Assembly: GCF_900103285.1 (NCBI RefSeq)
Contig: NZ_FNGS01000001.1
Location: forward strand, 489,515-553,514
Source of the DNA: Siphonobacter aquaeclarae
GTDB lineage: Bacteria > Bacteroidota > Bacteroidia > Cytophagales > Spirosomataceae
DNA: 64,000 nucleotides
Direction of reading: 5' to 3'
Shown here: positions 1 through 64,000 of the stretch, in pieces
Layout of the letters: every line of letters starts with the position of its first letter
Position numbering within the stretch: position 1 is the stretch's first letter
Notes under the pieces: model-generated
Seen by the model: the letters and a program-made list of their open reading frames with translations, nothing else
What the model was told of the DNA's origin: nothing
The model's database searches: none
Made by a program: the position numbers and the translations under genes

Positions 1-19
1 ATGCTAAACTCACTCGCTT

Positions 20-48
20 CGCTGGTTTCGACGGTGCTCAACCACCGG
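20..48. repeat. Single arm of a dispersed palindromic repeat
   Basis: These 29 bases differ at only two or three positions from the right arm of the inverted repeats in the array at 7084-7500; both contain the core ggtttcgac and end in gctcaaccaccgg. The matching left arm would lie outside the window. This shows that the repeat is a dispersed family and not only a local duplication. Confidence 0.7.
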
Positions 49-86
49 CTACTGCGGCAGAAAGACACAGCAGTCAAGTACATACG

Positions 87-287
87 CTATTCTCTCCCCT
101 CCTCCGCCAGCACTATCGTCAGTTTATTCGCTTCCGGTCGTACTTCTATCACCTGCCCGGGCTTGAAGCCGCATTCGGCGAGCCATTTGCCGGTGAGGCG
201 GATGTGCGGGAGATCTACCCGGCGGGAAGGAATGCTCCGGGTGAAGAGGATGTTTTCCTGAACTTTGAGTTTACGGGAGGGATACAT
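87..287 (-). CDS. SymE-like toxin-family protein
   Basis: A 66-residue protein whose second half matches the SymE toxin fold (AbrB-related beta-barrel): a run LTGKWLAECGF is followed by GQVIEV and a short C-terminal strand TIVL. SymE of Escherichia coli is an SOS-induced toxin that acts on nucleic acid, but many SymE-domain proteins in Bacteroidota are uncharacterised. I chose the ATG at 287; the frame is also open nine codons upstream to a TTG at 314. It is divergent from the XRE gene, with about 160 bases between the two starts, so the two may share a control region. No antisense antitoxin RNA can be recognised by eye. The family assignment is fairly secure; toxicity is inferred. Confidence 0.72.
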   Translation of the reverse strand: MYPSRKLKVQENILFTRSIPSRRVDLPHIRLTGKWLAECGFKPGQVIEVRPEANKLTIVLAEEGRE

Positions 288-450
288 GGCATCGGGGGTT
301 GAAGTACGCAGCAAAGGTAGCCTGCTCCGCCTGGAGCCAATTCGTAAACGGTTGCGTATTTCAGTAAAATAGGGGCCTTAGTTTACCCGTAATTTACTAT
401 ACTTACCGCTCCAACCTGTATCCATTTTTCCCCTTAAGATTGCCTCTTTT

Positions 451-858
451 ATGACCGATATGCGAATCCACGAAGGCCGGAACGTCAAGCGTTTCCGTGA
501 AATGCTGGGTATCAAGCAGGAAGCCCTCGCCGCAGAGCTGGGCACCGACTGGAACCAGAAGAAAATCTCCCTCCTCGAACAGCGCGAGCGCATCGACGCG
601 CCCATTCTCGACCAGGTATCGAAGGCGCTGAAGATACCGGTGGAGGCAATACAGAAGTTTGATGAGGAGAAGGTGGTGAATATTATTTCGAATACCGCCT
701 CCTTTGATAACTGTGAGCAGCCAGCATTCTTTAATTTCTACCCGACATTTAATCCGTTAGATAAGCTAGTGGAAGCGTATGAGGAGATAAGGAGGTTGAA
801 TGAGGCGTTGTTGAGGGAGAAGGATGAGAGAATAAAGATTCTTGAAACGAAAAGATAG
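451..858 (+). CDS. XRE-family helix-turn-helix regulator with C-terminal coiled coil
   Basis: A 135-residue protein. Residues about 8-65 form a Cro/C1-type helix-turn-helix (RFREMLGIKQEALAAELG, then KKISLLEQ and ILDQVSKALKIPVEAI). A linker follows, and the last 30 residues (about 105-135, rich in E, K, L and R) look like a coiled coil for oligomerisation. It ends 27 bases before the CD-NTase gene on the same strand and is probably its operon regulator, although this small HTH family is common in Bacteroidota outside defence loci. Base composition changes inside the gene: the HTH half is G+C-rich like the chromosome, and the second half drifts to the AT-rich composition of the genes that follow. 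Confidence 0.85.
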   Translation: MTDMRIHEGRNVKRFREMLGIKQEALAAELGTDWNQKKISLLEQRERIDAPILDQVSKALKIPVEAIQKFDEEKVVNIISNTASFDNCEQPAFFNFYPTFNPLDKLVEAYEEIRRLNEALLREKDERIKILETKR

Positions 859-885
859 TACAAATTTCAAACCACATCTTTCAAA

Positions 886-1893
886 ATGGCTATATTAAAC
901 TACACCAATAGGCTAGAAAACTTAAGAAACAGAAAGTTCGATCCAAATCTTAATGAACTTTATACTTCCAAGTATTTCAATAGGTTGGGACTGCCGGATA
1001 ACGTAAAGTATCTGTTAGAGATTACTCAACCGATTGACAAATTATCAAATGACAAATATTTGCTTGCTGCCGAACGAGTTCAAAATCACTTGGAAAGACG
1101 TCTAAATCTTCACTTTGAACGAGACTATCGCCATCAAGGGTCAATAACGACCAATACAAATATTAGAGTACACAGTGATATAGACCTACTTACTATTATA
1201 AGTAGATATCATTTTGTGCCAAATGGAGAACCTATCCTTTCTCCCTATACAGCTACAAATGCAAATGAAGATATCAAACTGCTACGAAAGCAAGCTACTC
1301 AAATATTGAAGTCGATTTATCAAGATGTGGATGACAGTGGGAAAAAAAGTATTTCTATTTTCAATAAGGATCTCCATAGAAAGGTTGATATCGTATTTTG
1401 TTTCTGGTACCACAGCAGTACCGCAACAGACAATGAAAAAGGAATCATGCTTTTCGACTTTGAAAATGAAACCAGAATTAAAGATTTTCCATTTGCTCAT
1501 ATTTCTGCTGTCAACACGAAAGGCAATTCGACATCAGATGGCTCAAAAAAGGGAATTAGAATGTTAAAGAATCTTAAAGCCGATGCAGATATTGAATTAA
1601 ACAGTTTTCAGCTCACGTCAATAGTTCATGACATTTCAAATAATAACTTACCACATTCAGTGGGCACGGAGCTATATTTGGCTCAAAATATTTCATATCA
1701 TCTAGAAAAAATCATTTCGGACTCACAATATAGAAAGGATATCCAGAGCCCGAACGGAAGAGAATATCCGTTGAAAAATGATGATTGCGTTGAACAACTC
1801 AAGAAATTGAGGAGTGAGTTAGATACGCTTATAATGGATAGCCAGCGAGAATTAAGTAAGGTTGAAGTACGAAATTTAATCCACTCAATATAA
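886..1893 (+). CDS. cdnE: CBASS cyclic-nucleotide synthase (CD-NTase, probably CdnE type)
   Basis: A 335-residue nucleotidyltransferase of the cGAS/DncV-like family. The palm signature is visible as GS at 85-86, followed by the metal-binding pair D98-x-D100 (HSDIDLL), with the third carboxylate D168 in RKVDIVF. A later basic stretch (KKGIRMLKNLK, about 221-231) fits the helical lobe of such enzymes. On phage infection CD-NTases make a cyclic oligonucleotide that switches on the neighbouring effector. Pairing with a STING-domain effector predicts c-di-GMP as product, as in described bacterial STING systems; that is inference. Only one base separates it from the effector start, so translation is probably coupled. 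It is clearly AT-rich relative to flanking genes, which suggests transfer. No Cap2/Cap3 genes are present, as in short type I CBASS. Confidence 0.88.
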   Translation: MAILNYTNRLENLRNRKFDPNLNELYTSKYFNRLGLPDNVKYLLEITQPIDKLSNDKYLLAAERVQNHLERRLNLHFERDYRHQGSITTNTNIRVHSDIDLLTIISRYHFVPNGEPILSPYTATNANEDIKLLRKQATQILKSIYQDVDDSGKKSISIFNKDLHRKVDIVFCFWYHSSTATDNEKGIMLFDFENETRIKDFPFAHISAVNTKGNSTSDGSKKGIRMLKNLKADADIELNSFQLTSIVHDISNNNLPHSVGTELYLAQNISYHLEKIISDSQYRKDIQSPNGREYPLKNDDCVEQLKKLRSELDTLIMDSQRELSKVEVRNLIHSI

Positions 1894-1894
1894 A

Positions 1895-2851
1895 ATGAAA
1901 AAGCGTCTCTTTATTGGCTCTTCATCGGAAGAATTAGAGCTTGCTCATGCGGCAAAATTGCTTCTTGAACAGGATTTTGATGTTACAATTTGGAATGATA
2001 CTGTCTGGGATAGCGCTGTTTTTCGAATCAATCAAAATTTTTTATCTGATTTGCTAAAAGCATCTTTGAAATTTGATTTCGGGATACTAATTGGGTCAAA
2101 AGACGACAAAGTTGAGTACAGGGGAACTTCTGCCCTTCAACCTAGAGATAATATACTATTTGAACTAGGTTTATTTTTAGGAAGGCTTGGTCCCAACAAA
2201 TGTGCATTCCTAATAGAAAAGGATATAAAAGTATTATCAGATGTTCAAGGCATTACTTTGGCGAGGTTTGATAAGTCGAAGCCGGCCGAATTTAACCAAG
2301 CAGTAATTCGAATACGAGATGCTTTTAATTCGAGTTCAAATAATGATATCAATTTCTTTCCTTCTGCTACATTGGCAGCAGTATATTTCGAAAACTTAGT
2401 TGCGCCGACTTGTAAGTTTCTGATAAAGAACAAAGGATATAAACTTAATGGGATACAGTACGAAAAATTTAAGTTAAAAATAATTATACCTGATAAAATT
2501 GTAGTCGATCCCAACATTGCGTTTGAAAAAATAAAATCTAAGCTTTCTACAACAAAGATTGACATCGACTACTCAGGAAGGCCTCGAAGTATTCATCATG
2601 AGACAATAATTAAAGACAACATCATCGAGTTCATTGATTTTCCAACGATTATCACAGGGATAAATTTCGCAATATCAAACTTACTTCCTAGTGAATTCAA
2701 TGATCTAACTTCTGATTATAACTTAATAGTAGAACGTGAATTAGAGAAATTCATTCTCACATTAAAGCAGCTTCTTTTACGAAATAATTTCGATGAAGAT
2801 GTAGAGATAATAAGAGAAGGCACCTTTAACAAAAACGGTGCGAACGTTTAA
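1895..2851 (+). CDS. cap12: TIR-STING effector (Cap12-type NAD+ hydrolase)
   Basis: A 318-residue two-domain protein. Residues 1 to about 145 are the TIR-like domain of the Cap12/Pycsar-effector family: it opens KRLFIGSSSEE, has WNDTVW near 34-39, and carries PRDNILFELGLFLGRLG at 83-99, in which E90 is the likely NADase catalytic glutamate. Residues about 155-318 resemble bacterial STING: an ALAxxYFEN-like start (LAAVYFENLV, 160-169), a strand KLKIIIP, a GRPR motif at 228-231, and DFPTIITG at 248-255, where STING proteins contact the cyclic dinucleotide. There are no membrane segments, so it should be soluble and cytosolic. On ligand binding such proteins form filaments and deplete NAD+, killing or arresting the infected cell. 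The AT-rich composition matches the synthase gene. Confidence 0.87.
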   Translation: MKKRLFIGSSSEELELAHAAKLLLEQDFDVTIWNDTVWDSAVFRINQNFLSDLLKASLKFDFGILIGSKDDKVEYRGTSALQPRDNILFELGLFLGRLGPNKCAFLIEKDIKVLSDVQGITLARFDKSKPAEFNQAVIRIRDAFNSSSNNDINFFPSATLAAVYFENLVAPTCKFLIKNKGYKLNGIQYEKFKLKIIIPDKIVVDPNIAFEKIKSKLSTTKIDIDYSGRPRSIHHETIIKDNIIEFIDFPTIITGINFAISNLLPSEFNDLTSDYNLIVERELEKFILTLKQLLLRNNFDEDVEIIREGTFNKNGANV

Positions 2852-2853
2852 CA

Positions 2854-2892
2854 CGGAAAAAGCCTGTAGCTATTTACTACAGGCTTTTTCCG
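2854..2892 (+). terminator. Rho-independent terminator of the CBASS operon
   Basis: A perfect 16-bp stem (cggaaaaagcctgtag against its complement) with a 7-base loop begins three bases after the TIR-STING stop codon and is followed by a T-rich tail. The convergent cation-efflux gene ends just beyond, so the hairpin may serve both directions. Confidence 0.9.
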
Positions 2893-2907
2893 TTACTTTT
2901 CATTCCC

Positions 2908-3825
2908 CTAAATCATCCACTTCCTCTCCGTCGTAAAACTAATCGTCAACCACATCGAATATTCCCCCTTAATCCTTTCATACAACTCCTGCCGGACGGC
3001 GTCGAGCTCAATCAAAGAGGTTTCCCCGGCCGACTGCGGCAGGAGAAAGTCGATCTCGACCGTGTAGCTGCGGCCGGTTTTGATGACGCGGACGATGTGG
3101 TCTTCGTAACCTTTTTCGGCGGCGAGGGCTTCGGCTGCGTCGTGGATGGCGTTTTCGATGTCGTCGTCGGGGGCAAACTGGAGTAGCTCGCGGATGTTTT
3201 TCCGGAAGGTCATCAGCGGTATCCGGATGAAAAACAGCGAGATCACCACGACCGTACCGGGATCGAGGTACGGAATGAGCCAGGCATACGCCGTACCCGC
3301 CAGTACGTAGCTCAACGAGAGCGCCGCCAATACGCCGAGGCTCAGCAGGGCGTCGAGCTGCCACTCCGTCGCTTCCACACGGAGGTACTCCGACCGGATT
3401 TCCCGGGCTTTGCGCCGAAACAATACCCAAATCCCGAGACAGACCACGATGGATGTAATGAGATACGGCAGGGCGACGTCCAACTCGACGGACTTTCCGC
3501 CGTTGAGAATATCAATCACCGACGTCGCCATCGAATACACGCATAAAAAAATCACGATAAACGACTCCACCGTTATCGTAAAGGGCTCAAACTGAGCGCG
3601 TCCGAAGGGCAGGCGGTCGTCGTCGGGCTTACGGACAAACTGCGTGATAAACAGCGATACCCCCGACAAACTAATGCCGACGAGGGAGAAGAGCGCATCG
3701 AAGATGATGGATTTGGAGTCGCCCACGATCCCGACCACAATTGCCCAGATCGTCAGCGCCGAGCCGACTCCGAGCGATAGCCGAAGCCATTTCTGTTCCT
3801 GTCGACGGTGTACCCGCAGGGTCAT
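2908..3825 (-). CDS. Cation diffusion facilitator family transporter
   Basis: A 305-residue inner-membrane protein with about six hydrophobic segments (near 13-34, 40-62, 83-104, 117-136, 155-176 and 182-202) and a soluble C-terminal domain of about 90 residues, the layout of CDF proton-coupled divalent metal exporters. Charged residues sit where metal site A lies in the family: D43 in segment two (DALFSL) and E154-x3-D158 in segment five (EWQLDALLSLG). A short cytosolic loop carries RLPFG, a CDF hallmark. The metal cannot be told; the site lacks the usual HxxxD of zinc transporters, so Mn, Fe or another ion is possible. It is a single gene with no linked metal regulator. Confidence 0.85.
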   Translation of the reverse strand: MTLRVHRRQEQKWLRLSLGVGSALTIWAIVVGIVGDSKSIIFDALFSLVGISLSGVSLFITQFVRKPDDDRLPFGRAQFEPFTITVESFIVIFLCVYSMATSVIDILNGGKSVELDVALPYLITSIVVCLGIWVLFRRKAREIRSEYLRVEATEWQLDALLSLGVLAALSLSYVLAGTAYAWLIPYLDPGTVVVISLFFIRIPLMTFRKNIRELLQFAPDDDIENAIHDAAEALAAEKGYEDHIVRVIKTGRSYTVEIDFLLPQSAGETSLIELDAVRQELYERIKGEYSMWLTISFTTERKWMI

Positions 3826-3889
3826 GACTTACACGTTTGCCCCTAAAATAGAACGCAGCCGCTTACGCCCTTCCCTTCCTCCAAAAAAA

Positions 3890-3922
3890 AGAGCAGGCCG
3901 CCCAAAACGGACGGCCTGCTCT
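3890..3922 (-). terminator. Terminator after the first large secreted protein
   Basis: An 11-bp stem (agagcaggccg and its complement) with an 11-base loop lies 18 bases beyond the stop of the minus-strand secreted-protein gene. Read on the minus strand it ends in a run of eight Ts. Confidence 0.85.
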
Positions 3923-3939
3923 ACTGCAACCAAACCAAA

Positions 3940-6813
3940 CTATTCTGCTACAAGCACCTTCACCGCACCGAGCGAAACCGCCGTTCCGTTCTCGGCCTTG
4001 AGCAGGAAGTAGCCCTTCCGGCCGCGCACGAGGTCGTCGACAGATACTTCCGTGCGGTCTTGTGAAATCGATACTTCTTTCTGTCCGATTTTTCCGCCTG
4101 TGAGGGAGTACAGCGTCAACGTAGCCGGGCCGCGGTAGTCGGGCGTATGGAGCGTCGCGGTAACATGGGCCGACGAGCGCGCCGGATTCGGGAAGACGTT
4201 CAGGGAACGGGCCTTGAAGCCATCACAGGATACCGTCACACCGACGGTCTTGCTGTAGTCAAACGTCCCGTCTTTGTCCACCATTTTCAGACGGTAGTAG
4301 TATGTTCCTTCCGGAATGTCCTTTTGGTAGAACGTGTAGGAATTGCCGGTACCGGCTGCGGGTAGTTTTCCTGCTACACCGAATTGACGGGCGTCTGCAC
4401 TTTTTTCGATGAGGAAGTAGTCAAATTTCTCTTCTTTCGACGTCAGCCAGTTGAGCGTTACGCCGCAGTTTTCGACCGTAGCCTTGAAATAGGCCAGCGT
4501 GACAGGCAGCGGACTGCCGCAGTTTTTGCTGTTGAGGTTGACCGTAACTTTCCGCGTCACGCAGCCACCCGCCAGTACCACTGTGCACACATAGGCGCCA
4601 TCGTTCGAGGCCTGGTAGCTCGGGAAATTGATCTCGCGGGAGGTACCGATGACCGCGCCGTTTTTCTCCCAGGTATAGGTGGCGTCGACCACATCTTCCA
4701 CACTCAGCAGATACGGCTGGCCGACGCAGGGCTCGGCATTCGAGGATAGTTTCAGCGGAAGCAGCTGACCGATAGACACTTGCGTAACGGCCGTATTCCC
4801 ACACTGATCCGTAATCCGGACGTCGTAATCAGTACCGGCCTCGAGGCCGTCGGCAGTATACGAAGACGGCACGTTTTCGCCTTTCACGACATAGGCCGAT
4901 TCGGGTTCGGTCGTCTTCTTCATTTCGACCTTAAACGGCCCGAAACCGGAGAACTGGAAGATGGCCTTTCCGGCGCCGGTCGGCGAGCCGTCAGGATTTT
5001 CGCAGATTACGCCGAGTTTTTTGGTGACTACCGGCGCCGTTCCGGCAGGCTGGATGGTGACGGGCTTCGTCGCTACCAGGTTCGCGATGCCGCAATCCGT
5101 ATAGTCAGCTACGCCGCGGACGGTGTAGTTGCCGGCCGGCAGGTTGATAAACGTACCGGTCAGGTTCGTGCTGATCACATTGTTGCCGGCGTCAAGAAGC
5201 TCAAAACGCACGGCGTTATATCCGTTGTAGTCCAGCGACGCCGAGATACTTCCGGTACCGCCGCAAAGCTGGGTCGTACTGGCCGACAGGGTGAATTTCA
5301 GCGGAGGCTGATCGGTTTCGTTAAGGGTAAACTGAGCCTGAGTCGGCGCGCAGCCCGCATTGGCCGGGGTCATCCGGAGGGTATAGGTACCGGGCGCGAG
5401 GGCAGGCAACTGGATGAAGCCATCCTGAATGCTGTTGGTGGTATAAACAACGTTGTTGCCGGCGTCGAGAATCTGAACCGTCGAGCCGTCGATACCGGCG
5501 TTATAACCGCGGACGTAAAGGTCCACCTTCGTCGTTCCTACGGTATTGACACACCACAAATAGCCGGCAGAGGGATAGACCTGCAGCCCATCCGACGGAA
5601 CGGGCGTATAAATCGTTGCGCTATAGGTCAGTCCGCAGGCATCCGTAACCGTATAGGCATACTGTGACGCGTACGGCACATTGGAAAATATGCTGTTGAG
5701 CGTGCCGTTGTCGTTGACCGTATGCGTAATCGGGGATCCGCCCTGCGGCGTTACGACGGCCGTCAGCGGCCAGGTAAAGTTGCCATCTGCCCAGAGCAGC
5801 AGGTTGAGCTTCGTGATACCGGAGGGCGAGCAAGGCAGAATTACACCGTTGCTCACATACAGATTCCGGGTTGGAAGGTCAAAACACTCGGTAATTTCTT
5901 CTCCGCAGGGAGAAATCGTCCGGATGGCTACGCGTTGCAACGTCGCGGGAACGGTAAACTGCAGGTCAGAGTCCTGGGTAATGGTCTTCGAAAAGAGCGG
6001 CGTAGCTCCTGACGGGACAGCACATGCAGCGCCGGGCGCGATCGAGTAGATTTCGTACTTGTAGCCGGGATTAGCTTTGTAGTCAATCGGAAAACCATTG
6101 TCCGCGCGGGAAAGGTTGGCCTGGAAGGAGTTGGTCGTACAGGTTGTCCCTGTCTGGGAGAAGCTCAGGTGCCCCATCGGATAAAGGGGTGCCAGCTCCA
6201 CGGTACGCGTCACGAAATTATTACAGGCGTCTTTCACCCGAACCTGATATGTTCCGAACTGGGTGGCGTTGAAGGTATTGGAAGACGAATAGCTGAACAG
6301 CGCGTCGTCGGCATTTGCTTCGTCCGAGAGCAGGAACGCGTATTTCAGGCCGCCGCTGCCGGGGTTTCCGCCGGTCGCAGAAGCTGTAATCGTACCGCCC
6401 TGAGCGCCGTTCTGGCACAGGTTGGAAACAGACGCATTGAGGGAAAGCGGCGTGTACTGATTCGGAATGGTGACGGAAACGTCAGCAGTTGCCGATCCGC
6501 ACGTCACCCGAAACGTATAATCTCCCGGAGGAAGGCTCGTAAAGGTCGCCGAGCTCTGCGCCGTTGTCTGATAACCGCCTGAAGAGGGGCCTGTTACAAT
6601 CTGATAGGTAGCGCCGGCGTTTCCGGTGACGTTGGAACTGATAGTAGCCGTTCCGTTAGACGGGCAGGTGGCCGGCGTAGCAGATGCCGACAGGTTTTGA
6701 ATACTCGAGGGGCACTGGGCGAAGGAATTTACCGCCAGGAAAAGCAGGGCTAATACAACGAGATAATGTGGTTTGTGTCCCACAAACCGGTAGAAGACAG
6801 GCATAATTTTCAT
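3940..6813 (-). CDS. Large secreted modular protein with T9SS type A sorting domain
   Basis: A 957-residue protein with an N-terminal signal peptide (hydrophobic stretch about 16-32, ending NSFAQC). The body consists of repeated beta-rich modules of 80-110 residues with paired cysteines, recurring LPPGDYTFRV / LAPGTYTLRM / LPAGNYTVRG strands and VxDxCGN motifs, resembling SprB-like or prealbumin-like adhesin repeats. An Ig-like module (about 690-760, ending NDGAYVCTVV) precedes a fibronectin-like segment (LPVTLAYFKA). The last 80 residues (LNVFPNPA onward) are a type A T9SS C-terminal domain, which directs export through the gliding/Por machinery and cell-surface attachment. It is a tandem paralogue of the gene at 7626-10481, so duplication is evident. 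A surface adhesin role is inference. Confidence 0.88.
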   Translation of the reverse strand: MKIMPVFYRFVGHKPHYLVVLALLFLAVNSFAQCPSSIQNLSASATPATCPSNGTATISSNVTGNAGATYQIVTGPSSGGYQTTAQSSATFTSLPPGDYTFRVTCGSATADVSVTIPNQYTPLSLNASVSNLCQNGAQGGTITASATGGNPGSGGLKYAFLLSDEANADDALFSYSSSNTFNATQFGTYQVRVKDACNNFVTRTVELAPLYPMGHLSFSQTGTTCTTNSFQANLSRADNGFPIDYKANPGYKYEIYSIAPGAACAVPSGATPLFSKTITQDSDLQFTVPATLQRVAIRTISPCGEEITECFDLPTRNLYVSNGVILPCSPSGITKLNLLLWADGNFTWPLTAVVTPQGGSPITHTVNDNGTLNSIFSNVPYASQYAYTVTDACGLTYSATIYTPVPSDGLQVYPSAGYLWCVNTVGTTKVDLYVRGYNAGIDGSTVQILDAGNNVVYTTNSIQDGFIQLPALAPGTYTLRMTPANAGCAPTQAQFTLNETDQPPLKFTLSASTTQLCGGTGSISASLDYNGYNAVRFELLDAGNNVISTNLTGTFINLPAGNYTVRGVADYTDCGIANLVATKPVTIQPAGTAPVVTKKLGVICENPDGSPTGAGKAIFQFSGFGPFKVEMKKTTEPESAYVVKGENVPSSYTADGLEAGTDYDVRITDQCGNTAVTQVSIGQLLPLKLSSNAEPCVGQPYLLSVEDVVDATYTWEKNGAVIGTSREINFPSYQASNDGAYVCTVVLAGGCVTRKVTVNLNSKNCGSPLPVTLAYFKATVENCGVTLNWLTSKEEKFDYFLIEKSADARQFGVAGKLPAAGTGNSYTFYQKDIPEGTYYYRLKMVDKDGTFDYSKTVGVTVSCDGFKARSLNVFPNPARSSAHVTATLHTPDYRGPATLTLYSLTGGKIGQKEVSISQDRTEVSVDDLVRGRKGYFLLKAENGTAVSLGAVKVLVAE

Positions 6814-7083
6814 CGTTTGCAGGTTTCCCCGCCGTGAAAGGATAAATTCTCGAATTCCAGACTAATCAAAAGTCAATTCAAAGGTAAAAATCAAGTAGTC
6901 GCTAGTAATTATTTTTCGATAAGTGGAATAGAACGTCCGATTATCGTCCATTTTCCCCCGCCGAAGACGCAGAAACCGGCATAAATGCGCAGGTAGTATG
7001 CGTGCATACGGGTTTGAGGATACGTTGGGTTTTCAGTTTTCGGTTTGACTGTTTTCGGTTGTCCCTCGATGCCCATGCCCCAT
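6814..7083. other. Non-coding upstream region of the first large secreted protein
   Basis: About 270 bases. The part next to the gene (6840-6960) is AT-rich and probably holds its promoter, though no confident -33/-7 pair could be picked. From 6961 it becomes G+C-rich and runs into the repeat array. No credible gene is visible. Confidence 0.6.
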
Positions 7084-7500
7084 GCGCAATAGCCGGTGGT
7101 TGAGCCCCGTCGAAACCAGCGTGGCGAGAGCGGGAAGGATGAAAGAAATACGGCTGCCGGTGGTTTCGACGGGGCTCAATCACCGGGGGCGTCGTCGTCG
7201 TTGCGGTGTGTAACCCCATGCCCTCTGCTCCTGGCCCTTTGCGCAATAGCCGGTGGTTGAGCTACGTCGAAACCAGCGTGGCGAGAGCCGGAAGGATAAA
7301 AGAAATACGGCTGCCGGTGGTTTCGGCGGGGCTCAACCACCGGGGGCGGCGTCGTCGTTGCGGTGTGTAACCCCATGCCCTCTGCTCCTGGCCCTTTGCG
7401 CAATAGCCGGTGGTTGAGCTACGTCGAAACCAGCGTGGCGAGAGCGGGAAGGATGAAAGAAATACGGCTGCCGCTGGTTTCGACGTAGCTCAACCACCGG
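7084..7500. repeat. Array of 157-bp tandem repeats with long internal palindromes
   Basis: Units begin with gcgcaatagccggtggttga at 7084, 7241 and 7398, giving a constant period of 157 bases; the third is truncated after its palindrome. Each contains an inverted repeat whose arms start ccggtggttgagc and end gctcaaccaccgg, separated by about 40 bases. In unit three the arms (7407-7435 and 7472-7500) match perfectly over 29 bases. In unit one (7093-7118 and 7161-7186) there is a single mismatch although the central triplet differs (ccc rather than tac), so both arms changed together. Unit two is less well paired. Short open frames crossing the units are by-products of the repetition. The array lies between two paralogous secreted-protein genes. 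Confidence 0.9.
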
Positions 7501-7539
7501 GGTGCGGTGCTCGTCTTCGCTGCTTCGCAAAAAGCCGGC

Positions 7540-7576
7540 GGCCCGGCGTTTCGAAATAAGGTCGAAACACCGGGCC
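7540..7576 (-). terminator. Hairpin downstream of the second large secreted protein
   Basis: Two 7-bp blocks (ggcccgg with ccgggcc, gtttcga with tcgaaac), offset by one unpaired base on each side, form a hairpin 50 bases beyond the stop of the minus-strand gene at 7626. It lacks a clear T-run, so it may be a degenerate member of the neighbouring palindrome family and not a true terminator. Confidence 0.45.
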
Positions 7577-7625
7577 GTCAACAGAACTCAAAACATTAAA
7601 CTCAAAACTCCAAACTCCCAAAACC

Positions 7626-10481
7626 CTACTCCACCACCAGCTTTACCGCTCCAAAACCTTCCGCCTTCAGCAGGAAGTAGCCCTTCTGACCGCGGAGGAG
7701 GTCTTCGACGCTGACTTCCGTATTGTCCTGCTGAATAGAGATATTCTTCTGTCCGACTTTTCCGCCTGTAGCGGTATAAAGCGTCAGCGAGAGAGGTCCG
7801 CGGTAATCAGGGGTATGGAGCGTCGCAGTGATCCGGTCGGTACGCCGGGCGGGGTTCGGGAATACGTTGAGCGCTCCCGGTGCGAATCCGTCACACACGA
7901 CGTTCAACCCTACCGTTTTGCTATATTCGAAGGTAGCGTCCTTGTCTACCATCTTCAGGCGGTAGTAATAGGTTCCGACCGGGAGATCCTTCTGGTAGAA
8001 CACATAAGTCTGGCCGGAGCCAGTTGCCGGCAGTTTGCCGACGGTTCCGAATTGCCGTGCATCTGCACTTTTTTCGATGAGGAAGTAGTCAAATCCATCC
8101 TCCTTTGCCGTACGCCATTCCAGTGTCGCGCCGCAATTTTCGACCCGCGCCTTGAAGTACACCAGCGTAACCGGCAGAACCGCGCCGCATTGGGTACTGC
8201 TGAGGTTGACGGTAATCTTTCGGGTCACGCAGCCACCTGCCAGGACCACCGTGCAGATGTAGCTTCCATCGTTCGAGGCATTGTAGCTCGGGAATGTCAC
8301 CTCGCGGGATGTAGCGATGACCGTTCCGTTCTTTTCCCAGGTGTAGGTGGCATCGACGACGTCCTCGACACCCAGCACATAGGGCTGACCCTGGCAGGGC
8401 TGATACTGGTTGGTCAGGTTGAGCGGCAGCAACGCACCGATCGATACCTGGGTAACAGCCGTGTTGCCGCATTGGTCGGTAATCCGGACGTCGTAGTCGG
8501 TTCCGGCATCGAGCCCATCAGCGGTGAAATCCGCCGGTACGTTCGTTCCTTTCACGACATAGGCCGTTTCCGGTTCCGTTGTCTTCTTCATCTCAACTTT
8601 AAACGGTCCGAAACCGGAGAACTGGAAGATGGCCTTGCCGGTCGACATCGGTGTACCATCTGCATTTTCGCAGATGACGCCAAGCTTTTTCGTCACTACC
8701 GGCGCCGTTCCGGCGGGTTGGATGGTCTGCTGTACTTGCCCGGTAAGGTTCGGAATACCGCAGGAAGCGTAGTTAGCCGTTGCCTGAACGGTGTAGGTAC
8801 CCGCCGGCAGGTTAATAAACGTACCGGAAGTATTCGTGCTCACGGTAGCGCCGCTGCCGTCGAGCAGGGCATAGGTGATGGTTTGGGATCCGTTGTATAT
8901 CAGCGTGGACGTAATCGATCCTGTTCCTCCGCACAGCTGCGTAGCAGTGGCAGAAAGAGTGAAATTCAACGGGGGACTATCTGTATCGCTGATCACAAAA
9001 GATGCGTCGAGCGGCGCGCAGGAACCGCTGCTTGGCACAATATGAATCGAGTAGGTACCGGGAGCCAGGGGAGGCAGGGCTATATAGCCGTCGTAGCTAC
9101 CCGTTCCGGTATATACCACATTGCCGCCGGCGTCGCGTACTTCAATCGCGGCTCCACTTACGCCAGGGTTGTAACCCCGCAGGTAAAGCTCTACCTGCTT
9201 CAAACCGACTGTATTCACACAGCTGAGTGAACCGCTGGTTACATTAACAGCAAAACCGTCGCCGGCTGTGGGGGCTGTGACGGTGTCCGTGAATACCTGC
9301 CCGCAGGCGTCGGTCAGCGTATAGGTATACGACGCCGCCAGTGGCATATCCGGAAAGGCGTACAGCAATTCGTTGTTGTTTGCGACGACATGCGTCACCG
9401 GCGTTCCGCCCTGGGGCGTTACGGTAGCTGTGATCGGAAAAACATAATCCTGTTGTGCCCACATCAGAAAATTGGCAGTAACGTTACCGGAACCGTCGCA
9501 ATTCATCGTGATTCCGAAGGTGGAATAAAAATTCCGCGGTGCAATGTCAAAACACTCAATGGTCTCTTCTCCGCAGGGTGATACCGTCCGGATCAAAATG
9601 CGCGGCGCTGTGGAAGAAAGGGTAAACTGAAGGTCAGATGCCTGGGTAATGGTTTTGGCAATGACTGGGGTACCTCCTGACGGAACGGCGCACGTAGCAC
9701 CCGCGGCAAGTTCATATACCTCGTAGTAATAACCCGGCGAAGCAGTATAATCAATGGACACATTGTCATCGGCTCGGGTGAGGTAGGCACTGTACGTGGT
9801 AGTCGAGCAGGTATAACCGGTCTTGTTGAAACCGACATGCCCGGCAGGACTCAACGGCGCCAGCTCTACGGTCCTGGTTACGAAGTTGTTACAGGCGTCC
9901 TTTACACGAACCTGATACGTGCCGTAGGCAGTCGCCTGAAAAGTCGCGGAGGAGGAATAGGTAAACTGTGCGTCATCGGCATTGGGTTGATCAGATAACA
10001 AAAAAGCATACTGCAGACCGGTCGAACCCGGGTTGCCGCCGGTAGCCGACGCCGTGATGGTCCCGCCGGCCTGACCGTTCTGGCAGAGATTGGAAACGGC
10101 GGTCGACAACTGTAGCGGCGTATACTGATTGTCGATCGTAGCCGACACGTCCGTAGTAGCTGTTCCACAGGTAATCCGGAAGGTATACGCACCCGGAGGC
10201 AGGCTTGTAAACGTGGTTCCGCTTTGGGCGGTCGTCTGATACCCGCCGGACGCCGGCCCGGAGACGATCTGATACGTCGCACCCGCATTTCCCGATACAT
10301 TCGAACTGATCGAAACCGTACCGTTTGACGGGCATGTTGCCGGTGTGGCAGACGTCGAAGCATTCTGAATCGATGCCGGGCACTGCGAAAGTGCAGAAAA
10401 AGCGGTTAACAGAAGGGGAAGAATCAGGGCATAATGCACCCTGGGTTTGCCGGAGACAAACCTTAGCAATAAACGTATCAT
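7626..10481 (-). CDS. Large secreted modular protein with T9SS type A sorting domain (paralogue)
   Basis: A 951-residue protein counted from the ATG at 10481, which directly precedes a signal peptide (hydrophobic stretch ending FSALSQC). The frame stays open 31 codons upstream, but that extension would bury the signal peptide and is rejected. It has the same module order as the 3940-6813 gene: cysteine-paired beta modules, recurring LPPGAYTFRI / LAPGTYSIHI / LPAGTYTVQA strands, an Ig-like module (NDGSYICTVV), LPVTLVYFKA, and a C-terminal LNVFPNPA sorting domain for type IX secretion. The two proteins are alignable end to end, with the best conservation in the last 350 residues, so they arose by tandem duplication. 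A surface-adhesion role is inferred from architecture only. Confidence 0.88.
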   Translation of the reverse strand: MIRLLLRFVSGKPRVHYALILPLLLTAFSALSQCPASIQNASTSATPATCPSNGTVSISSNVSGNAGATYQIVSGPASGGYQTTAQSGTTFTSLPPGAYTFRITCGTATTDVSATIDNQYTPLQLSTAVSNLCQNGQAGGTITASATGGNPGSTGLQYAFLLSDQPNADDAQFTYSSSATFQATAYGTYQVRVKDACNNFVTRTVELAPLSPAGHVGFNKTGYTCSTTTYSAYLTRADDNVSIDYTASPGYYYEVYELAAGATCAVPSGGTPVIAKTITQASDLQFTLSSTAPRILIRTVSPCGEETIECFDIAPRNFYSTFGITMNCDGSGNVTANFLMWAQQDYVFPITATVTPQGGTPVTHVVANNNELLYAFPDMPLAASYTYTLTDACGQVFTDTVTAPTAGDGFAVNVTSGSLSCVNTVGLKQVELYLRGYNPGVSGAAIEVRDAGGNVVYTGTGSYDGYIALPPLAPGTYSIHIVPSSGSCAPLDASFVISDTDSPPLNFTLSATATQLCGGTGSITSTLIYNGSQTITYALLDGSGATVSTNTSGTFINLPAGTYTVQATANYASCGIPNLTGQVQQTIQPAGTAPVVTKKLGVICENADGTPMSTGKAIFQFSGFGPFKVEMKKTTEPETAYVVKGTNVPADFTADGLDAGTDYDVRITDQCGNTAVTQVSIGALLPLNLTNQYQPCQGQPYVLGVEDVVDATYTWEKNGTVIATSREVTFPSYNASNDGSYICTVVLAGGCVTRKITVNLSSTQCGAVLPVTLVYFKARVENCGATLEWRTAKEDGFDYFLIEKSADARQFGTVGKLPATGSGQTYVFYQKDLPVGTYYYRLKMVDKDATFEYSKTVGLNVVCDGFAPGALNVFPNPARRTDRITATLHTPDYRGPLSLTLYTATGGKVGQKNISIQQDNTEVSVEDLLRGQKGYFLLKAEGFGAVKLVVE

Positions 10482-10688
10482 ACAGGTGGTTTTGTGAGGG
10501 TCACCCCTCGGCATAGAAAGGAATGTTAGTAACCAAACATCAATCAAACATACCTTTCTACTCTGCCTTCGCAACCCCGTATTTCGACGTTAGGCCTCCA
10601 TCAGTCGACAAATAGACATAAACACACGATAATTGGTATTATAATTTCAGTAACAATACAGTATTTATAGTATATTAGTACTAGTTTA

Positions 10689-11756
10689 TTATTCGATGAA
10701 TACCTTATTTTTTAGTTCCAGAGACTTCATTTCCTCTACCAGCTGGCGAATAATCGCTGCCGCCGGCTCCATCGGCGCACGGAAAGGGTTCTGCCCTGCC
10801 CAGAGATTTGTAAACCGGCCGTCGTCGCGCCGTTGTGCTTCCTGTCGCAATGCCGTACTGAGGCTGTTTTGAAAGGGGTAGTCCGGAATCGGAATGCCCG
10901 ACGCTTCGATCGTTTCCTGCATTTCATTGCGCAATCCGCGTGCCCAGCGACCGGAAAACGCCCGCGTCAGCACCGTATCCGTATCTACTGCTCGCTGCAA
11001 TTGTTCCTTCCAGGCGGCAATTGCCCTGCTTTCGTGACTGCCTACAAACAGCGTACCTACCTGAACACCGGCCGCGCCCAGCAGCATCGCCGCACAGGCC
11101 GACTTCCCGGAAGATATCGCTCCTGCAGCCAGAACAGGCCGCTGAATCCGATCGGCTACGGTTGGCAGCAGCGCCATCAGCCCTACTTGCGGCAGCGGTT
11201 CTTCCTCCAGAAAACTACCGCGGTGCCCTCCTGCTTCAATTCCCTGAACAGTAATGACTTGGACGTCTTTTTCGTCCAGATACAATGCCTCTTTCAAACT
11301 GGTAGCAGTACCATTAAGAACCGCACCGTTTTCACGGAGACGGTTCAGCGCTTCGTCGTCCGGTACGCCGAACGTAAAACTGACAAACCGTATCTGCTCC
11401 CGAACCAGTACCTCGATCTGATCCGAGTAGGTATAATGCCGCGCCGGCAGCTCCGCCGATACTGCCAGGCCCAGGTCCCCGGCCAGGTCATCCAGAAACT
11501 CCCGCATGGCCTGTAGCTCCGGCATTTCCGGAATACGATGCGCAAAGAGATTCACGGCGAAGGGTTTGGATGTCAGCTTACGGGTCTGCCGGATGAGTTC
11601 TTCGGTTTTTTCGGGAGAAAGTCCCCCGACAGGCAGCGAACCCAACCCGCCGGCTTCGGCAACTGCCGCAACCATTTCCGGCGTGGTGACACCCAGCATC
11701 GGCGCCTGAACAATCGGATAGCGAACGCCGGCAAGGCGGAGAAATTCATGTGTCAT
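10689..11756 (-). CDS. Nitronate monooxygenase (2-nitropropane dioxygenase family)
   Basis: A 355-residue FMN-dependent TIM-barrel enzyme. It starts with the family pattern YPIVQAPMLGVTTPEMVAAV and AEAGGLGSLP (about 13-42). A VQGIEAGGHRG segment near 170-180 contains the conserved histidine of the active site, and LAAGAISSG with LLGAAGVQVGT form the C-terminal phosphate-binding region. Nitronate monooxygenases oxidise alkyl nitronates such as propionate-3-nitronate to the aldehyde and nitrite; some members of the fold are instead enoyl-ACP reductases (FabK), so the substrate is less certain than the fold. It is monocistronic, and no regulator is adjacent. Confidence 0.87.
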   Translation of the reverse strand: MTHEFLRLAGVRYPIVQAPMLGVTTPEMVAAVAEAGGLGSLPVGGLSPEKTEELIRQTRKLTSKPFAVNLFAHRIPEMPELQAMREFLDDLAGDLGLAVSAELPARHYTYSDQIEVLVREQIRFVSFTFGVPDDEALNRLRENGAVLNGTATSLKEALYLDEKDVQVITVQGIEAGGHRGSFLEEEPLPQVGLMALLPTVADRIQRPVLAAGAISSGKSACAAMLLGAAGVQVGTLFVGSHESRAIAAWKEQLQRAVDTDTVLTRAFSGRWARGLRNEMQETIEASGIPIPDYPFQNSLSTALRQEAQRRDDGRFTNLWAGQNPFRAPMEPAAAIIRQLVEEMKSLELKNKVFIE

Positions 11757-11898
11757 GGCAGCGTATTATCGGTTTGGACGAATATAACGCTCTCCTCCTG
11801 TCCGGGGTTTGCTCTTTTTTAAACTAAAATTTTAGGTAAAATGATTTTCCCTTGTTTTATTTGTTTTACATTTATGAAAGAAATAAATCCTTTAAACC

Positions 11899-12231
11899 AT
11901 GAAAGGTCTATATCTCGGTGAATTGGAGGAACTTATCCTCCTCGCCGTCTGCTGCCTGGGCACAGAGGCATATGGCGTGGCCATTGCGGACGTCCTGGCC
12001 GCGCAAACCGGTCGCGATGTACACATCAGCGCCGTCCATACCGTCCTCTACCGCCTGGAAGAAAAAGGATTTCTCCGGTCTGAGCTGGGCGGTGCGACTG
12101 CGCTCCGCGGCGGACGCCGCAAGCGTCTCTTCGACATTACAACCGCCGGCAAAAAGGCCCTCCGCGAAACCCGCGACATCCGAAATGCTTTCTGGAACCG
12201 CATACCTGCGCTTGTATGGGAAATCGCCTGA
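11899..12231 (+). CDS. PadR-family transcriptional regulator
   Basis: A 110-residue winged-helix protein of the PadR family: LGELEELILLAVCCL at the start, YGVAIADVLAA as the first helix pair, VHTVLYRLEEKGFL as the recognition helix, and the wing GRRKRLFDITTAGKKAL. It overlaps the start of the downstream permease gene by 16 bases, an arrangement seen repeatedly in Cytophagales where a PadR repressor and a prefix-domain ABC permease are co-transcribed. Expected role: ligand- or stress-responsive repressor of its own operon. The start ATG at 11899 is preceded by an AT-rich leader. Confidence 0.9.
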   Translation: MKGLYLGELEELILLAVCCLGTEAYGVAIADVLAAQTGRDVHISAVHTVLYRLEEKGFLRSELGGATALRGGRRKRLFDITTAGKKALRETRDIRNAFWNRIPALVWEIA

Positions 12232-14780
12232 CACCGCCCCGCTGGGCCAATGCCCTCCTCACTCTGTTTTTCAATCCCCGGGAAAGAGAAGAAATCGAAG
12301 GAGATTTGCTCGAACTCTTTGAGCGCAGGGCTGAAGAGCGAAACGTTACGTATGCACGTATCCGTTATGCGAGGGATGTTTTCTCGTTTTTGTCACCTTT
12401 CCGGCGGAAACGAACGATCGGGCCGTTGTATGAGCCCGAAAAAAAAGCGAAAACATCGCTGCTGCAAGCCCATTACTGGCATCTGGCGGTACGTTCGCTG
12501 CTCCGGCGAAAAGTGACGGCGTTCGTTCAGGTAAGCGGACTGGCCGTCGGCCTGGCTGCCGGACTGGTCCTGTTTCTGCTGGTGGATTACCTCTTCAGCT
12601 TCGACCGGTATCACCCAAATGCAGCCCGTATCGCCTGGGTTGTGACCGACGTAAAGCGCGAAAATACCGTCGAAACGGATGCGACGCCGCGGCCGTTGGG
12701 GGAGGCGCTCCGGCAGGATTATTCCCTGGTCGAAGATGCGGTTCGTCTCGAAACGTTGTTCGGAAAGGTACTTTCCGTCGGTGCCAACCGCTTCGAGGAA
12801 TCCCGGAATATTTGCCTGACGGAGCCGTCGTACCTCCGGGTTTTTGACGTCCGGTGGCAGGCGGGAGATCGCATGCGCGCACTTTCCCGCCCGGCAGAGG
12901 TAGTCCTCAGCGAACGGTATGCAGCCAAGTATTTCGGGAAAACGAATCCGCTTGGTAAGACGATCCGTCTGGATGGTAAAACGGACCTGACCGTTACCGG
13001 CATTATCGGCAACCCACCCTCCAATACCCAGCTGCGTTTCGACGCACTGATATCGCTGGCTACGGTACCGGAACTTTCTCCCGACTGGAGCCGCCTCCGT
13101 TCGATGTGTTTTGTGCTGCTACGGGAAGGAGCCCGGATACAGGATCTTCAAGCAGCGTTTCCCCTGCTCGAAAAAAAATACCAGGCCGGGGACGGCACCT
13201 TCCGCTTCCGCGCACTGCCTCTTTCCGATCTGTGTCATGAGCGAAGCGGACCGGCGCCGAGGCCTTTGCTGTACGCTATCATGGCGATGGGCGTACTGCT
13301 GGTTGTGTCTGCCTGCCTCAATTTTGTAAACATTGCTACCGCACAGTCGCTCCGTCGCGGCCGGGAGATCGGTATCCGGAAGGCTTCCGGAAGTTCCAGG
13401 CGGCAACTGATTCTTCAGTTTATGACAGAAACGGTCTTACTGACTGCTATTGTAGCCGTTCTGGCTCTGTTTCTGGCCGAGGCCGTGCTACCGTTCCTGA
13501 ACCGGGCGCTGCACATGCTGGGCGCTGACCTGTCGGTGAGCCATTTACTCCGCGCGCGCCCTTTTTCCTGGTTTATACTTCTCCTCGTCGGAATAACGTT
13601 GCTGGCGGGAGGATATCCGGCCTGGATTCAATCCGGCTTCAACGTATCCGACTCGCTGAAAAACAGGCTCACCTACCGGCAGGCAGGTCGGCTATCGGTC
13701 CGGAAAGCATTGGTTGTCACGCAGTTTTTTATCACGCTGTTTTTCCTGATCGGTATTCTGGCCGTGTGGCGGCAATTGAGTTTCATGCAGCAGTCGGATC
13801 TGGGCTTTCGGACGCAGTCCATCGCGCTGATTCCGGCTCCGTCCCGGCCGGAAACCCTCCAGCGTGAGCTGGCAGGCCTGCCCGGCGTAACGGGCGTCAG
13901 TTTATGTGATCAGGCGCCGGCATCCTTTCAACTGGAGCAGACACCGTTCACGTTCGGATCACGGACCAGCCCCGAAAAAGCGGGAACGCAATTGCGGGTG
14001 GGCGACCACAACTACCTCCCCGTCTTTGGCCTCCGGTTACGTGCCGGCAGGAATTTGACGTCGGGCGATAGCACGGAAGTACTGGTCAACGAGAGCTTCG
14101 TCCGCGCGCTGGGAATGACGGCCGACGGCGTTCTCCGCCAGCGAATGCGCGTAATGGGCTGGGAAAAACGCATTGTGGGCGTGGTCGCCGACTTCCGTTC
14201 GGCGCCCTTCCGCGAGCCGGTCCGTCCGCTGACGATTCTGAATGATACCCGCTTCGCCAAACAGGCGGCTGTGGCGTCCGGCAGAAATAGTATGCCTGAA
14301 ATCGAGGCACATTGGCGCCACCTGTATCCGGAGGGTATTTTTCGCTCCACACCTGTTGAAGACCTCATCGCCGGATTCTATACCACCGAAAATGTACTCT
14401 TCGCCATAACACGCATACTCGGCCTGATTGCTTTGTTTACTTCCTGCCTGGGGTTATATGGGCTGGTGCGGTTTGTTGCGGAAGCGCGGAAGAAGGAAAT
14501 AGGTGTCCGGAAAATTCTCGGTGCATCCACCGGGCAGGTATTGTGGCTTTTCGGAAAGGAATTTGGCCGGCTCACCCTCATCGGATTCGCCCTGGCGGCA
14601 CCGCTGGCCGGCTGGCTGATGAATAAATGGCTGGAAGGCTACGCATACCGGATTCCCTTACAGGCTGGCCTCTTTGCTACTGCGCTGGGTATCGTCTGCG
14701 TGCTGGCGTTCCTGACCGTCGGTGGCGTCGCGTGGCGCACCGCGAAGAGGAATCCGGCTGAGGCGTTGAAGACGGAGTGA
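12216..14780 (+). CDS. ABC transporter permease with N-terminal permease-prefix domain
   Basis: An 854-residue membrane protein. Residues 1-60 form the short permease-prefix domain (PPRWANALLTLFF, then EIEGDLLELFERR) that precedes many FtsX-like permeases in Cytophagales. Two MacB-type units follow: a membrane segment near 105-125, a periplasmic core domain to about 345, then the three-helix FtsX block, repeated in the second half (FFITLFFLIGILAVW near 510-530, and GVRKILGAS before the last helices). Such permeases act with an ATPase encoded elsewhere, in export or in mechanotransmission linked to lipoprotein or peptide handling. No ATPase gene is adjacent. The overlap with padR indicates translational coupling. 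Confidence 0.87.
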   Translation: MGNRLTPPRWANALLTLFFNPREREEIEGDLLELFERRAEERNVTYARIRYARDVFSFLSPFRRKRTIGPLYEPEKKAKTSLLQAHYWHLAVRSLLRRKVTAFVQVSGLAVGLAAGLVLFLLVDYLFSFDRYHPNAARIAWVVTDVKRENTVETDATPRPLGEALRQDYSLVEDAVRLETLFGKVLSVGANRFEESRNICLTEPSYLRVFDVRWQAGDRMRALSRPAEVVLSERYAAKYFGKTNPLGKTIRLDGKTDLTVTGIIGNPPSNTQLRFDALISLATVPELSPDWSRLRSMCFVLLREGARIQDLQAAFPLLEKKYQAGDGTFRFRALPLSDLCHERSGPAPRPLLYAIMAMGVLLVVSACLNFVNIATAQSLRRGREIGIRKASGSSRRQLILQFMTETVLLTAIVAVLALFLAEAVLPFLNRALHMLGADLSVSHLLRARPFSWFILLLVGITLLAGGYPAWIQSGFNVSDSLKNRLTYRQAGRLSVRKALVVTQFFITLFFLIGILAVWRQLSFMQQSDLGFRTQSIALIPAPSRPETLQRELAGLPGVTGVSLCDQAPASFQLEQTPFTFGSRTSPEKAGTQLRVGDHNYLPVFGLRLRAGRNLTSGDSTEVLVNESFVRALGMTADGVLRQRMRVMGWEKRIVGVVADFRSAPFREPVRPLTILNDTRFAKQAAVASGRNSMPEIEAHWRHLYPEGIFRSTPVEDLIAGFYTTENVLFAITRILGLIALFTSCLGLYGLVRFVAEARKKEIGVRKILGASTGQVLWLFGKEFGRLTLIGFALAAPLAGWLMNKWLEGYAYRIPLQAGLFATALGIVCVLAFLTVGGVAWRTAKRNPAEALKTE

Positions 14781-14784
14781 GGGG

Positions 14785-15140
14785 GTTGAGAGAGTTTAGA
14801 GTTTAGGGTTGGTGACGGGGGATGGCTATAGTTTAGCCCCTTATGCTTTATTATCAGCGCAGCAGTAGGCTCAGCCTACCAACTAAAAAATGCGTAGCGG
14901 ATGCTACGCACGGCGGCAGGCGGATTCGGTAGTAGCTACCACGCAACAATACCTGACTCCAAACCCTCCACTATACGGACAGATTTAGTGGGAAAGAGCG
15001 GAAGCACGTCGCGGTAGGCTCAGCCTACCAACTAAAAAGTGCGTAGCGGATGCTACGCACGGCGGCAGGCGGATTCGGCAGTAGCTATCACGCAACAATG
15101 CCTGACTCCAAACCCTAAACTCTAAACCCTCAACTCCAAA
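14785..15140. repeat. Intergenic repeat field bounded by inverted AAACTC-type tracts
   Basis: This 371-base gap between the permease and the receptor gene has no gene. At its left edge a tract reads gagagtttagagtttagggt, and at its right edge (15107-15137) the near-complement ccaaaccctaaactctaaac appears, so the ends can pair. A similar A/C-rich tract (7585-7625) abuts the 3' end of the gene at 7626. Between the edges lie the two copies described at 14865-15115. Confidence 0.7.
14865..15115. repeat. Two copies of a 102-base double-hairpin element, 149 bases apart
   Basis: Copy one occupies 14865-14966 and copy two 15014-15115, with only a few differences. Each starts with the palindrome gtaggctcagcctac (7-bp arms about a central base), then an A-rich spacer, then tgcgtagcggatgctacgca (8-bp arms, 4-base loop), then a conserved tail ending cctgactccaaaccct. 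The element is non-coding and resembles a REP-like or miniature dispersed repeat; no transposase or target duplication is visible. Confidence 0.85.
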
Positions 15141-15151
15141 CCCTAAACTCC

Positions 15152-17551
15152 CTAAAACTCCCCTTCCGCCGACTCCTTCACCTTCTTTTTCGCCTGGCGG
15201 AGGCGGTAGTTAAACGTCAGGTTGATCTGGCGGAGACGGCCCTGGGAATTATTCTCTGTGTAGAAGTTGTCTCCCTGGGTGATGGTCCGGAAGCGGCGCG
15301 AGTTGAAGACGTCGAGGACGTTGAGCGTGATCGTTCCGTTGTTTTTGAGGACGTCTTTGCTGACGGCGATATCGAGCGTCGCAATCGCCTTCCGCTTTCC
15401 CTGCGGCGTCTGCTGAGGGGCTTCGTAGTTTCCTCTCAACTGGAAATCCGTCCCCTGCAAAATCGTAAAGCGGGACGTCGCACGCGCAAACCAGCTATAG
15501 GTATCGGCCTTGTAACCCGTATCGAGGTTGGCGCCGTCGGTAATGGCCCGGAAGAAGTTCAAACTTCCGTCCAGCTTCCACCATTTGAAAAAAGCATAGG
15601 AACTGGTGAATTCGGCACCGAATGAATTTTCGGTCGCGAGGTTTTCCGGTCGTGTACGGGCATTGCCGTTCTCATCCACCTGCCGGATCCGGACGATTTT
15701 CCCGTCGGTATGCCGGTAGTACACCGACGATGTAAACGATCCCTTCTCGAAATACTTGATATGCCCGAACTCAAACGCGTTCGTAAACTCAGGATTCAGA
15801 TCGGGGTTCCCGCTCCAATAATTCCGGCTGTCGCTATAGGTCATGAACGGGCTGAGGTCGTTGTACTGCGGGCGGCGGACGCGGCGACTGTAGCTCAACT
15901 GCAACGCGTTTTGCCGGGGCAGGTCGTAAGTCACGTGTACGCTCGGGAACAGGTTGGCGTAATGCCGGGGATTCACATCGTTGGTCTGCTTGAGCGTAGT
16001 TGTTACGTTCGTCCATTCCGCCCGGAGACCTGCCTGAAAGGAAAAGCGGCTGACTTTGTTGCCAAGTATTCCATAGAGCGCGTGAATCTGCTCATCGTAA
16101 ACGAAATTATTGGTCAGACCGGCAATCGGATCCCAGCCACCGGATTCGTTTTGCTGGGTAACAGCATAGTCGTTCGTCATCTTCCGGAAGCTGGTACGCC
16201 CGCCTAATTCAAGCTTTCCGTCTTTGGCAAACGGCCGGACGTAGTCTACCTGGCCGAGCCATTGCTTCTCCGTCTCATCGTTGAGCGAATGCTGGAGTAT
16301 ACCGGCAGCGGCCGGCGTACCGTCCGGCTTCGTGGTTTTCTGGGTGAAATATTGGTCGGAACTTTCCCAGTTATCCAGAAAACGAACATCAGCGGAAAGC
16401 TCATGCCCCTGTCGAGCAAAGGTCTTTTTATAGGTCAGCGCGTATTCGGAGTTAGGCTCCGTTTCGGTTTCGTCCTGGGTACGGTAGGTCGTGCCGGTGG
16501 GCTTCGACAGGTTAAACAGGTAATCCTGGTACCGGATATCCGAAAACCGCTTTCCCTTGCTGATCCGGTAGGTATAGGACGCCGTCAGGATGTTCTTTTC
16601 GTCGAAATAATAGTCCAGACCTGCCCGGGCATTGTTGTACATACCCTTGAGGTGGTTGGTGGAATGCTGCTGGGTAACAAACGTACTGTCGTTCCGGTAC
16701 ACTTCCTGGTACTGGTCGCTCCGTCCGGGAGTATTCCGGTACGACATGGAGTAGTTGACGAAGAAATTCAGGTTTTTCCGGCGGTAATTGACGTTGGCCG
16801 CCGCCCCGTAATTCGTCGGATACCCGGTGATGATGTCGAATGAACCGTTGAATCCTTCTTTTTTTTCCTTTTTGAGGACGATGTTGATGATACCGCCCAT
16901 CCCCTCCGCTTCATACCGGGCCGAAGGGTTCGTGATGACTTCGATACGCTCCACGGCGCTTCCCTGCAATTGCTGCAAACCGCTGCCGCCTTTGATACTC
17001 ACCAGCCCGGACGGCTTCCCGTCGATCAGGATACGTACCGCGCTGCTGCCACGGAGACTCACATTTCCCTCCACATCCACGGCTACAGACGGCACGTTGC
17101 TGAGAATGTCCGACGCCGTACCTCCGGCGTTCGCCAGGTCTTTTCCGACATGGAAGACTTTCTTGTCGAGCGTCATTTCCATCGAACTCTTTTCCGCCTG
17201 AACAACTACTTCATCCAGGTTATTGGCAGAAGGCTTCAGCGAAATCACACCCAGATCCACCGCCTGCTTCTGAACCTGTATTACGTTGGTTTTCAATGGC
17301 TGATAGCCCACAAACTCCAGCAATGCATAATACGATCCGGTAGCCGCCTTCAGCGTAAAGTTCCCCTTCTCGTCGGTTACGGCGCCGGTCACCAGCGATT
17401 GATCCGCCTGTCGGAACAGGCGCACGCTGGCAAAGGGCAGCACCGCGCCCGATTGGGCGTCGGTGACGTTACCGGTAATCCTAGATTGCGCGAGAGACAC
17501 GCCGGCGGTCAGCAATACCGCACAGCAACTGGCAAGTAAAAAACGAATCAT
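15152..17551 (-). CDS. Outer-membrane beta-barrel receptor (TonB-dependent-receptor-like)
   Basis: A 799-residue protein from the ATG at 17551, which fits a signal peptide (MIRFLLASC to ...GVSLAQS); the frame is open nine codons further. Residues about 22-105 form a carboxypeptidase-regulatory-like domain (GNVTDAQSGAVLPFASVRL), followed by a plug domain (SDILSNVPSVAVDVEGNVSL, VERIEVITNPSARY) and a barrel of about 560 residues ending in NYRLRQAKKK. This is the outer membrane beta-barrel family common in Bacteroidota, often linked to metal or peptide uptake. It has no SusD partner, so a polysaccharide role is unlikely. It appears to be transcribed alone. Confidence 0.86.
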   Translation of the reverse strand: MIRFLLASCCAVLLTAGVSLAQSRITGNVTDAQSGAVLPFASVRLFRQADQSLVTGAVTDEKGNFTLKAATGSYYALLEFVGYQPLKTNVIQVQKQAVDLGVISLKPSANNLDEVVVQAEKSSMEMTLDKKVFHVGKDLANAGGTASDILSNVPSVAVDVEGNVSLRGSSAVRILIDGKPSGLVSIKGGSGLQQLQGSAVERIEVITNPSARYEAEGMGGIINIVLKKEKKEGFNGSFDIITGYPTNYGAAANVNYRRKNLNFFVNYSMSYRNTPGRSDQYQEVYRNDSTFVTQQHSTNHLKGMYNNARAGLDYYFDEKNILTASYTYRISKGKRFSDIRYQDYLFNLSKPTGTTYRTQDETETEPNSEYALTYKKTFARQGHELSADVRFLDNWESSDQYFTQKTTKPDGTPAAAGILQHSLNDETEKQWLGQVDYVRPFAKDGKLELGGRTSFRKMTNDYAVTQQNESGGWDPIAGLTNNFVYDEQIHALYGILGNKVSRFSFQAGLRAEWTNVTTTLKQTNDVNPRHYANLFPSVHVTYDLPRQNALQLSYSRRVRRPQYNDLSPFMTYSDSRNYWSGNPDLNPEFTNAFEFGHIKYFEKGSFTSSVYYRHTDGKIVRIRQVDENGNARTRPENLATENSFGAEFTSSYAFFKWWKLDGSLNFFRAITDGANLDTGYKADTYSWFARATSRFTILQGTDFQLRGNYEAPQQTPQGKRKAIATLDIAVSKDVLKNNGTITLNVLDVFNSRRFRTITQGDNFYTENNSQGRLRQINLTFNYRLRQAKKKVKESAEGEF

Positions 17552-17621
17552 TTCAGACGATTTTGCAGGAATGGCCAACCAAACCCGCGGTTCAGAGGTA
17601 ATACCTGCAAAATAACATGGA

Positions 17622-17655
17622 AAAACCCGGAAACCCGCTAGGGTAACCGGGTTTT
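17622..17655 (-). terminator. Terminator after the phosphoesterase gene
   Basis: A 9-bp stem aaaacccgg/ccgggtttt, with a further internal aaaccc/gggt pairing in the loop, lies 42 bases beyond the stop of the minus-strand phosphoesterase and runs out in Ts on that strand. Confidence 0.75.
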
Positions 17656-17696
17656 GACAGGACGGGGCGGGACGGTCGTTCTTATATACCTATTCG

Positions 17697-18425
17697 TCAG
17701 TTATCCAGGAAAAAGTCGGCGTAAAAGTCCGGAATAGGGCTTTTGCGGATGGCGTTGACCAACGTTCCGACGTCATAGCTCAGTTTGATTATTTCCGGGC
17801 GAATACCGGCTTCAGTGATCTCCAGGATTGCATAACAGGCCTTCCGATCCGGCTCTTTGCTGCGGCCCACTGAACCGCAATTGACGAGTACAGTCTCCTG
17901 AAACGACTGGATATAAGACACATGCGTATGTCCCATTACCAGCATAGCGGCCTCCCGTTGCCGTAAAAATGCAAGAATATCCGCTTTCGGATCGCGTTCG
18001 TATACATAAGTATCGTTGCTCCAGGGACTGGCGTGTACGAGTAGTATACGCTTCGCCTTCTCCCCGATCCGGAATACAATTTCCAGCTGAAACGGCAACT
18101 GCGCCAGCCAGGCTTTGTTTTCGGTAGTGACGGTATGCTTACTCTGTGCGATAGCTTCGAACCGGCTACCGGTCTCGACGGCGTCATGATGTGACAGCGG
18201 AAAAACGGGGAGATCAAACGCGATCCGCTCGTCGTGATTTCCCAGCAAACACGGAATTTTCCGGTTCCGGAACAGCGATATTACTTCGTTTCCATACGGC
18301 GCGAAATCCACAAGGTCGCCGAGGCAGTATACCTGCTCAATCTTCCTGGCTTCGATATCGGCCAGCACCGCTTCCAGCGCCGGCAAATTGGCATGGACAT
18401 CACTGATAATGGCAATCTGTATCAC
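17697..18425 (-). CDS. Metallophosphoesterase (YfcE/MJ0936-like calcineurin-fold)
   Basis: A 242-residue cytosolic enzyme with every motif of the calcineurin-like fold: ISDVHAN (D9, H11), CLGDLVD (D37), LLGNHDE, LLVHAS and VMGHTHV. These residues bind two metal ions; family members cleave phosphodiesters or phosphomonoesters of small molecules. The physiological substrate is unknown. Translation starts at a GTG (18425); no ATG fits ahead of the first motif. It follows the lipoprotein gene by 11 bases on the same strand, so the two are probably co-transcribed. Confidence 0.88.
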   Translation of the reverse strand: MIQIAIISDVHANLPALEAVLADIEARKIEQVYCLGDLVDFAPYGNEVISLFRNRKIPCLLGNHDERIAFDLPVFPLSHHDAVETGSRFEAIAQSKHTVTTENKAWLAQLPFQLEIVFRIGEKAKRILLVHASPWSNDTYVYERDPKADILAFLRQREAAMLVMGHTHVSYIQSFQETVLVNCGSVGRSKEPDRKACYAILEITEAGIRPEIIKLSYDVGTLVNAIRKSPIPDFYADFFLDN

Positions 18426-18436
18426 ACAACCTGTTT

Positions 18437-19507
18437 TTATTCAATACGGACAATGGAATACGGCGTTTGGTTCAGCTGGCGTACTTTTCCGTTGACAGGA
18501 ATCTGCGCCCTGTCCTCGTCGTGAATCACCATCAGATGCCGGGCGTCGGTGAAGGTCAGGTCTTCACCTTTATGGCGAAACCGCAGCGGCTGACCTGCGT
18601 CGTCCCGGACGGGCGTCAGCTTACCTGCCCTGAATTCTTCCAGCGTCGCCGTCCACAAAAACGACGCCAGGTCGCTGCCTTTTTCATAGGATGTCAGTAT
18701 CCAGAACCGGTTACGGTGCGGATCAAATTCAATACTCGAAATCGCAAGCGGTTCAGGTAATCCGGGTTCTGAGACGTGTATGTCTGCTACGACCGACCAA
18801 TCGTTCGCCAGCGCCAGGCTATCCCCGTAAAACCGGTATCCGACGCTTACTACCTTGATTTTGTGGGTAAAGTCGTCGTATTTCTTCCCTTCTTCGCGGA
18901 TACCCCAGTAGAGCCTGTCCTTCGTAGCGGTAAGTCCTTCGGTTTTGAAATAGGGCACACCATCCGGAAACGCGGGGCCGGCCAGTACTTTCGAGAAAGC
19001 ACTGCGAAGGCCGACCGATGTCTCGCCTCCATACATTTTCGCCTTCGCAGCTTCGCCCATTGGCCAGTATATCAGGCAGTTGTAATTATCCCAGGAAGTA
19101 CTTCCAGGCCTGACGCGGTCGAAGCCCGTCGTCAGCAGCACGTGTTTGTTATCCGGCGTGCGGGCAAACTCTTCAAACTTGGTTGCCTTTTTCAGGACGG
19201 GATTGATCAGCGCCCCGCCCCGCCGGAGGGTATCGGGCCTTCCGTTTTCGAGCCGCCAGACGAATATGGACGACCGCTCTCCGGGAATATCCTTGTCGCT
19301 CGCCACCAGCACCGACTGCCCGTCAAACAAAATTGCGGAGCCTTCACATGTAACCGGACTTCCGTCGGCATTGGCGAGCCCGTTTTCAAAACAATCGAGT
19401 AGTCCTTCCTGAACAATCTGCGCACGGATCGTCCCCGAAGTCCGGGGCGAAGTCACCTTGCAGGCAGAAAAAATCAACAGAGGGAGAAAGGGCAGTAACT
19501 TTTTCAT
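18437..19507 (-). CDS. Predicted lipoprotein of unknown function
   Basis: A 356-residue protein from the ATG at 19507, chosen because it gives a lipoprotein signal (KKLLPFLPLLIFSAC, cysteine at 16). The rest alternates strands with motifs such as CEGSAILFDGQSVLVASDKD, LLTTGFDR, EGLTATKDRLYWGI and ISSIEFDPHRNRFWILTS, suggesting a beta-propeller of the DUF3616/phytase-like type. No catalytic motif is recognised. It lies 11 bases upstream of a phosphoesterase gene, which might point to a shared phosphate-related role, but this is conjecture. Confidence 0.72.
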   Translation of the reverse strand: MKKLLPFLPLLIFSACKVTSPRTSGTIRAQIVQEGLLDCFENGLANADGSPVTCEGSAILFDGQSVLVASDKDIPGERSSIFVWRLENGRPDTLRRGGALINPVLKKATKFEEFARTPDNKHVLLTTGFDRVRPGSTSWDNYNCLIYWPMGEAAKAKMYGGETSVGLRSAFSKVLAGPAFPDGVPYFKTEGLTATKDRLYWGIREEGKKYDDFTHKIKVVSVGYRFYGDSLALANDWSVVADIHVSEPGLPEPLAISSIEFDPHRNRFWILTSYEKGSDLASFLWTATLEEFRAGKLTPVRDDAGQPLRFRHKGEDLTFTDARHLMVIHDEDRAQIPVNGKVRQLNQTPYSIVRIE

Positions 19508-19675
19508 ATTGGCACGATTTACCCCGCAAACATCGCCCATCTGGCTCCGAAAAGCTATGTTTTCGGGGTCAAGTGGTCCAAAAACGGGGTTTTTCCCCTG
19601 ATTTGAACGGATGTCCGATCAGTGTATTCCTGCCCAACCGTTGCATAAGAATTCGCCGCTTCCGCTCGTTACAGA

Positions 19676-19706
19676 TTGACAGCCTCCTCGTTTTGAGGTA
19701 GTTTCG
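19676..19706 (+). promoter_or_regulatory. Possible promoter of the class C beta-lactamase gene
   Basis: A TTG at 19676 and TAGTTTCG at 19699-19706, separated by 20 bases, approximate the Bacteroidota -33 (TTG) and -7 (TAnnTTTG) elements, with one mismatch in the -7. The start codon lies 53 bases downstream. Confidence 0.35.
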
Positions 19707-19758
19707 AATCATTCACTTCCCGTTCACCGGCGCCGCCGCGCCGCATTCTGAATCATAT

Positions 19759-20892
19759 ATGGTACATCGCCCGTTGTTGCTCTTTTTAACGTTTGTTACT
19801 TCCCTTGTTTACGGACAATCGCCGCTTCAGGAAAAAATCGATCCGATCATCCGGCCGCTGATGGAGGAGTACGGCATTCCCGGTATGATCGTCGGCATTA
19901 CGGTCGACGGAAAGCACCAGTTCTACACCTATGGCGTCGCTTCCAAAGAAACCGGGCAGCCGGTCTCTCCCAAAACGCTCTTCGAAGTAGGTTCGATCAG
20001 CAAAACCTTCACTGCTACACTCGCCGCGTTTGCGGAGACGACGAATCACCTGCGCCTGACCGATCCCGTCAGCAAATACCTCCCTGCGCTGAAAGGCACC
20101 GCTTTCGACCAGATATCGCTCATTCAGGCGGGTACGCATACCACCGGCGGACTGCCCCTCCAGGTTCCGGATGAGGTTCGCGATGAAACGCAGCTAACAG
20201 AATATCTCCGGAACTGGAAACCTGCCCATACGCCGGGAACCTTCCGGTCGTATTCCAACCCCGGAACAGGGGTATTCGGTCGCGCCGCCGCCGCTGCGCT
20301 CAAGCTGCCTTTTGACGACGCTATGGAGAAAAAACTACTTCCCCAGCTCGGCATGCGCCATACCTATGTACGCGTTCCGGAAACCGAAATGGAAAAGTAT
20401 GCACAAGGGTATAACTCGAAAAACGAGCCGGTACGGGTGAATCCAGGCCCGTTCGCATCGGAAGCATATGGCATCAAAACAGACGCGGAAGATTTACTCC
20501 GCTACGTGGATATTCAGCTTTTTGTGACGCCTGTCAATGCCAAACTGACCCGCGCGATTACGAATACGCATGTCGGCTATGTATCGCTGGGAGGCATGAC
20601 GCAGGACTTGATGTGGGAACAATACGCCTGGCGGGCCGATCTGCCGACATTGCTCGCAGGCAATTCCCCCACCGTCGCGCTCGAACAACACCCTGTAACG
20701 CAACAGAATCCGCCAATAGCCCCCGGGCCCAATGTCTGGATCAACAAAACCGGCTCCACCAACGGCTTTGGCGGGTATGTAGTCTTTATTCCGGCGTTGA
20801 AAACGGGCGTCGTCATCCTCGCCAACAAGAGCTATCCCAACCAGGCCCGCGTCGCAGCGGCGCATGCCATCTTCGCGCAGCTGAGTCCCTGA
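19759..20892 (+). CDS. Class C (AmpC-type) beta-lactamase
   Basis: A 377-residue periplasmic serine hydrolase with a signal peptide (cleavage after about residue 19, VYGQ). All three class C signatures are present: S79-x-x-K82 (GSISKTF), Y165-S-N167 (SYSNPG) and K330-T-G332 (INKTGSTNGFGGYVVFIP). The AmpC-typical stretch HTTGGLPLQVPDEV is also present. The length and the close match to AmpC-type motifs favour a true beta-lactamase that hydrolyses cephalosporins over a penicillin-binding esterase. There is no ampR neighbour, so expression may be constitutive or controlled elsewhere. The flanking genes are chromosomal in composition and no mobile element is near. Confidence 0.9.
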   Translation: MVHRPLLLFLTFVTSLVYGQSPLQEKIDPIIRPLMEEYGIPGMIVGITVDGKHQFYTYGVASKETGQPVSPKTLFEVGSISKTFTATLAAFAETTNHLRLTDPVSKYLPALKGTAFDQISLIQAGTHTTGGLPLQVPDEVRDETQLTEYLRNWKPAHTPGTFRSYSNPGTGVFGRAAAAALKLPFDDAMEKKLLPQLGMRHTYVRVPETEMEKYAQGYNSKNEPVRVNPGPFASEAYGIKTDAEDLLRYVDIQLFVTPVNAKLTRAITNTHVGYVSLGGMTQDLMWEQYAWRADLPTLLAGNSPTVALEQHPVTQQNPPIAPGPNVWINKTGSTNGFGGYVVFIPALKTGVVILANKSYPNQARVAAAHAIFAQLSP

Positions 20893-20897
20893 AAAGG

Positions 20898-20936
20898 AAC
20901 AGGCCCGGATTCTCCCGAAAGAGAACCGGGCCCGTT
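20898..20936. terminator. Bidirectional terminator between beta-lactamase and phosphoesterase genes
   Basis: Arms aacaggcccggattctc and gagaaccgggcccgtt pair with one bulge around a 6-base loop, between two convergent genes whose stops lie at 20892 and 20958. Confidence 0.75.
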
Positions 20937-20957
20937 ACCCGAACAAAACCAGATACA

Positions 20958-23366
20958 CTATTCTACAGAAAAGGCGTGGACATTGCCGGAAAAGTCAGAG
21001 ACATAGACCTGCTTGCCTACGACAGCCGGTGTCGAAAATACCGGCGCGCCAAGATTGATTTTTTGAATAATATGTCCATCGGCCAGCGATACGGCGTAGA
21101 AATACCCGTCTGACGCGCCAAACAGTACTGTTTTGCCTGTCACAACCGGAGACGCCTCGACACTGGCTTCCTTCTTTTTGTTGTATGGGACGGTGTAAAA
21201 AAGCGGTGCGCCGGTGGCTGCCTGCCAGGTGATTTTACCCGTCGAAGCTTCAATCGCCACCAAACCGCCGTCGCTCGAACCCGTCAGCAGCAGGTTGTCA
21301 ACCACGATCGGCGCGGACGCCGCATGGAAATGAACGGGTAGTTTGAACTGCCGGACAATTTCTCCTGTCTTCGGTGACAGCGCGTAATACGTTTCCGTCG
21401 AAAACAGGTGAAACAGCCCTCCCTGATACGTCGCCGATCCATCCCGGAAACGCAGGCTGTTGTCTTCGTGCTTCCAGAGGAGCTTGCCCGTTGCCGCGTC
21501 GTTTCCGTACAAACCACGCCAGTGCGCAGACGAAACGAGGACGCCGTCGCCCACCGTGAGCGTCGATGAAGTACCCTCGCCACCGTGCCAGCCGCCGCCT
21601 TTCCAGATTTCGGCGCCGTCGCTTGTTTTCAATGCCTTCAGGCCATTGCCCATGCCGGTGAATACCACGCCATTTTCCGAGCAGATACCGCTGACAAACG
21701 CCGGCAGGAATCCCATTGACGAGGCGCTTTTCCAGAGGAGTTTCCCGTCCGCGATATTCAAAGCATAGGTAATGCCATATGAATCCGTAGCGATGACGGC
21801 GTTTCCATCAACCGTCAGGCTGTTTTTCACAGAATTTTCCGTCTTGAACCGCCAGGCTTCACGGCCGGTTTGAAGATCAAACCCGACAATACCCTGTTTT
21901 TCCAGGTTCGAATCGTCGATTGTGGCTGTCACCAGGTATCCGTTCCGGACTACCGGCGATGTCATGAAGGTTTCGCCGCCTGCATGGGCAGTCCAGAGAT
22001 GGCGCCATGCACCGGTCGGCTGGTTTGGCAGCGCATCGTGCGCGGCATTGCCCCGCAGTCCTTTCCATTCACCGGAAGATACCTGCTCGTTGTCGCTCTG
22101 AATAGAAAAGGTACTCCCGCGATTGACCTTCGCACCGTTTTTCAACGTGCCGCTGAGGCGGACGGAATAGTCTCCCGGCGCGAGCGCTGACGGCAAGGTT
22201 GCCTGCCAATTCCAAGAAGATTGTTGTTTCAGAACCACCTTCCCGGCTGGCTTACCGTTGCGTACAATTTCCGCCCGGAGCGAAGCATAAGGTGAATTCG
22301 TCTGGTAGGCGTTGACTGATAACAGATTCGCCGACCGGTTGGTCATACCCGGCATCGGAGAAACAAGCGTCAGTTGATCGGCGGCATAGCTATATCGGTT
22401 TTCCATCCTGATATTCCCCTGGGTATCAACGTCAAACACCTGAAAAACCGACGGCGAGTGATCAATGCCGCCTTTGTCAGGTGTGGAGGCGCAGATTGTC
22501 AGAACGTTCGTTCCCGGAATCGGGTACACGTGGTTGATATGCCAGTGCCCGTAAATAAAGGCTTTGGTATTGTAATCCAGGAAGTTGACGGAAGAGCCGT
22601 CCTTCGCTTTCAGTTCAAGTTTCTTTCCGTCTGACCAGAGGTCGTGGCTGAAAATAATCACCGGCTTTCCTTTCGGAATCACCGCCAGATCGGCCTTGAT
22701 CCAGCGCACTACGTCTTCCGGAGTATACGACGGCCGGTGGTCTCCCGACAGCATCGGCGCAACTACAAAATGCACATTTCCCTTTTCAAATGAGTACATC
22801 ACGGGTCCGAATAGCTCCTCATACAACCATTCGCCGCCGTAAGACCCTTTCAATAGGTCATGGTTACCGATGCCGTAGTAAACAGGCAGGCCCATGGTGG
22901 CAGTAGTGACGTTCTTCGCATGAAACCGCAACCCCGGCTCGTAGCAGATATCCCCCGTATGCATCAGAAAATCAGGGCGGTTATCCCGGTTATAGGCCTT
23001 GAGGTTGTCGATCCAGTCGCCATACTCCGCCGTTTCGGTATCGGCGATGTGCAAAAAGGAGATATTCTTTTTTCGGGGAATGGCTTTCAGACCGAATGAA
23101 TAGTTCGTCACCCCCGGACGTACGGCCCGGAAAAACGAGTCGGCTGCGAAACCGTCCGGCACCGTAACCGTCAGAAAACGGGGCGTTTTTTCACTCGTCA
23201 ACGAGTACCCGCCGTCCTGCGAGGTGAGGACTACCGAGCGGCCATCGGTGACGGCTACGCCTTTGAGCGGGCGGCCGTCGGCCAGTACTTTTCCGGAATA
23301 GACCGTCTGCCCTGAGGCCGAAAGCGCCATTCCCCAACACAACAGTAATCTGTAAATCAGCGACAT
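20958..23366 (-). CDS. Secreted metallophosphoesterase fused to a PQQ-like beta-propeller
   Basis: An 802-residue protein with a signal peptide (about 1-19). Residues about 22-95 are a carboxypeptidase-regulatory-like/metallophosphatase N-terminal domain. Residues about 100-310 are a calcineurin-type phosphoesterase with HTGDICYEPG, YGIGNHDLL, IIFSHDLW and IYGHWHINH; the first motif reads IADTE where DxH is usual, so one metal ligand may be replaced. From about 440 to the end, repeated units (GIVGFDLQTGREAWRF, TYALNIADGKLLWKS, YYALSPKTGEIV) form a pyrroloquinoline-quinone-like beta-propeller. It lies downstream of SusD in the same direction. Likely periplasmic or surface release of phosphate from the ligand imported by the SusCD pair; the substrate is unknown. 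Confidence 0.85.
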   Translation of the reverse strand: MSLIYRLLLCWGMALSASGQTVYSGKVLADGRPLKGVAVTDGRSVVLTSQDGGYSLTSEKTPRFLTVTVPDGFAADSFFRAVRPGVTNYSFGLKAIPRKKNISFLHIADTETAEYGDWIDNLKAYNRDNRPDFLMHTGDICYEPGLRFHAKNVTTATMGLPVYYGIGNHDLLKGSYGGEWLYEELFGPVMYSFEKGNVHFVVAPMLSGDHRPSYTPEDVVRWIKADLAVIPKGKPVIIFSHDLWSDGKKLELKAKDGSSVNFLDYNTKAFIYGHWHINHVYPIPGTNVLTICASTPDKGGIDHSPSVFQVFDVDTQGNIRMENRYSYAADQLTLVSPMPGMTNRSANLLSVNAYQTNSPYASLRAEIVRNGKPAGKVVLKQQSSWNWQATLPSALAPGDYSVRLSGTLKNGAKVNRGSTFSIQSDNEQVSSGEWKGLRGNAAHDALPNQPTGAWRHLWTAHAGGETFMTSPVVRNGYLVTATIDDSNLEKQGIVGFDLQTGREAWRFKTENSVKNSLTVDGNAVIATDSYGITYALNIADGKLLWKSASSMGFLPAFVSGICSENGVVFTGMGNGLKALKTSDGAEIWKGGGWHGGEGTSSTLTVGDGVLVSSAHWRGLYGNDAATGKLLWKHEDNSLRFRDGSATYQGGLFHLFSTETYYALSPKTGEIVRQFKLPVHFHAASAPIVVDNLLLTGSSDGGLVAIEASTGKITWQAATGAPLFYTVPYNKKKEASVEASPVVTGKTVLFGASDGYFYAVSLADGHIIQKINLGAPVFSTPAVVGKQVYVSDFSGNVHAFSVE

Positions 23367-23381
23367 AAGAAGTAAAGAGTA

Positions 23382-23410
23382 AATGGGAGAAGGAGCGGCC
23401 TTCTCCCATT
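23382..23410 (-). terminator. Intercistronic hairpin between SusD and phosphoesterase genes
   Basis: A perfect 12-bp stem (aatgggagaagg and its complement) with a 5-base loop lies in the 49-base gap. It may be a partial terminator or an mRNA-stability element that sets the ratio of SusCD to enzyme. Confidence 0.65.
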
Positions 23411-23415
23411 CGGAG

Positions 23416-25182
23416 TTATTCCCAGCCCGACGGCTGGATCAGGTTCGGATTCAGCACCAGTTGCTGCAGCGGAATCGGTCTTGCGTAGTATTTCGGCTCG
23501 ACAAACTGCCGCGGCTGGGACTTATCCTTCGTGAAAAGGATTTTCCCGGAAGTGCCGTTCGATAGATAAAAGGAGCCTTCGGTCAGATAATACTTTACCA
23601 GCTTCGCACGAATGGCTTCCGGAACCGACGCCAGGGGCTCTTCCTTGCCCTGCGCTTCGAGGATGGCGATGTCTTCCACACCGTCTCCGGTAACATCCAG
23701 CGCCCCGAGCGCCGGCACGTAAATACCCTGGCTGTTTTTCTCCAGCAGCTTGCCGGCTTTCCAGCGGAACAGGTCGTCATACCGGAAGCCCTCGCAGGCC
23801 AGCTCTACCCGCCGCTCCCGGCGGATTTCGAGGATCACGCCCTTGTTAGCGCCAGTGACACCGGGGTAAGCAACCGCCAGATAGGCATCCGGCGCGGCGT
23901 TGGCCGCGGCGAGATCCAGCTTCGGCATGCCTACACGGGTCCGGAGCAGGCCGACTGTCTTATCCAGATCGCTTTGCGTCAGGGTACCCAGCTCCGCTTT
24001 CGCCTCGGCATGAATGAGCAGTACTTCGCCGAAGCGGTAAATCGGGAGATCGGTGTAGTTGAGGTTCCAGCCTCCGCGAAGCGACGGATCGCGGGGATAG
24101 AATTTCACCTGCAGCAATCCACCGAAGCCGGGCTTGATGAGGTACGGTGCGTTGGTAGACGGCGTCGTCGAAAATCCCGGAGACATGATCGTTTCCGTCA
24201 GCCGCGGGTCCCGGTTTTTGAACATGTCGACGAAGGTCTTCGTCGCGTAGTTGGCCTGCGACGTGTATGGCGTTCCGTCAGCCATCAGAAACTCGTCAGC
24301 CAGTTGCCCGCTCAGCGCCCATTGCCAGTCGAGGACGGTATGGGTATTATTCGCGATACCGTTGCTCTGGCTGTTTTTCTGGAGGAAGATGACTTCCTTG
24401 TTCGCGTCGAGGTTGTTGCTGGTGAAAAGGCCGCGGTAGTCGGCCGAAAGCGCGAACCCGCCATCCGTCATGATAGTCAGAGAAGCCGATGCCGCCCGTT
24501 CGAGAAACGCCTGTGCAGTACCCTGCAGATTCAGTTCGGTGTGGTATTTCCGGTAGGTACCTTCGTGCAGGGCAGTACGGGCGAGGATCGTCAGCGCGGC
24601 CCAGCGGGTCACGCGGGTATTCGTTCCCGACGCCTGGATATTCGCAACGGCATATTCCAGGTCTTTCATCACCGAGTCTACGACTACCGTACGCGGATCT
24701 TTTGCCTTATACAGCAGCTTTTCATCACCGGTGCCGAGGACGGTCGAGTACCAGGGTACATCGCCGTACCGCTTCACCATGTCGTAGTAAAACAAGGCGC
24801 GGAAAAAACGGGCAATACCGGTGAAATGGCGAATCTGGGTGGGATCGCCTGTCGCCTGACCGACATTTTTCAGCATCAGGTTGATGCGGCGCAGGTCGCC
24901 CCAGTTGTTCCATCCGCCGACAGTCGCCGCCGTGATACCGCCACGGATCAGGTTATCCGTTTCGCTGGAGCCGGTATTGAGGGCGATGTTGTCGGAAAAA
25001 ATATCCGAGTAATTCGCTCCGACAAAATTATAGAAGCCGTTGCTGTAGGTTTCCAGATCGCTCACCGACTTGAAGAACGTTTCTTCCGTGAGGGACGTCT
25101 TGGGGTCGCGCTGGAGGAAATCCTTGTCACAGGAAAACAATCCCGCGCCTGCCAGCATCAATAGGTAAAGTCTCCGTTTCAT
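23416..25182 (-). CDS. susD: SusD/RagB family nutrient-binding lipoprotein
   Basis: A 588-residue surface lipoprotein: the lipobox is LFSC with the cysteine near residue 18, followed by the SusD-typical start DKDFLQRDPKTSLTEETFFKS. TPR-like helices (RFFRALFYYDMVKRYGDVPW, WAALTILARTALHEGTYRKY) and the C-terminal block (EIRRERRVELACEGFRYDDLFRWKAGKLL) are diagnostic. SusD caps the SusC barrel and captures the ligand. It starts one base after the SusC stop, so the pair is co-translated. The ligand is unknown; the operon encodes no glycosidase but does encode a phosphoesterase, which argues against a plain glycan. Confidence 0.93.
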   Translation of the reverse strand: MKRRLYLLMLAGAGLFSCDKDFLQRDPKTSLTEETFFKSVSDLETYSNGFYNFVGANYSDIFSDNIALNTGSSETDNLIRGGITAATVGGWNNWGDLRRINLMLKNVGQATGDPTQIRHFTGIARFFRALFYYDMVKRYGDVPWYSTVLGTGDEKLLYKAKDPRTVVVDSVMKDLEYAVANIQASGTNTRVTRWAALTILARTALHEGTYRKYHTELNLQGTAQAFLERAASASLTIMTDGGFALSADYRGLFTSNNLDANKEVIFLQKNSQSNGIANNTHTVLDWQWALSGQLADEFLMADGTPYTSQANYATKTFVDMFKNRDPRLTETIMSPGFSTTPSTNAPYLIKPGFGGLLQVKFYPRDPSLRGGWNLNYTDLPIYRFGEVLLIHAEAKAELGTLTQSDLDKTVGLLRTRVGMPKLDLAAANAAPDAYLAVAYPGVTGANKGVILEIRRERRVELACEGFRYDDLFRWKAGKLLEKNSQGIYVPALGALDVTGDGVEDIAILEAQGKEEPLASVPEAIRAKLVKYYLTEGSFYLSNGTSGKILFTKDKSQPRQFVEPKYYARPIPLQQLVLNPNLIQPSGWE

Positions 25183-25183
25183 G

Positions 25184-28100
25184 TCAGAAATTGATGTTTA
25201 AACCCCAGGAATAGGTACGCTGGAAGGGATAAATGCTGCCGTCGAGCCCTTCGGGATCGAGGCGGGCTTTGAGATGTGAGACTTCAAACAGGTTTTCGCC
25301 GGAGAAATACACCCGGACGCGGTCCAAACCCACTTTCCGCGTCAGCGACGACGGCAGGGAATAGCCCAGCATCACGTTTTTCACGCGGAGGTATGCGGCG
25401 TTCTGCATGTACCGCGGGTTGGGAATCCCGAGTTCTTCCATGTTATCCTCGGCAGAATAGGCCTTGACGCGGGGGAAGTAGCCGTTCGGATTTTGAGGCG
25501 ACCAATGGTCGAGGTTCAGCGTCGTCACGTTCGTCCACGGCTGCGAATAAATACCCCAGAAGTAGATCTGTGAAGCGCCGGGGTACCAGTCGCGCCGGCC
25601 GATGCCCTGCAGGAATACCCGGACGTCGAAGCCTTTCCAACCCGCAGAAAGATCGAAACTGTACGGCAGGCGGAGGCGGTTGTTCCCGATTTTGTGAAGA
25701 TCTCCCGGATCGTCTACGGTCGACTTGCCGAAATTCACCGCGCCGTCGCCGTTCCGGTCTTTGAACTTGATATCGCCGACGTAGAACTGATAGCCCTGAT
25801 CGTCGGTACCGACGGCTTTCTGATTGGCGTGATTTTTCAGCTCCTCTTCGTTCTGGAAGAAGCCCTCTACGTCGAGGCCCCAGATTTCGCCGATTTCCTG
25901 ACCCACGTAATAGTTGCTCAGGGAGCGGGTGGGATTGTCGAACCGGGTGATCCAGGAACGGCTGTCGCCCAGGGCAAACGTCACGTTGTAGTAGAAGGGC
26001 GAATTTCCAAGGGTTCCGTTATCCCGCCAGCCGAGCTTCAGCTCCCAGCCTTTGGTTTTCAGGTCGCCGGCGTTGGTTTTAGGCGACGCTACGCCGAATA
26101 CAGCAGGCAGCGTTTTTCCCGGAATGAGCATGTCTTTCGTAAACCGGGTGTATGCATCGAAGTTGATATTGAGGCGATTACGGAAAAAGGCCAGGTCAAT
26201 ACCACCGTTCACGGTCGATACTTTCTCCCAGGTAAGGCTGGAGGCAACAGCCGGCGGCTGATTAACCGTCAGCGGCGTTATGCCACCCAGCAGCTTCGAC
26301 AGCGTCGTACTCGACATGATGGGAATGTAATCGTACTCGCCTACCGATGCCTGGTTCCCCAGCGCGCCATACGACGCCCGCAACTTCAGGAAATCCAGCT
26401 TCGCGCTTTGCTTGATACCTGCCAGAAAAGGCTCTTCGGAAACGACCCAGCCGGCGGAGGCCGATGGGAAGAAACCCCAGCGGTCATTTTTCGGGAAGCG
26501 GGATGAGCCGTCATATCGCCCGTTCAGCTCCACGAGGTACCGGTCTTTGAAGTTGTAGTTCAGCCGGTAAAAAAGTCCGCGGACAGCCCACTCGGTAATC
26601 GCTTCACTTTCCGTCATTGTCCCGGTACTGAGGTTGATACTCGGCAGGGTATTGGAAATCAGGGCATTCTTCCTAGCGGTGAAGGAATTGTAGTAGTTCG
26701 ATTCCTGGTTGAACCCGGCGAGTACCTGCAGGTTATGCGCCCCGAATTTCTTGTAGACGTCGGTATAGACGTTCAGGACGTTGTACCGCGTTGCAATGTT
26801 GTTGTTCTGGGCATAGCTCGTCGTCGAACCGGTATACTGCACCGGGTTGACAGGTCCGGTACGGTAAGGCACCGGGATGTCAAAGGCGCGGGTGAGCGTC
26901 GATCCCCGGCGGAAGGTCATGTCCGCCCGCACGTCCCAGATACCCTTGATGACAGCGGCTTTTGCCGAAAACGTCGTCAGGAAGTCATTGAGCTGCATGT
27001 CTTTACGACCGCCCTGTTGCAGGCGCCCGAGCAGACTGCCCCCGGCCGAAGTCCAGCTGCCGTCCGGGTTTTTCGGGACATCGAGGGAAGCCGTACGGTT
27101 GACGTTCCAGAAAAAATCTCCGTCGAGAAATACCGGTGCATCGTAGTTACTGCTGGTCAGCAGCGTATTGTTGGAAAAGGTCAGCCAGGGCGTTACCTGC
27201 ACATCCATTTTGCCGCGGACGTTGTAACGGTTGTAGACGTCGTTTCCATAGCGAAGCATCCCGTCCTGCCGGTAGTAATCACCGGAAAAGTAATAATTCA
27301 GTTTATCGGTTTTGCGCGACAGGCTGACGTTCGCATTGTACATCGGCGCCGAGTTGAAATAGGCTTCCTTCAGCCAATCCGTCGAACCGGTGTAAATCCA
27401 GGCGCTGTTCGGATTCGTAGGATCGGTCGTGACCGCAGGCAGGGAGGGATTTTTAGACCGCTCCCGTGCATATGCCTTCACGGCGTCGGGATAGAGGTTA
27501 TAGAGGGGATAGGCCGCGTCGTGCTTGTACTCCATCACCATGAGCGGATCGGTGACGAGTTCCGGCAACTTGCCCACCGTACGAAAAGCCGTGTTGGCGT
27601 TGACCGATACGCTCAGCTTGTCGGATTTGGCAGATTTTGTGGTAATCAGCACCACTCCGAATGCCGCCCGCGCACCGTACACCGCCGCGGAAGAGGCATC
27701 TTTCAGCACCGTGACGCTCTCCACGTCGTTCGGGTTGAGGCGGGCCAGTTCATCGGCGCTGAACGGTACGTTGTCGACCAGCAACAGCGGCGAACCGCCG
27801 TTGATCGACGTAAACCCGCGGATGTTAAAGCTCGGCGCCGTACCTGCGCGCCCGCTGGGATTGGTGACGTTGAGGTTGGGAATAAGTCCCTGCAAACCGG
27901 CGCCGAGGTTGGTAATGGGCCGGCTTTCCAGCTGCTGGGCTGTTACCTGATCAACCGCGCCGGTCAGGTTCACTTTCTTTTGGGTACCGAATCCGACGAC
28001 GACCACTTCGTTGAGACTACCATCTACCTGTTTCAGCCTGATTTTCAATTCAGAACGCGAATGGATCGTCACCTGCTGACTCGCAAAACCGACATACGAA

Positions 28101-28723
28101 ATCTGCAGCACCGCGCCGACGCCCGGTACCTGAAGGGTAAAGCGCCCCTGGGCGTCGGTTGTGGTACCCTGCGTGGTTCCTTTGAGGGAAACGGTCGCTC
28201 CGTGAAGCGGCTCGCCGTTTTCGTCGGTCACCCGGCCCTGTGCGGGCCAGTCTTCCGCGAGTGTCGTCTGATACCCGAACTGATGCGCCCGGAGGGTCAG
28301 TACATCGGTTTCGGGCCGACTGACCGGGAGGGCGGACGTTTCCGCCTCCCGTATCTGGCTGACCGCCCGGTTCTTTTTCTGGGCAGCGGGCACGATGATG
28401 TAGTAATCGGTCCGCAGCTTCTCGAAGGTAAGGCCGTGGGGAGCCAGCAGGCCTTTCAGTGTTTCTTCGAGCGACTTGTCTTTCTGACCTTCGTTTCCTT
28501 CCGCCACTTCCTTTTCGACGAGGTCGTTCCGGTAGAGGAAAGTCACCCGGAATTTCTTTTCGATCCCTTTCAGCGCGTCCAGGAGCGTGTGTTTACGTCC
28601 CGGTATCGCCTTTATCCTGACCTGCTCCACCTTATGCGAGGAGGCCAGTAGCTGACCGTACATCTGAGGGGCAGGGCATAGCGCTGCCAGCACCAGGAAG
28701 CCCAGCGTCCGAATGTTGAACAT
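25184..28723 (-). CDS. susC: SusC/RagA family TonB-linked outer-membrane transporter with STN signalling domain
   Basis: An 1179-residue protein with a signal peptide (about 1-23), a secretin/TonB N-terminal (STN) domain about 38-112 (TLLDALKGIEKKF, DYYIIVPA), a carboxypeptidase-regulatory domain about 163-235, the motif LNEVVVVGFGTQKKVNLTGAV that opens the plug, and a large barrel ending SWGLNINF. The STN domain lets ligand-loaded transporter signal to the FecR anti-sigma factor encoded just upstream, so the locus should be ligand-inducible. It pairs with the SusD encoded one base downstream. Confidence 0.94.
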   Translation of the reverse strand: MFNIRTLGFLVLAALCPAPQMYGQLLASSHKVEQVRIKAIPGRKHTLLDALKGIEKKFRVTFLYRNDLVEKEVAEGNEGQKDKSLEETLKGLLAPHGLTFEKLRTDYYIIVPAAQKKNRAVSQIREAETSALPVSRPETDVLTLRAHQFGYQTTLAEDWPAQGRVTDENGEPLHGATVSLKGTTQGTTTDAQGRFTLQVPGVGAVLQISYVGFASQQVTIHSRSELKIRLKQVDGSLNEVVVVGFGTQKKVNLTGAVDQVTAQQLESRPITNLGAGLQGLIPNLNVTNPSGRAGTAPSFNIRGFTSINGGSPLLLVDNVPFSADELARLNPNDVESVTVLKDASSAAVYGARAAFGVVLITTKSAKSDKLSVSVNANTAFRTVGKLPELVTDPLMVMEYKHDAAYPLYNLYPDAVKAYARERSKNPSLPAVTTDPTNPNSAWIYTGSTDWLKEAYFNSAPMYNANVSLSRKTDKLNYYFSGDYYRQDGMLRYGNDVYNRYNVRGKMDVQVTPWLTFSNNTLLTSSNYDAPVFLDGDFFWNVNRTASLDVPKNPDGSWTSAGGSLLGRLQQGGRKDMQLNDFLTTFSAKAAVIKGIWDVRADMTFRRGSTLTRAFDIPVPYRTGPVNPVQYTGSTTSYAQNNNIATRYNVLNVYTDVYKKFGAHNLQVLAGFNQESNYYNSFTARKNALISNTLPSINLSTGTMTESEAITEWAVRGLFYRLNYNFKDRYLVELNGRYDGSSRFPKNDRWGFFPSASAGWVVSEEPFLAGIKQSAKLDFLKLRASYGALGNQASVGEYDYIPIMSSTTLSKLLGGITPLTVNQPPAVASSLTWEKVSTVNGGIDLAFFRNRLNINFDAYTRFTKDMLIPGKTLPAVFGVASPKTNAGDLKTKGWELKLGWRDNGTLGNSPFYYNVTFALGDSRSWITRFDNPTRSLSNYYVGQEIGEIWGLDVEGFFQNEEELKNHANQKAVGTDDQGYQFYVGDIKFKDRNGDGAVNFGKSTVDDPGDLHKIGNNRLRLPYSFDLSAGWKGFDVRVFLQGIGRRDWYPGASQIYFWGIYSQPWTNVTTLNLDHWSPQNPNGYFPRVKAYSAEDNMEELGIPNPRYMQNAAYLRVKNVMLGYSLPSSLTRKVGLDRVRVYFSGENLFEVSHLKARLDPEGLDGSIYPFQRTYSWGLNINF

Positions 28724-28757
28724 GAGAATGGAAATGGTTTAGCAGTGTATACGTCAA

Positions 28758-29708
28758 CTAGGGGTTGGCTTCGATGTGCAAGCGGTTTCCTTCTTGTGTG
28801 ACAGAAAGCCCGAATACTTTTGAAAGGGCTTCCAACATGAGTTTTTTGTCGTTGGACGGGACCATACCGGAAAACCGTTCATCCAGGGGAACCCCTTTCC
28901 CCAAAGTAACGGTATATCCATACGTCGTCTCCAGAAGCGTGATCACGTCTTTCAGCGGGGCGCGGTCGAACGTGAGGAGATGATCCCTCCAGGAATCAAA
29001 TACGGCGGTGTCTACCCGGCGCTGAAGGCGCGGCGCGGCCCCTGCACGGGTTTCCACCAGATCTCCCGGCTGAAGCGCCAGCGGCAGCGCCTCCGGGCGG
29101 GTCCGGAACCGGATCTTTCCGCTGTTGAGCACCACCCGGGTGAGCTCTTTCCGCGAGAAGACGTCAAATTCGGTCCCGACTACTTCTACACTCGACTGAT
29201 CCGGCAAATGAACTGTAAACCGCTGGTGATCAACCGTATGCCGGACACTGAAAAAAGCTTCGCCCTCGACGGCCACTTCCCGTGGTTCGCCCTCCGGCCA
29301 GCGGCGGGCATAGGTCAGCGTGGTGTTTCCGTTGAGGCGCACAACCGAGCCGTCCGGCAGGGTTACGCGCTCCACCATGCCATAATCGCTGTGCACCGTG
29401 ATGGTATCGTAATACCGGGCCTTCAGCCAGAAACCGGCGCCGGCAAGTAACAGAACGCCTGCACAGGCGGCAGCCAGCCGCCTCCAGCCGATCCGAACCG
29501 TCCGCCGGGAGAGCGTCCTTTCCCGGATGCCGGTCCAGATTCCGGGAGAAGACGCGGGGCTTTCGTCTTCCCAGGATCCGGCAAGGTCACGTTCCAGCTC
29601 CGCCTGGAGGGCATCGCGGCCTTCAGCAGTATCCAGCCATTGCAGCACGCGCGACGCTTCTTCCGGCGTGCACCCATCGGCGAGATATTTCTGAAGGAGC
29701 TGAATCAT
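28758..29708 (-). CDS. FecR-family anti-sigma factor
   Basis: A 316-residue inner-membrane protein: a cytosolic N-terminal helical part of about 80 residues, one membrane segment (about 80-98, AACAGVLLLAGAGFWL), then a periplasmic FecR beta domain (VTLPDGSVVRLNGNTTLTY, VEGEAFFSV, FTVHLPDQSSVEVVGTEFDV) and a C-terminal DUF4974-like domain (FDRAPLKDVITLLETTYGYTV). It transmits the signal from the STN domain of the SusC to the sigma factor encoded upstream. Ordered sigma-FecR-SusC-SusD, this is the standard Bacteroidota trans-envelope regulatory layout. It starts about 100 bases after the sigma gene ends. Confidence 0.93.
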   Translation of the reverse strand: MIQLLQKYLADGCTPEEASRVLQWLDTAEGRDALQAELERDLAGSWEDESPASSPGIWTGIRERTLSRRTVRIGWRRLAAACAGVLLLAGAGFWLKARYYDTITVHSDYGMVERVTLPDGSVVRLNGNTTLTYARRWPEGEPREVAVEGEAFFSVRHTVDHQRFTVHLPDQSSVEVVGTEFDVFSRKELTRVVLNSGKIRFRTRPEALPLALQPGDLVETRAGAAPRLQRRVDTAVFDSWRDHLLTFDRAPLKDVITLLETTYGYTVTLGKGVPLDERFSGMVPSNDKKLMLEALSKVFGLSVTQEGNRLHIEANP

Positions 29709-29810
29709 GCGGCTTACTTGCTTTTACTACCATTACACCGCCGGCATAGTGGAAGTATGATCGGAAAGCGAAAAAAAGTTGAGAAAATTTCTAATACCCT
29801 GAAAGACAGC

Positions 29811-30443
29811 CTACAACTGCCCGGCAAGCACGGCGAAAAACAGCGCGGACGGCACGGCAGCTTCCCGGTGCAGGTAGTGCCGGAGGAACTTGGAAGCGTG
29901 GTAGAACTGAAATTTGACAGTATTAACGGACAGATTCAGCCGGTCGGCTACTTCCTCATTCGTCAGCCCCTCCTCCACCCGCAGGCGGAATACTTCCCGG
30001 CGCTGCGGCGTCAGGTAACTGATACCCTGAGTCAGGATATCGAGGTACTCGCGCCATACCTGCTGGTTTTCGGTGGAATGATCCTCTTCGCTCCAGTTTT
30101 CGAGAGAAGCCAGGTGGTGCAGAATCCGGCGCTTCTGGCTCCGGAGGTCGTTAAGTACCTGATTTTTGAGGGCAACGGACAGAAAGGCTTTGATGGAATG
30201 TGACTCGTCCAGACGGTCCCGGAAAAGCCAGAGTTTAACAAAGACTTCCTGCAAAGCATCTTCTGCCAAATCTTCGTCCTTGAGGTACCGGACGGCAATC
30301 CGTAACAAATACCGGTGATACAGGCGGAAAGCGGTCTCGTAGGCATCGGTGTCCCCTTCCCGCAGACGACGCGTCAGCGCCCGGTCGGCAATCGCCTCTT
30401 CCGGCAAAGATCCGTTCGTTGAATTCGGGTACATGGTCGACAT
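29811..30443 (-). CDS. ECF-type RNA polymerase sigma factor
   Basis: A 210-residue sigma-70-family protein with region 2 (about 38-100: YLLRIAVRYLKDEDLAEDALQEVFVKLW) and region 4 (about 140-195: SYLTPQRREVFRLRVEEGLTNEEVADRLNLSVNTVKFQFYHAS). It is expected to be held by the adjacent FecR protein and to drive the downstream susC-susD-phosphoesterase genes when ligand is bound. The ATG at 30443 is used; a second ATG three codons in is equally possible. The upstream gap contains a paired 8-base palindrome at 30594-30624. Confidence 0.93.
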   Translation of the reverse strand: MSTMYPNSTNGSLPEEAIADRALTRRLREGDTDAYETAFRLYHRYLLRIAVRYLKDEDLAEDALQEVFVKLWLFRDRLDESHSIKAFLSVALKNQVLNDLRSQKRRILHHLASLENWSEEDHSTENQQVWREYLDILTQGISYLTPQRREVFRLRVEEGLTNEEVADRLNLSVNTVKFQFYHASKFLRHYLHREAAVPSALFFAVLAGQL

Positions 30444-30593
30444 CGCTGGAAAAGCCGCAAAGTACGGGGAAAAAGAAAACCGGGCAGAACCTGCTTCTTT
30501 ATCAAATTATTATCATCGAAGATACTAAAAATGGCACATTCCGGGGGGGTTATTCGCCGGGCGATACGGGCTGGAAACGCGGAACGGGCTGCG

Positions 30594-30624
30594 CAAACGT
30601 TTTCCTGATTCGTTCAAACGTTTG
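30594..30624. promoter_or_regulatory. Paired AAACGTTT palindromes upstream of the sigma-factor gene
   Basis: Two copies of caaacgttt(t/g) start 21 bases apart (30594 and 30615), two helical turns. Each copy is itself a palindrome, and together they form a 9-bp inverted repeat with a 13-base spacer. This is typical geometry for a dimeric repressor binding the same DNA face. No T-run follows, so a terminator is less likely. Confidence 0.4.
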
Positions 30625-30653
30625 TGCAGATTTTTGTCTGTTCACGGCGCCGC

Positions 30654-31931
30654 TTATTTCCGGAGATCGCGCAATGTTTTTCCCGGTAACATTTCCCCTG
30701 ATTTTGACAGGCTCACCCGCTGGGAAAGATAAATGCCGGTGTTCCCGCTGAAGCAATAAGCCGTAAAACAGGCCACCGCATAATACAACAGGTACTCTCC
30801 TCCGAAAAGCTCCGCCCCCATCAGCGTACAGGCGATCGGGGTATTCGTCGCCCCGGCAAATACTGCAATAAAGCCCAGCCCAGCAAAGAGGTCGACCGGC
30901 ATACCGGTGAGTACCGCCAGGGTATGGCCGAGCGTCGCGCCGATAAAAAACAGAGGCGTTACTTCTCCCCCTTTGAAACCAGTACCCAGGGTAACCGCCG
31001 TAAACAGCAATTTCCAGAGCCAGCTCCAGGTATGGGCGCCGCCCTCGTGAAACGCCGAAACCAGCGTCACCGCCGCCGGGTCCGGGTTATGCACGCCTAA
31101 ACCGAGGTAATCGGTCATGCCGGGCAGGGCCGCCATACCGATCACCACCAGACCGCCGGCTACCGGTACCCATTCCGGACGGGGTACCACCTTTGCCGCT
31201 ATCCGTTTGATGCCGTGCGATAATTCCGAAAACAGCCGGCTCGCTATGCCGAAACAGACGCCGGCTCCGATGGACGTGGCGAGCAGGGTATAGAACGGCA
31301 GGTTTTGGTGGGAAGCAATATGATAGTGCGTATGATGAATTCCCCAGGCAGAACACGTAAAATCGGCAAAAACCGCCCCCATAAAGCAGGGCATCAGCGC
31401 CTTATGCCGGATCCGGCCGATGGTCAGTACTTCCAGGGCAAAGACCGCGCCCGTCACCGGCGTACCGAATACCGCGCCGAAACCGGCGGCGATACCCACC
31501 ATCAGCAATACGCTCCGGTCTTCCTTGTCCAGACGAAGCCACCGGGCAAACCCCTCCGCGAAGCTTCCTCCGATTTGTACGGCGGTACCTTCCCGACCCG
31601 CCGAGCCTCCGAAAAGGTGCGTGATGAGCGTGGTACCCAGCACGAGCGGCGCCATGCGCAGCGGCACGCCTGCTCCGGGTTCATGGATTTCGTCGATGAT
31701 GAGGTTGTTACCGGCGTCTGCCTGCTTTCCTCCCCAGCGGTAAAGGAAAAAAATACCGGCGCCCGCCAGCGGCAGCAGATACAACAGCCAGGGATGGGCA
31801 AAACGAACATCGGTCACCGCGTCGAGCGACCAGAGAAACAGCGCCACCGCCGAACCGGCGGCGACAGAGAGCGGGAGGACCAGCAACGTCCAGCGAAGGA
31901 GGTACCGGAATACGGGAAGCCAATTTTTCAT
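30654..31931 (-). CDS. CLC-F type fluoride/proton antiporter
   Basis: A 425-residue polytopic CLC protein from the ATG at 31931 (an in-frame GTG lies one codon earlier). The selectivity and gating segments are those of fluoride CLCs, not chloride channels: GNNLI near 74, [11 protein letters not shown], and [11 protein letters not shown] with gating glutamate E114 and Thr instead of the Pro of GREGP. The later pore loop reads [18 protein letters not shown]. Its leader carries a fluoride riboswitch, which independently supports fluoride as the substrate. It should export toxic cytoplasmic F- at the inner membrane. It is the first gene upstream of, and on the same strand as, the sigma factor, but 210 bases separate them. 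Confidence 0.92.
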
Positions 31932-31950
31932 CACCTACAGAAAGAAACGT

Positions 31951-32006
31951 TCGTAGGCGTCATCAGCCCGTTGCGGGCGGTTCAATAGGTGGAACACCAT
32001 CACCTT
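31951..32006 (-). promoter_or_regulatory. Fluoride (crcB) riboswitch
   Basis: Read on the minus strand the leader contains, in order, ggtgatggtgttccacc, then gaaccgcc, then gggctgatgacgcctac, which are the conserved blocks of the crcB motif including the pseudoknot-forming segments and the CUGAUGA joining region. It ends about 20 bases before the ATG of the fluoride exporter, too close for a long separate terminator stem, so control is probably at translation initiation. Fluoride binding should raise exporter synthesis. Confidence 0.93.
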
Positions 32007-32112
32007 TTCACAAAAATAGGTGATCATCCTGTACTCCGGCGTACTCTGCCGGGAAAACTCCGCCGCGGGCCCCTGGGCAATATCCCCGGGCGCTTTGGCT
32101 TTTTGCTTTGTA

Positions 32113-32550
32113 CTAGTCCATCCGGCCCGCCGGAGGTACCTGCGCATACTGATGCCAGAAGCCAAAGATGGCGTTCCAGAGGTCAATATACTCCCGGCGA
32201 CTACCCGGTTTGCTCATGAATGCATTGACGCCGGCGTCATATGCCAGGTCGATTACTTCTTTCTGACTGTAAAAAGAAAGCATCAAAACGGGCAATGCTT
32301 TCCACACTGTAGAATTCCGGAGGGTTTTCAATACCTCTACGCCGTTCATGTCGGGGAGGTGATAGTCCAGCAGAACCATCGATGGAGGTACAGGAAGGGT
32401 ATCGAGCAGTTCAAGTGCCTGTTTTCCGTCTTTTGCAAAGAGAATATGGCAACTCTGGTTGCTTTTCTGATAACTCCAGTCAAGAAGAAAGCGATGATCA
32501 GGATCGTCCTCTACTACCAGAAAAAGGGGCTTTTTAGCGTTCGTATTCAT
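32113..32550 (-). CDS. Stand-alone response-regulator receiver protein
   Basis: A 145-residue protein made of one receiver domain. The acidic triad is intact (E14, D15, D16 and phosphoacceptor D62 in VLLDYHLPDMNG), with S92 in LMLSFYS and K114 in FMSKPGS. No output domain follows; single receivers of this type act in phosphorelays or on protein partners. I start at the ATG at 32550; the frame is open a long way upstream but only by overlapping the neighbouring gene. It lies 41 bases downstream of a degenerate receiver gene with a similar C-terminal tail (FWxxxxxxP), so the two look like a duplicated pair. Confidence 0.85.
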   Translation of the reverse strand: MNTNAKKPLFLVVEDDPDHRFLLDWSYQKSNQSCHILFAKDGKQALELLDTLPVPPSMVLLDYHLPDMNGVEVLKTLRNSTVWKALPVLMLSFYSQKEVIDLAYDAGVNAFMSKPGSRREYIDLWNAIFGFWHQYAQVPPAGRMD

Positions 32551-32591
32551 TGCTCTACCAAGTTGGGGTAGTGCATGAAAAAACCGTTCCG

Positions 32592-32999
32592 TCAGAATTC
32601 CCAGGGCAGATGCGACACATTTAGCCAGAATTCTACCACAGAATGCCACATGCGGGTACGTTCTTCCGGGTCGGGCGGCGCGAGCAGAAAAGCATTGACA
32701 TCCTCGGCATAGGTACGGACGGGGTAATCGGGGGACGACCCATACATCACCAGCGGAATTTTCCGGTACCGGGAAAGCCGGTAAGCGCTCAGGAAAGACT
32801 GCAATTCCGGCGTTTTCAATCCGTCGGCATCCAACAGAATCAGGTTGACGCCTTCGCGGCTGCCTTTCAGCCATTCGAGCGCCGAGGAAAGATCAGGGTA
32901 AAAATGGAGGTACGCCTGACGCAGCGCCCGGACAGACGCCTGCCGGAACCATTCCTGGTCGGCAGCATTGGCGGCAATCATGAATACATTCGACCGCAT
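32592..32999 (-). CDS. Degenerate receiver-domain protein
   Basis: A 135-residue protein with the receiver fold outline (MIAANAADQEW at the start, NLILLDADG around D57, IPLVMYGSS, VNAFLLAPPD, then EFWLNVSHLP). Compared with its downstream neighbour it keeps the central aspartate but lacks the acidic pair after strand one (AANAAD instead of EDD) and the conserved lysine (LLAPP instead of MSKP). Phosphorylation is therefore doubtful; it may act as an adaptor or decoy for the intact receiver encoded next to it. Both genes lie on the minus strand, probably as one transcript. Confidence 0.72.
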   Translation of the reverse strand: MRSNVFMIAANAADQEWFRQASVRALRQAYLHFYPDLSSALEWLKGSREGVNLILLDADGLKTPELQSFLSAYRLSRYRKIPLVMYGSSPDYPVRTYAEDVNAFLLAPPDPEERTRMWHSVVEFWLNVSHLPWEF

Positions 33000-33111
33000 A
33001 CAAGTCTCGAAAGTTGATGAAGTAGAGCGTCGTCATAGCGATTGGGTTCTGTCATATAAACGGGGTTAAAGCCTGCTCCGGATTCGACAGGGTTCAAAGT
33101 CTACCAACAAA

Positions 33112-33144
33112 AACGCCTTCCGGATAGTGATTCCGGAAGGCGTT
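33112..33144 (-). terminator. Terminator of the oxidoreductase/isomerase operon
   Basis: A perfect 13-bp stem (aacgccttccgga and complement) with a 7-base loop lies 22 bases beyond the Gfo/Idh/MocA stop codon. On the minus strand it is followed by a short T-run. Confidence 0.9.
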
Positions 33145-33166
33145 GCAGGGTGTTTTTTCGGTCGAC

Positions 33167-34498
33167 TCAGACGGGAGGTTCCCAGCCTTTTTCGTACGTA
33201 CGACCCCAGAGCTTCATCGCTTCTTTGTCTTGGATATGGCCGTTTTTCGTATCCACGCCGAATGACTTGTTCGTTCGGTAAGAAATATTCGCCAGATGGC
33301 ACAGGAGGGTGCTCTTGGCGCCTTCGTCGATCGGCGAATTTTGCTTGGCTTTTCCGCGAATAGCATCGAAGAAATTGACGACGTGGGTCGTTGTCATGTC
33401 TCCGCCACCCCCGAGCGCGGTACCCGCTTCGGATCCGGATCCCTTGCTGGTTTTGACTACTTTCCCTTCACGATTGAAGAGCTTGTAGCCGTCGCGGTCG
33501 ACGTAGACGCTACCGGTGCTGCCGTAAATGAACGTACCGCGGGAACTGCCATAGGTTTCGACACCGCTGCGACTTTTCCCATCCCACTGAATAATTTTAT
33601 TACCGGGGAAACGAAACGTTGCTTCCATGGTATCGTACATCGTCCACCCGTCGTTCGGAAAATGGCGCTTCGCTGCTTCCGTCGCGACATGCTCCGGATA
33701 CTCTACCTGGAGCGCCCAGCGGGCCACATCGAGCTCATGGGTCGCGTTGTTACCGGATTCAGCCGTGCCATAGGTCCAGCCATACCAGTGCCAGTTGTAA
33801 TCCCAGGTATCGTGCGTGTATTCCGTCCGGGGAGCCGGGCCCTGGAACAGGTCCCAGTCGAGGCCGTCGGGTACGGGCGCCTTTTTCGGCAGGGGTACCT
33901 CCCCGCGGGCAGTAGAATAAAACGCCAGCGCCTTGTACGGAGTACCGATTGCACCGTTGTGGATCTGGTGGATAATGTCGATCGTTTCGGGGGACGAACG
34001 CTGCTGGTTCCCCATCTGGATCACTTTTCCGTACTTTTTCTGAATCGCGATCAGGATTTCACCCTCCCGCGGGTTGTGGCTGCAGGGCTTTTCGACATAA
34101 ACGTGCTTTCCAGCCTGCACGGCCATCCACGCACCGGGCGCGTGCCAGTGATCGGGCGTGGCGTTAAAAAGAGCATCTACCTCTTTGTCTTCCAGCACCT
34201 TACGAATGTCGTTTTCCAGCTTAGGCTTGTAGTCGATGTGCTTCGAGAACTTCTGAAGCGCCGATTCCCGCTGCTTCTTCATCACGTCACAGAGGTATAC
34301 CAGCTGGACGTTGCTCTCTTTGCGGGCAATGGGTTCGTAATAGGCTGACAGGCGCCGGCCAAGCCCGGCAATCGCTACCTGGAGCCGGTCGTTCGAGCCC
34401 ATAATCCTGGCATAGCTGGCCGTACTCATGCCGGCTCCCGCCAGGGAAAGCGTTCCCAGGGCCGCTTTACGGATAAAATCTCTGCGGTTGTTTTTCAT
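33167..34498 (-). CDS. Tat-exported Gfo/Idh/MocA-family oxidoreductase
   Basis: A 443-residue protein with a twin-arginine signal (NNRRDFIRKAALGTLSLAGAG), a Rossmann NAD(P)-binding half (LQVAIAGLGRRLSAYYEPI, DALFNATPDHWHAPGAWMAV, GKHVYVEKPCSHNPREGE; the EKP lysine is catalytic in the family) and a C-terminal beta-sheet substrate domain. Exported members of this family are abundant in Bacteroidota and are thought to act on sugars or cyclitols in the periplasm with a tightly bound cofactor. The neighbouring TIM-barrel isomerase gene, 31 bases upstream, supports a shared sugar pathway. The substrate is unknown. Confidence 0.9.
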   Translation of the reverse strand: MKNNRRDFIRKAALGTLSLAGAGMSTASYARIMGSNDRLQVAIAGLGRRLSAYYEPIARKESNVQLVYLCDVMKKQRESALQKFSKHIDYKPKLENDIRKVLEDKEVDALFNATPDHWHAPGAWMAVQAGKHVYVEKPCSHNPREGEILIAIQKKYGKVIQMGNQQRSSPETIDIIHQIHNGAIGTPYKALAFYSTARGEVPLPKKAPVPDGLDWDLFQGPAPRTEYTHDTWDYNWHWYGWTYGTAESGNNATHELDVARWALQVEYPEHVATEAAKRHFPNDGWTMYDTMEATFRFPGNKIIQWDGKSRSGVETYGSSRGTFIYGSTGSVYVDRDGYKLFNREGKVVKTSKGSGSEAGTALGGGGDMTTTHVVNFFDAIRGKAKQNSPIDEGAKSTLLCHLANISYRTNKSFGVDTKNGHIQDKEAMKLWGRTYEKGWEPPV

Positions 34499-34529
34499 AA
34501 AAACGCGGGTTTCCCACCCGGTAAATAAA

Positions 34530-35372
34530 TCAGGACTTTTTTGAAGAGGACTGTGACGCGGTACAGATTCCCTTAAAGTATCCGACCGATTCAGCCAGAC
34601 CGGCCAGGGGATCTTTCATGTCTTTTTCGTATTCCAGGCTGCAGCAACCGGCATATTTCACCTTCCGGAGCGCACGCACAAACGCCGTAATGTCGATGAC
34701 GCCGCGGCTGAGCTCGCACGTTGTACCGTCCTTGGTCCCCGCCGTCACATTCTTCAGGTGAATATCGAAAATCCGGGAAGCGTACTTTTCCAGGTCGGCG
34801 ACCGGATCATCGCCGTAGCGCTTATCGTGACCCATATCGAAACAGAGACCAATACGCGCATCCAGGTTTTTTACCAGGTTGTAGACTGTTATTGCATTCG
34901 GGTATAGCTTATCGCCGGGACCGTGGTTATGAATCGCATAACGGATGTCGTATTCCCTGACTTTTTTGTCGACATACGGCAGGTGTTCCGGGTTCGGAAT
35001 ACCGATCATGAGCTTTACGCCCACACGCTTCGCGTAAGCAAAGGCATTGTCGATCTCTTCCGTCGTTTTCATGTAGATCGGACCTACTGCGTATCCGGTC
35101 ACGCCCGACTGCGCCAGCTTCGCATGAAAAGCGGCAATCTCGGCATCTGTAGAGGCGTAAGGAAGATGGAAGTCTTTGATACACAAGTAGTGTACATCGA
35201 GCTTCTTCATCATCGCGAGCGACTCGTCCAGCTTGAAATGAACGAAAGAATAGCCGGCAATGCCCAGCTTGAAAAGATCTTCGCCCTGCGGCGCGGCGGC
35301 GGCCGGAAGCCCTCCCGCCAGGGCCAGTCCGGCCAGCGATGTGTTTTTGAGAAATATCCGACGAGTAGTCAT
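34530..35372 (-). CDS. Tat-exported sugar phosphate isomerase/epimerase-like TIM-barrel protein
   Basis: A 280-residue protein starting with a twin-arginine-like signal (TTRRIFLKNTSLAGLALAGG). The xylose-isomerase-like barrel motifs follow: LGIAGYSFVHFK, YLCIKDFHLPY, RYAIHNHGPGD, IGLCFDMGHDKRYG (metal-binding D and H) and FDIHLKNV, ending with YAGCCSLEYEKD. It is encoded immediately upstream of the Gfo/Idh/MocA gene in the same operon; such pairs occur in sugar and cyclitol catabolism, including 3-keto-glycoside processing. Export is inferred from the signal. The exact reaction cannot be assigned. Confidence 0.88.
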   Translation of the reverse strand: MTTRRIFLKNTSLAGLALAGGLPAAAAPQGEDLFKLGIAGYSFVHFKLDESLAMMKKLDVHYLCIKDFHLPYASTDAEIAAFHAKLAQSGVTGYAVGPIYMKTTEEIDNAFAYAKRVGVKLMIGIPNPEHLPYVDKKVREYDIRYAIHNHGPGDKLYPNAITVYNLVKNLDARIGLCFDMGHDKRYGDDPVADLEKYASRIFDIHLKNVTAGTKDGTTCELSRGVIDITAFVRALRKVKYAGCCSLEYEKDMKDPLAGLAESVGYFKGICTASQSSSKKS

Positions 35373-35581
35373 AGGTTCAGAGCGGAGGAACTGCCTCCTC
35401 CTGCTAAATAACCGAAGTCAGGGCGGATACCCGTTCTTTCCAGGAAAAAAGCAAAAAATCGGGCAGGGACCGGCTGCTTCTCGCCTCCAACTGCCTTTCC
35501 GGTCTCTTGCCGGGAAATCCGCCGGAATATCTATTTTTACCGCTGACCCACTGTCTTCTTCCAACTTACCTATTCCCAGTG

Positions 35582-36805
35582 ATGACACGATTCTTTTCCG
35601 GTTTTCTCGGTCTCTGCCTCCTGCTGGCGGGTACTGTCGCCTCCGCCCAGCACACCGGTATCTCTTTTCAGGACGATTCCTTTGACGCCGCACTGGCGAA
35701 AGCCCGGCAGCAAAACAAGTCTGTCTTCGTTGAAATATACCTCAACGGATGCCCGCACTGCCAGGCAATTGAACCGCTGCTGAAGGATCCGAAGGTCGGC
35801 GAATTCTATAACGCCAATTTCGTTTCACTGCAGCTCGAGGCAAACTCTGACGCGTCCAAAAGGCTCCAGCAGCAGAAACAGCTGACGTACCCCGAATTTC
35901 CTCTTTTCCTGTTTTTTGAACGGGACGGCCGGCTGAAGCACCTCGCCACGCCACAGGAAAAGAAAACCCACGACGAGTTTGCGGAAGAACTTATCTCGAC
36001 CGGAAGGGCGGCGCTCGACCCGCAGCAGGCCACTTCCCGGTATCCGGAACGGTTTGCGGCGGGCGACCGGCAGCTTGCCTTTCTCGTCCAATACGGCAAA
36101 TACGCGAAGGCCGTACGCGACACCGCCGCGCAAAACCGGCTGGACCAGGCGTTCGGTCAGCAGCTCCAAACGCCGGAGCAGCGAACGGACGCGGTTGGTT
36201 TTTACATTCTCCGCCGCTTTGTCACCCGGTTTGACAATCCGCTTTCCACGTATTTTTTCTCCCATTTTACTGACTATCAGTCCCGTTTCCCGAAAGAAGA
36301 AGTAAAGGAAGCCGTCGAATCCATCGCGTTTCAATCACTGTTCGGCAGTGGCGCCAGGGCATGGCCCTCTGCCGCGATCGCGACCATGCGGGAAGGAATG
36401 GTGAAGGCGGGTATTCCGGCGCATGACGCTGCTTCCCGTACCCTGCTGAAGGAACTGGAAGCACTTTTTCGGGAAAAAAATACGCCGGAAGCGGTCGCCC
36501 GTTTCAACGCGTTCCGGGCGGGCGGAAAAACAGAAACGGAGGACTATGCCTACCTCATCCGCTACTTCAACGACCAGGCGCCGGATGGTCGTTACCTTTC
36601 TGCGGTACCGGCCTGGTCTGCTGCCGCGCTCGCCGGCGTCACGCCCCAGGCCGGACCGGCTGCGGCCGATCTGTACCACGCGCTGGGCGTTGCCTACAAG
36701 CGAAAAGGAGATGTGGAATCGGCAAAAAAAATGGCGGCTAAAGGAAAGGAGACAGCCGGCCGCCTGCATCAGGACACCCGGCGTTTTGACGCGCTGATGA
36801 AATAG
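35582..36805 (+). CDS. Secreted thioredoxin-fold protein with CPHC motif
   Basis: A 407-residue protein from the ATG at 35582, which starts a clean signal peptide (MTRFFSGFLGLCLLLAGTVA, cleaved near SAQ). Residues about 26-140 form a thioredoxin-like domain with the redox motif C57-P-H-C60 (YLNGCPHCQAIEP) and a cis-proline loop (LTYPEFPLFLFF). The remaining 260 residues are helical, with a TPR-like tail (ALGVAYKRKGDVESAKKMAAKGKE). Probable periplasmic thiol:disulfide oxidoreductase or folding factor; the partner is unknown. It is transcribed divergently from the Tat-exported isomerase operon. Confidence 0.85.
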   Translation: MTRFFSGFLGLCLLLAGTVASAQHTGISFQDDSFDAALAKARQQNKSVFVEIYLNGCPHCQAIEPLLKDPKVGEFYNANFVSLQLEANSDASKRLQQQKQLTYPEFPLFLFFERDGRLKHLATPQEKKTHDEFAEELISTGRAALDPQQATSRYPERFAAGDRQLAFLVQYGKYAKAVRDTAAQNRLDQAFGQQLQTPEQRTDAVGFYILRRFVTRFDNPLSTYFFSHFTDYQSRFPKEEVKEAVESIAFQSLFGSGARAWPSAAIATMREGMVKAGIPAHDAASRTLLKELEALFREKNTPEAVARFNAFRAGGKTETEDYAYLIRYFNDQAPDGRYLSAVPAWSAAALAGVTPQAGPAAADLYHALGVAYKRKGDVESAKKMAAKGKETAGRLHQDTRRFDALMK

Positions 36806-36828
36806 CAACCTCCACAACTATCTGCTCT

Positions 36829-37560
36829 TCAGCGCCTTACATCACCGTTCAATAACATGCCGCACACGCGAAAACCGGCTTTCAGGAGGGTTGACCGGGA
36901 AGCCGTATTCCGGACATTGCACCGTGCAGACGGAACATATCCCTGCCGGTAAATTTCCTTCTTCAGCTCCTGAACAAAGTAGGAACCGTATCCCTGCCGC
37001 CGGAAAGGTTCCGGAACGTCCAAGTACAAATCAGCATAGGGGAAATTGTAATTGGTGAGAAAACCGCCGGTGGCGCGCTCTTCATTGCCCACCTGGAGGC
37101 AGTATCCGCCGTGGTCTGCGTCGTCGGACTGGCGCTGGCGGCCAAATTGTACCTCCGGCATAATCAACTTGCTTTCCCTGTCGTCGGCAAAGAGAATCGC
37201 CTCTGCCTCAATTCCCTTTCCGAATTCCAGCACCATAGCAGACAGCAACGTATCGTTTGTCTGGCATTCGAGGTACGGCACGCCGGTTACAGACAGCAAT
37301 TCGCTAAATACACGGGAGGCCTGGTTCCGAAAGGGTGTTTTGAGGTAAAATTCGAAGACAGTATCCCGTGCGCCTCGCTCATCCCGCCCCCATACGGAAC
37401 CGTAGCCGGCCGTTTCCCCGTCTATTTCCACCAGCCAGGTATCGGCCCAACCGTAGCGGTGGCATTTGTCGTGCACAAACTGAAAACAGCCTTGCTGGAG
37501 AAACAGCGCCCGCATAGGGACTACCGTCGACAGGCTTGTCCGGGTAATTTGAATTTTCAT
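36829..37560 (-). CDS. GNAT-family N-acetyltransferase
   Basis: A 243-residue protein from the ATG at 37560; an extension of 37 codons is open but has no support. The C-terminal part carries the acetyl-CoA-binding GNAT signature (YLDVPEPFRRQGYGSYFVQELKKEIY, with Q/RxxGxG/Y geometry) and a final CNVRNTASRSTLLKAGF segment typical of GNAT motif B. The N-terminal half (ITRTSLSTVVPMRALFLQQ, ETAGYGSVWG) looks like a second, diverged GNAT-like half. The substrate is unknown. Confidence 0.82.
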   Translation of the reverse strand: MKIQITRTSLSTVVPMRALFLQQGCFQFVHDKCHRYGWADTWLVEIDGETAGYGSVWGRDERGARDTVFEFYLKTPFRNQASRVFSELLSVTGVPYLECQTNDTLLSAMVLEFGKGIEAEAILFADDRESKLIMPEVQFGRQRQSDDADHGGYCLQVGNEERATGGFLTNYNFPYADLYLDVPEPFRRQGYGSYFVQELKKEIYRQGYVPSARCNVRNTASRSTLLKAGFRVCGMLLNGDVRR

Positions 37561-37707
37561 ACCGTTCAGGATCAGGGGGAAAGTAAAAATTACGCCAAAT
37601 GGGCAATCTGAGGCCGATTTTCTCCCGTAGATATGGCAGAAACGCAGAAACTCCTTCGCGAAATGATACAAGGTGGTCTTCGGACCATCCTTCCTTCAAC
37701 CTTTATG

Positions 37708-37736
37708 AAAAAGAGCCCGGATGACGGGCTCTTTTT
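37708..37736 (-). terminator. Terminator after the GlxA-type regulator
   Basis: A perfect 12-bp stem (aaaaagagcccg and complement) with a 5-base loop begins two bases beyond the stop codon at 37739 and is symmetrical with T-runs on both strands. Confidence 0.9.
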
Positions 37737-37738
37737 CG

Positions 37739-38710
37739 TTATGCCATTTTCTGGTATTTGTTGCGGTATTCGACCGGTGAAAGGCCGGTTGTCTTCTTGA
37801 AAATCGCGCGGAATGCTTTGATATCGGTATATCCGACGTCGTACATCACTTCATGAATATTCTTGCGGGAAATTTCAAAGCCCTTTTTGGCGGCCTCGAC
37901 TTTCACCCGCTGGATGTATTCCGAAACCGTGTTGTTTGTCGCTTTTTTGAAACGGCGCTCGAAGCTACGCCGGCCGAGGGAAAACTGGTCTGCCAGTTGA
38001 TCAACAGTCAGTCTGTCCTGAAAATGTGCTTCGATAAAGTCCTGTGCCTTGCGGATGGCGTCGTCCTCGTGCTCTTTCTGGCCCTGAAAAATGATAAAGG
38101 GCGACTGGCTCTCCCGTTCGATCTCAATCGCGAAAACCTTGGAACATAAAATAGCCATGTCCCGGCCGGCGTATTTCTCGATCAGGTACAGGATCAGGTT
38201 GAGGTAGGAATAGGCGCCGCCGCTGGAGTAGAGGCGACTTTCGTCTGTAATGACCTTATCGGCAATGAGTTGCACTTCCGGAAACATCCTGCGGAAGTCG
38301 CGCGCGGCCATCCAGTGAGTGGCGCATTTCCGGCCATTGAGCAGTCCGGTAGAAGCGAGCAGAAAAGCGCCCAGGCACAGACTTGCTACTTCGGCGCCGG
38401 CTTCGTACTGCTGTGCGATCCAGGGGATAAAGGGCCGGTTGACCTCCAGGGCACGGTTCATGTCGCCGTCTACCGCCGGAATGACCACCAGGTCCGTGGA
38501 ATCGACATCTTCCAGCACCTGATCGGTATGAATGGTATACAGACCTCCGCTGATACGGGTGTCTTTCGTCATCCCGACCAGCTTCACCTGGAAAAGCGGC
38601 TTCTGCCCGTTGGCCAGGCAAAATTGGTTGACCTGGGTGAACAATTGCCTCGGCCCCTCGATGCTTCCCAGAATCGCTCCCTCGGGAACGAGAATGGTGA
38701 TTCTTTTCAT
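37739..38710 (-). CDS. GlxA-family transcriptional regulator (DJ-1/PfpI plus AraC domains)
   Basis: A 323-residue protein. Residues 1 to about 175 form an amidase-like DJ-1/PfpI domain (RITILVPEGAILGSIEGPRQL, DLVVIPAVDGD, EVASLCLGAFLLASTGLLNGRKCATHW with the nucleophile-elbow cysteine). Residues about 215-323 are an AraC-type DNA-binding domain with two helix-turn-helix units (LTVDQLADQFSLGRRSFERRFKKAT, NIHEVMYDVGYTDIKAFRAIFKKTTGLSPVEYRNKY). Such regulators sense small metabolites; the regulon is unknown. It ends in a strong terminator and is preceded by a 58-base gap to the unknown paralogue pair on the same strand. Confidence 0.92.
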   Translation of the reverse strand: MKRITILVPEGAILGSIEGPRQLFTQVNQFCLANGQKPLFQVKLVGMTKDTRISGGLYTIHTDQVLEDVDSTDLVVIPAVDGDMNRALEVNRPFIPWIAQQYEAGAEVASLCLGAFLLASTGLLNGRKCATHWMAARDFRRMFPEVQLIADKVITDESRLYSSGGAYSYLNLILYLIEKYAGRDMAILCSKVFAIEIERESQSPFIIFQGQKEHEDDAIRKAQDFIEAHFQDRLTVDQLADQFSLGRRSFERRFKKATNNTVSEYIQRVKVEAAKKGFEISRKNIHEVMYDVGYTDIKAFRAIFKKTTGLSPVEYRNKYQKMA

Positions 38711-38768
38711 AGGTAATAGAGTTATCCCTAAAAATAACCAGAAACCCGGATACGCCCAAAAGGATTGA

Positions 38769-39581
38769 CTATCCGGGCATTTCGTCGTGATTAACCAGGA
38801 GGAGGTTCAATAACATATCTGTCTGACGTTGTTTCCGGGTGCGATGATCAGATACAACTGCTGTCGGAAATCGGACAGGGCGTTTTGCAAACGCCTCTCT
38901 TTCAAACTCTTCCCATTTTTGGATGACCTGATCCAGTTCGGGGAGAGATTCCTCATCCCAGGATTCGATTTGTTTCCGCAGGAAGTCAAAGACAGCTCGG
39001 ACGGCCTCGTCCGAGCGGCGGTAAAACGCCCCGTAATGAGGCTGCAGACGCTCCAGATCATTTTTTACTTCGACCAGCCTGAGCCGCAACGGCGCAAAGC
39101 GCCGGAAGTCACGAAAATGCCGGGCGATTCGCTCCGCTATTGTCTCTTCGAGATACCGGCGGTAAGAAGCCCTCAACAGCGTCGTCTTCTCTTCTTCAAA
39201 CAAGGGCCATGTAACCCTGAAAAAAGGAATCTGCTTGATTTCCGGCCAGAAATGGTCCTCCCTGTAACGCAACAAGTCCGCGAAATACCCCATTTCCCAT
39301 TCAGATTCGCGCTCATCCGAACCGGCGATGAAGACTTTCGTCTGCTGCTGACGTTCTTTCCAGCCCGTTTCGAAAAGCTCAAACTGACTGTCTGACAAAA
39401 TCTGCCGGTAGATTTCATACTCGTAATCCAACAATTCCCACGTAGAAAAAGGGACTACCCTGAATCGAATATTCGCGTCGTTTTCAAACAAAAACTTCGC
39501 CTGCGTGAAGGTGAGAGCCAGTTCGGGCTGCCTTTCCTGGTAGCCTTTGATCTGGCTGATGCGTTCTTCTTCTGTCATCAT
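38769..39581 (-). CDS. Uncharacterised protein, paralogue of its upstream neighbour
   Basis: A 270-residue soluble, highly charged helical protein. I do not recognise the family. It shares with the upstream gene the opening pattern GYQERxPELALTFxQAxFLxEND, a SxWExxDYEYEIY block near 47-58, QFELFExGWKxR, and a DHFWPE block near 108. No catalytic or DNA-binding motif is visible. It starts (ATG-ATG) immediately after the upstream TGA, so the pair is co-translated. The base composition is ordinary for the window. Confidence 0.7.
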   Translation of the reverse strand: MMTEEERISQIKGYQERQPELALTFTQAKFLFENDANIRFRVVPFSTWELLDYEYEIYRQILSDSQFELFETGWKERQQQTKVFIAGSDERESEWEMGYFADLLRYREDHFWPEIKQIPFFRVTWPLFEEEKTTLLRASYRRYLEETIAERIARHFRDFRRFAPLRLRLVEVKNDLERLQPHYGAFYRRSDEAVRAVFDFLRKQIESWDEESLPELDQVIQKWEEFEREAFAKRPVRFPTAVVSDHRTRKQRQTDMLLNLLLVNHDEMPG

Positions 39582-40439
39582 TCAAATGGGATTAGGTTGA
39601 CTAGCCGGTACAGTCGTTTCGGTTTTTTGTTTAAAGAACTCTTTGACGTCAGCAAGGAAAACGGTAAGGCACCAATCCGTCCGTTTTTCTGTCGGCGTGC
39701 GCCGGTCTTCCATTTCCACATGCCAACCCGAGATAGACGTATGGCTTTTTTCACGAAGAAAAGCCTCGTATCTACAGGCTATTTCGATCAATTCCGCCAT
39801 CGCATTGCTGTGCAGAGAATCATACCTGCGGCGCATAAAGTCGTAAGCCGCCTTTGTCACTTCGTCCGCCTGGGCGTAAAAAAGACTATGCGGAGGCAGA
39901 AGCTTTTCTACATCCAATCTCAATTCCTCTGCTTCAAAAAGAAGAGGTGAAAAGCGGGAATTGTACCGAAAATGTTCTGTAACGAGATCTGCCCGCCGCC
40001 GCTGCTCCCACTTTCGGTATTCCGCCCGCAGATATGTGCCTTTCGCCTGATCTCGTGGCAAACAAAGCAGTAATTGTTCGTGAAATGCTACTCCTTTTAA
40101 TTCCGGCCAGAAATGATCCAGCAGGTATCGGCGCATGGGTCCGTAATGGTTAGCCAAATTCGCCGCCTGTTCGCCGTCTGATTCCCGGATTCGATCGATC
40201 GCCAGGCTGCGTTTGGCCTTCCATCCGGCTTCAAACAATTCAAACTGCCCTGGCGTCAAAATCCGGCTATAGATTTCGTATTCATAATCGAAATGTTCCC
40301 AAACGGAAAACCGTGCTTCTTCAAACCGGTTTTCCGAATCGTTTTCGACTAAAAAAGCGGCTTGTTCGAACGTAAGAGCCAATTCCGGCAGTCGTTCCTG
40401 ATAGCCCCTGATCTCTCTTTTCAACTCGTCATCAGACAT
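39582..40439 (-). CDS. Uncharacterised protein, paralogue of its downstream neighbour
   Basis: A 285-residue soluble charged protein with the same conserved blocks as the following gene: GYQERLPELALTFEQAAFL (about 11-30), FSVWEHFDYEYEIYSRIL, QFELFEAGWKAKR and DHFWPE. It then diverges, with a helical middle and a C-terminal tail rich in charged residues. Function is unknown. It is first in a two-gene unit, is divergent from the small-protein operon at 40564, and may share a control region of about 120 bases with it. Confidence 0.7.
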   Translation of the reverse strand: MSDDELKREIRGYQERLPELALTFEQAAFLVENDSENRFEEARFSVWEHFDYEYEIYSRILTPGQFELFEAGWKAKRSLAIDRIRESDGEQAANLANHYGPMRRYLLDHFWPELKGVAFHEQLLLCLPRDQAKGTYLRAEYRKWEQRRRADLVTEHFRYNSRFSPLLFEAEELRLDVEKLLPPHSLFYAQADEVTKAAYDFMRRRYDSLHSNAMAELIEIACRYEAFLREKSHTSISGWHVEMEDRRTPTEKRTDWCLTVFLADVKEFFKQKTETTVPASQPNPI

Positions 40440-40563
40440 GGGTTCGGTGGTGGATGTGACGTAAGATACGCCTTTGTCGCAATTTCCTCCTCTTATTGCC
40501 GGATTTGCCCCTTACCGTGTATCCTGATTCCCAGTAGTTTTGTTTCAACAAAAGACCTCAGCC

Positions 40564-40965
40564 ATGTACGATTTTTTACTGGACGACGACATTCTCCTGC
40601 TGGGCCGGACGGTGCCCGATTTCCCGACCGGTATTGAAGCCGCGTTTAACGCCCTGATGGATGCGCTGCCGAATCCGCTGCAACGCTCGTACTACGGGGT
40701 TTCAACGATGGACGCTACCGGCAAGGTGCTCTATTTCGCCGCTGCCGAAGCGTTCGGCACCGACGAAGCGGAAGGGTATGACACACGAGTCATCCCCGCC
40801 GGAACCTACCTCGCCCGGAATATCAGCGGCTGGCGTACCCAAACCGGCTGCATCAAGGACTACTTCGGCGAAATGATGCAGGAACCCGCATACGATAGGC
40901 AATCTCCCGCCATCGAATGGTATCAGAACGACGAGGAGCTGGTTTTACTCCTCCGGAAAAAATAA
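40564..40965 (+). CDS. GyrI-like/effector-binding-domain protein
   Basis: A 133-residue protein, probably of the GyrI-like effector-binding fold (two SHS2 modules): LLGRTVPDF near the start, SYYGVSTMD and YFAAAEAF in the middle, TRVIPAGTYLARNI, and a final IEWYQNDEELVLLLRK. There is no HTH, so it is a stand-alone small-molecule-binding or hydrolase-type member. I start at the ATG at 40564. A related but distinct protein is encoded at 59379-59822. It is first in a tightly spaced plus-strand operon with DoxX-like, SRPBCC and DHFR-like proteins. Confidence 0.72.
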   Translation: MYDFLLDDDILLLGRTVPDFPTGIEAAFNALMDALPNPLQRSYYGVSTMDATGKVLYFAAAEAFGTDEAEGYDTRVIPAGTYLARNISGWRTQTGCIKDYFGEMMQEPAYDRQSPAIEWYQNDEELVLLLRKK

Positions 40966-40991
40966 CGCTTTCAAAACAACCTATCTCTTTT

Positions 40992-41360
40992 ATGAAACGG
41001 ATTAATCTCTATTACTGGCTCGTAACCGGCCTGTTCGCGCTCCTGATGGCCTTCGGTTCTATTCCGGATATTCTGGTGATGCCGGAAGCCAAAGAAGTCT
41101 TCCGCCATCTTGGCTATCCCGAATACCTCATCGCTTTCCTTGGCGTAGCTAAAATGCTGGGCATCATCGCGATCCTGGTTCCCGGTTTTCCGCGGCTCAA
41201 GGAATGGGCCTACGCAGGATTGTTCTTTGATCTCACCGGCGCAATCTACTCGGCCATTGCCGTCGGCGACCCCGTCAGCGGTTGGGGCATCATCGTGGTA
41301 CTGGGTTACGGACTCCTGTTTGCTTCCTATGCCCTCTACCGCAAACGGAGGCAGGTATGA
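40992..41360 (+). CDS. DoxX-like membrane protein
   Basis: A 122-residue inner-membrane protein with four hydrophobic segments (about 8-27, 45-64, 73-92, 97-115). The sequence (YYWLVTGLFALLMAFGSIPDIL, HLGYPEYLIAFLGVAKMLGIIAIL) matches the DoxX-like family, whose biochemical role is mostly unknown. I start at the ATG at 40992, 26 bases after the upstream gene. Its stop overlaps the next start (ATGA at 41357), so translation is coupled. Confidence 0.85.
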   Translation: MKRINLYYWLVTGLFALLMAFGSIPDILVMPEAKEVFRHLGYPEYLIAFLGVAKMLGIIAILVPGFPRLKEWAYAGLFFDLTGAIYSAIAVGDPVSGWGIIVVLGYGLLFASYALYRKRRQV

Positions 41361-41569
41361 TTGAAGTCTTCAAAACCGACGTGCGGGAACGGTGTCAGGC
41401 GGAGCAGGTCATCCGCCTGCTCATCCGCCACTTTCCCGGGCATAAGGTCAATTTTGACCTGGAAGACTGTGACCGCGTCCTGCGCATGGAAGGGAGTACC
41501 TTTTCGGTTTCCCGGGTGAAAAACCTGGTGCGTCGCCAGGGCTTCCTCTGTCAGGTATTAACCTGGTAA
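41357..41569 (+). CDS. Small conserved hypothetical protein
   Basis: A 70-residue soluble protein, MIEVFKTDVRE at the start and a central NFDLEDCDRVLRMEG. The pattern of strand, helix, strand with a DCD motif suggests a ferredoxin-like (HMA-like) fold of the kind seen in many Bacteroidota, but without the metal-binding CxxC. It overlaps the DoxX-like gene by four bases. Function is unknown. Confidence 0.75.
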   Translation: MIEVFKTDVRERCQAEQVIRLLIRHFPGHKVNFDLEDCDRVLRMEGSTFSVSRVKNLVRRQGFLCQVLTW

Positions 41570-41581
41570 TCAATCGTTTTT

Positions 41582-42025
41582 ATGGAAAAAGTAGTGCTTC
41601 AGAAAACGATCCTGATCGGAGCGTCACCGGAGCGGATCTGGGAAATTCTGGTCCTCGACGCCTATACCCGCGTCTGGCTGGCGGAATTCCGGGAAGGCTC
41701 CTTTGCTGAATCGAACTGGGAGCCGGGAAGCCACATCCGGTTTGAAGACGGCAACGGGAACGGAATGATCGGCTTTATCCGTGAAATGATACCGGGCCGC
41801 GTGCTTACTTTTGAATACACAGGTCTGTTAAACGCCGGTCTGGAGGACCTTACCAGCGCTGAAGCGCTCGCGGTCCGGAATACCCGTGAATCCTACCGGC
41901 TGACAGCAGAAGGAGACGCGACGCGCCTGACGATTGCGATGGACCTGCCGGACCAATATTTCTCCCTTTTCAATTCCCTCTGGGACAACGCTCTGACCAA
42001 AATCAAGGCACTGGCAGAGGACTAA
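41582..42025 (+). CDS. SRPBCC-fold protein (AHSA1-like)
   Basis: A 147-residue protein of the START/SRPBCC superfamily: VVLQKTILIGASPERIWEILV at the start, then W-rich strands (SNWEPGSHIRFEDGNGNGMIG), IPGRVLTFEYTG, and a long C-terminal helix (FSLFNSLWDNALTKIKALAED). These domains bind hydrophobic ligands, and the role is unspecified. It starts 12 bases after the 70-residue protein and belongs to the same operon. Confidence 0.85.
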   Translation: MEKVVLQKTILIGASPERIWEILVLDAYTRVWLAEFREGSFAESNWEPGSHIRFEDGNGNGMIGFIREMIPGRVLTFEYTGLLNAGLEDLTSAEALAVRNTRESYRLTAEGDATRLTIAMDLPDQYFSLFNSLWDNALTKIKALAED

Positions 42026-42045
42026 CCTTCGAACCTCATATTCCG

Positions 42046-42597
42046 ATGCGAAAACTAAGCGTGTTTATGATGACGACCCTCGACGGCTACTTCCAGGGTC
42101 CGCACGGGGAACTGCCCTTCCACGGCGGCGACGCCGAATCCGACGAGTTTGCCGTTCAGCAGCAGGACGATGCCAATACCCTCCTGTTTGGCCGCAGGAC
42201 GTATGAGATGATGGCCGCTTACTGGCCCACTTCTATGGCAGCCGCGAACAGCCCCGAACTGGCGGCGACGATGAACCGGTCTGCCAAAATTGTCTTTTCG
42301 GATACCTTGCCCGAAGCCTCCTGGGAAAATACCCTCCTGATACGCGGCAGCGCCGCCGAAGCGATCCGCGCGCTGAAGCAGCAGCCAGGCGGTAACCTGG
42401 TCATTCTCGGGAGTTCGGCACTGACGGCCTCTTTGCTGAACGAAGGCCTCGTGGATACGCTCGATATGATGGTTCACCCGATTCTGCTCGGATCGGGAAA
42501 TCCCGTTTTTGAGAAAGTGACCGGTCTGCCGCTCCGGCTGATTCATTCGCGGCCGTTCCGCTCGGGCAAGATTTTGCTCACCTATGAGCCGAAATAA
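42046..42597 (+). CDS. Dihydrofolate reductase family protein (RibD C-terminal-like)
   Basis: A 183-residue protein with the RibD C-terminal/DHFR-like fold: LSVFMMTTLDGYFQGP near the start, LLFGRRTYEMMAAYWP, KIVFSDTLPEASWENT, GGNLVILGSSALTASLL (nucleotide-binding loop) and DTLDMMVHPILLGSGNPVFE. It probably binds NADPH; the substrate is unknown, and such proteins are not the essential FolA. Last gene of the operon, directly followed by a terminator. Confidence 0.88.
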   Translation: MRKLSVFMMTTLDGYFQGPHGELPFHGGDAESDEFAVQQQDDANTLLFGRRTYEMMAAYWPTSMAAANSPELAATMNRSAKIVFSDTLPEASWENTLLIRGSAAEAIRALKQQPGGNLVILGSSALTASLLNEGLVDTLDMMVHPILLGSGNPVFEKVTGLPLRLIHSRPFRSGKILLTYEPK

Positions 42598-42603
42598 CTC
42601 CGG

Positions 42604-42629
42604 ACCACCGCCATCCGGTGGTTCTTTTT
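42604..42629 (+). terminator. Terminator of the small-protein operon
   Basis: A 7-bp stem (accaccg/cggtggt) with a 5-base loop, followed by tctttttg, starts six bases after the DHFR-like stop codon. Confidence 0.8.
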
Positions 42630-42662
42630 GTATCTTACCGGCGCACTTATCGGTTCAAAAAC

Positions 42663-42896
42663 ATGACCTATCAGACGCCGGAAGGAGACCAGATCTCCGG
42701 CAATTCCCCCCTTCAGATTCTGGAAGCGCTTCGCGACCTGGCTCCTCAAACCGAAGGTATCGAACTTGAGGATTTCCTCACTATCCTGCTGAAATCCGTA
42801 CGCGAACGGTACGCGACTGAAATCGCCGACCTCGAACCCTCGCAGGTATTGTACGACCTGATTTCCATTGGATACCTGACGCCGATTGAGGATTAG
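42663..42896 (+). CDS. Small hypothetical protein
   Basis: A 77-residue acidic soluble protein from the ATG at 42663 (MTYQTPEGDQISGNSPLQIL). It is mostly helical, without cysteines or membrane segments. Coding potential looks real because the amino-acid pattern is well formed and the ATG sits in a normal leader after the terminator. Family and function are not recognised. Confidence 0.62.
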   Translation: MTYQTPEGDQISGNSPLQILEALRDLAPQTEGIELEDFLTILLKSVRERYATEIADLEPSQVLYDLISIGYLTPIED

Positions 42897-42906
42897 CGGA
42901 GCCATA

Positions 42907-42991
42907 GGCCGTAGGCGATAAGCTGCAGGCAGCGGGAAGTTAGTTCGCCAACTGCCTTTTGCTTAAAGCCTACAGCTTATTGCTTACAGCC
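42907..42991. repeat. Long imperfect hairpin in the gap before the kinase-like gene
   Basis: Left arm 42907-42930 (ggccgtaggcgataagctgc and on) and right arm 42968-42991 pair over 24 bases with four G-T-type mismatches. Nothing else was seen in the 275-base gap. The transition mismatches are what a conserved RNA stem or a decaying dispersed repeat would show. Confidence 0.65.
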
Positions 42992-43171
42992 TTTTCCGTA
43001 AAATTCCCCCGCCAAAACGGGAAATATCCCCTGTTGCCCTTCGGTGCACGGAGTTAGCTTTGTTACAGGAAGTCCGCCGCTTCTTTTCACTCCGGATATC
43101 TGCCGGTTTATTCCAACCCGCCGACCGATTCCCTTTTTTCCGCCGGGCGCTCTGCCCGGTCCTCTTTTGCC

Positions 43172-43843
43172 ATGACAAATGATCTATCCCTGGCGGCGGT
43201 TCTGGTTGCGCTTGTATTGGTCGGAACCGCGGTCTGCGTTCGTTTTCGGAAGAACAGCTATCAACAGGAACTTCGTCAGATCAGCCATGAAATTCACCGG
43301 GAAGAACGGCAGGCCATCGCCCGGGAGCTTCAGGACAACATCGGCCAGCTACTCTCGGCCGCCCGTATCAGCATTCTGCACCGGACGGCTACGCCGGTAC
43401 CCGGGCAGCCTGATCCGGGCGAGCTTGTCGGCCAGGCTATTCACGAAATCCGGGCCATTACCCGGGGTTTGATTTCTCCGGAAGACCGGACGCTGGAAGA
43501 GATGCTGTACCGCGAGCTGGTGCGGGCAGGCCGCCATTTGCCGCCGCTGCAGGAACTCGCGGTAGAAGGCTCTCCGTTTCCGCTTGATCCGGAACGCTCG
43601 CTGGTACTGTTCCGCGTGGCACAGCAGCTGCTTTTTCAGGCCTGTGCAGCGGGCGTATCTCCTGCGATCCGGTTGACGTATCAGGAGGAGCGTATATCCC
43701 TGACGTTCGGAGGGTTTCCCCAACATACAACCGGCGCAGAATGGGAAGTCATTCTGCGCCGGATCAGGCTATTGGAGGGGGAGATTATTTCCCGGCCAAT
43801 GCCGGACGGGACCGATACGATAACCGTCGTATGCACCCGATAG
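43172..43843 (+). CDS. Histidine-kinase-like protein lacking the phosphoacceptor His
   Basis: A 223-residue protein with one N-terminal membrane segment (about 7-23) and a HisKA_3-type dimerisation helix (REERQAIARELQDNIGQLLSAARISIL, about 43-69). The canonical motif is RELHD; here the codon is CAG, giving Q54 where the phosphorylated histidine should be. The second half resembles a shortened, degenerate ATPase domain (LFRVAQQLLFQACAAGVSPAI) without recognisable N, G1 or G2 boxes. It is therefore probably a non-catalytic relative that binds or regulates a partner kinase. It is alone, with no response regulator beside it, and converges on the MFS gene with a gap of three bases. Confidence 0.78.
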   Translation: MTNDLSLAAVLVALVLVGTAVCVRFRKNSYQQELRQISHEIHREERQAIARELQDNIGQLLSAARISILHRTATPVPGQPDPGELVGQAIHEIRAITRGLISPEDRTLEEMLYRELVRAGRHLPPLQELAVEGSPFPLDPERSLVLFRVAQQLLFQACAAGVSPAIRLTYQEERISLTFGGFPQHTTGAEWEVILRRIRLLEGEIISRPMPDGTDTITVVCTR

Positions 43844-43846
43844 CTA

Positions 43847-45040
43847 CTATGCTTTCTTTGTATTGGGGAGAAAGACTGTCAAAAGCCCCAGCAAAGGCAG
43901 GAAGGAACAGACCTGGTAGACATATTCCAGGCTGGTTGCATCGGCCAAGCGGCCGAGTACCGCCGATCCGATGCCGCCCATTCCGAACGAAAAGCCGAAA
44001 AATAACCCGGCGATCATACCTACCTTACCAGGGACCAGTTCCTGGGCATATACCAGAATCGCTGAAAAAGCGGAGGACAATGTAAGGCCGATAATAACCG
44101 TCAGCACAGCCGTCCAGAACAGGTTGACGTGCGGCAGCAGCAACGTAAACGGCGCCGCGCCGAGAATGGATACCCAGATGACATACCGGCGGCCGATCCG
44201 GTCTCCAACCGGGCCGCCGATGAACGTACCCACCGCTACCGAAAACAGGAAAAGGAACAGGTACAGCTGCGAATCCTGAACAGAGACGTGGAATTTATCC
44301 ATCAGGTAAAACGTGTAGTAGCTGCTCATGCTGGCCATGTAGAAGTACTTCGAAAACACGAGTACCAGCAGAATACCGATCGAAAAAATAACCCGGCTTT
44401 TTGTAAAACCTGACGTCTGCTCCTGACCGCCGTCCTTCCGGGTAGCGATGACACGGTTCTGCTTATACCAGTTGCCCAGTACCCACAATACACCGATAGC
44501 CAGCAAGGCTACCACCGAAAACCAGCTGACGCTGGATTGCCCGTGTTTGACGATGATCATCGCCGCCAGCAACGGGCCTAGCGCACTGCCGGCATTACCG
44601 CCAACCTGAAAGAGCGACTGCGCCATACCCCGCTTGCCGCCGGAAGCCAGAAATGCCACACGCGAAGCCTCAGGGTGAAAAATCGCCGAACCGATCCCCA
44701 CCAGCGCCACACTGAGCAGCAGTGTCGAAAACTGGCTGGCGACCGACAGGCTGAGCAGGCCGATCAGCGTAAAGCCCATACCGGTAGCGAGGGAATACGG
44801 CATCGGTCGCTTATCGGTAAACAAGCCGACGAACGGTTGAAGCAGCGACGCCGTAATCTGAAACGTCAGCGTAATCAGCCCCACCTGCCCGAAACTCAAG
44901 TGAAAAGAATCTTTGATAATGGGATAAATCGACGGAATGAGCGATTGAATCGTGTCATTCAGCAAATGGGAAAAACTGATGGCAAACAGGATAGGGAAAG
45001 CGGTCTGCCCGGCAACGGAGACGGCTGCGGCCTTTTTCAT
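43847..45040 (-). CDS. MFS transporter, fosmidomycin-resistance (Fsr) type
   Basis: A 397-residue inner-membrane protein with about 12 membrane segments. It begins with the Fsr-family pattern FPILFAISFSHLLNDTIQSLIPSIYPIIKDSF, then LLQPFVGLFTDKRPMPYSL, GIGSAIFHPEASRVAFLASGG and GMAQSLFQVGGNAGSALGP, all typical of this drug/proton antiporter group. The physiological substrate is not certain. A 14-base motif directly ahead of its start recurs ahead of the adjacent GntR regulator gene, so it is probably controlled by that protein. Confidence 0.9.
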   Translation of the reverse strand: MKKAAAVSVAGQTAFPILFAISFSHLLNDTIQSLIPSIYPIIKDSFHLSFGQVGLITLTFQITASLLQPFVGLFTDKRPMPYSLATGMGFTLIGLLSLSVASQFSTLLLSVALVGIGSAIFHPEASRVAFLASGGKRGMAQSLFQVGGNAGSALGPLLAAMIIVKHGQSSVSWFSVVALLAIGVLWVLGNWYKQNRVIATRKDGGQEQTSGFTKSRVIFSIGILLVLVFSKYFYMASMSSYYTFYLMDKFHVSVQDSQLYLFLFLFSVAVGTFIGGPVGDRIGRRYVIWVSILGAAPFTLLLPHVNLFWTAVLTVIIGLTLSSAFSAILVYAQELVPGKVGMIAGLFFGFSFGMGGIGSAVLGRLADATSLEYVYQVCSFLPLLGLLTVFLPNTKKA

Positions 45041-45043
45041 ACG

Positions 45044-45057
45044 ATCATCTGATGTTT
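45044..45057 (-). promoter_or_regulatory. Candidate GntR operator ahead of the MFS gene
   Basis: On the minus strand aaacatcagatgat, with the 9-base palindrome catcagatg, ends three bases before the ATG of the transporter. The same 14 bases occur at the same distance from the regulator start (45750-45763). Confidence 0.55.
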
Positions 45058-45098
45058 ATGGCAAAAAAAAATAGAATTGGTTGATTGACAGGTGGTTT

Positions 45099-45746
45099 TT
45101 AATGATCAACGATCTGGCGCGCCCAGTACCAGGCCTGTTCTGCATCCTGCTCTTCGATGGCGGCGAGGAGGTTCTCATGCAAGGTCTGGGTCGCTACGAA
45201 CGAATCGGTGTTTTCGAACTGAGCAAGGAACGATTCCTTCAATTGCTCGGCAAAAGCCTTGTATAAATCAGCCAGGATATCGTTTCCGGATGCCTGGGCA
45301 ATGTGGGTATGAAAACGGATGTCGGCATCGATACATGCCAGCCATTCACCCGCGTGGGCGAGGCGCTTCCGCTCAGCCAGATCGGCCCGCATCTTGACCA
45401 GGTCCGATGCGCTCCGGTTTTGTGCCGCTTTCTCGGCGACCTTATGCTCGAGCATCAGGCGGACCTCCAGCAGGTGCTGGGGCTCTACCCGCCGTAACCG
45501 TTGCGTCAACGGCTCCGAATCCGGCATTTTGGGCGATACAAACGTTCCAAGCCCCTGCCGTACCTGTATCCAACCCGCGTTCGAAAGTATCCGGACGGCC
45601 TCCCGGACGGTCGACCGGCTCACGCCAAACTGCTGCATCAACTCCGGCTCTGTCGGAAGTTTCTCGCCTGCCCGTATGTTTCCCAGTGAAATCTGCTGCT
45701 GCAACCGGCGCGATAATTCCTCCGGCAAACTTACCCGCTTAATCAT
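45099..45746 (-). CDS. GntR-family regulator of the FadR/FCD subgroup
   Basis: A 215-residue protein from the ATG at 45746. Residues about 5-70 form the winged helix (LSRRLQQQISLGNIRAGEKLPTEPELMQQFGVSRSTVREAVRILSNAGW, then the wing QGLGTFV). The C-terminal 130 residues are a helical FCD ligand-binding domain (LLEVRLMLEHKVAEKAA, FHTHIAQASGNDILADLYKAF). The frame is open 14 codons further upstream, but that start would place the shared 14-base motif inside the coding region, whereas from 45746 the motif sits at the same spacing as before the MFS gene. Likely an autoregulated repressor of the exporter. Confidence 0.88.
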   Translation of the reverse strand: MIKRVSLPEELSRRLQQQISLGNIRAGEKLPTEPELMQQFGVSRSTVREAVRILSNAGWIQVRQGLGTFVSPKMPDSEPLTQRLRRVEPQHLLEVRLMLEHKVAEKAAQNRSASDLVKMRADLAERKRLAHAGEWLACIDADIRFHTHIAQASGNDILADLYKAFAEQLKESFLAQFENTDSFVATQTLHENLLAAIEEQDAEQAWYWARQIVDH

Positions 45747-45749
45747 CCT

Positions 45750-45763
45750 ATCATCTGATGTTT
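45750..45763 (-). promoter_or_regulatory. Candidate autoregulatory operator ahead of the GntR gene
   Basis: Identical 14-base copy (aaacatcagatgat on the minus strand) of the motif at 45044-45057, again three bases ahead of the ATG. It decides the choice of the shorter start for the regulator. Confidence 0.55.
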
Positions 45764-45822
45764 CGACAAAAGTAGCAGAAACATCCAATCCGGCAACGAG
45801 GGTTGTCTTATAATCGTATTAA

Positions 45823-45850
45823 AAAAGCCGGCTCTATCAGGCCGGCTTTT
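45823..45850. terminator. Hairpin terminator upstream of the GntR gene
   Basis: A perfect 10-bp stem aaaagccggc/gccggctttt with an 8-base loop, bounded by A- and T-runs on both strands. It is nearly identical in stem to the one at 46035-46063, so a stretch of about 185 bases is enclosed by twin terminators. Confidence 0.8.
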
Positions 45851-46034
45851 CACAAGCAACAACGTATTGAGGAAAAATTGGCGGAGAGGTTCCCTATTTC
45901 GAAACCGGGCGCCCCGCCAGAGCACCCGGTCCGTCTTTCATCAGGTTGAAGTACCGGCAGGTCGGACACCCGCCTTTAGTCAGGTATGCGAAAGCGCGGC
46001 GGAGGTTAACAGGTTTCTCCCGTCCATTTTTGAA

Positions 46035-46063
46035 AAAAGCCGGCTTCAGAGACGCCGGCTTTT
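46035..46063 (-). terminator. Terminator of the coiled-coil/vWA gene pair
   Basis: A perfect 10-bp stem aaaagccggc/gccggctttt with a 9-base loop lies 17 bases beyond the stop at 46081 and ends in Ts on the minus strand. Confidence 0.85.
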
Positions 46064-46080
46064 GAAACAAACAAACAACT

Positions 46081-46914
46081 TCAGGTTTTCAGAAACGACC
46101 GGAGCAGGTCGGCGGACTTCAGCAGTCCCTCCCGGCTTCCGTATTTCATACGCCTGACACCCATTTCCCCCAGCCATTTCTGCCATACGCCGGTCAGCAT
46201 ATCCATCTCACCGAGGTACTCCCTTTTCGCACGCATCTCGGCAACATAGACAGAAAGAGGAGGAAGGGGCTTTTTAATCTGCAAAAGGCCTTCGTCTCTC
46301 GCAGCAAGGGCTTTCCGCCAGTCCGGCATCTTTCTCAGGCGGTCCAGCACGCTGGAATCCGTACACCGGTGTCCTTCGCACAGCACATTTGAGTTCTTTT
46401 CGAAATCAAAATAACCATCGGTGAGGATGATCCAGGTATTGGTATAGCCTGTTTCCAGATCGCTCGGCAGGTTATTGTTGGCGTACAACCACAGATCACT
46501 TCCTGTAAAATCGGCGGGCTTGCGCCGACCGGCCAGGGCTGCCGCATACAGACGAGCTACTTTCGCGGGCAGGTCTCTTTTCAGTGCTTCCAGCCGGCTG
46601 CGCTTTTGGGCAAAGGGCACCTTGCCCATGTCCAGGTACAGTTCGTCGAGGCCGGGAAGCACGCTCATGGATTTTTGCGGGGCGACCGCTATCCGAAACC
46701 GGTCCTTTGAATTGATAATCAGGTTATTTCGCACTTTCTGCTCGAACGTTTCGAAGACGATCCGGATTAGCTCCTGATCCCGTTTAGCCTGTTCCGGTTG
46801 CAGAATCCGGTCCGACAAATCCAGCAAAACCACGTAGTTGGCAGGCAGATTTCCCGCCAGGGCGCCGCCTTTTCCGATCAGGAAAAGGCAGGCAAGGAGG
46901 ATCAGCTTTTTCAT
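46081..46914 (-). CDS. Secreted von Willebrand factor A-like protein
   Basis: A 277-residue protein from the ATG at 46914, with a signal peptide (KKLILLACLFLIGKGGALAG). The mature part starts with a strand leading to a MIDAS-like site (NYVVLLDLSDRI, aligning with DxSxS but with the second Ser replaced by Arg), and later has TNTWIILTDGYFDFE, where a TDG turn of vWA domains is seen. A cysteine pair (LCEGHRC) and a helical C-terminus follow. The start overlaps the upstream stop as TGATG, so it is translationally coupled to the membrane protein. Function is unknown; it probably works outside the inner membrane with that partner. Confidence 0.7.
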   Translation of the reverse strand: MKKLILLACLFLIGKGGALAGNLPANYVVLLDLSDRILQPEQAKRDQELIRIVFETFEQKVRNNLIINSKDRFRIAVAPQKSMSVLPGLDELYLDMGKVPFAQKRSRLEALKRDLPAKVARLYAAALAGRRKPADFTGSDLWLYANNNLPSDLETGYTNTWIILTDGYFDFEKNSNVLCEGHRCTDSSVLDRLRKMPDWRKALAARDEGLLQIKKPLPPLSVYVAEMRAKREYLGEMDMLTGVWQKWLGEMGVRRMKYGSREGLLKSADLLRSFLKT

Positions 46915-48170
46915 CAAGCGGCGACGGCGTTGGGTTCGGGCGTGTTCGTTTCGAGGTGATTCCGGTAGAAGGTGCGGATCACCGTGTCACATTCAGCCTG
47001 CAGCTCCGCGTTGTGCAGGCGGTTGTTGACATACCCCAGCCAGCCGTCGTAGAAGTCTGTGATGTATTTTTCAAGCTCGGCCCGGCTGAAGAAGAGCGTC
47101 TGCCGGTCGTCCTTGAGCCGGACGATGTCGAGTTCCAGGGTCTTGAGCGTTCCTTCCAGCGTGATGACCTTCTTGCGGATATCTGCCAGCACCAGGCGGA
47201 TATCTCCCTTCCGGTTTTGCCGGTGGCGTATTTCCAAGCCGGTGATACGGCGGACGTCTTTCTTGCCATATTCCTGCATAAAGGCATGCAGTAATCCGCT
47301 CCAGACCATACTGGCCGCGAAGCCCATCGCAAGCACGAGGTAAAAGACCGGCGAAGTCCACCACGCTTCCTCGCCCGCATTCGCCAGGCCCATCAGTACT
47401 TTTAATTCAAACGACTTATGCTCGATGAAATAGGCCAGCAAACCGTCGGTACCCAGGATCAGCGCCAGCAACAGGCCTACTCCGGCGGCTTTCTGCCTGC
47501 CCTCAAACTCCCAGGCAATGTGCAGCATGGCGCCAAACGCGAACAGCAGAATAGGTCCGGCCCAGTGAAAATCGAGCACTGTAAACGCCTCCCGGGCAAA
47601 TACCGCCGAGAGAATACCGGCGGTATTTCCGCCGCTTTCGTTTGCCTTTTGCAATTCAGCCGCCAGATCGCGGAAAAATGCCGAGTAAAAACTCGAAACG
47701 TAGAAGAGATAAATGAAGACTCCCAGCAGAATCGTCATGGCAGCGTACAGATTCCGCTTAAACCGATCGAGGTGGTAATACCGGTTATTGCCTTCCGATT
47801 CATCCCGGCGGATCTGGAGAATTTCCTCGTCCAGTTGCAGGAGTTCCTGTTCCAGACGCGGTACGTCGGTGTCGGTCAGCTGCCGCATTTCGGTCCGGAC
47901 CTCTTCGGCATTTTTCTGCCGTTCGATGATCCGTCCTTCCAGCTCGGCCTTTTGCTTCTGGCGCTGTTCTTCGTTGGCGTCCACGTCGATGATGTAGCCG
48001 CGACGAATCTGGTTCAGTAAATTTTCGAGTGCCAGCGCGTTGCCGCGGTGATGCTCGGCTTTTTCATATCCGTAAGACTGAAGGTTGACACGGCGGACAA
48101 GCGTATCGTTTTTGGGTTCTTCCGGAGTAACCGGCTCCGGAGTGGTGCGGGGAATAACAAAGAGTGACAT
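46914..48170 (-). CDS. Membrane protein with two coiled-coil regions, function unknown
   Basis: A 418-residue protein. Residues about 70-135 are a long charged coiled coil (QRQKQKAELEGRIIERQKNA). Four hydrophobic segments follow (about 140-165, 205-222, 228-247, 270-293), and a second coiled coil lies at about 310-375 (VLADIRKKVITLEGTLKTLELDIV). The layout resembles large coiled-coil membrane proteins of unknown role such as DUF4407-type proteins, but I do not recognise a specific family. It overlaps the vWA-like gene by one base; the pair forms a self-contained unit ending in a terminator. Confidence 0.7.
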   Translation of the reverse strand: MSLFVIPRTTPEPVTPEEPKNDTLVRRVNLQSYGYEKAEHHRGNALALENLLNQIRRGYIIDVDANEEQRQKQKAELEGRIIERQKNAEEVRTEMRQLTDTDVPRLEQELLQLDEEILQIRRDESEGNNRYYHLDRFKRNLYAAMTILLGVFIYLFYVSSFYSAFFRDLAAELQKANESGGNTAGILSAVFAREAFTVLDFHWAGPILLFAFGAMLHIAWEFEGRQKAAGVGLLLALILGTDGLLAYFIEHKSFELKVLMGLANAGEEAWWTSPVFYLVLAMGFAASMVWSGLLHAFMQEYGKKDVRRITGLEIRHRQNRKGDIRLVLADIRKKVITLEGTLKTLELDIVRLKDDRQTLFFSRAELEKYITDFYDGWLGYVNNRLHNAELQAECDTVIRTFYRNHLETNTPEPNAVAA

Positions 48171-48287
48171 AAGCTGATAGTTGTTTGTGTTTCAGTCAGA
48201 TATGTCTGTGTATCGCCCGCGGTTATCGGAAAGTCAGGTGTCTGTTGTCGATTTTTTTCAAAATAAATTTTATATTCTGACAGTCAG

Positions 48288-50018
48288 CTACTTAACCACC
48301 TTTACTTCTTTCGGCGCCTTGATTTCGCTGCGGATTTTTCCGTCGGCGCCGCGGGTATGTCTCACCCGGATAAGTCCGTACGGCGTCGGAAATGTCCCTT
48401 CTGCGAACGTCAGGTCGCCCAGGTGCGGCTCGATTTTGACCTTCCGGCAGCCTGGTTCCAGTACCTGAATTCCGAGCACGTGCTCGGTCAGCCAGGGTGT
48501 CGGTCCGGCGGCCCACCCGTGCGACAGACTATGCCGGAACCCGACGTAGCAGTACGCGCCGTAGTCGCCGTGTATATCCTTTTGCCCCGCTGCCGGCAAC
48601 TCATCAATCCGCGACGCGCCCGGCAGCCAATCGAGGTTAAAGTCTTCCCAGAACGTAGTAGCACCGAGGTTCAGCATCGCTCCCCAGAAAGTACGGATAT
48701 CCCGCAGCGCGCCGTCGTAGTCGCCGGCTTTGGCCTTCGCCTGCAGCATGTAATACCCATAAAACGTCGAATATCCCTTTGCACCCCCTTCTGAAAGCAG
48801 GGTATTGGCTTTTTCGGGGGACAGTAATCCGGTCAGTCCCATCAAGGCGGCGGCCTGCTTGGAGCCGTTCGGATCCGGGACATAGGTCGACAGATCGGCA
48901 ACAGCCTCAAGCGATTGCTTCATGGCTTCCGTTTCCCCGAGAATACGGCAGAGATCCGCTCCTGCCCGCAACGACCAGATCAGCATGGCCTGTAAACCAG
49001 CGTCTACGCCCTTCTGATTTTCGCTGGATGGCCAGTCGAGAAACCGGTGGCCATCCAGTTTCTCCTTGTGATCCGAACCGATTTTGGTACGCAAATGCGC
49101 CAGCAGCTTGACCAGGTAGTCCTTTTGCTGACGCAGGTAGGCCAGGTCCCCATTATGGTAGTACCAGTCGCGGTGAATGATGATCCACCACATCGAGTAC
49201 GTACTGATCCCGTTCATCCATTGCGGCAAAGGCGTAATATCCCGGACGAGGTCGAGGCTCTTAGGCACTACTTCGTTGTGGCCGAATACCGCGCTGATAG
49301 CCGAGGTTTCGGGATGCATGTCTCCCACCCAGACCAGCCGGTCGCGCTTGATACCGTCCCACAGGTAATCCTGCATATTCAGGTGAACAGTATATGCCCC
49401 GGTCATCCAGATACGGTTCAGCAATTCGTCGCTGCACCGAAAGGAGCCCTGGTATGCCAGATCCCGGAAGATAAACGCGGCCCGGATTTCCTTGACCTGC
49501 CACTCGGCATCGGGCTCCACGAGGTCTACCCTCACAAAACGGAAGCCGGTATTGCCGATTTCGAGCTTGCCAAGCCAGGGAACGAGTACCTCTTCGTCGC
49601 GAATAGCATGGTCGTTGGTAGCGGTCTGTTTCGGGCCAATTGAGCTCATCGCCTCCGCCGCCGATTCGCCGAAGCGTATCCGGACGCGGACCGGCTTGCC
49701 CGAGGGCGACATGCCTGAAACGATCTGTAACCCGCCATGCAATTCTTTCCCGAAATCCAGCAAAACAGAAGCCTGTTCACCTTTTTCGTTTTTCCAGACA
49801 GACATATTCCGGTTGGCCAGGTCGGCCTGCCCGTTGCCTTCTCCCAGCAAACGGGACGCATTTTTCACCGAACCGGATTGCCAGACAATCCGCACCGGAG
49901 ACAGGTAACGTGTAATGGTCGGTACCGGTTGAGAAACCCGGTTTTCAAAAACAGGCGGTAGCTGGGCGGCCGCTTCACCGGCCAGCAGGCTCAGGGCCAG
50001 GAGGTATTTTTTTGTCAC
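48288..50018 (-). CDS. GH78-type alpha-L-rhamnosidase
   Basis: A 576-residue secreted glycosidase with a signal peptide (about 1-18, TKKYLLALSLLAGEAAAQ). The (alpha/alpha)6 barrel carries the GH78 hallmark YLWDGIKRDRLVWVGDMHPET, then ATTFWEDFNLDW and SLSHGWAAGPTPWL near the C-terminus, with a final beta domain. Retaining or inverting details cannot be read; GH78 enzymes are inverting and remove terminal alpha-L-rhamnose. Translation begins at a GTG (50018) whose sequence GTGA overlaps the stop of the upstream glycosidase, so the two are co-translated. It is shorter than many GH78 enzymes because it lacks the N-terminal accessory modules. Confidence 0.88.
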   Translation of the reverse strand: MTKKYLLALSLLAGEAAAQLPPVFENRVSQPVPTITRYLSPVRIVWQSGSVKNASRLLGEGNGQADLANRNMSVWKNEKGEQASVLLDFGKELHGGLQIVSGMSPSGKPVRVRIRFGESAAEAMSSIGPKQTATNDHAIRDEEVLVPWLGKLEIGNTGFRFVRVDLVEPDAEWQVKEIRAAFIFRDLAYQGSFRCSDELLNRIWMTGAYTVHLNMQDYLWDGIKRDRLVWVGDMHPETSAISAVFGHNEVVPKSLDLVRDITPLPQWMNGISTYSMWWIIIHRDWYYHNGDLAYLRQQKDYLVKLLAHLRTKIGSDHKEKLDGHRFLDWPSSENQKGVDAGLQAMLIWSLRAGADLCRILGETEAMKQSLEAVADLSTYVPDPNGSKQAAALMGLTGLLSPEKANTLLSEGGAKGYSTFYGYYMLQAKAKAGDYDGALRDIRTFWGAMLNLGATTFWEDFNLDWLPGASRIDELPAAGQKDIHGDYGAYCYVGFRHSLSHGWAAGPTPWLTEHVLGIQVLEPGCRKVKIEPHLGDLTFAEGTFPTPYGLIRVRHTRGADGKIRSEIKAPKEVKVVK

Positions 50019-53000
50019 TTCGAAGAAGAAAAGGTAGATGCAGGATAGTACAGTACCCGGACAGGACCGAGTAATCCGGAAGGCTCATACGTACTTTCCG
50101 GTTTGTAAGGATTGACGTTGGACCAGGTCCGCCGCTGCGCTTCCGGCAGGCGGCTGTCGCCGATGAGGCGGTTGACCCAGGTATTGGCGACCTCGATTTC
50201 CGCTTCGTTTACGCCTTTTTTAACGGCCCGGCTGATATCCAGCTCCCAGGGAGCCGTCCATACCGTTCCGAGCGTGACGCCGTTGATTTTCACACTCGCC
50301 AGCGCCCGGACTTCCCCAAGATGGAGAAAGGCTTTTCCTTTGGAAGGATCGGCCGTGAATCGAATCCGGTAGACCGCCTTTCCGGAATAATCCCGGATAC
50401 GGGGATCGGTATGTTTACTCCAGTCGGTGAGTGTCGGGAAAGACACGGGCCTCTCCGGCCCGCGCGCCGCGGGATCAAACGTGACGGACCAGGGGCCGGA
50501 AAGTTCATTTGCAGCCGTCGGTTCCGGAAAATTCCGCTGGCCGGCTTTCGGCGATCCCTTTTTCCGGAATACCAGAAAACCGCTTTGGTAGGCGTCCAGC
50601 CGGAGCGGAATCGTCGTCGTTTCATCGGAAGAAGTGTACTCCGGCAGTGGGCGCGTCGTGCCGGTGACGGCGTCCCACCATTCCGGCTGCCGCCCGCTGA
50701 CGCGCACCGTCACCGGCGCTGAAACCGGCTGATCGGACTGATTGGTAATGAAATAAATATCTTCCGTTGCTGAATGGCGGTGCGTATACAGCAGCGCCTT
50801 GTCTCCGAGCCCCGCGTCGGGAAGTACCTTCAGTGTCTTCAGAATATCAGCCAGGTCTCCGGAACGGAATACGCGGCCTGCACCGTACCGCTCGCCTGAC
50901 CAGACCTTCGCGGCAAGATCTTTGACTTTTTTGTCAGCCTGCGGGTATCCCTCCAGACTCGGCGACCGCTCCGGCGCAGGCCCGAGCAACGTACCTCCGG
51001 CCTGTACGAGGGTGGCAAGCCGTTCGAGTACTTCCGGGCGCATGGTTTTCAGGGGCGGCAGGACCAGTACATGGTAGGAAGTGCCGTCCGGTAAGGTCCA
51101 TTTGCCGTTTTCGACCGTCAGACGGGTCAGGATAACTTCTGCGTTGATATAGTCGTAGGAGTATCCTGCGGGTATTTCGGGTTGACGGGTACCGGTCATT
51201 TTCGGGGCGTCTTCCCCGATGAAATAGGCGACGTCGTTGACGGACTTACCCTGCTGCAAGAGGAAATTGCATCGCCGCAGGTAGTCGACAAAAGCCTTGC
51301 TCTGATAAAACCAGGTATTATGCCGGTTGAACTCCGTTCCGAAGCCGGCATTGACACCGGGTAAGGCAGCCGTCGGCTGCGTAATCATAACGTGAAGAAG
51401 GGTATGGTTGACGCCTTCGGTAAACGACCAGTCGCCCCGCTTCTTCAACAGCGCCGGATACCGGACAAAGGCCTTTCCACCCGCCGTAAACGACTCTGCC
51501 GCAACCTTGCTTTTGCCGTAAATATGAGCTGCTGACGCGGCAGCACGGTTTTCGATACTGCCGAGGTCTCCTTCGTTCCAGAATTCACCTCCGACTTCGT
51601 CCGACTGCCCGCCGTATTGCAGAAACTCTCCGGGAAAGCCCCAATGACCGTAATTTTCAAGCCATAGCTTCATGCCTTTGGTGTGGCTGAGGTTTCTCAG
51701 GCCACCCACATATTCATAGGCGACGCGGTCGGCAACCAGGCGGCGAACATCCCATAGAAAGCGATCCGACCGGTCGGCGGATCCCACAATTCTTCCCGAA
51801 AAAACAGGCAGCCACGGAAGCGGATCATACCCATACCGCTGTTGGAAAGCCTCCGCCATTCCGTCCGTCCAGTTTTGGGAGCCGGTTTCGTAGCTGTCGG
51901 CAACGACATACCGGAGCGCTTTCCGGTCAGCCGGAGCCAGGCTGTCGTAAACCGCCCCGATGAAAGAATCAAAATGGTGCCGCAGGTTTTTCCGGTTCAT
52001 TTTGTCTACCTCCAGGCCTTTGCCTTCCGGCGACGCGGGGCTGTTCGTCCGGCCCGTAGACCGTGTTCCAAACCAGACGATGGTCCATTTTCCTGCCGGA
52101 GCGGCCCAGCGCAGGGAGCCGTCGGCCTCCAGCGGGAGGTTGATCATCCTGGCCGGGTCGAGTACCTGGCCCTCTCCTTTCGGTTCGGGCTGGGTAACCC
52201 ATTGGTATTCATTCCAGAGCGGGAGCGGCGTCTGGAACATCTTGGCCAGTTGTTTTTCTTCGAAGCGTTCGAGCCGGGCTTCGGGTGAAATCCGGCATTC
52301 GGCGAGTCCGCCTTTCCCCCGGATATGCCGGATAAGGAGGCGAAACGCGCTCCCGCTGACATCGGGGATTGCCAGTACAACCGGCGCATACGGCCGGAAG
52401 CCGACGCCGTCGTCAGGGTTACTGCGGTCGAAGTCAAACTCGCGCAACGTCCGGAACGAACCGTCTGCTTCCTTTACCTGTAAAATGCCGGTAAAACGCA
52501 CCGGAACAGGGGCAGGTACCAATGTCAGACTTCTCGCTGTAAATGCCTGTTTATAAGCCAGATCGAGCACAAGATCCTCCTTCTGACCGGCCGGAAAGAA
52601 GGAAGCCGTTTCAGGATTTCCATCCGTCAGCGCCGGAAGATCTTCCCATCCCGAAGAGGCTGTAAGGGTAGCCTCCGGGAGTACCTGCCCATGGGCAGTC
52701 GGAAAGGCTACGGCGGCTACCGGGCGTATTGCGCCTGCCGGGCGGGGGAATACTACTTCCCGGGGACCGGCCACTTCCTGCTCATCACAAGCCAGGTACT
52801 GCATGCTTTCTGTCGGCAGTACCCACGGACCACCGCTCTGGCTCCAGCCGGGGCTATTGAATAAGCCGATGGTAATACCCTTTCGGTTAGCCGTTTGGAT
52901 AGCGGTTTTAGTAATCTTCCACCATTCCGGCGAGAAAAGTTTGACTTTTCCGTAGGGTACTTCGCGCGGGTCGTAACCGATGTTACCGATAAATGCACGG

Positions 53001-53185
53001 CCTATGCCGACGGCGGCCATTGCTTCCACGTCCTTCCGAACGCCGTCTTCCGAAATATTATCACTCATCCAGTACCAGTACACGCTGGGTTTCGTGGAAT
53101 CGGGAGGCGTACGGAATCCCTTTTCGAGCAATTGGGCAGAAGCCGACAGGGAGCAAATCGTCAGCAGAAAAGAAATCAGTTTCAT
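50015..53185 (-). CDS. GH106-like glycoside hydrolase (probable alpha-L-rhamnosidase)
   Basis: A 1056-residue secreted protein from the ATG at 53185, which begins a signal peptide (KLISFLLTICSLSASAQ); 47 upstream codons are open but rejected. It follows the GH106 pattern: PSVYWYWMSDNISEDGVRKDVEAM near the start, IGLFNSPGWSQSGGPWV, a barrel with YVVADSYETGSQNW and MKLWLENYGHWGFPGEF, and a C-terminal sugar-binding beta-sandwich (ALASVKINGVTLGTVW). GH106 enzymes cleave alpha-L-rhamnosides, including in rhamnogalacturonan. Paired with GH78, it points to a rhamnose-containing glycan as substrate. Confidence 0.85.
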   Translation of the reverse strand: MKLISFLLTICSLSASAQLLEKGFRTPPDSTKPSVYWYWMSDNISEDGVRKDVEAMAAVGIGRAFIGNIGYDPREVPYGKVKLFSPEWWKITKTAIQTANRKGITIGLFNSPGWSQSGGPWVLPTESMQYLACDEQEVAGPREVVFPRPAGAIRPVAAVAFPTAHGQVLPEATLTASSGWEDLPALTDGNPETASFFPAGQKEDLVLDLAYKQAFTARSLTLVPAPVPVRFTGILQVKEADGSFRTLREFDFDRSNPDDGVGFRPYAPVVLAIPDVSGSAFRLLIRHIRGKGGLAECRISPEARLERFEEKQLAKMFQTPLPLWNEYQWVTQPEPKGEGQVLDPARMINLPLEADGSLRWAAPAGKWTIVWFGTRSTGRTNSPASPEGKGLEVDKMNRKNLRHHFDSFIGAVYDSLAPADRKALRYVVADSYETGSQNWTDGMAEAFQQRYGYDPLPWLPVFSGRIVGSADRSDRFLWDVRRLVADRVAYEYVGGLRNLSHTKGMKLWLENYGHWGFPGEFLQYGGQSDEVGGEFWNEGDLGSIENRAAASAAHIYGKSKVAAESFTAGGKAFVRYPALLKKRGDWSFTEGVNHTLLHVMITQPTAALPGVNAGFGTEFNRHNTWFYQSKAFVDYLRRCNFLLQQGKSVNDVAYFIGEDAPKMTGTRQPEIPAGYSYDYINAEVILTRLTVENGKWTLPDGTSYHVLVLPPLKTMRPEVLERLATLVQAGGTLLGPAPERSPSLEGYPQADKKVKDLAAKVWSGERYGAGRVFRSGDLADILKTLKVLPDAGLGDKALLYTHRHSATEDIYFITNQSDQPVSAPVTVRVSGRQPEWWDAVTGTTRPLPEYTSSDETTTIPLRLDAYQSGFLVFRKKGSPKAGQRNFPEPTAANELSGPWSVTFDPAARGPERPVSFPTLTDWSKHTDPRIRDYSGKAVYRIRFTADPSKGKAFLHLGEVRALASVKINGVTLGTVWTAPWELDISRAVKKGVNEAEIEVANTWVNRLIGDSRLPEAQRRTWSNVNPYKPESTYEPSGLLGPVRVLYYPASTFSSSK

Positions 53186-53325
53186 AGAGGTGTCAGGAGG
53201 TCTTGCTGTGCGTTTATGTCGCCCGCCGGCTGGCAGTCCGTGATTACGCGGCAATTTTCGTACTTTTCCGGGTATACGTCCGTTGATTCCTTCTTTTGAA
53301 GACAGAGTCGTCCTCCTCTGAACCA

Positions 53326-55239
53326 ATGAAAAAGTATTTATTCTGCCTGCTGGCCGGGCTGTCGACCGGCGTAATGGCGCAGGAGCGCACTTCCAACTGG
53401 AAAGGCTTCGAACGCATCGATTTTCCGTTCCAAAATACGCAGGCGTTTCTGGTGAAACCGTACCGGGCTGTCCCGGGCAACCCCTGGGTATGGCGCGCGC
53501 ACTTCCCGGCGTGGCATACGGAGATGGACAGCATACTCCTCAGCCGCGGTTTTCATGTTGCTTACGTCAATACCAACGACCAGTTCGGCCATCCCAAAGC
53601 CATGCAGGTATGGGATGATTTTTATGCATATCTCGTCGGGGACAAGCACCTCGCACCGAAAGTAGCCCTCGAAGGCGTCAGCCGCGGCGGGTTGTATGTC
53701 TATGGCTGGGCCAAGCGCAATCCGGACAAGGTGAGTTGCATCTACGCCGAAGCCCCGGTATGCGACCCCAAAAGCTGGCCGGGCGGCAAGGGCAAAAGCC
53801 CCGGCTCGGCGCAGGACTGGGCATTATGGAAGAAATTGTATGGCTTGACTGACGAAGAAGCGGCTACTTTCCCGGATATTCCGCTGAACGACCTGAACGG
53901 GTTGGCGGCGTTTAAAGTGCCGGTAATACACGTCGTCAGTTTGCAGGATAAACTCGTTCCGAACGACGAAAATACCTTTCCCTTTCTGAACAATTACATG
54001 AAAGCCGGCGGCCCTGCCTCGGCTTATCCGATGAGTCGGGGGGCGCAGACCCTGGAAGGGCATCATTTTCCGATTGAACATCCCGAACAGTTCGCCGACT
54101 TCCTTTACGATCATTCCGTGCCGGTCGCGCAACCGCTCAAACGGCAAGCCTACATCGAGCCGAACGCCGGTCTCGGCCGTAGTCTGGAAAAATTCGCGGC
54201 GACGAAGAAAGGTACCGTCGCCTTCCTCGGCGGCTCGATTACGCATAATCCCGGCTGGCGGACGAAGGTCATCCAATACCTCAAAGAGCGGTTTCCGGAG
54301 ACGCAGTTTACCATTATCTCCGCCGGTATCCCTTCCCTTGGAAGTACGCCGCACGCCTTCCGGTTTCAAACCGATGTATTGAAAAAAGGAACGCCGGATC
54401 TTCTTTTTCTGGAATCAGCGGTGAATGACCGCGTCAACGGGTTCAGTACCGATGCCCAGAAAAAAGCACTGGAAGGTATTCTCCGGCAACTCTATTCCGC
54501 TAATCCGCAGGCAGATGCGGTACTGATGGCATTCGCCGATCCGGAAAAAAACGAAGATTTTGCCAAAGGGCAGACCCCGCCGGAAGTACTGATCCACCAG
54601 GAGCTTGCCCGGTATTACGGCATTCCATTCCTGAACCTGGCCCGGGAAGTGTACGACCGGATTCACGCCGGGGAGTTTTCGTGGCAGTATGACTTCAAAG
54701 ACCTCCACCCGTCGCCGTTCGGGCAGGAAATCTATTTTCAGACGATGAAAGAGCTGCTTCGCCTGCCGGCAAAGGCTGCGCTGCGTACGCTACCGGCGCT
54801 GCGGAGCCCGTATGCCTACAGCGCCGGGCGGTATCGTTCGTTAACCGAAGCCATAAAAACGAAAGGTTTCGAGCGGATCGAGTCCTGGAAACCGACCGAT
54901 AAAACCGGCACGCGGGAAGGGTTCGTCGATGTGCCGATGCTCGTGGCAACACAGGCGGGCGCGTCCTTTGAATTTCCGTTTACCGGCCGGGCAGTCGGAA
55001 TCGCGGTCATTTCCGGCCCCGATGCCGGTATTCTTTCTTATCGCATCGACGGCGGAAAACCCCGGCGACTGGACCTCTTCACACAATGGAGTACCCAGCT
55101 TCACCTGCCGTGGTATCTGATGCTTGGCGACGACCTGAAGCCCGGCAAACATACCCTGCACGTGGAACTGCTCCCGCAGGAAGACGCCGGCCGCAAAGGA
55201 AATGCCTGCCGCATTGTCCACTTTCTGGTTAACGAGTAA
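53326..55239 (+). CDS. Two-domain esterase: alpha/beta hydrolase fused to SGNH hydrolase
   Basis: A 637-residue secreted protein from the ATG at 53326, with a signal peptide (KKYLFCLLAGLSTGVMAQ). Residues about 20-270 are an alpha/beta hydrolase with the nucleophile elbow GVSRGG and a later HVVSLQDKLVP and EGHHFPIEHP (acid and histidine). Residues about 290-480 are an SGNH/GDSL domain: FLGGSITHNPGW (block I serine), ESAVNDR (block III Asn) and DLHPSPFG (Asp-His dyad). A beta-sandwich of about 130 residues closes the protein. Probably removes acetyl or similar groups from a rhamnose-rich polysaccharide before GH78/GH106 action, since it is divergently arranged with them. Confidence 0.85.
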   Translation: MKKYLFCLLAGLSTGVMAQERTSNWKGFERIDFPFQNTQAFLVKPYRAVPGNPWVWRAHFPAWHTEMDSILLSRGFHVAYVNTNDQFGHPKAMQVWDDFYAYLVGDKHLAPKVALEGVSRGGLYVYGWAKRNPDKVSCIYAEAPVCDPKSWPGGKGKSPGSAQDWALWKKLYGLTDEEAATFPDIPLNDLNGLAAFKVPVIHVVSLQDKLVPNDENTFPFLNNYMKAGGPASAYPMSRGAQTLEGHHFPIEHPEQFADFLYDHSVPVAQPLKRQAYIEPNAGLGRSLEKFAATKKGTVAFLGGSITHNPGWRTKVIQYLKERFPETQFTIISAGIPSLGSTPHAFRFQTDVLKKGTPDLLFLESAVNDRVNGFSTDAQKKALEGILRQLYSANPQADAVLMAFADPEKNEDFAKGQTPPEVLIHQELARYYGIPFLNLAREVYDRIHAGEFSWQYDFKDLHPSPFGQEIYFQTMKELLRLPAKAALRTLPALRSPYAYSAGRYRSLTEAIKTKGFERIESWKPTDKTGTREGFVDVPMLVATQAGASFEFPFTGRAVGIAVISGPDAGILSYRIDGGKPRRLDLFTQWSTQLHLPWYLMLGDDLKPGKHTLHVELLPQEDAGRKGNACRIVHFLVNE

Positions 55240-56869
55240 GGCGGACGAGCAGCGTTTCGTCGAGGGTTTCGTGCCGGGTTTCCTTGTTGATAAACGACAC
55301 ACCCAGTTCGCTGATGTGGTAATGGGGGAAGCGTTCGAGCACACGGACATCGTACCCCTCCGCTGTCAGCGCGGTGGCTTTTTCAGGCCGGAGGAAGACA
55401 TATGCCGTGTCTGCCACCGGAAACGTAAGGTAGCGCACCGGTTTTTCGGCATAAAATTCCAGGGCATAGTTGGCCGCGTCGCCGGGAATGACAGATATCT
55501 CCGGAATATCACCCTGCTGGTTGACGTAGTCGGCAACCCGGTTACCGGATTGGTACCCCACAATCGCCGGGTAGAGCAGCAGGCTGTATACCCCGTTCAT
55601 CACCAGCGACGCCAGCAGGCTTACCCGTACCGCGTTGGTAATGCTGACGGGCGGAAACAGCCCTATCGCCCCGACCGCCAGTATCCCGACCAGCAGGAAC
55701 GCCACCCACCCGAACGAAATGGAAATCAGGTAGATACCAAGTAATCCTGCCAAAAACAAGAGCCCTGAAATACCATACTGAACGGCGATCATCCAGCGCT
55801 TATGCTCCGCCGCCGCGACGACCTGCGCCGTGAGAATACACATCATCGGGTACAGCACATTCAGGTAATGCGGCAATTGAAATTTCGATGCTGAAAACAG
55901 GAGGAGAGAGAAGAGCACGCCGCCGGTCAGTACCCAGTCGTCGGCTTTTTTTCTATTCTTAAACCTTTCATACAACGCGTAGTAGAACAGGACCGACCAC
56001 GGCAGAAATGCCCACAGCAACGTATGGAGATAGAAAAACGGATCGCCGGCGCCTTTGATCGGGCCTGAATTGGTAAACCGTCCGAACTGGCTGTCCCAGA
56101 AAAAAAACCGCAGACCGGAAACGCCCGTCTGCCCGAAAACAACTTTTTCCGGATGAAGATCAAACTGTACGTACAGGCAGTACAATTCCGGTAGAAAAAA
56201 CACGCAGGTGAGCGCGACAGCCAGCCACCAGCGCGGGTGAAAGAGACCCTTCCAGTCTCCCCGGACGAGGGCGTCGATGACAATACCGCTACCGATGATG
56301 ATCAGGATGAATATACCCTTCGTCATGACCGCCATTCCCGCAAAAAAAGCTCCCCAAACCGCGTGAGCCAGGCTTTTCTCCCGGTACAACCGGTAAAAAT
56401 GGTACAGGGAGGCGATACAGAAACCGGTGAGATAGGGCTCCGCCCGTACGTCGACGTTCGAAATCAGCAAATGCTCGACCGCCAGGTACATCAGCAGGGC
56501 CAGCTGCGCCACATACACCGAATACCGGAACCGGGCCAGCCGGTAGGTATACCAGCCGCCAAGTACCCAGCAAAGCAGCGCCGGCAGCTTGTAAGCGAAC
56601 GATGCATAGCCGAAGAGCTTGTAGCTCAGCGCAGTAAGCCAGAAAGGCAGGTGGGGTTTATCGAGCCAGTCACGGCCTTCAAGTGTCAGGTTGATCCAAT
56701 CTCCGCTGTGCGCCATATTTTTGGCGATGGTCGCATAAAGCGTGCCGTCTGTTTCGAGCACAGGGGAAAGCAACCCGGAAAAATTGATCAGCACGCCCAG
56801 TAGGACGAGGCCGCTGAAGACGGAATCTTGGGCTTTCCGGAGACCGGACGCCGGGAGAGCTATATTCAT
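55229..56869 (-). CDS. ArnT-like (GT39/GT83) glycosyltransferase
   Basis: A 546-residue polytopic membrane protein with about 12 hydrophobic segments. The first periplasmic loop has the family's acidic signature (SPVLETDGTLYATIAKNM) and later GRDWLDKPHLPFWLTALSYKLFG, which matches the ArnT/dolichyl-phosphate-mannose mannosyltransferase group using polyprenyl-phosphate sugar donors. It probably adds a sugar to lipid A or an envelope protein or glycan. Its 3' end overlaps the convergent esterase gene by 11 bases. The acceptor is unknown. Confidence 0.87.
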   Translation of the reverse strand: MNIALPASGLRKAQDSVFSGLVLLGVLINFSGLLSPVLETDGTLYATIAKNMAHSGDWINLTLEGRDWLDKPHLPFWLTALSYKLFGYASFAYKLPALLCWVLGGWYTYRLARFRYSVYVAQLALLMYLAVEHLLISNVDVRAEPYLTGFCIASLYHFYRLYREKSLAHAVWGAFFAGMAVMTKGIFILIIIGSGIVIDALVRGDWKGLFHPRWWLAVALTCVFFLPELYCLYVQFDLHPEKVVFGQTGVSGLRFFFWDSQFGRFTNSGPIKGAGDPFFYLHTLLWAFLPWSVLFYYALYERFKNRKKADDWVLTGGVLFSLLLFSASKFQLPHYLNVLYPMMCILTAQVVAAAEHKRWMIAVQYGISGLLFLAGLLGIYLISISFGWVAFLLVGILAVGAIGLFPPVSITNAVRVSLLASLVMNGVYSLLLYPAIVGYQSGNRVADYVNQQGDIPEISVIPGDAANYALEFYAEKPVRYLTFPVADTAYVFLRPEKATALTAEGYDVRVLERFPHYHISELGVSFINKETRHETLDETLLVRLTR

Positions 56870-56966
56870 TCAAGACAGGTCCGGCGTCTCCCCGGAATCG
56901 GGGGTTAACGCCGGTTACAAAGTTCCTCAACCAGAACTCTTCCCGCTGTCAAGAAATTGTTAAGTT

Positions 56967-57863
56967 TTAAACAAAAGACTTCTTCGCGCGGCTGTATTTC
57001 TTGTTGAAAACGCCGTCTTTCAGGTATCCGGTTATCGCCGTTTTGACGGTATTGATACGGGTCTGGTAGTTGACAGCGCCTATTGTGCACAGATTGGCGA
57101 AGGCTTTGTCCCAGTTTCCGTTGGTATTGAGGGCGTTGGCAATGCGGTCGTTGGTCCCCCGGCCCTGATGCCGGATGTCACAGATCAGCTGGCAAACGCT
57201 GGCAGGCGCTTTGTCGAGGTCGAAGCGCGTGTCGTATTCCACCAGATTATCGCGGAAATGGTCGATAGCCGTCTCCACCTGCAACCGCCGATGCGCCGGG
57301 TCATTGGCCGCCCAGTGCACGAGCCGCGCCGAGCAGATCAGTTCCTGGTTTTCGACTTCGTTGAGGCTCGGATTAAGGTAATCCATCAACGCCTGGGTAG
57401 AGTCGTCGTTTTCGAGCTGCTTCAGCGTGCCGTTGCTATTCCGGTAATAGATCCTGTCATTTTTGAGGACGAGCTTCGGAAAGTACGTCGCGCCGTTGGG
57501 CAGGGCAAGCAACTTTTTGAAAAACCGGACGAAGTCTCCGTTCGGTACATGCGCCGCATACTGCATGAAGCTGAAGGTGAATTTGGCCCTGTCGTACGTA
57601 TTCAGGCACTGAAACGAGCCCTGGCTTTCGGCTTTCGCTGTCGGATGAATGAAATAGGCCCAGAAACCAAATTCCTTCACATAGGGAGACGGCTCATAGG
57701 CCTGCCCGGCGGGGATAATGGTATTGTAAATACCGATGTTCTCCTTGTAAAGTGTTTGATAGCCAACTATAAACCGGCTTTCTTTCGAGTTATTCAGTTT
57801 GGCGTAGTAGGCGGTGCGACCGTTCGCCAGTACGGAACTGGAGAGTGTAAAATCGTAAGGCAT
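56967..57863 (-). CDS. Uncharacterised protein, possibly lysozyme-like
   Basis: A 298-residue protein from the ATG at 57863 (MPYDFTLSSS). I do not recognise the family securely. It has no signal peptide. Distinct blocks are FIVGYQTLYKENIGIYN, KEFGFWAYFIHPTAKAESQG, CLNTYDRAKFTFSFMQYAAHVPNGDF (an arrangement recalling peptidoglycan-binding/lysozyme-like toxins), and a helical C-terminus with CQLICDIRHQGRGTND. The coding frame is well formed; the open frame continues far upstream on the opposite strand of the helicase gene, but that is a shadow. It is divergent from the helicase with a 114-base gap. Confidence 0.65.
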   Translation of the reverse strand: MPYDFTLSSSVLANGRTAYYAKLNNSKESRFIVGYQTLYKENIGIYNTIIPAGQAYEPSPYVKEFGFWAYFIHPTAKAESQGSFQCLNTYDRAKFTFSFMQYAAHVPNGDFVRFFKKLLALPNGATYFPKLVLKNDRIYYRNSNGTLKQLENDDSTQALMDYLNPSLNEVENQELICSARLVHWAANDPAHRRLQVETAIDHFRDNLVEYDTRFDLDKAPASVCQLICDIRHQGRGTNDRIANALNTNGNWDKAFANLCTIGAVNYQTRINTVKTAITGYLKDGVFNKKYSRAKKSFV

Positions 57864-57977
57864 AGGTATCTGCGGTGTAAACAAGGCAAAGTTATAGGAA
57901 ATCGCTTTTTCCGTCCGGGAAATGAGTATACGGCGCGACGGTGCCCAAAACCGGCAGATCAGGTGTATTTTTGCAAC

Positions 57978-59312
57978 ATGACTACGTTCGAAGACCTGAA
58001 TCTGAACAAGCAGCTGCTCAACGCGCTCAACGATCTCGGCTATACCCAACCAACGCCTATCCAGGAAAAAGTATTTTCCGTCGTGATGTCGGGCCGGGAC
58101 GTCTGCGGGATCGCCCAGACGGGCACCGGTAAAACGCTGGCCTACCTCCTGCCCTGCCTGCGTCAGTACCAGTATTCGAAGGAGAAACTGCCGCAGATTT
58201 TGGTGCTGGTGCCCACGCGCGAGCTTGTGATGCAGGTCGTTGATACGGTGAAAGAACTGTCCGCCTATCTCAACCTCATTGTTCAGGGCGTTTACGGTGG
58301 CGCCAACATGCGCACGCAGGTGGCGGAACTGCAACAGGGCGTCGACGTCCTCGTCGCTACGCCCGGCCGCCTGATCGATATCCTGATGGCCGGCGCGCTG
58401 AAGATGAAAAACGTGAAGAAGCTGGTCATCGACGAAGTAGACGAAATGCTCAACCTGGGCTTCCGGCCGCAGCTGGAGCGCCTGCTCGAACTTCTTCCCC
58501 AGAAACGGCAGAACCTGCTCTTTTCGGCTACGCTGACGGACGACGTGAGCGGGCTCATGGACGAGTACTTCACCAATCCCGTCCGGGTAGAAGCGGCGCC
58601 GGCGGGGTCTCCGGTAGCGACGATCGACCAGTCCCTGTACCACGTACCGAATTTTCATACCAAAATCAACCTGCTGAAACTACTGCTGGCCGACCGGGAC
58701 GTATTCTCAAAGGCGCTGCTGTTTACGGCGACGAAGCAGCAGGCCGACGACGTCTTCGACAAACTGGAAGTACTGTTTCCGGATGAAGCGGGGGTCATCC
58801 ATTCCAACAAAGCACAAAATAACCGCTTTCTGACGGTACAGCGGTTTGAAGACGGTACCCACCGGATTCTGATCGCTACTGACCTCGTTGCCAGAGGGAT
58901 AGACGTCGCCGGCGTTTCGCACGTCATCAACCTCGACGTGCCGGAAACACCGGAAAACTACGTCCACCGCATCGGACGGACCGGTCGGGCTGACCGCCGC
59001 GGCATTGCCCTGACCCTGGTTTCTCCGCTCGAAGAAGAACGCATCGCGCCCATTGAAGCCCTGATGCAGTATACCATTCCGGTGCAGGAGCTGCCGGAAG
59101 ACCTCGAACTATCCACTGAACTGACGAAAGACGAAAAGCCCAGGACAACCCTGAAGCTTCCGACGGTACGTATGGACCGGAAAGAAACCGACGGCACCGC
59201 TTTTCACGATAAAATCGACAAGAACAAAAAAGTCAACGTCCGCCGGGATCACGCGAAGGAAAAGATGAAGAAATACGGCAGACCGATCCGGAAAACACGC
59301 CGAAACAATTGA
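57978..59312 (+). CDS. DEAD-box-type RNA helicase with DEVD motif
   Basis: A 444-residue helicase from the ATG at 57978. The Q motif (YTQPTPIQEKVF), motif I (AQTGTGKT), Ia (PTRELVMQ), motif III (FSATL), V and VI (ATDLVARGIDV, HRIGRTGRADR) are all present. Motif II reads DEVD (VIDEVDEML) where the family has DEAD. The C-terminal tail is basic (KKVNVRRDHAKEKMKKYGR), typical of RhlE-type proteins that bind RNA in ribosome biogenesis or cold adaptation. The frame is open 270 codons upstream, but only as antisense to the neighbouring gene. It is monocistronic, with its own terminator. Confidence 0.93.
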   Translation: MTTFEDLNLNKQLLNALNDLGYTQPTPIQEKVFSVVMSGRDVCGIAQTGTGKTLAYLLPCLRQYQYSKEKLPQILVLVPTRELVMQVVDTVKELSAYLNLIVQGVYGGANMRTQVAELQQGVDVLVATPGRLIDILMAGALKMKNVKKLVIDEVDEMLNLGFRPQLERLLELLPQKRQNLLFSATLTDDVSGLMDEYFTNPVRVEAAPAGSPVATIDQSLYHVPNFHTKINLLKLLLADRDVFSKALLFTATKQQADDVFDKLEVLFPDEAGVIHSNKAQNNRFLTVQRFEDGTHRILIATDLVARGIDVAGVSHVINLDVPETPENYVHRIGRTGRADRRGIALTLVSPLEEERIAPIEALMQYTIPVQELPEDLELSTELTKDEKPRTTLKLPTVRMDRKETDGTAFHDKIDKNKKVNVRRDHAKEKMKKYGRPIRKTRRNN

Positions 59313-59313
59313 T

Positions 59314-59346
59314 CGCCCCTGCTGACATAGGGTTGTCAGCAGGGCG
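59314..59346 (+). terminator. Terminator of the helicase gene
   Basis: Arms cgcccctgctgaca and tgtcagcagggcg pair over 13 bp with one bulged base around a 6-base loop two bases after the stop codon, followed by a T-rich tail. Confidence 0.88.
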
Positions 59347-59378
59347 TTTCATTTTCGCCGGAAAAACAACCGATCGTT

Positions 59379-59822
59379 ATGGAAACCTTCACACTCCTCG
59401 GACCTGTCATCCGGACCACCAATCAAAACGGACAGGCGGCGCACGACATTCCGGCTCTCTGGCAGCGTTTCTTCGCCGAAAACCTGGCAGCCGCTATTCC
59501 CGGACGCGTCGACAACGCGATCTACTGCCTTTACACAGACTATGAAACCGACCATACCGGCCCGTACACGACCCTTCTCGGTTGCCGGGTCGAAGCCGGT
59601 ACGCAGGCGCCGGCAGGTATGGAAACGCGCACAGTACCTGCCGGGCAGTACCATGAGATCGTTGCAAAAGGAAACCTGGACAGCGGGATTATCTACGATG
59701 CGTGGGTGACTATCTGGCAATCAGACCTGCCGCGGGCCTTCACGGCCGACTTTGAAGTTTACGGCGAAAGAGCGGCTGACCCTGCTGACGCGGAAGTTTC
59801 TATCTTTGTTGCCGTCCGGTAA
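59379..59822 (+). CDS. GyrI-like small-molecule-binding domain protein
   Basis: A 147-residue protein of the GyrI-like/integron effector-binding type: TFTLLGPVIRTTNQNGQAAHDIPALWQRFF at the start, YCLYTDYETDHTGPYTTLLGCRV in the middle, TRTVPAGQYHEIV, and a closing FTADFEVYGER near 125. It has no DNA-binding domain. These proteins bind or hydrolyse small toxic or cyclic compounds. It is the first of three genes with gaps of six bases and a four-base overlap, so it is co-expressed with a DUF1801 protein and a serine hydrolase. Confidence 0.85.
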   Translation: METFTLLGPVIRTTNQNGQAAHDIPALWQRFFAENLAAAIPGRVDNAIYCLYTDYETDHTGPYTTLLGCRVEAGTQAPAGMETRTVPAGQYHEIVAKGNLDSGIIYDAWVTIWQSDLPRAFTADFEVYGERAADPADAEVSIFVAVR

Positions 59823-59828
59823 CACCTC

Positions 59829-60176
59829 ATGCGCGAAATGGATCGCTATTTTCTGGAACAGGAAGAACCCGTCCGGAGCTGCATGCTCTTCCTGCGGGAA
59901 TACATCCTGGGCAAAGACCCCGCCATTACCGAGGCGTGGAAGTACCGTATGCCGTTTTTTTGTTTTCGGGGGAAGATGTTCTGCTACCTCTGGACGGACC
60001 GGAAAACTTCCCTGCCCTACATCGGCGTGGTTGAAGGAAAACGCGTCGACCATCCGGGCCTGCTGCTTGAAAAGCGGGCCCGGATGCGGATTTTTCCCGT
60101 TGACCCGCGGAAAGATCTCGTCGTGGAGGACCTGGACATATTGTTCGACAAAATACTCGCCCTGTATCGCCCATGA
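59829..60176 (+). CDS. DUF1801 domain protein
   Basis: A 115-residue protein matching the YdhG-like DUF1801 fold: RDFLREYILGKDPAITEAWKYRMPFF-like sequence near 22-47, then FCYLWTDRKTSLPYIGVVEG and KRARMRIFPV. No catalytic motif is apparent, and the fold is thought to bind small ligands. It lies six bases after the GyrI-like gene and overlaps the serine hydrolase by four bases (ATGA). Confidence 0.85.
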   Translation: MREMDRYFLEQEEPVRSCMLFLREYILGKDPAITEAWKYRMPFFCFRGKMFCYLWTDRKTSLPYIGVVEGKRVDHPGLLLEKRARMRIFPVDPRKDLVVEDLDILFDKILALYRP

Positions 60177-61072
60177 CCCGGATTCTCCTGCTCTGGCTTT
60201 TCACCGCTGCCGCTGTTTCGGCCCAAAAAACCGACGCCCGGCTTCAGAAAGAAATTGATAAACTGACAACCGGCTTTCACGGTACCATCGGTGTATATGT
60301 CAAGGACCTGAAAACCGGGCAAACGGCCTCGGTACTCGCCGATACTGTCTTCCCGACTGCCAGTATCGTCAAAGTACCCATTCTGCTGGGCGTCATGGAC
60401 AAAATAGAAAAAGGGCAGCTCGGATATCACCAGAATGTGGTACTGACCGATTCGCTGCGGTACCCGGGAAGCGACGAGGCCGATCTCGTCAACGCGATGA
60501 AAACCGGCGAAAAAATCGAAATCAGCCGCCTTATTCTCCTGATGCTCAGCACGAGCGACAATACGGCAAGTTTGTGGTTGCAGGGCCTGGCCGGCGGCGG
60601 GCTCCGGATCAATGCCATTCTCGACAGCCTCGGGTACGCGCAGACGCGGGTGAACAGCCGTACGCCCGGCCGACAGCATATCCGCAACCGCATCGGCTGG
60701 GGGCAGACGACCCCAAGGGAAATGGCGACGCTCTTCGAGCAGATCGCAGCCGGAAAGGTATTCAGTCGCTCGGCAAGCGAAAAAATGCTCCGCCTGCTGG
60801 GCCGGCAGTACTGGGATCAGTATGCACTCTCGCAGATACCGCCGGACGTATTTGCGGCCGACAAACACGGCTGCGTCAATAAAAGCCGCAGTGAAGTAGT
60901 CTATGTAGCGGGAGATCACCCATATGTCTTCGCCGTCTTTACCCAAAACAACCAGGATGAAAGCTGGGAACCCTCCAACGAAGCATGGACCGTCACCCGA
61001 AAACTATCTGCCCTGCTCTGGAAGTACTATCACCCCAAATCGACCTGGGTACCTGATACCAAAAACTGGTGA
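60173..61072 (+). CDS. Class A beta-lactamase-like serine hydrolase with altered active site
   Basis: A 299-residue secreted protein (signal peptide about 1-18). The first two class A motifs are intact: S64-x-x-K67 (TASIVKVP) and S128-D-N130 (STSDNTAS). The omega-loop ExxLN that supplies the general base in class A enzymes is not found; the corresponding stretch reads NSRTPGRQHIRN. The third motif is KHG (ADKHGCV) in place of KTG. A D-Ala-D-Ala-type or other peptidase/esterase is therefore more likely than an efficient beta-lactamase. It overlaps the DUF1801 gene by four bases and the convergent DUF2252 gene by 43 bases. Confidence 0.82.
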   Translation: MTRILLLWLFTAAAVSAQKTDARLQKEIDKLTTGFHGTIGVYVKDLKTGQTASVLADTVFPTASIVKVPILLGVMDKIEKGQLGYHQNVVLTDSLRYPGSDEADLVNAMKTGEKIEISRLILLMLSTSDNTASLWLQGLAGGGLRINAILDSLGYAQTRVNSRTPGRQHIRNRIGWGQTTPREMATLFEQIAAGKVFSRSASEKMLRLLGRQYWDQYALSQIPPDVFAADKHGCVNKSRSEVVYVAGDHPYVFAVFTQNNQDESWEPSNEAWTVTRKLSALLWKYYHPKSTWVPDTKNW

Positions 61073-62235
61073 CGGGCCTGGTATTCCCGCACATACTCGT
61101 GGTACTGAGCCCGGGTACGTTCTGCTGATTCGCGGGCGAAGTGAAGCAGTGACTTTTCCTGCTTTTTCTCACCAAATGCAATAAGTTCGTCGGTAATACT
61201 GGACCCGTTACGGCCCCCGCTACGGAGAATACCCGAAGCGGCGAGGCGCGCCATCGAACCGATAATATCCTGCAACCTGCGGAAATTGCCCTTGCAGGCC
61301 CGGAGATCCATCCGGTCCTGGGAGGGTTGCAGCTCTTTCATCACATAGTCTGTGCCGCCGACGCGCAGCGGGCGGAGCAGCGCCGGAGATTTATGCTGAA
61401 CGTATTCCTGGACGGCGGTAATCCGCCCGGCCGGATCTGCCCAGACCGGCTGTGGTACCGTTGTCAGGTTTTCGAGGGAAGATAAAACGGCTTCTTTCAG
61501 GTCAACCAGCCGGAACCTGCCTTCTTCCCGCACCAGCACCACATACCGTTTCAATCCCACGCTTCCGGTACCGGCGAGCCGCCAGGCTACGTCGAGTACT
61601 TCCATAGAACGGAGGGTATGATCCTGATTCAAAGCCGTTTGTATGTCAGATCGAAGCGGTTTTCGCTGATCTTTTTTGAGACGAAACGTGCGCGTTTCGT
61701 CGGTGCGCAGGCGCTCCCGGCTCCTCCGTACCCGCTCCCGTACAAAGCGGCTCTCTTTCCGGTCGCGTACCTGGCGGATAAAATCCCGGAGCAAACCCGT
61801 AGCCGTTTCCTTTTCGATGACCCAGGGCTTGCCCTGCCGGAGTACCGCCATATAGGTATCGACGGTAAACCGGCTGAGCCTGTTGGCTTCGGACGGCGGC
61901 AGGGAAAGCGCTTCCGCCCCGAGGTAAATACTGGTCAGCAGCCGCGCCAGCTCCCAGGAAGCGGGTGCGAGCCGCGCCTCGTCGAAATCATTCAGATCAA
62001 AATAAACAATATCATCGCTGCCGCGGTAGGTACCGAAGTTCTCGAGGTGGAGGTCTCCCGTGATCCAGCAGCGGGTAGGGTCATCCCAATCCGCATACCG
62101 GCGGAGGTCTTCGTAAAAAAGCCGGCAGGTACCGCGGAAGAACCGAAAGGGATCTTCCGTCAGCGCGGCATATTTGCGGGTTACCCATCGGGGGTCCCGG
62201 TGTTGGTTATAGGCCAGAATCCGGTCAAGTACCAT
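61030..62235 (-). CDS. DUF2252 family protein
   Basis: A 401-residue soluble protein from the ATG at 62235 (an earlier GTG is possible). It shows the DUF2252 pattern: RDPRWVTRKYAALTEDPFRFFRGTCRLFYEDL near the start, CWITGDLHLENFGTYRG (a kinase-like HxD-type loop), VYFDLNDFDEARLAPASWELARL, and a C-terminal HFARESAERTRAQYHEYV. The family has an aminoglycoside-phosphotransferase-like fold, but its reaction is unknown. Its 3' end overlaps the convergent serine hydrolase by 43 bases, an unusually long coding overlap. It lies on the same strand as the membrane acyltransferase, 47 bases downstream. Confidence 0.85.
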   Translation of the reverse strand: MVLDRILAYNQHRDPRWVTRKYAALTEDPFRFFRGTCRLFYEDLRRYADWDDPTRCWITGDLHLENFGTYRGSDDIVYFDLNDFDEARLAPASWELARLLTSIYLGAEALSLPPSEANRLSRFTVDTYMAVLRQGKPWVIEKETATGLLRDFIRQVRDRKESRFVRERVRRSRERLRTDETRTFRLKKDQRKPLRSDIQTALNQDHTLRSMEVLDVAWRLAGTGSVGLKRYVVLVREEGRFRLVDLKEAVLSSLENLTTVPQPVWADPAGRITAVQEYVQHKSPALLRPLRVGGTDYVMKELQPSQDRMDLRACKGNFRRLQDIIGSMARLAASGILRSGGRNGSSITDELIAFGEKKQEKSLLHFARESAERTRAQYHEYVREYQARHQFLVSGTQVDLG

Positions 62236-62282
62236 AATTGATGACTTTTTTGTTGGACGAAAACCCACCCATCCGGCTTAAT

Positions 62283-63452
62283 TCACAGCTTCAGCCGGAT
62301 ACCCCGGCGAACCAGCACGGACGTCATCCAGACAACCAGCAGCGAGAACAACAACGATTTCAGCAAACCGGCAAAACCCGTTACGAGTACCTCCGGCAAC
62401 GATAGCCCGGAGAGCTCTGCCCCGGCATACAGCACATAGGGAATCAGGTAGCAGGTGAGCGAGTAGGTCCCGGCGGGACGGATGAGGTTGAACCATTGTT
62501 CTTTCCCCCGCTCTTCGACCAGTACGTACAGCAGCGCATAAACCAGCAACGCGATCCCGCAGCAGAGGAATACCCAGGTAGGCGTAGCCCATATTTTCGA
62601 GATGATGAAATACTGCCGGCAGAAAATTCCTGCCGCCAGAAAGGCCACGCCGGCCGCAATCGTCAGCCAGACAAATGAACGGGGCTGCCGCCGCCAAACG
62701 AGCGTCGTCATGACACCCGTCATTACAAATGCATGAAACGCGCCGTTGCCGAGAATCCAGTCTTTCGGACCGCCGGGGCGTAATGCGGTCAGCCAACCGG
62801 CATGCCCCGCCACCGGAAACAGGCAGAATAACAGCCAGGCGAGCGCGAGCAGCCATACGTTTCCCCGGAAAAGAAGGTACAAAAGTGCCACCGTACCATA
62901 GCTCCAGCCGATCAGACCGAGAATACCCCACCATTGCGCTCGGAAAGGGACCGGTTCATTGTCCGTTCCGGCTCTGAACAGAAACAACAGCACGAGGAGC
63001 AGGACGATACCGCCGATCTCCAGACTGCGCGTCAGTTTGCGGGACAGTTGCTTCGGCCAGGCGTTCCAGACCAGGAAGAAGCCGATCACCATCAGGATCT
63101 GGTACCACGGCCGGCTCAGGCCGGTGCGTTCTTCGCTCAGGTCGGGCAGGTTGACCGTAAACACGCCCATCACAATCAGGGCGACGGACCGTACCAGGAT
63201 ATGCCAGGCAATCGACAGCGGCGGGTCTGATTTCTGTAAGCGCGACTCCAGCGCGAAGGGAATGGACAGCCCGACGATCACCAGAAAACACGGAAAAATA
63301 ACATCCGAAAAGCCCAGAAAATCAACGTCTGCTTTGGAGTGTTCAAGCCAAAGCGGGATATCCTGCAACGACCAGAGATCATTGACAAAAACCATCAGAA
63401 ACATAGTGACGGCCCGGAAGACGTCGATTGAAGCAACACGCTGTGGAATCAT
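62283..63452 (-). CDS. DUF5009/HGSNAT-like membrane acyltransferase
   Basis: A 389-residue polytopic membrane protein with about ten hydrophobic segments. It begins VASIDVFRAVTMFLMVFVNDLWSL and continues DFLGFSDVIFPCFLVIVGLSIPFAL, the pattern of the heparan-alpha-glucosaminide N-acetyltransferase family (histidine and aspartate in the first loop). These proteins acetylate a sugar amine across the membrane. The gene overlaps the GH20-like gene by four bases (ATGA), and together they suggest handling of N-acetylhexosamine residues. No signal peptide precedes the first membrane helix. Confidence 0.83.
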   Translation of the reverse strand: MIPQRVASIDVFRAVTMFLMVFVNDLWSLQDIPLWLEHSKADVDFLGFSDVIFPCFLVIVGLSIPFALESRLQKSDPPLSIAWHILVRSVALIVMGVFTVNLPDLSEERTGLSRPWYQILMVIGFFLVWNAWPKQLSRKLTRSLEIGGIVLLLVLLFLFRAGTDNEPVPFRAQWWGILGLIGWSYGTVALLYLLFRGNVWLLALAWLLFCLFPVAGHAGWLTALRPGGPKDWILGNGAFHAFVMTGVMTTLVWRRQPRSFVWLTIAAGVAFLAAGIFCRQYFIISKIWATPTWVFLCCGIALLVYALLYVLVEERGKEQWFNLIRPAGTYSLTCYLIPYVLYAGAELSGLSLPEVLVTGFAGLLKSLLFSLLVVWMTSVLVRRGIRLKL

Positions 63453-64000
63453 GGGGCGGGAAAGAGGGTACGGAAACAGTTGGAGGCAGTATTGGGCGAA
63501 TCGGCCTTTTTACGGCCATAGTATTCATCGAGAAAATTGCCGGCGTCGGACCAGACGGTCTGCATCATTCCCTGAAAATGCGTTCGCATTTCCGGCGTAG
63601 CATTGGCGCGGAAACGAGCCATGTCTTCCGACTGCCGGACGGCATTACCCGGATTTCGCCAGGGGCAGGTAATGACATCGAGGCCTTTCATCGCAAACAG
63701 CACCGGCGTCGGGTCGGGGCGCTCGTAATGCCAGTCGCAGATCATGACATCTTTGGGGATCAGGTCGATCGCCCGGTGGGTCTGGTTCATGCTGGCTTCC
63801 CACATACCCAATCCGGTAGTCTTCCCGTCGAGCAGGCGGTCGCCCCAAATCCATAATTTCCTGTTTTTCAGCGACAAATGATTCCGAATAAGGGCTACCT
63901 CGCCGGCGAATAGCTCCGCCTTGTCGCGACCGCCGCAGCGGGGGCATTTGTCGTCGCCGAGGTAAAAGACTTCGTCCATTCCGGCGTGAAAATCAGAGGC
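63449..64000 (-). CDS. GH20-like beta-N-acetylhexosaminidase, partial
   Basis: The frame runs off the window edge at 64000; 183 residues of the C-terminal part are present, opening with ASDFHAGMDEVFYLG. HAGMDE matches the GH20 HxGxDE motif carrying the catalytic Asp-Glu pair. A CPRCGG zinc-ribbon-like pair follows, then aromatic barrel segments (LWIWGDRLL, MICDWHYERPDP, WSDAGNFLDEYYG). It is the upstream gene of the acyltransferase. The full length and the signal peptide lie beyond the window. Confidence 0.75.
   Translation of the reverse strand, partial: ASDFHAGMDEVFYLGDDKCPRCGGRDKAELFAGEVALIRNHLSLKNRKLWIWGDRLLDGKTTGLGMWEASMNQTHRAIDLIPKDVMICDWHYERPDPTPVLFAMKGLDVITCPWRNPGNAVRQSEDMARFRANATPEMRTHFQGMMQTVWSDAGNFLDEYYGRKKADSPNTASNCFRTLFPAP

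Follow-up and report, generated by a model that had tools for sequence, protein, structure and literature searches.

Gene content and organization of the locus

In the window, i.e. the whole 64,000-nucleotide stretch of Siphonobacter aquaeclarae DNA that was analysed, the open reading frame (ORF) list contains three rightward genes, which encode an XRE-type regulator, a CD-NTase and a TIR-STING protein. The features of the locus are as follows:

451-858, + strand: XRE-type regulator gene, 135 aa (HTH_3 at 2e-4, slightly under Pfam's cut-off; PADLOC HTH_VI at 1.9e-7)
886-1893, + strand: CD-NTase, CdnE-like and STING-associated, 335 aa (PADLOC cyclase PDLC00807 at 4e-134; predicted fold)
1177-1185, + strand: D98-I99-D100 metal-binding motif of the CD-NTase (by position; invariant in 29 proteins)
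1387-1389, + strand: D168, third acidic residue of the CD-NTase (by position; invariant in 29 proteins)
1895-2851, + strand: TIR-STING effector (Cap12), 318 aa (NCBIfam NF050171.1 at 489.3 bits, cut-off 450; PADLOC PDLC00729 at 3.3e-116)
1904-2275, + strand: TIR domain, residues 4-127 (PF10137 CAP12-PCTIR_TIR at 1.6e-29, whole model)
1991-2032, + strand: BB loop, residues 33-46 (the RPR-lid clade typically has an insertion of 4-6 residues here)
2162-2164, + strand: E90, predicted catalytic glutamate of the TIR domain (aligned to ElSTING residue 86)
2360-2767, + strand: STING domain, residues 156-291 (PF20300, prok_STING, at 6.4e-38, model positions 1-137 of 137)
2579-2587, + strand: lid motif R229-P230-R231 (RXR, class II)
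2636-2638, + strand: D248, predicted to contact guanine N2 (33 of 35 RPR rows have D)
2853-2893, no strand assigned: terminator hairpin with a 17-bp stem and a 7-nt loop, common to the operon and the convergent gene 2908-3825

The stop codon of the CD-NTase is separated from the ATG of the STING gene by the single base 1894, as the initial annotation had it. The terminator it proposed is also present, with a stem of 17 bp and not 16 bp; the stem is perfect (dG -27.7 kcal/mol, z -10.3, 0 of 200 shuffles equally good), and the hairpin stands between the operon and a convergent cation-efflux gene (2908-3825). Other CBASS contain ancillary genes of the Cap2/Cap3 or HORMA/TRIP13 types, and none of these adjoins the cyclase and effector genes, whose neighbours are the XRE gene and the cation-efflux gene. 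The GC content is about 0.35 from about position 700, within the XRE gene, to about 2900, and about 0.55 on either side. Only short, imperfect direct repeats were found in 1-4200, and no repeat joins both edges of the AT-rich stretch.

Elsewhere in the window, two long similar proteins are encoded side by side on the minus strand (3940-6813, 957 aa; 7626-10574, 982 aa), and ORFs around 6941-7581, between their genes, contain short repeated peptides.

The CD-NTase and the TIR-STING effector

The identity proposed for the CD-NTase is confirmed by HMM search, with the match to the PADLOC cyclase model; there was no meaningful Pfam match, and NCBIfam scores were below the cut-offs. D98, D100 and D168 are intact at the residues previously named, downstream of a G85-S86 motif, and all five residues (G85, S86, D98, D100, D168) are invariant in an alignment of 29 proteins. 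The enzyme carries the GS...DxD motif plus a third acidic residue by which a TIR-STING CBASS (Cap12) cyclase is recognised. Its predicted fold (pLDDT 85.9) is nearest to 6wt9 (TM-score 0.81 by query, 0.90 by target) and then to 6wt8 (0.79 by query, 0.74 by target), both of which are titled STING-associated CdnE c-di-GMP synthase in the PDB. The best solved relative, 6wt9, is only 32% identical, and because this cyclase lineage has no close solved member, the product of the CD-NTase is deduced from its partners. STING-associated CdnEs reportedly make c-di-GMP, a result credited to Morehouse 2020. The same is stated in the introduction of PMC10739871, and a c-di-GMP result for ElCdnE is given in PMC12421889.

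In the effector, a CAP12-type TIR domain is fused to a prokaryotic STING domain, the architecture that defines TIR-STING CBASS (Cap12), and the Pfam, PADLOC and NCBIfam matches, together with the nearest solved relatives of both proteins, support the identity given to the operon. The pair is a bacterial counterpart of cGAS-STING, in which the enzyme that makes the signal stands next to the protein that senses it, and its family is known to act against phages. The nearest solved relatives of the effector are 9lmq and 9lmr (TIR-STING), 8hy9 (c-di-GMP-bound STING) and 6wt5 (STING receptor). Residues 155-318 had been assigned to STING; prok_STING was found over 156-291 and the Cap12 cut-off was passed, while the description of this part as short and distinct is wrong, with prok_STING matched across the entire model. 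The full-length predicted model is poor (pLDDT 74, pTM 0.53), so no claim here uses its domain arrangement.

The candidate NADase glutamate E90 is present and, in a phmmer alignment against 9lmq, falls on the catalytic residue 86 of ElSTING, while W33 falls on residue 34 and F43 on residue 39. According to PMC12421889, E86 is the catalytic residue of ElSTING, and W34 and F39 are BB-loop residues believed to bind NAD+. Among proteins with the same R-P-R lid (RPR proteins), E90, taken as the catalytic glutamate of the TIR NADase, is invariant (n=28), and W38 in the BB loop is invariant or nearly so (n=28). Every one of the 35 RPR rows has 24 residues in the segment aligned to residues 29-52. Of the 16 other rows, 15 have 18-20 there and L029 has 9, and on the STING tree the BB-loop insertion is a single event. 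When the BB loop of SfSTING was replaced, NADase activity was lost and filaments were kept, as described in PMC9402430; the RPR clade has its insertion in this loop, which gates the NADase in SfSTING.

Lid classes and the pairing of synthases with receptors

The RXR motif in the beta-strand lid (R229-P230-R231) places the effector in class II of the bacterial STINGs as defined in PMC8748872. According to that source, class I STINGs have an RX(Y/F) lid and are c-di-GMP-specific, and a preference for 3'3'-cGAMP was proposed for class II, with its RXR lid, from FsSTING; STING lids outside both class motifs are mentioned in PMC10739871. D248 matches RiSTING D252 by spacing and is replaced by E in two of 35 RPR rows (L062 and L071), and a guanine N2 contact by the equivalent residue is described for relatives (PMC8748872, PMC10739871). 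At position 168, aligned to the phenylalanine that stacks in RiSTING, 29 of the 35 RPR rows carry L and six carry F.

A profile scan of genome contigs with an alignment of eight RPR STINGs yielded 36 loci. One is a TIR-only match, and the other 35 are full-length relatives with 49-64% identity. After further loci were added and duplicates removed, STING was present in 66 of 67 loci and an adjoining cyclase in 51, and 50 entered the trees. Left out before the trees were eight same-genome duplicate loci, the own-genome copies L001 and L033, a false match (L019), the TIR-only match (L083), a locus with no STING by profile search (L032), 15 STING loci without a cyclase in the fetched stretch, and L029, which is divergent and not RPR.

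The 35 RPR STINGs group in a single clade (100/100), but the cyclases beside them are split: 28 belong to a clade of 33 rows (100/100), and the remaining seven, including that of the window, fall within a clade of 14 rows (100/99). The window cyclase is 48-55% identical to members of the 14-row clade and 27-34% identical to those of the 33-row clade, to which the solved CgCdnE and FsCdnE belong by similarity; for example, L048 of the 33-row clade matches 6wt9 at 1.2e-103 and 6wt8 at 9.4e-65. The STING lids paired with the 14-row lineage are RPR in seven cases, RSY in four (two of these STINGs, L034 and L035, are identical) and RKH in three, and the RSY lids are of class I type. The RKH-lid TIR-STINGs beside window-lineage cyclases (L003, L006, L042) fit neither class of PMC8748872.

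For groups named after the identity table and the trees were seen, the AU test rejects as a single clade the STINGs beside the 14 cyclases (p 3e-8), the seven RPR STINGs beside window-lineage cyclases (p 6e-4), the same seven minus the window (p 3e-4) or plus L064 (p 1.4e-3), and the RPR-paired cyclases (p 4e-6); the trees carry a long-branch warning that includes the window row (0.60 and 0.73). In L064 (Flavobacterium humi), the STING lies inside the partners of the window lineage (100/97) and the cyclase belongs to the other lineage (100/99). L012 has an RGY-lid STING of class I type, and its cyclase groups as sister to the cyclases from two RPR operons (100/99). The STING and CD-NTase genes of L012 (G234:C23, ~413400-415400) are convergent and do not form one operon.

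The synthase and the receptor of the window come from lineages that pair differently elsewhere, and the trees indicate that synthases and receptors have been exchanged repeatedly across lid classes. Such exchange would be easiest to understand if the exchanged partners had one messenger in common, which is what we infer. Effector exchange among CBASS cyclases in general is known, and a narrow literature search found no description of synthases and receptors swapping partners across lid classes. The operon is an ordinary TIR-STING CBASS, and its main interest lies in the cyclase lineage and the partner exchange: with one cyclase lineage coupled to RPR, RSY and RKH lids, the class I / class II ligand question is directly testable.

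In two other loci (L014, L017), the domain N-terminal to STING is not the CAP12 TIR but one that we take to be deoxyribosyltransferase-like, and no cyclase was found in the short stretches. Fusions of this kind are mentioned in PMC10732462.

Distribution and probable horizontal acquisition

Bacterial STING systems had been called rare, which is fair: among 390 genomes sampled from the order, 19 have a prok_STING match, as do 16 of 395 from the class, the two samples having some genomes in common. In the order sample, 18 matches are over the cut-off, and the remaining one falls in a transglycosylase-like ORF that is unrelated. TIR-STING has no match in the five congeners, and elsewhere in the family full-length matches reach ~34% identity at best, so the operon looks horizontally acquired. 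Mobile carriage was considered and rejected. Neither phages nor viral contigs gave a STING relative, the latter in a single-protein query that detects only close ones, and the plasmid records matched by the CD-NTase, 50 in number, are all at <60% identity, the ten listed being at 27-30%.

The XRE gene and its family

The operon does lie behind an XRE gene, and this gene is not conserved in operons of this kind. When the XRE protein was searched by tblastn against 41 stretches, which include 34 distinct informative STING loci, no match was below E 0.09. Not counted as informative were L046 and L047 (duplicates of L048 and L061) and the TIR-only L083, and L049, L050, L053 and L069 are uninformative because they contain <1.4 kb upstream of STING.

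Homologues of the XRE gene exist in 73 of 222 family genomes, with up to 11 copies each and three in the host genome. Besides the window copy, 45 were fetched, of which 6 come from the genus (two in the host genome). Six further genomes supplied the other 39, and four of the six are represented by all their copies. The genes behind the copies vary. DUF1016/YhcG nucleases follow 4 of 46 copies and AAA-type ATPases are also present; SIR2, AIPR, MNT-type and HigB-like genes occur once each, and in some places housekeeping-type genes follow, e.g. glycosyl hydrolase 3 and DPP-IV. The XRE gene is one copy of a multi-copy regulator family whose members precede genes of various kinds, including defence-like and toxin-antitoxin-like ones.

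In two genomes with every copy scanned (8 and 10 copies), PADLOC models match at 1e-5 in 5 of 18 first downstream ORFs and 1 of 18 nearest upstream ORFs, raw counts from a comparison not planned beforehand. In the pooled scan, 46 downstream ORFs hit 179 PADLOC models and 43 upstream ORFs, a set that omits the window's own, hit 20; these model counts are inflated because the models are redundant. The complete sets of G811 (10 copies) and G869 (5) were scanned in pooled form only. A role of the XRE gene as a leader of defence genes is a lead only.

The HTH half is GC-richer than the rest of the gene in all seven genus copies (0.52-0.56 vs 0.23-0.48) and in 42 of 46 copies overall, where third positions average 0.558 vs 0.513; outside the genus, amino-acid make-up may explain the contrast, because third positions differ little. 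In three copies from two congeners, residues 8-75 are 100% identical with 83-91% of codons the same, and the values for residues 100-132 are 67-81% and 53-59%. Over 142 within-genome pairs, however, same-codon identity is lower in the HTH half (0.54 vs 0.62), which argues against recombination there as a general process. A narrow literature search on this family found nothing. A broader idea, which we regard as unlikely, is that interchangeable accessory modules plug into the XRE gene as a regulatory "socket" used across the family: the HTH half would remain host-like as modules are replaced, with the break in composition lying within the XRE gene, and the XRE protein would restrain whichever module follows. 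Here that module would be the mosaic CBASS, which combines one cyclase lineage with a receptor that usually has another as its partner.

Proposed mechanism and alternatives

Very probably, the locus is a two-gene TIR-STING CBASS that signals with c-di-GMP and was acquired horizontally as an AT-rich cassette. Its gene content, intact catalytic and lid residues and family membership are direct observations. By analogy with characterised relatives, phage infection would lead the CD-NTase to join two GTP into 3'3'-c-di-GMP, which would bind the STING dimer beneath the R229-P230-R231 lid, where R231 may stack on guanine while R229 and D248 read the guanine edges. The closed STING dimers would then stack into filaments, in which E90 would lie at composite active sites built by adjacent TIR domains and NAD+ would be hydrolysed, so that growth may halt ahead of phage release (abortive infection).

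The initial annotation suggested that the ligand could differ from c-di-GMP, and a version of this system in which the cyclase makes 3'3'-cGAMP or another dinucleotide, read by the RPR lid, is a possible but not favoured alternative that we consider improbable. The class II lid, for which PMC8748872 proposes 3'3'-cGAMP, and the lack of a close solved member in the cyclase lineage fit this reading. However, the proposal rests on FsSTING, which is distant from the window STING (22% identity), whereas RiSTING, which ranks second among the PDB sequence matches to the window TIR-STING and has an identical GRPR lid (RXR by R233 and R235), was solved with c-di-GMP and binds it with a Kd of 0.1 nM by ITC (PMC10739871), which argues against a 3'3'-cGAMP preference for RPR lids. 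Moreover, the window cyclase lineage also adjoins class I lids. The usual c-di-GMP is most likely the messenger here too, judging from these relatives. The host genome has no GGDEF match, which would leave the messenger free to serve as an alarm. This absence discriminates little, because 216 of 222 family genomes also have no match; the 6 with a match are not among the 20 family genomes matching the window TIR-STING (several of them TIR-only).

Slightly less probable still is that the operon is a recent insert, silent or decaying in its host. Its absence in 5 of 5 congeners and its AT-rich composition within a GC-richer genome are compatible with this, but both frames are open, the catalytic and lid residues are unchanged, and the tight coupling of the CD-NTase and STING genes and the terminator are preserved.

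Comparison with known systems

The window system shares features with several characterised systems. Capnocytophaga granulosa CgSTING (6wt5) has the same GRPR lid and a STING domain 44-48% identical in structure alignments, and CgCdnE (6wt9) has the same fold as the window cyclase. However, CgCdnE groups with the other cyclase lineage, and the window cyclase matches 6wt9 at 2.5e-31, compared with 1.2e-103 for L048. Riemerella anatipestifer RiSTING (8hy9) likewise has an RPR lid, with a STING domain 49% identical to that of the window. The CdnE and TIR-STING of Epilithonimonas lactis (9lmq, 9lmr) share the two-gene architecture and the aligned catalytic glutamate, and the TIR-STING proteins match over their full length at 6.6e-43, but the lid of the E. 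lactis protein is RSF (class I), and its BB loop as aligned is shorter by 5 residues. Sphingobacterium faecium TIR-STING (7un8), described in PMC9402430 as a filament-forming NADase of a CBASS operon, is likewise a TIR-STING; it is 28% identical to the window protein, is 6 residues shorter in the BB loop region and, according to PMC8748872, has an RXF lid, unlike the RPR lid of the window.
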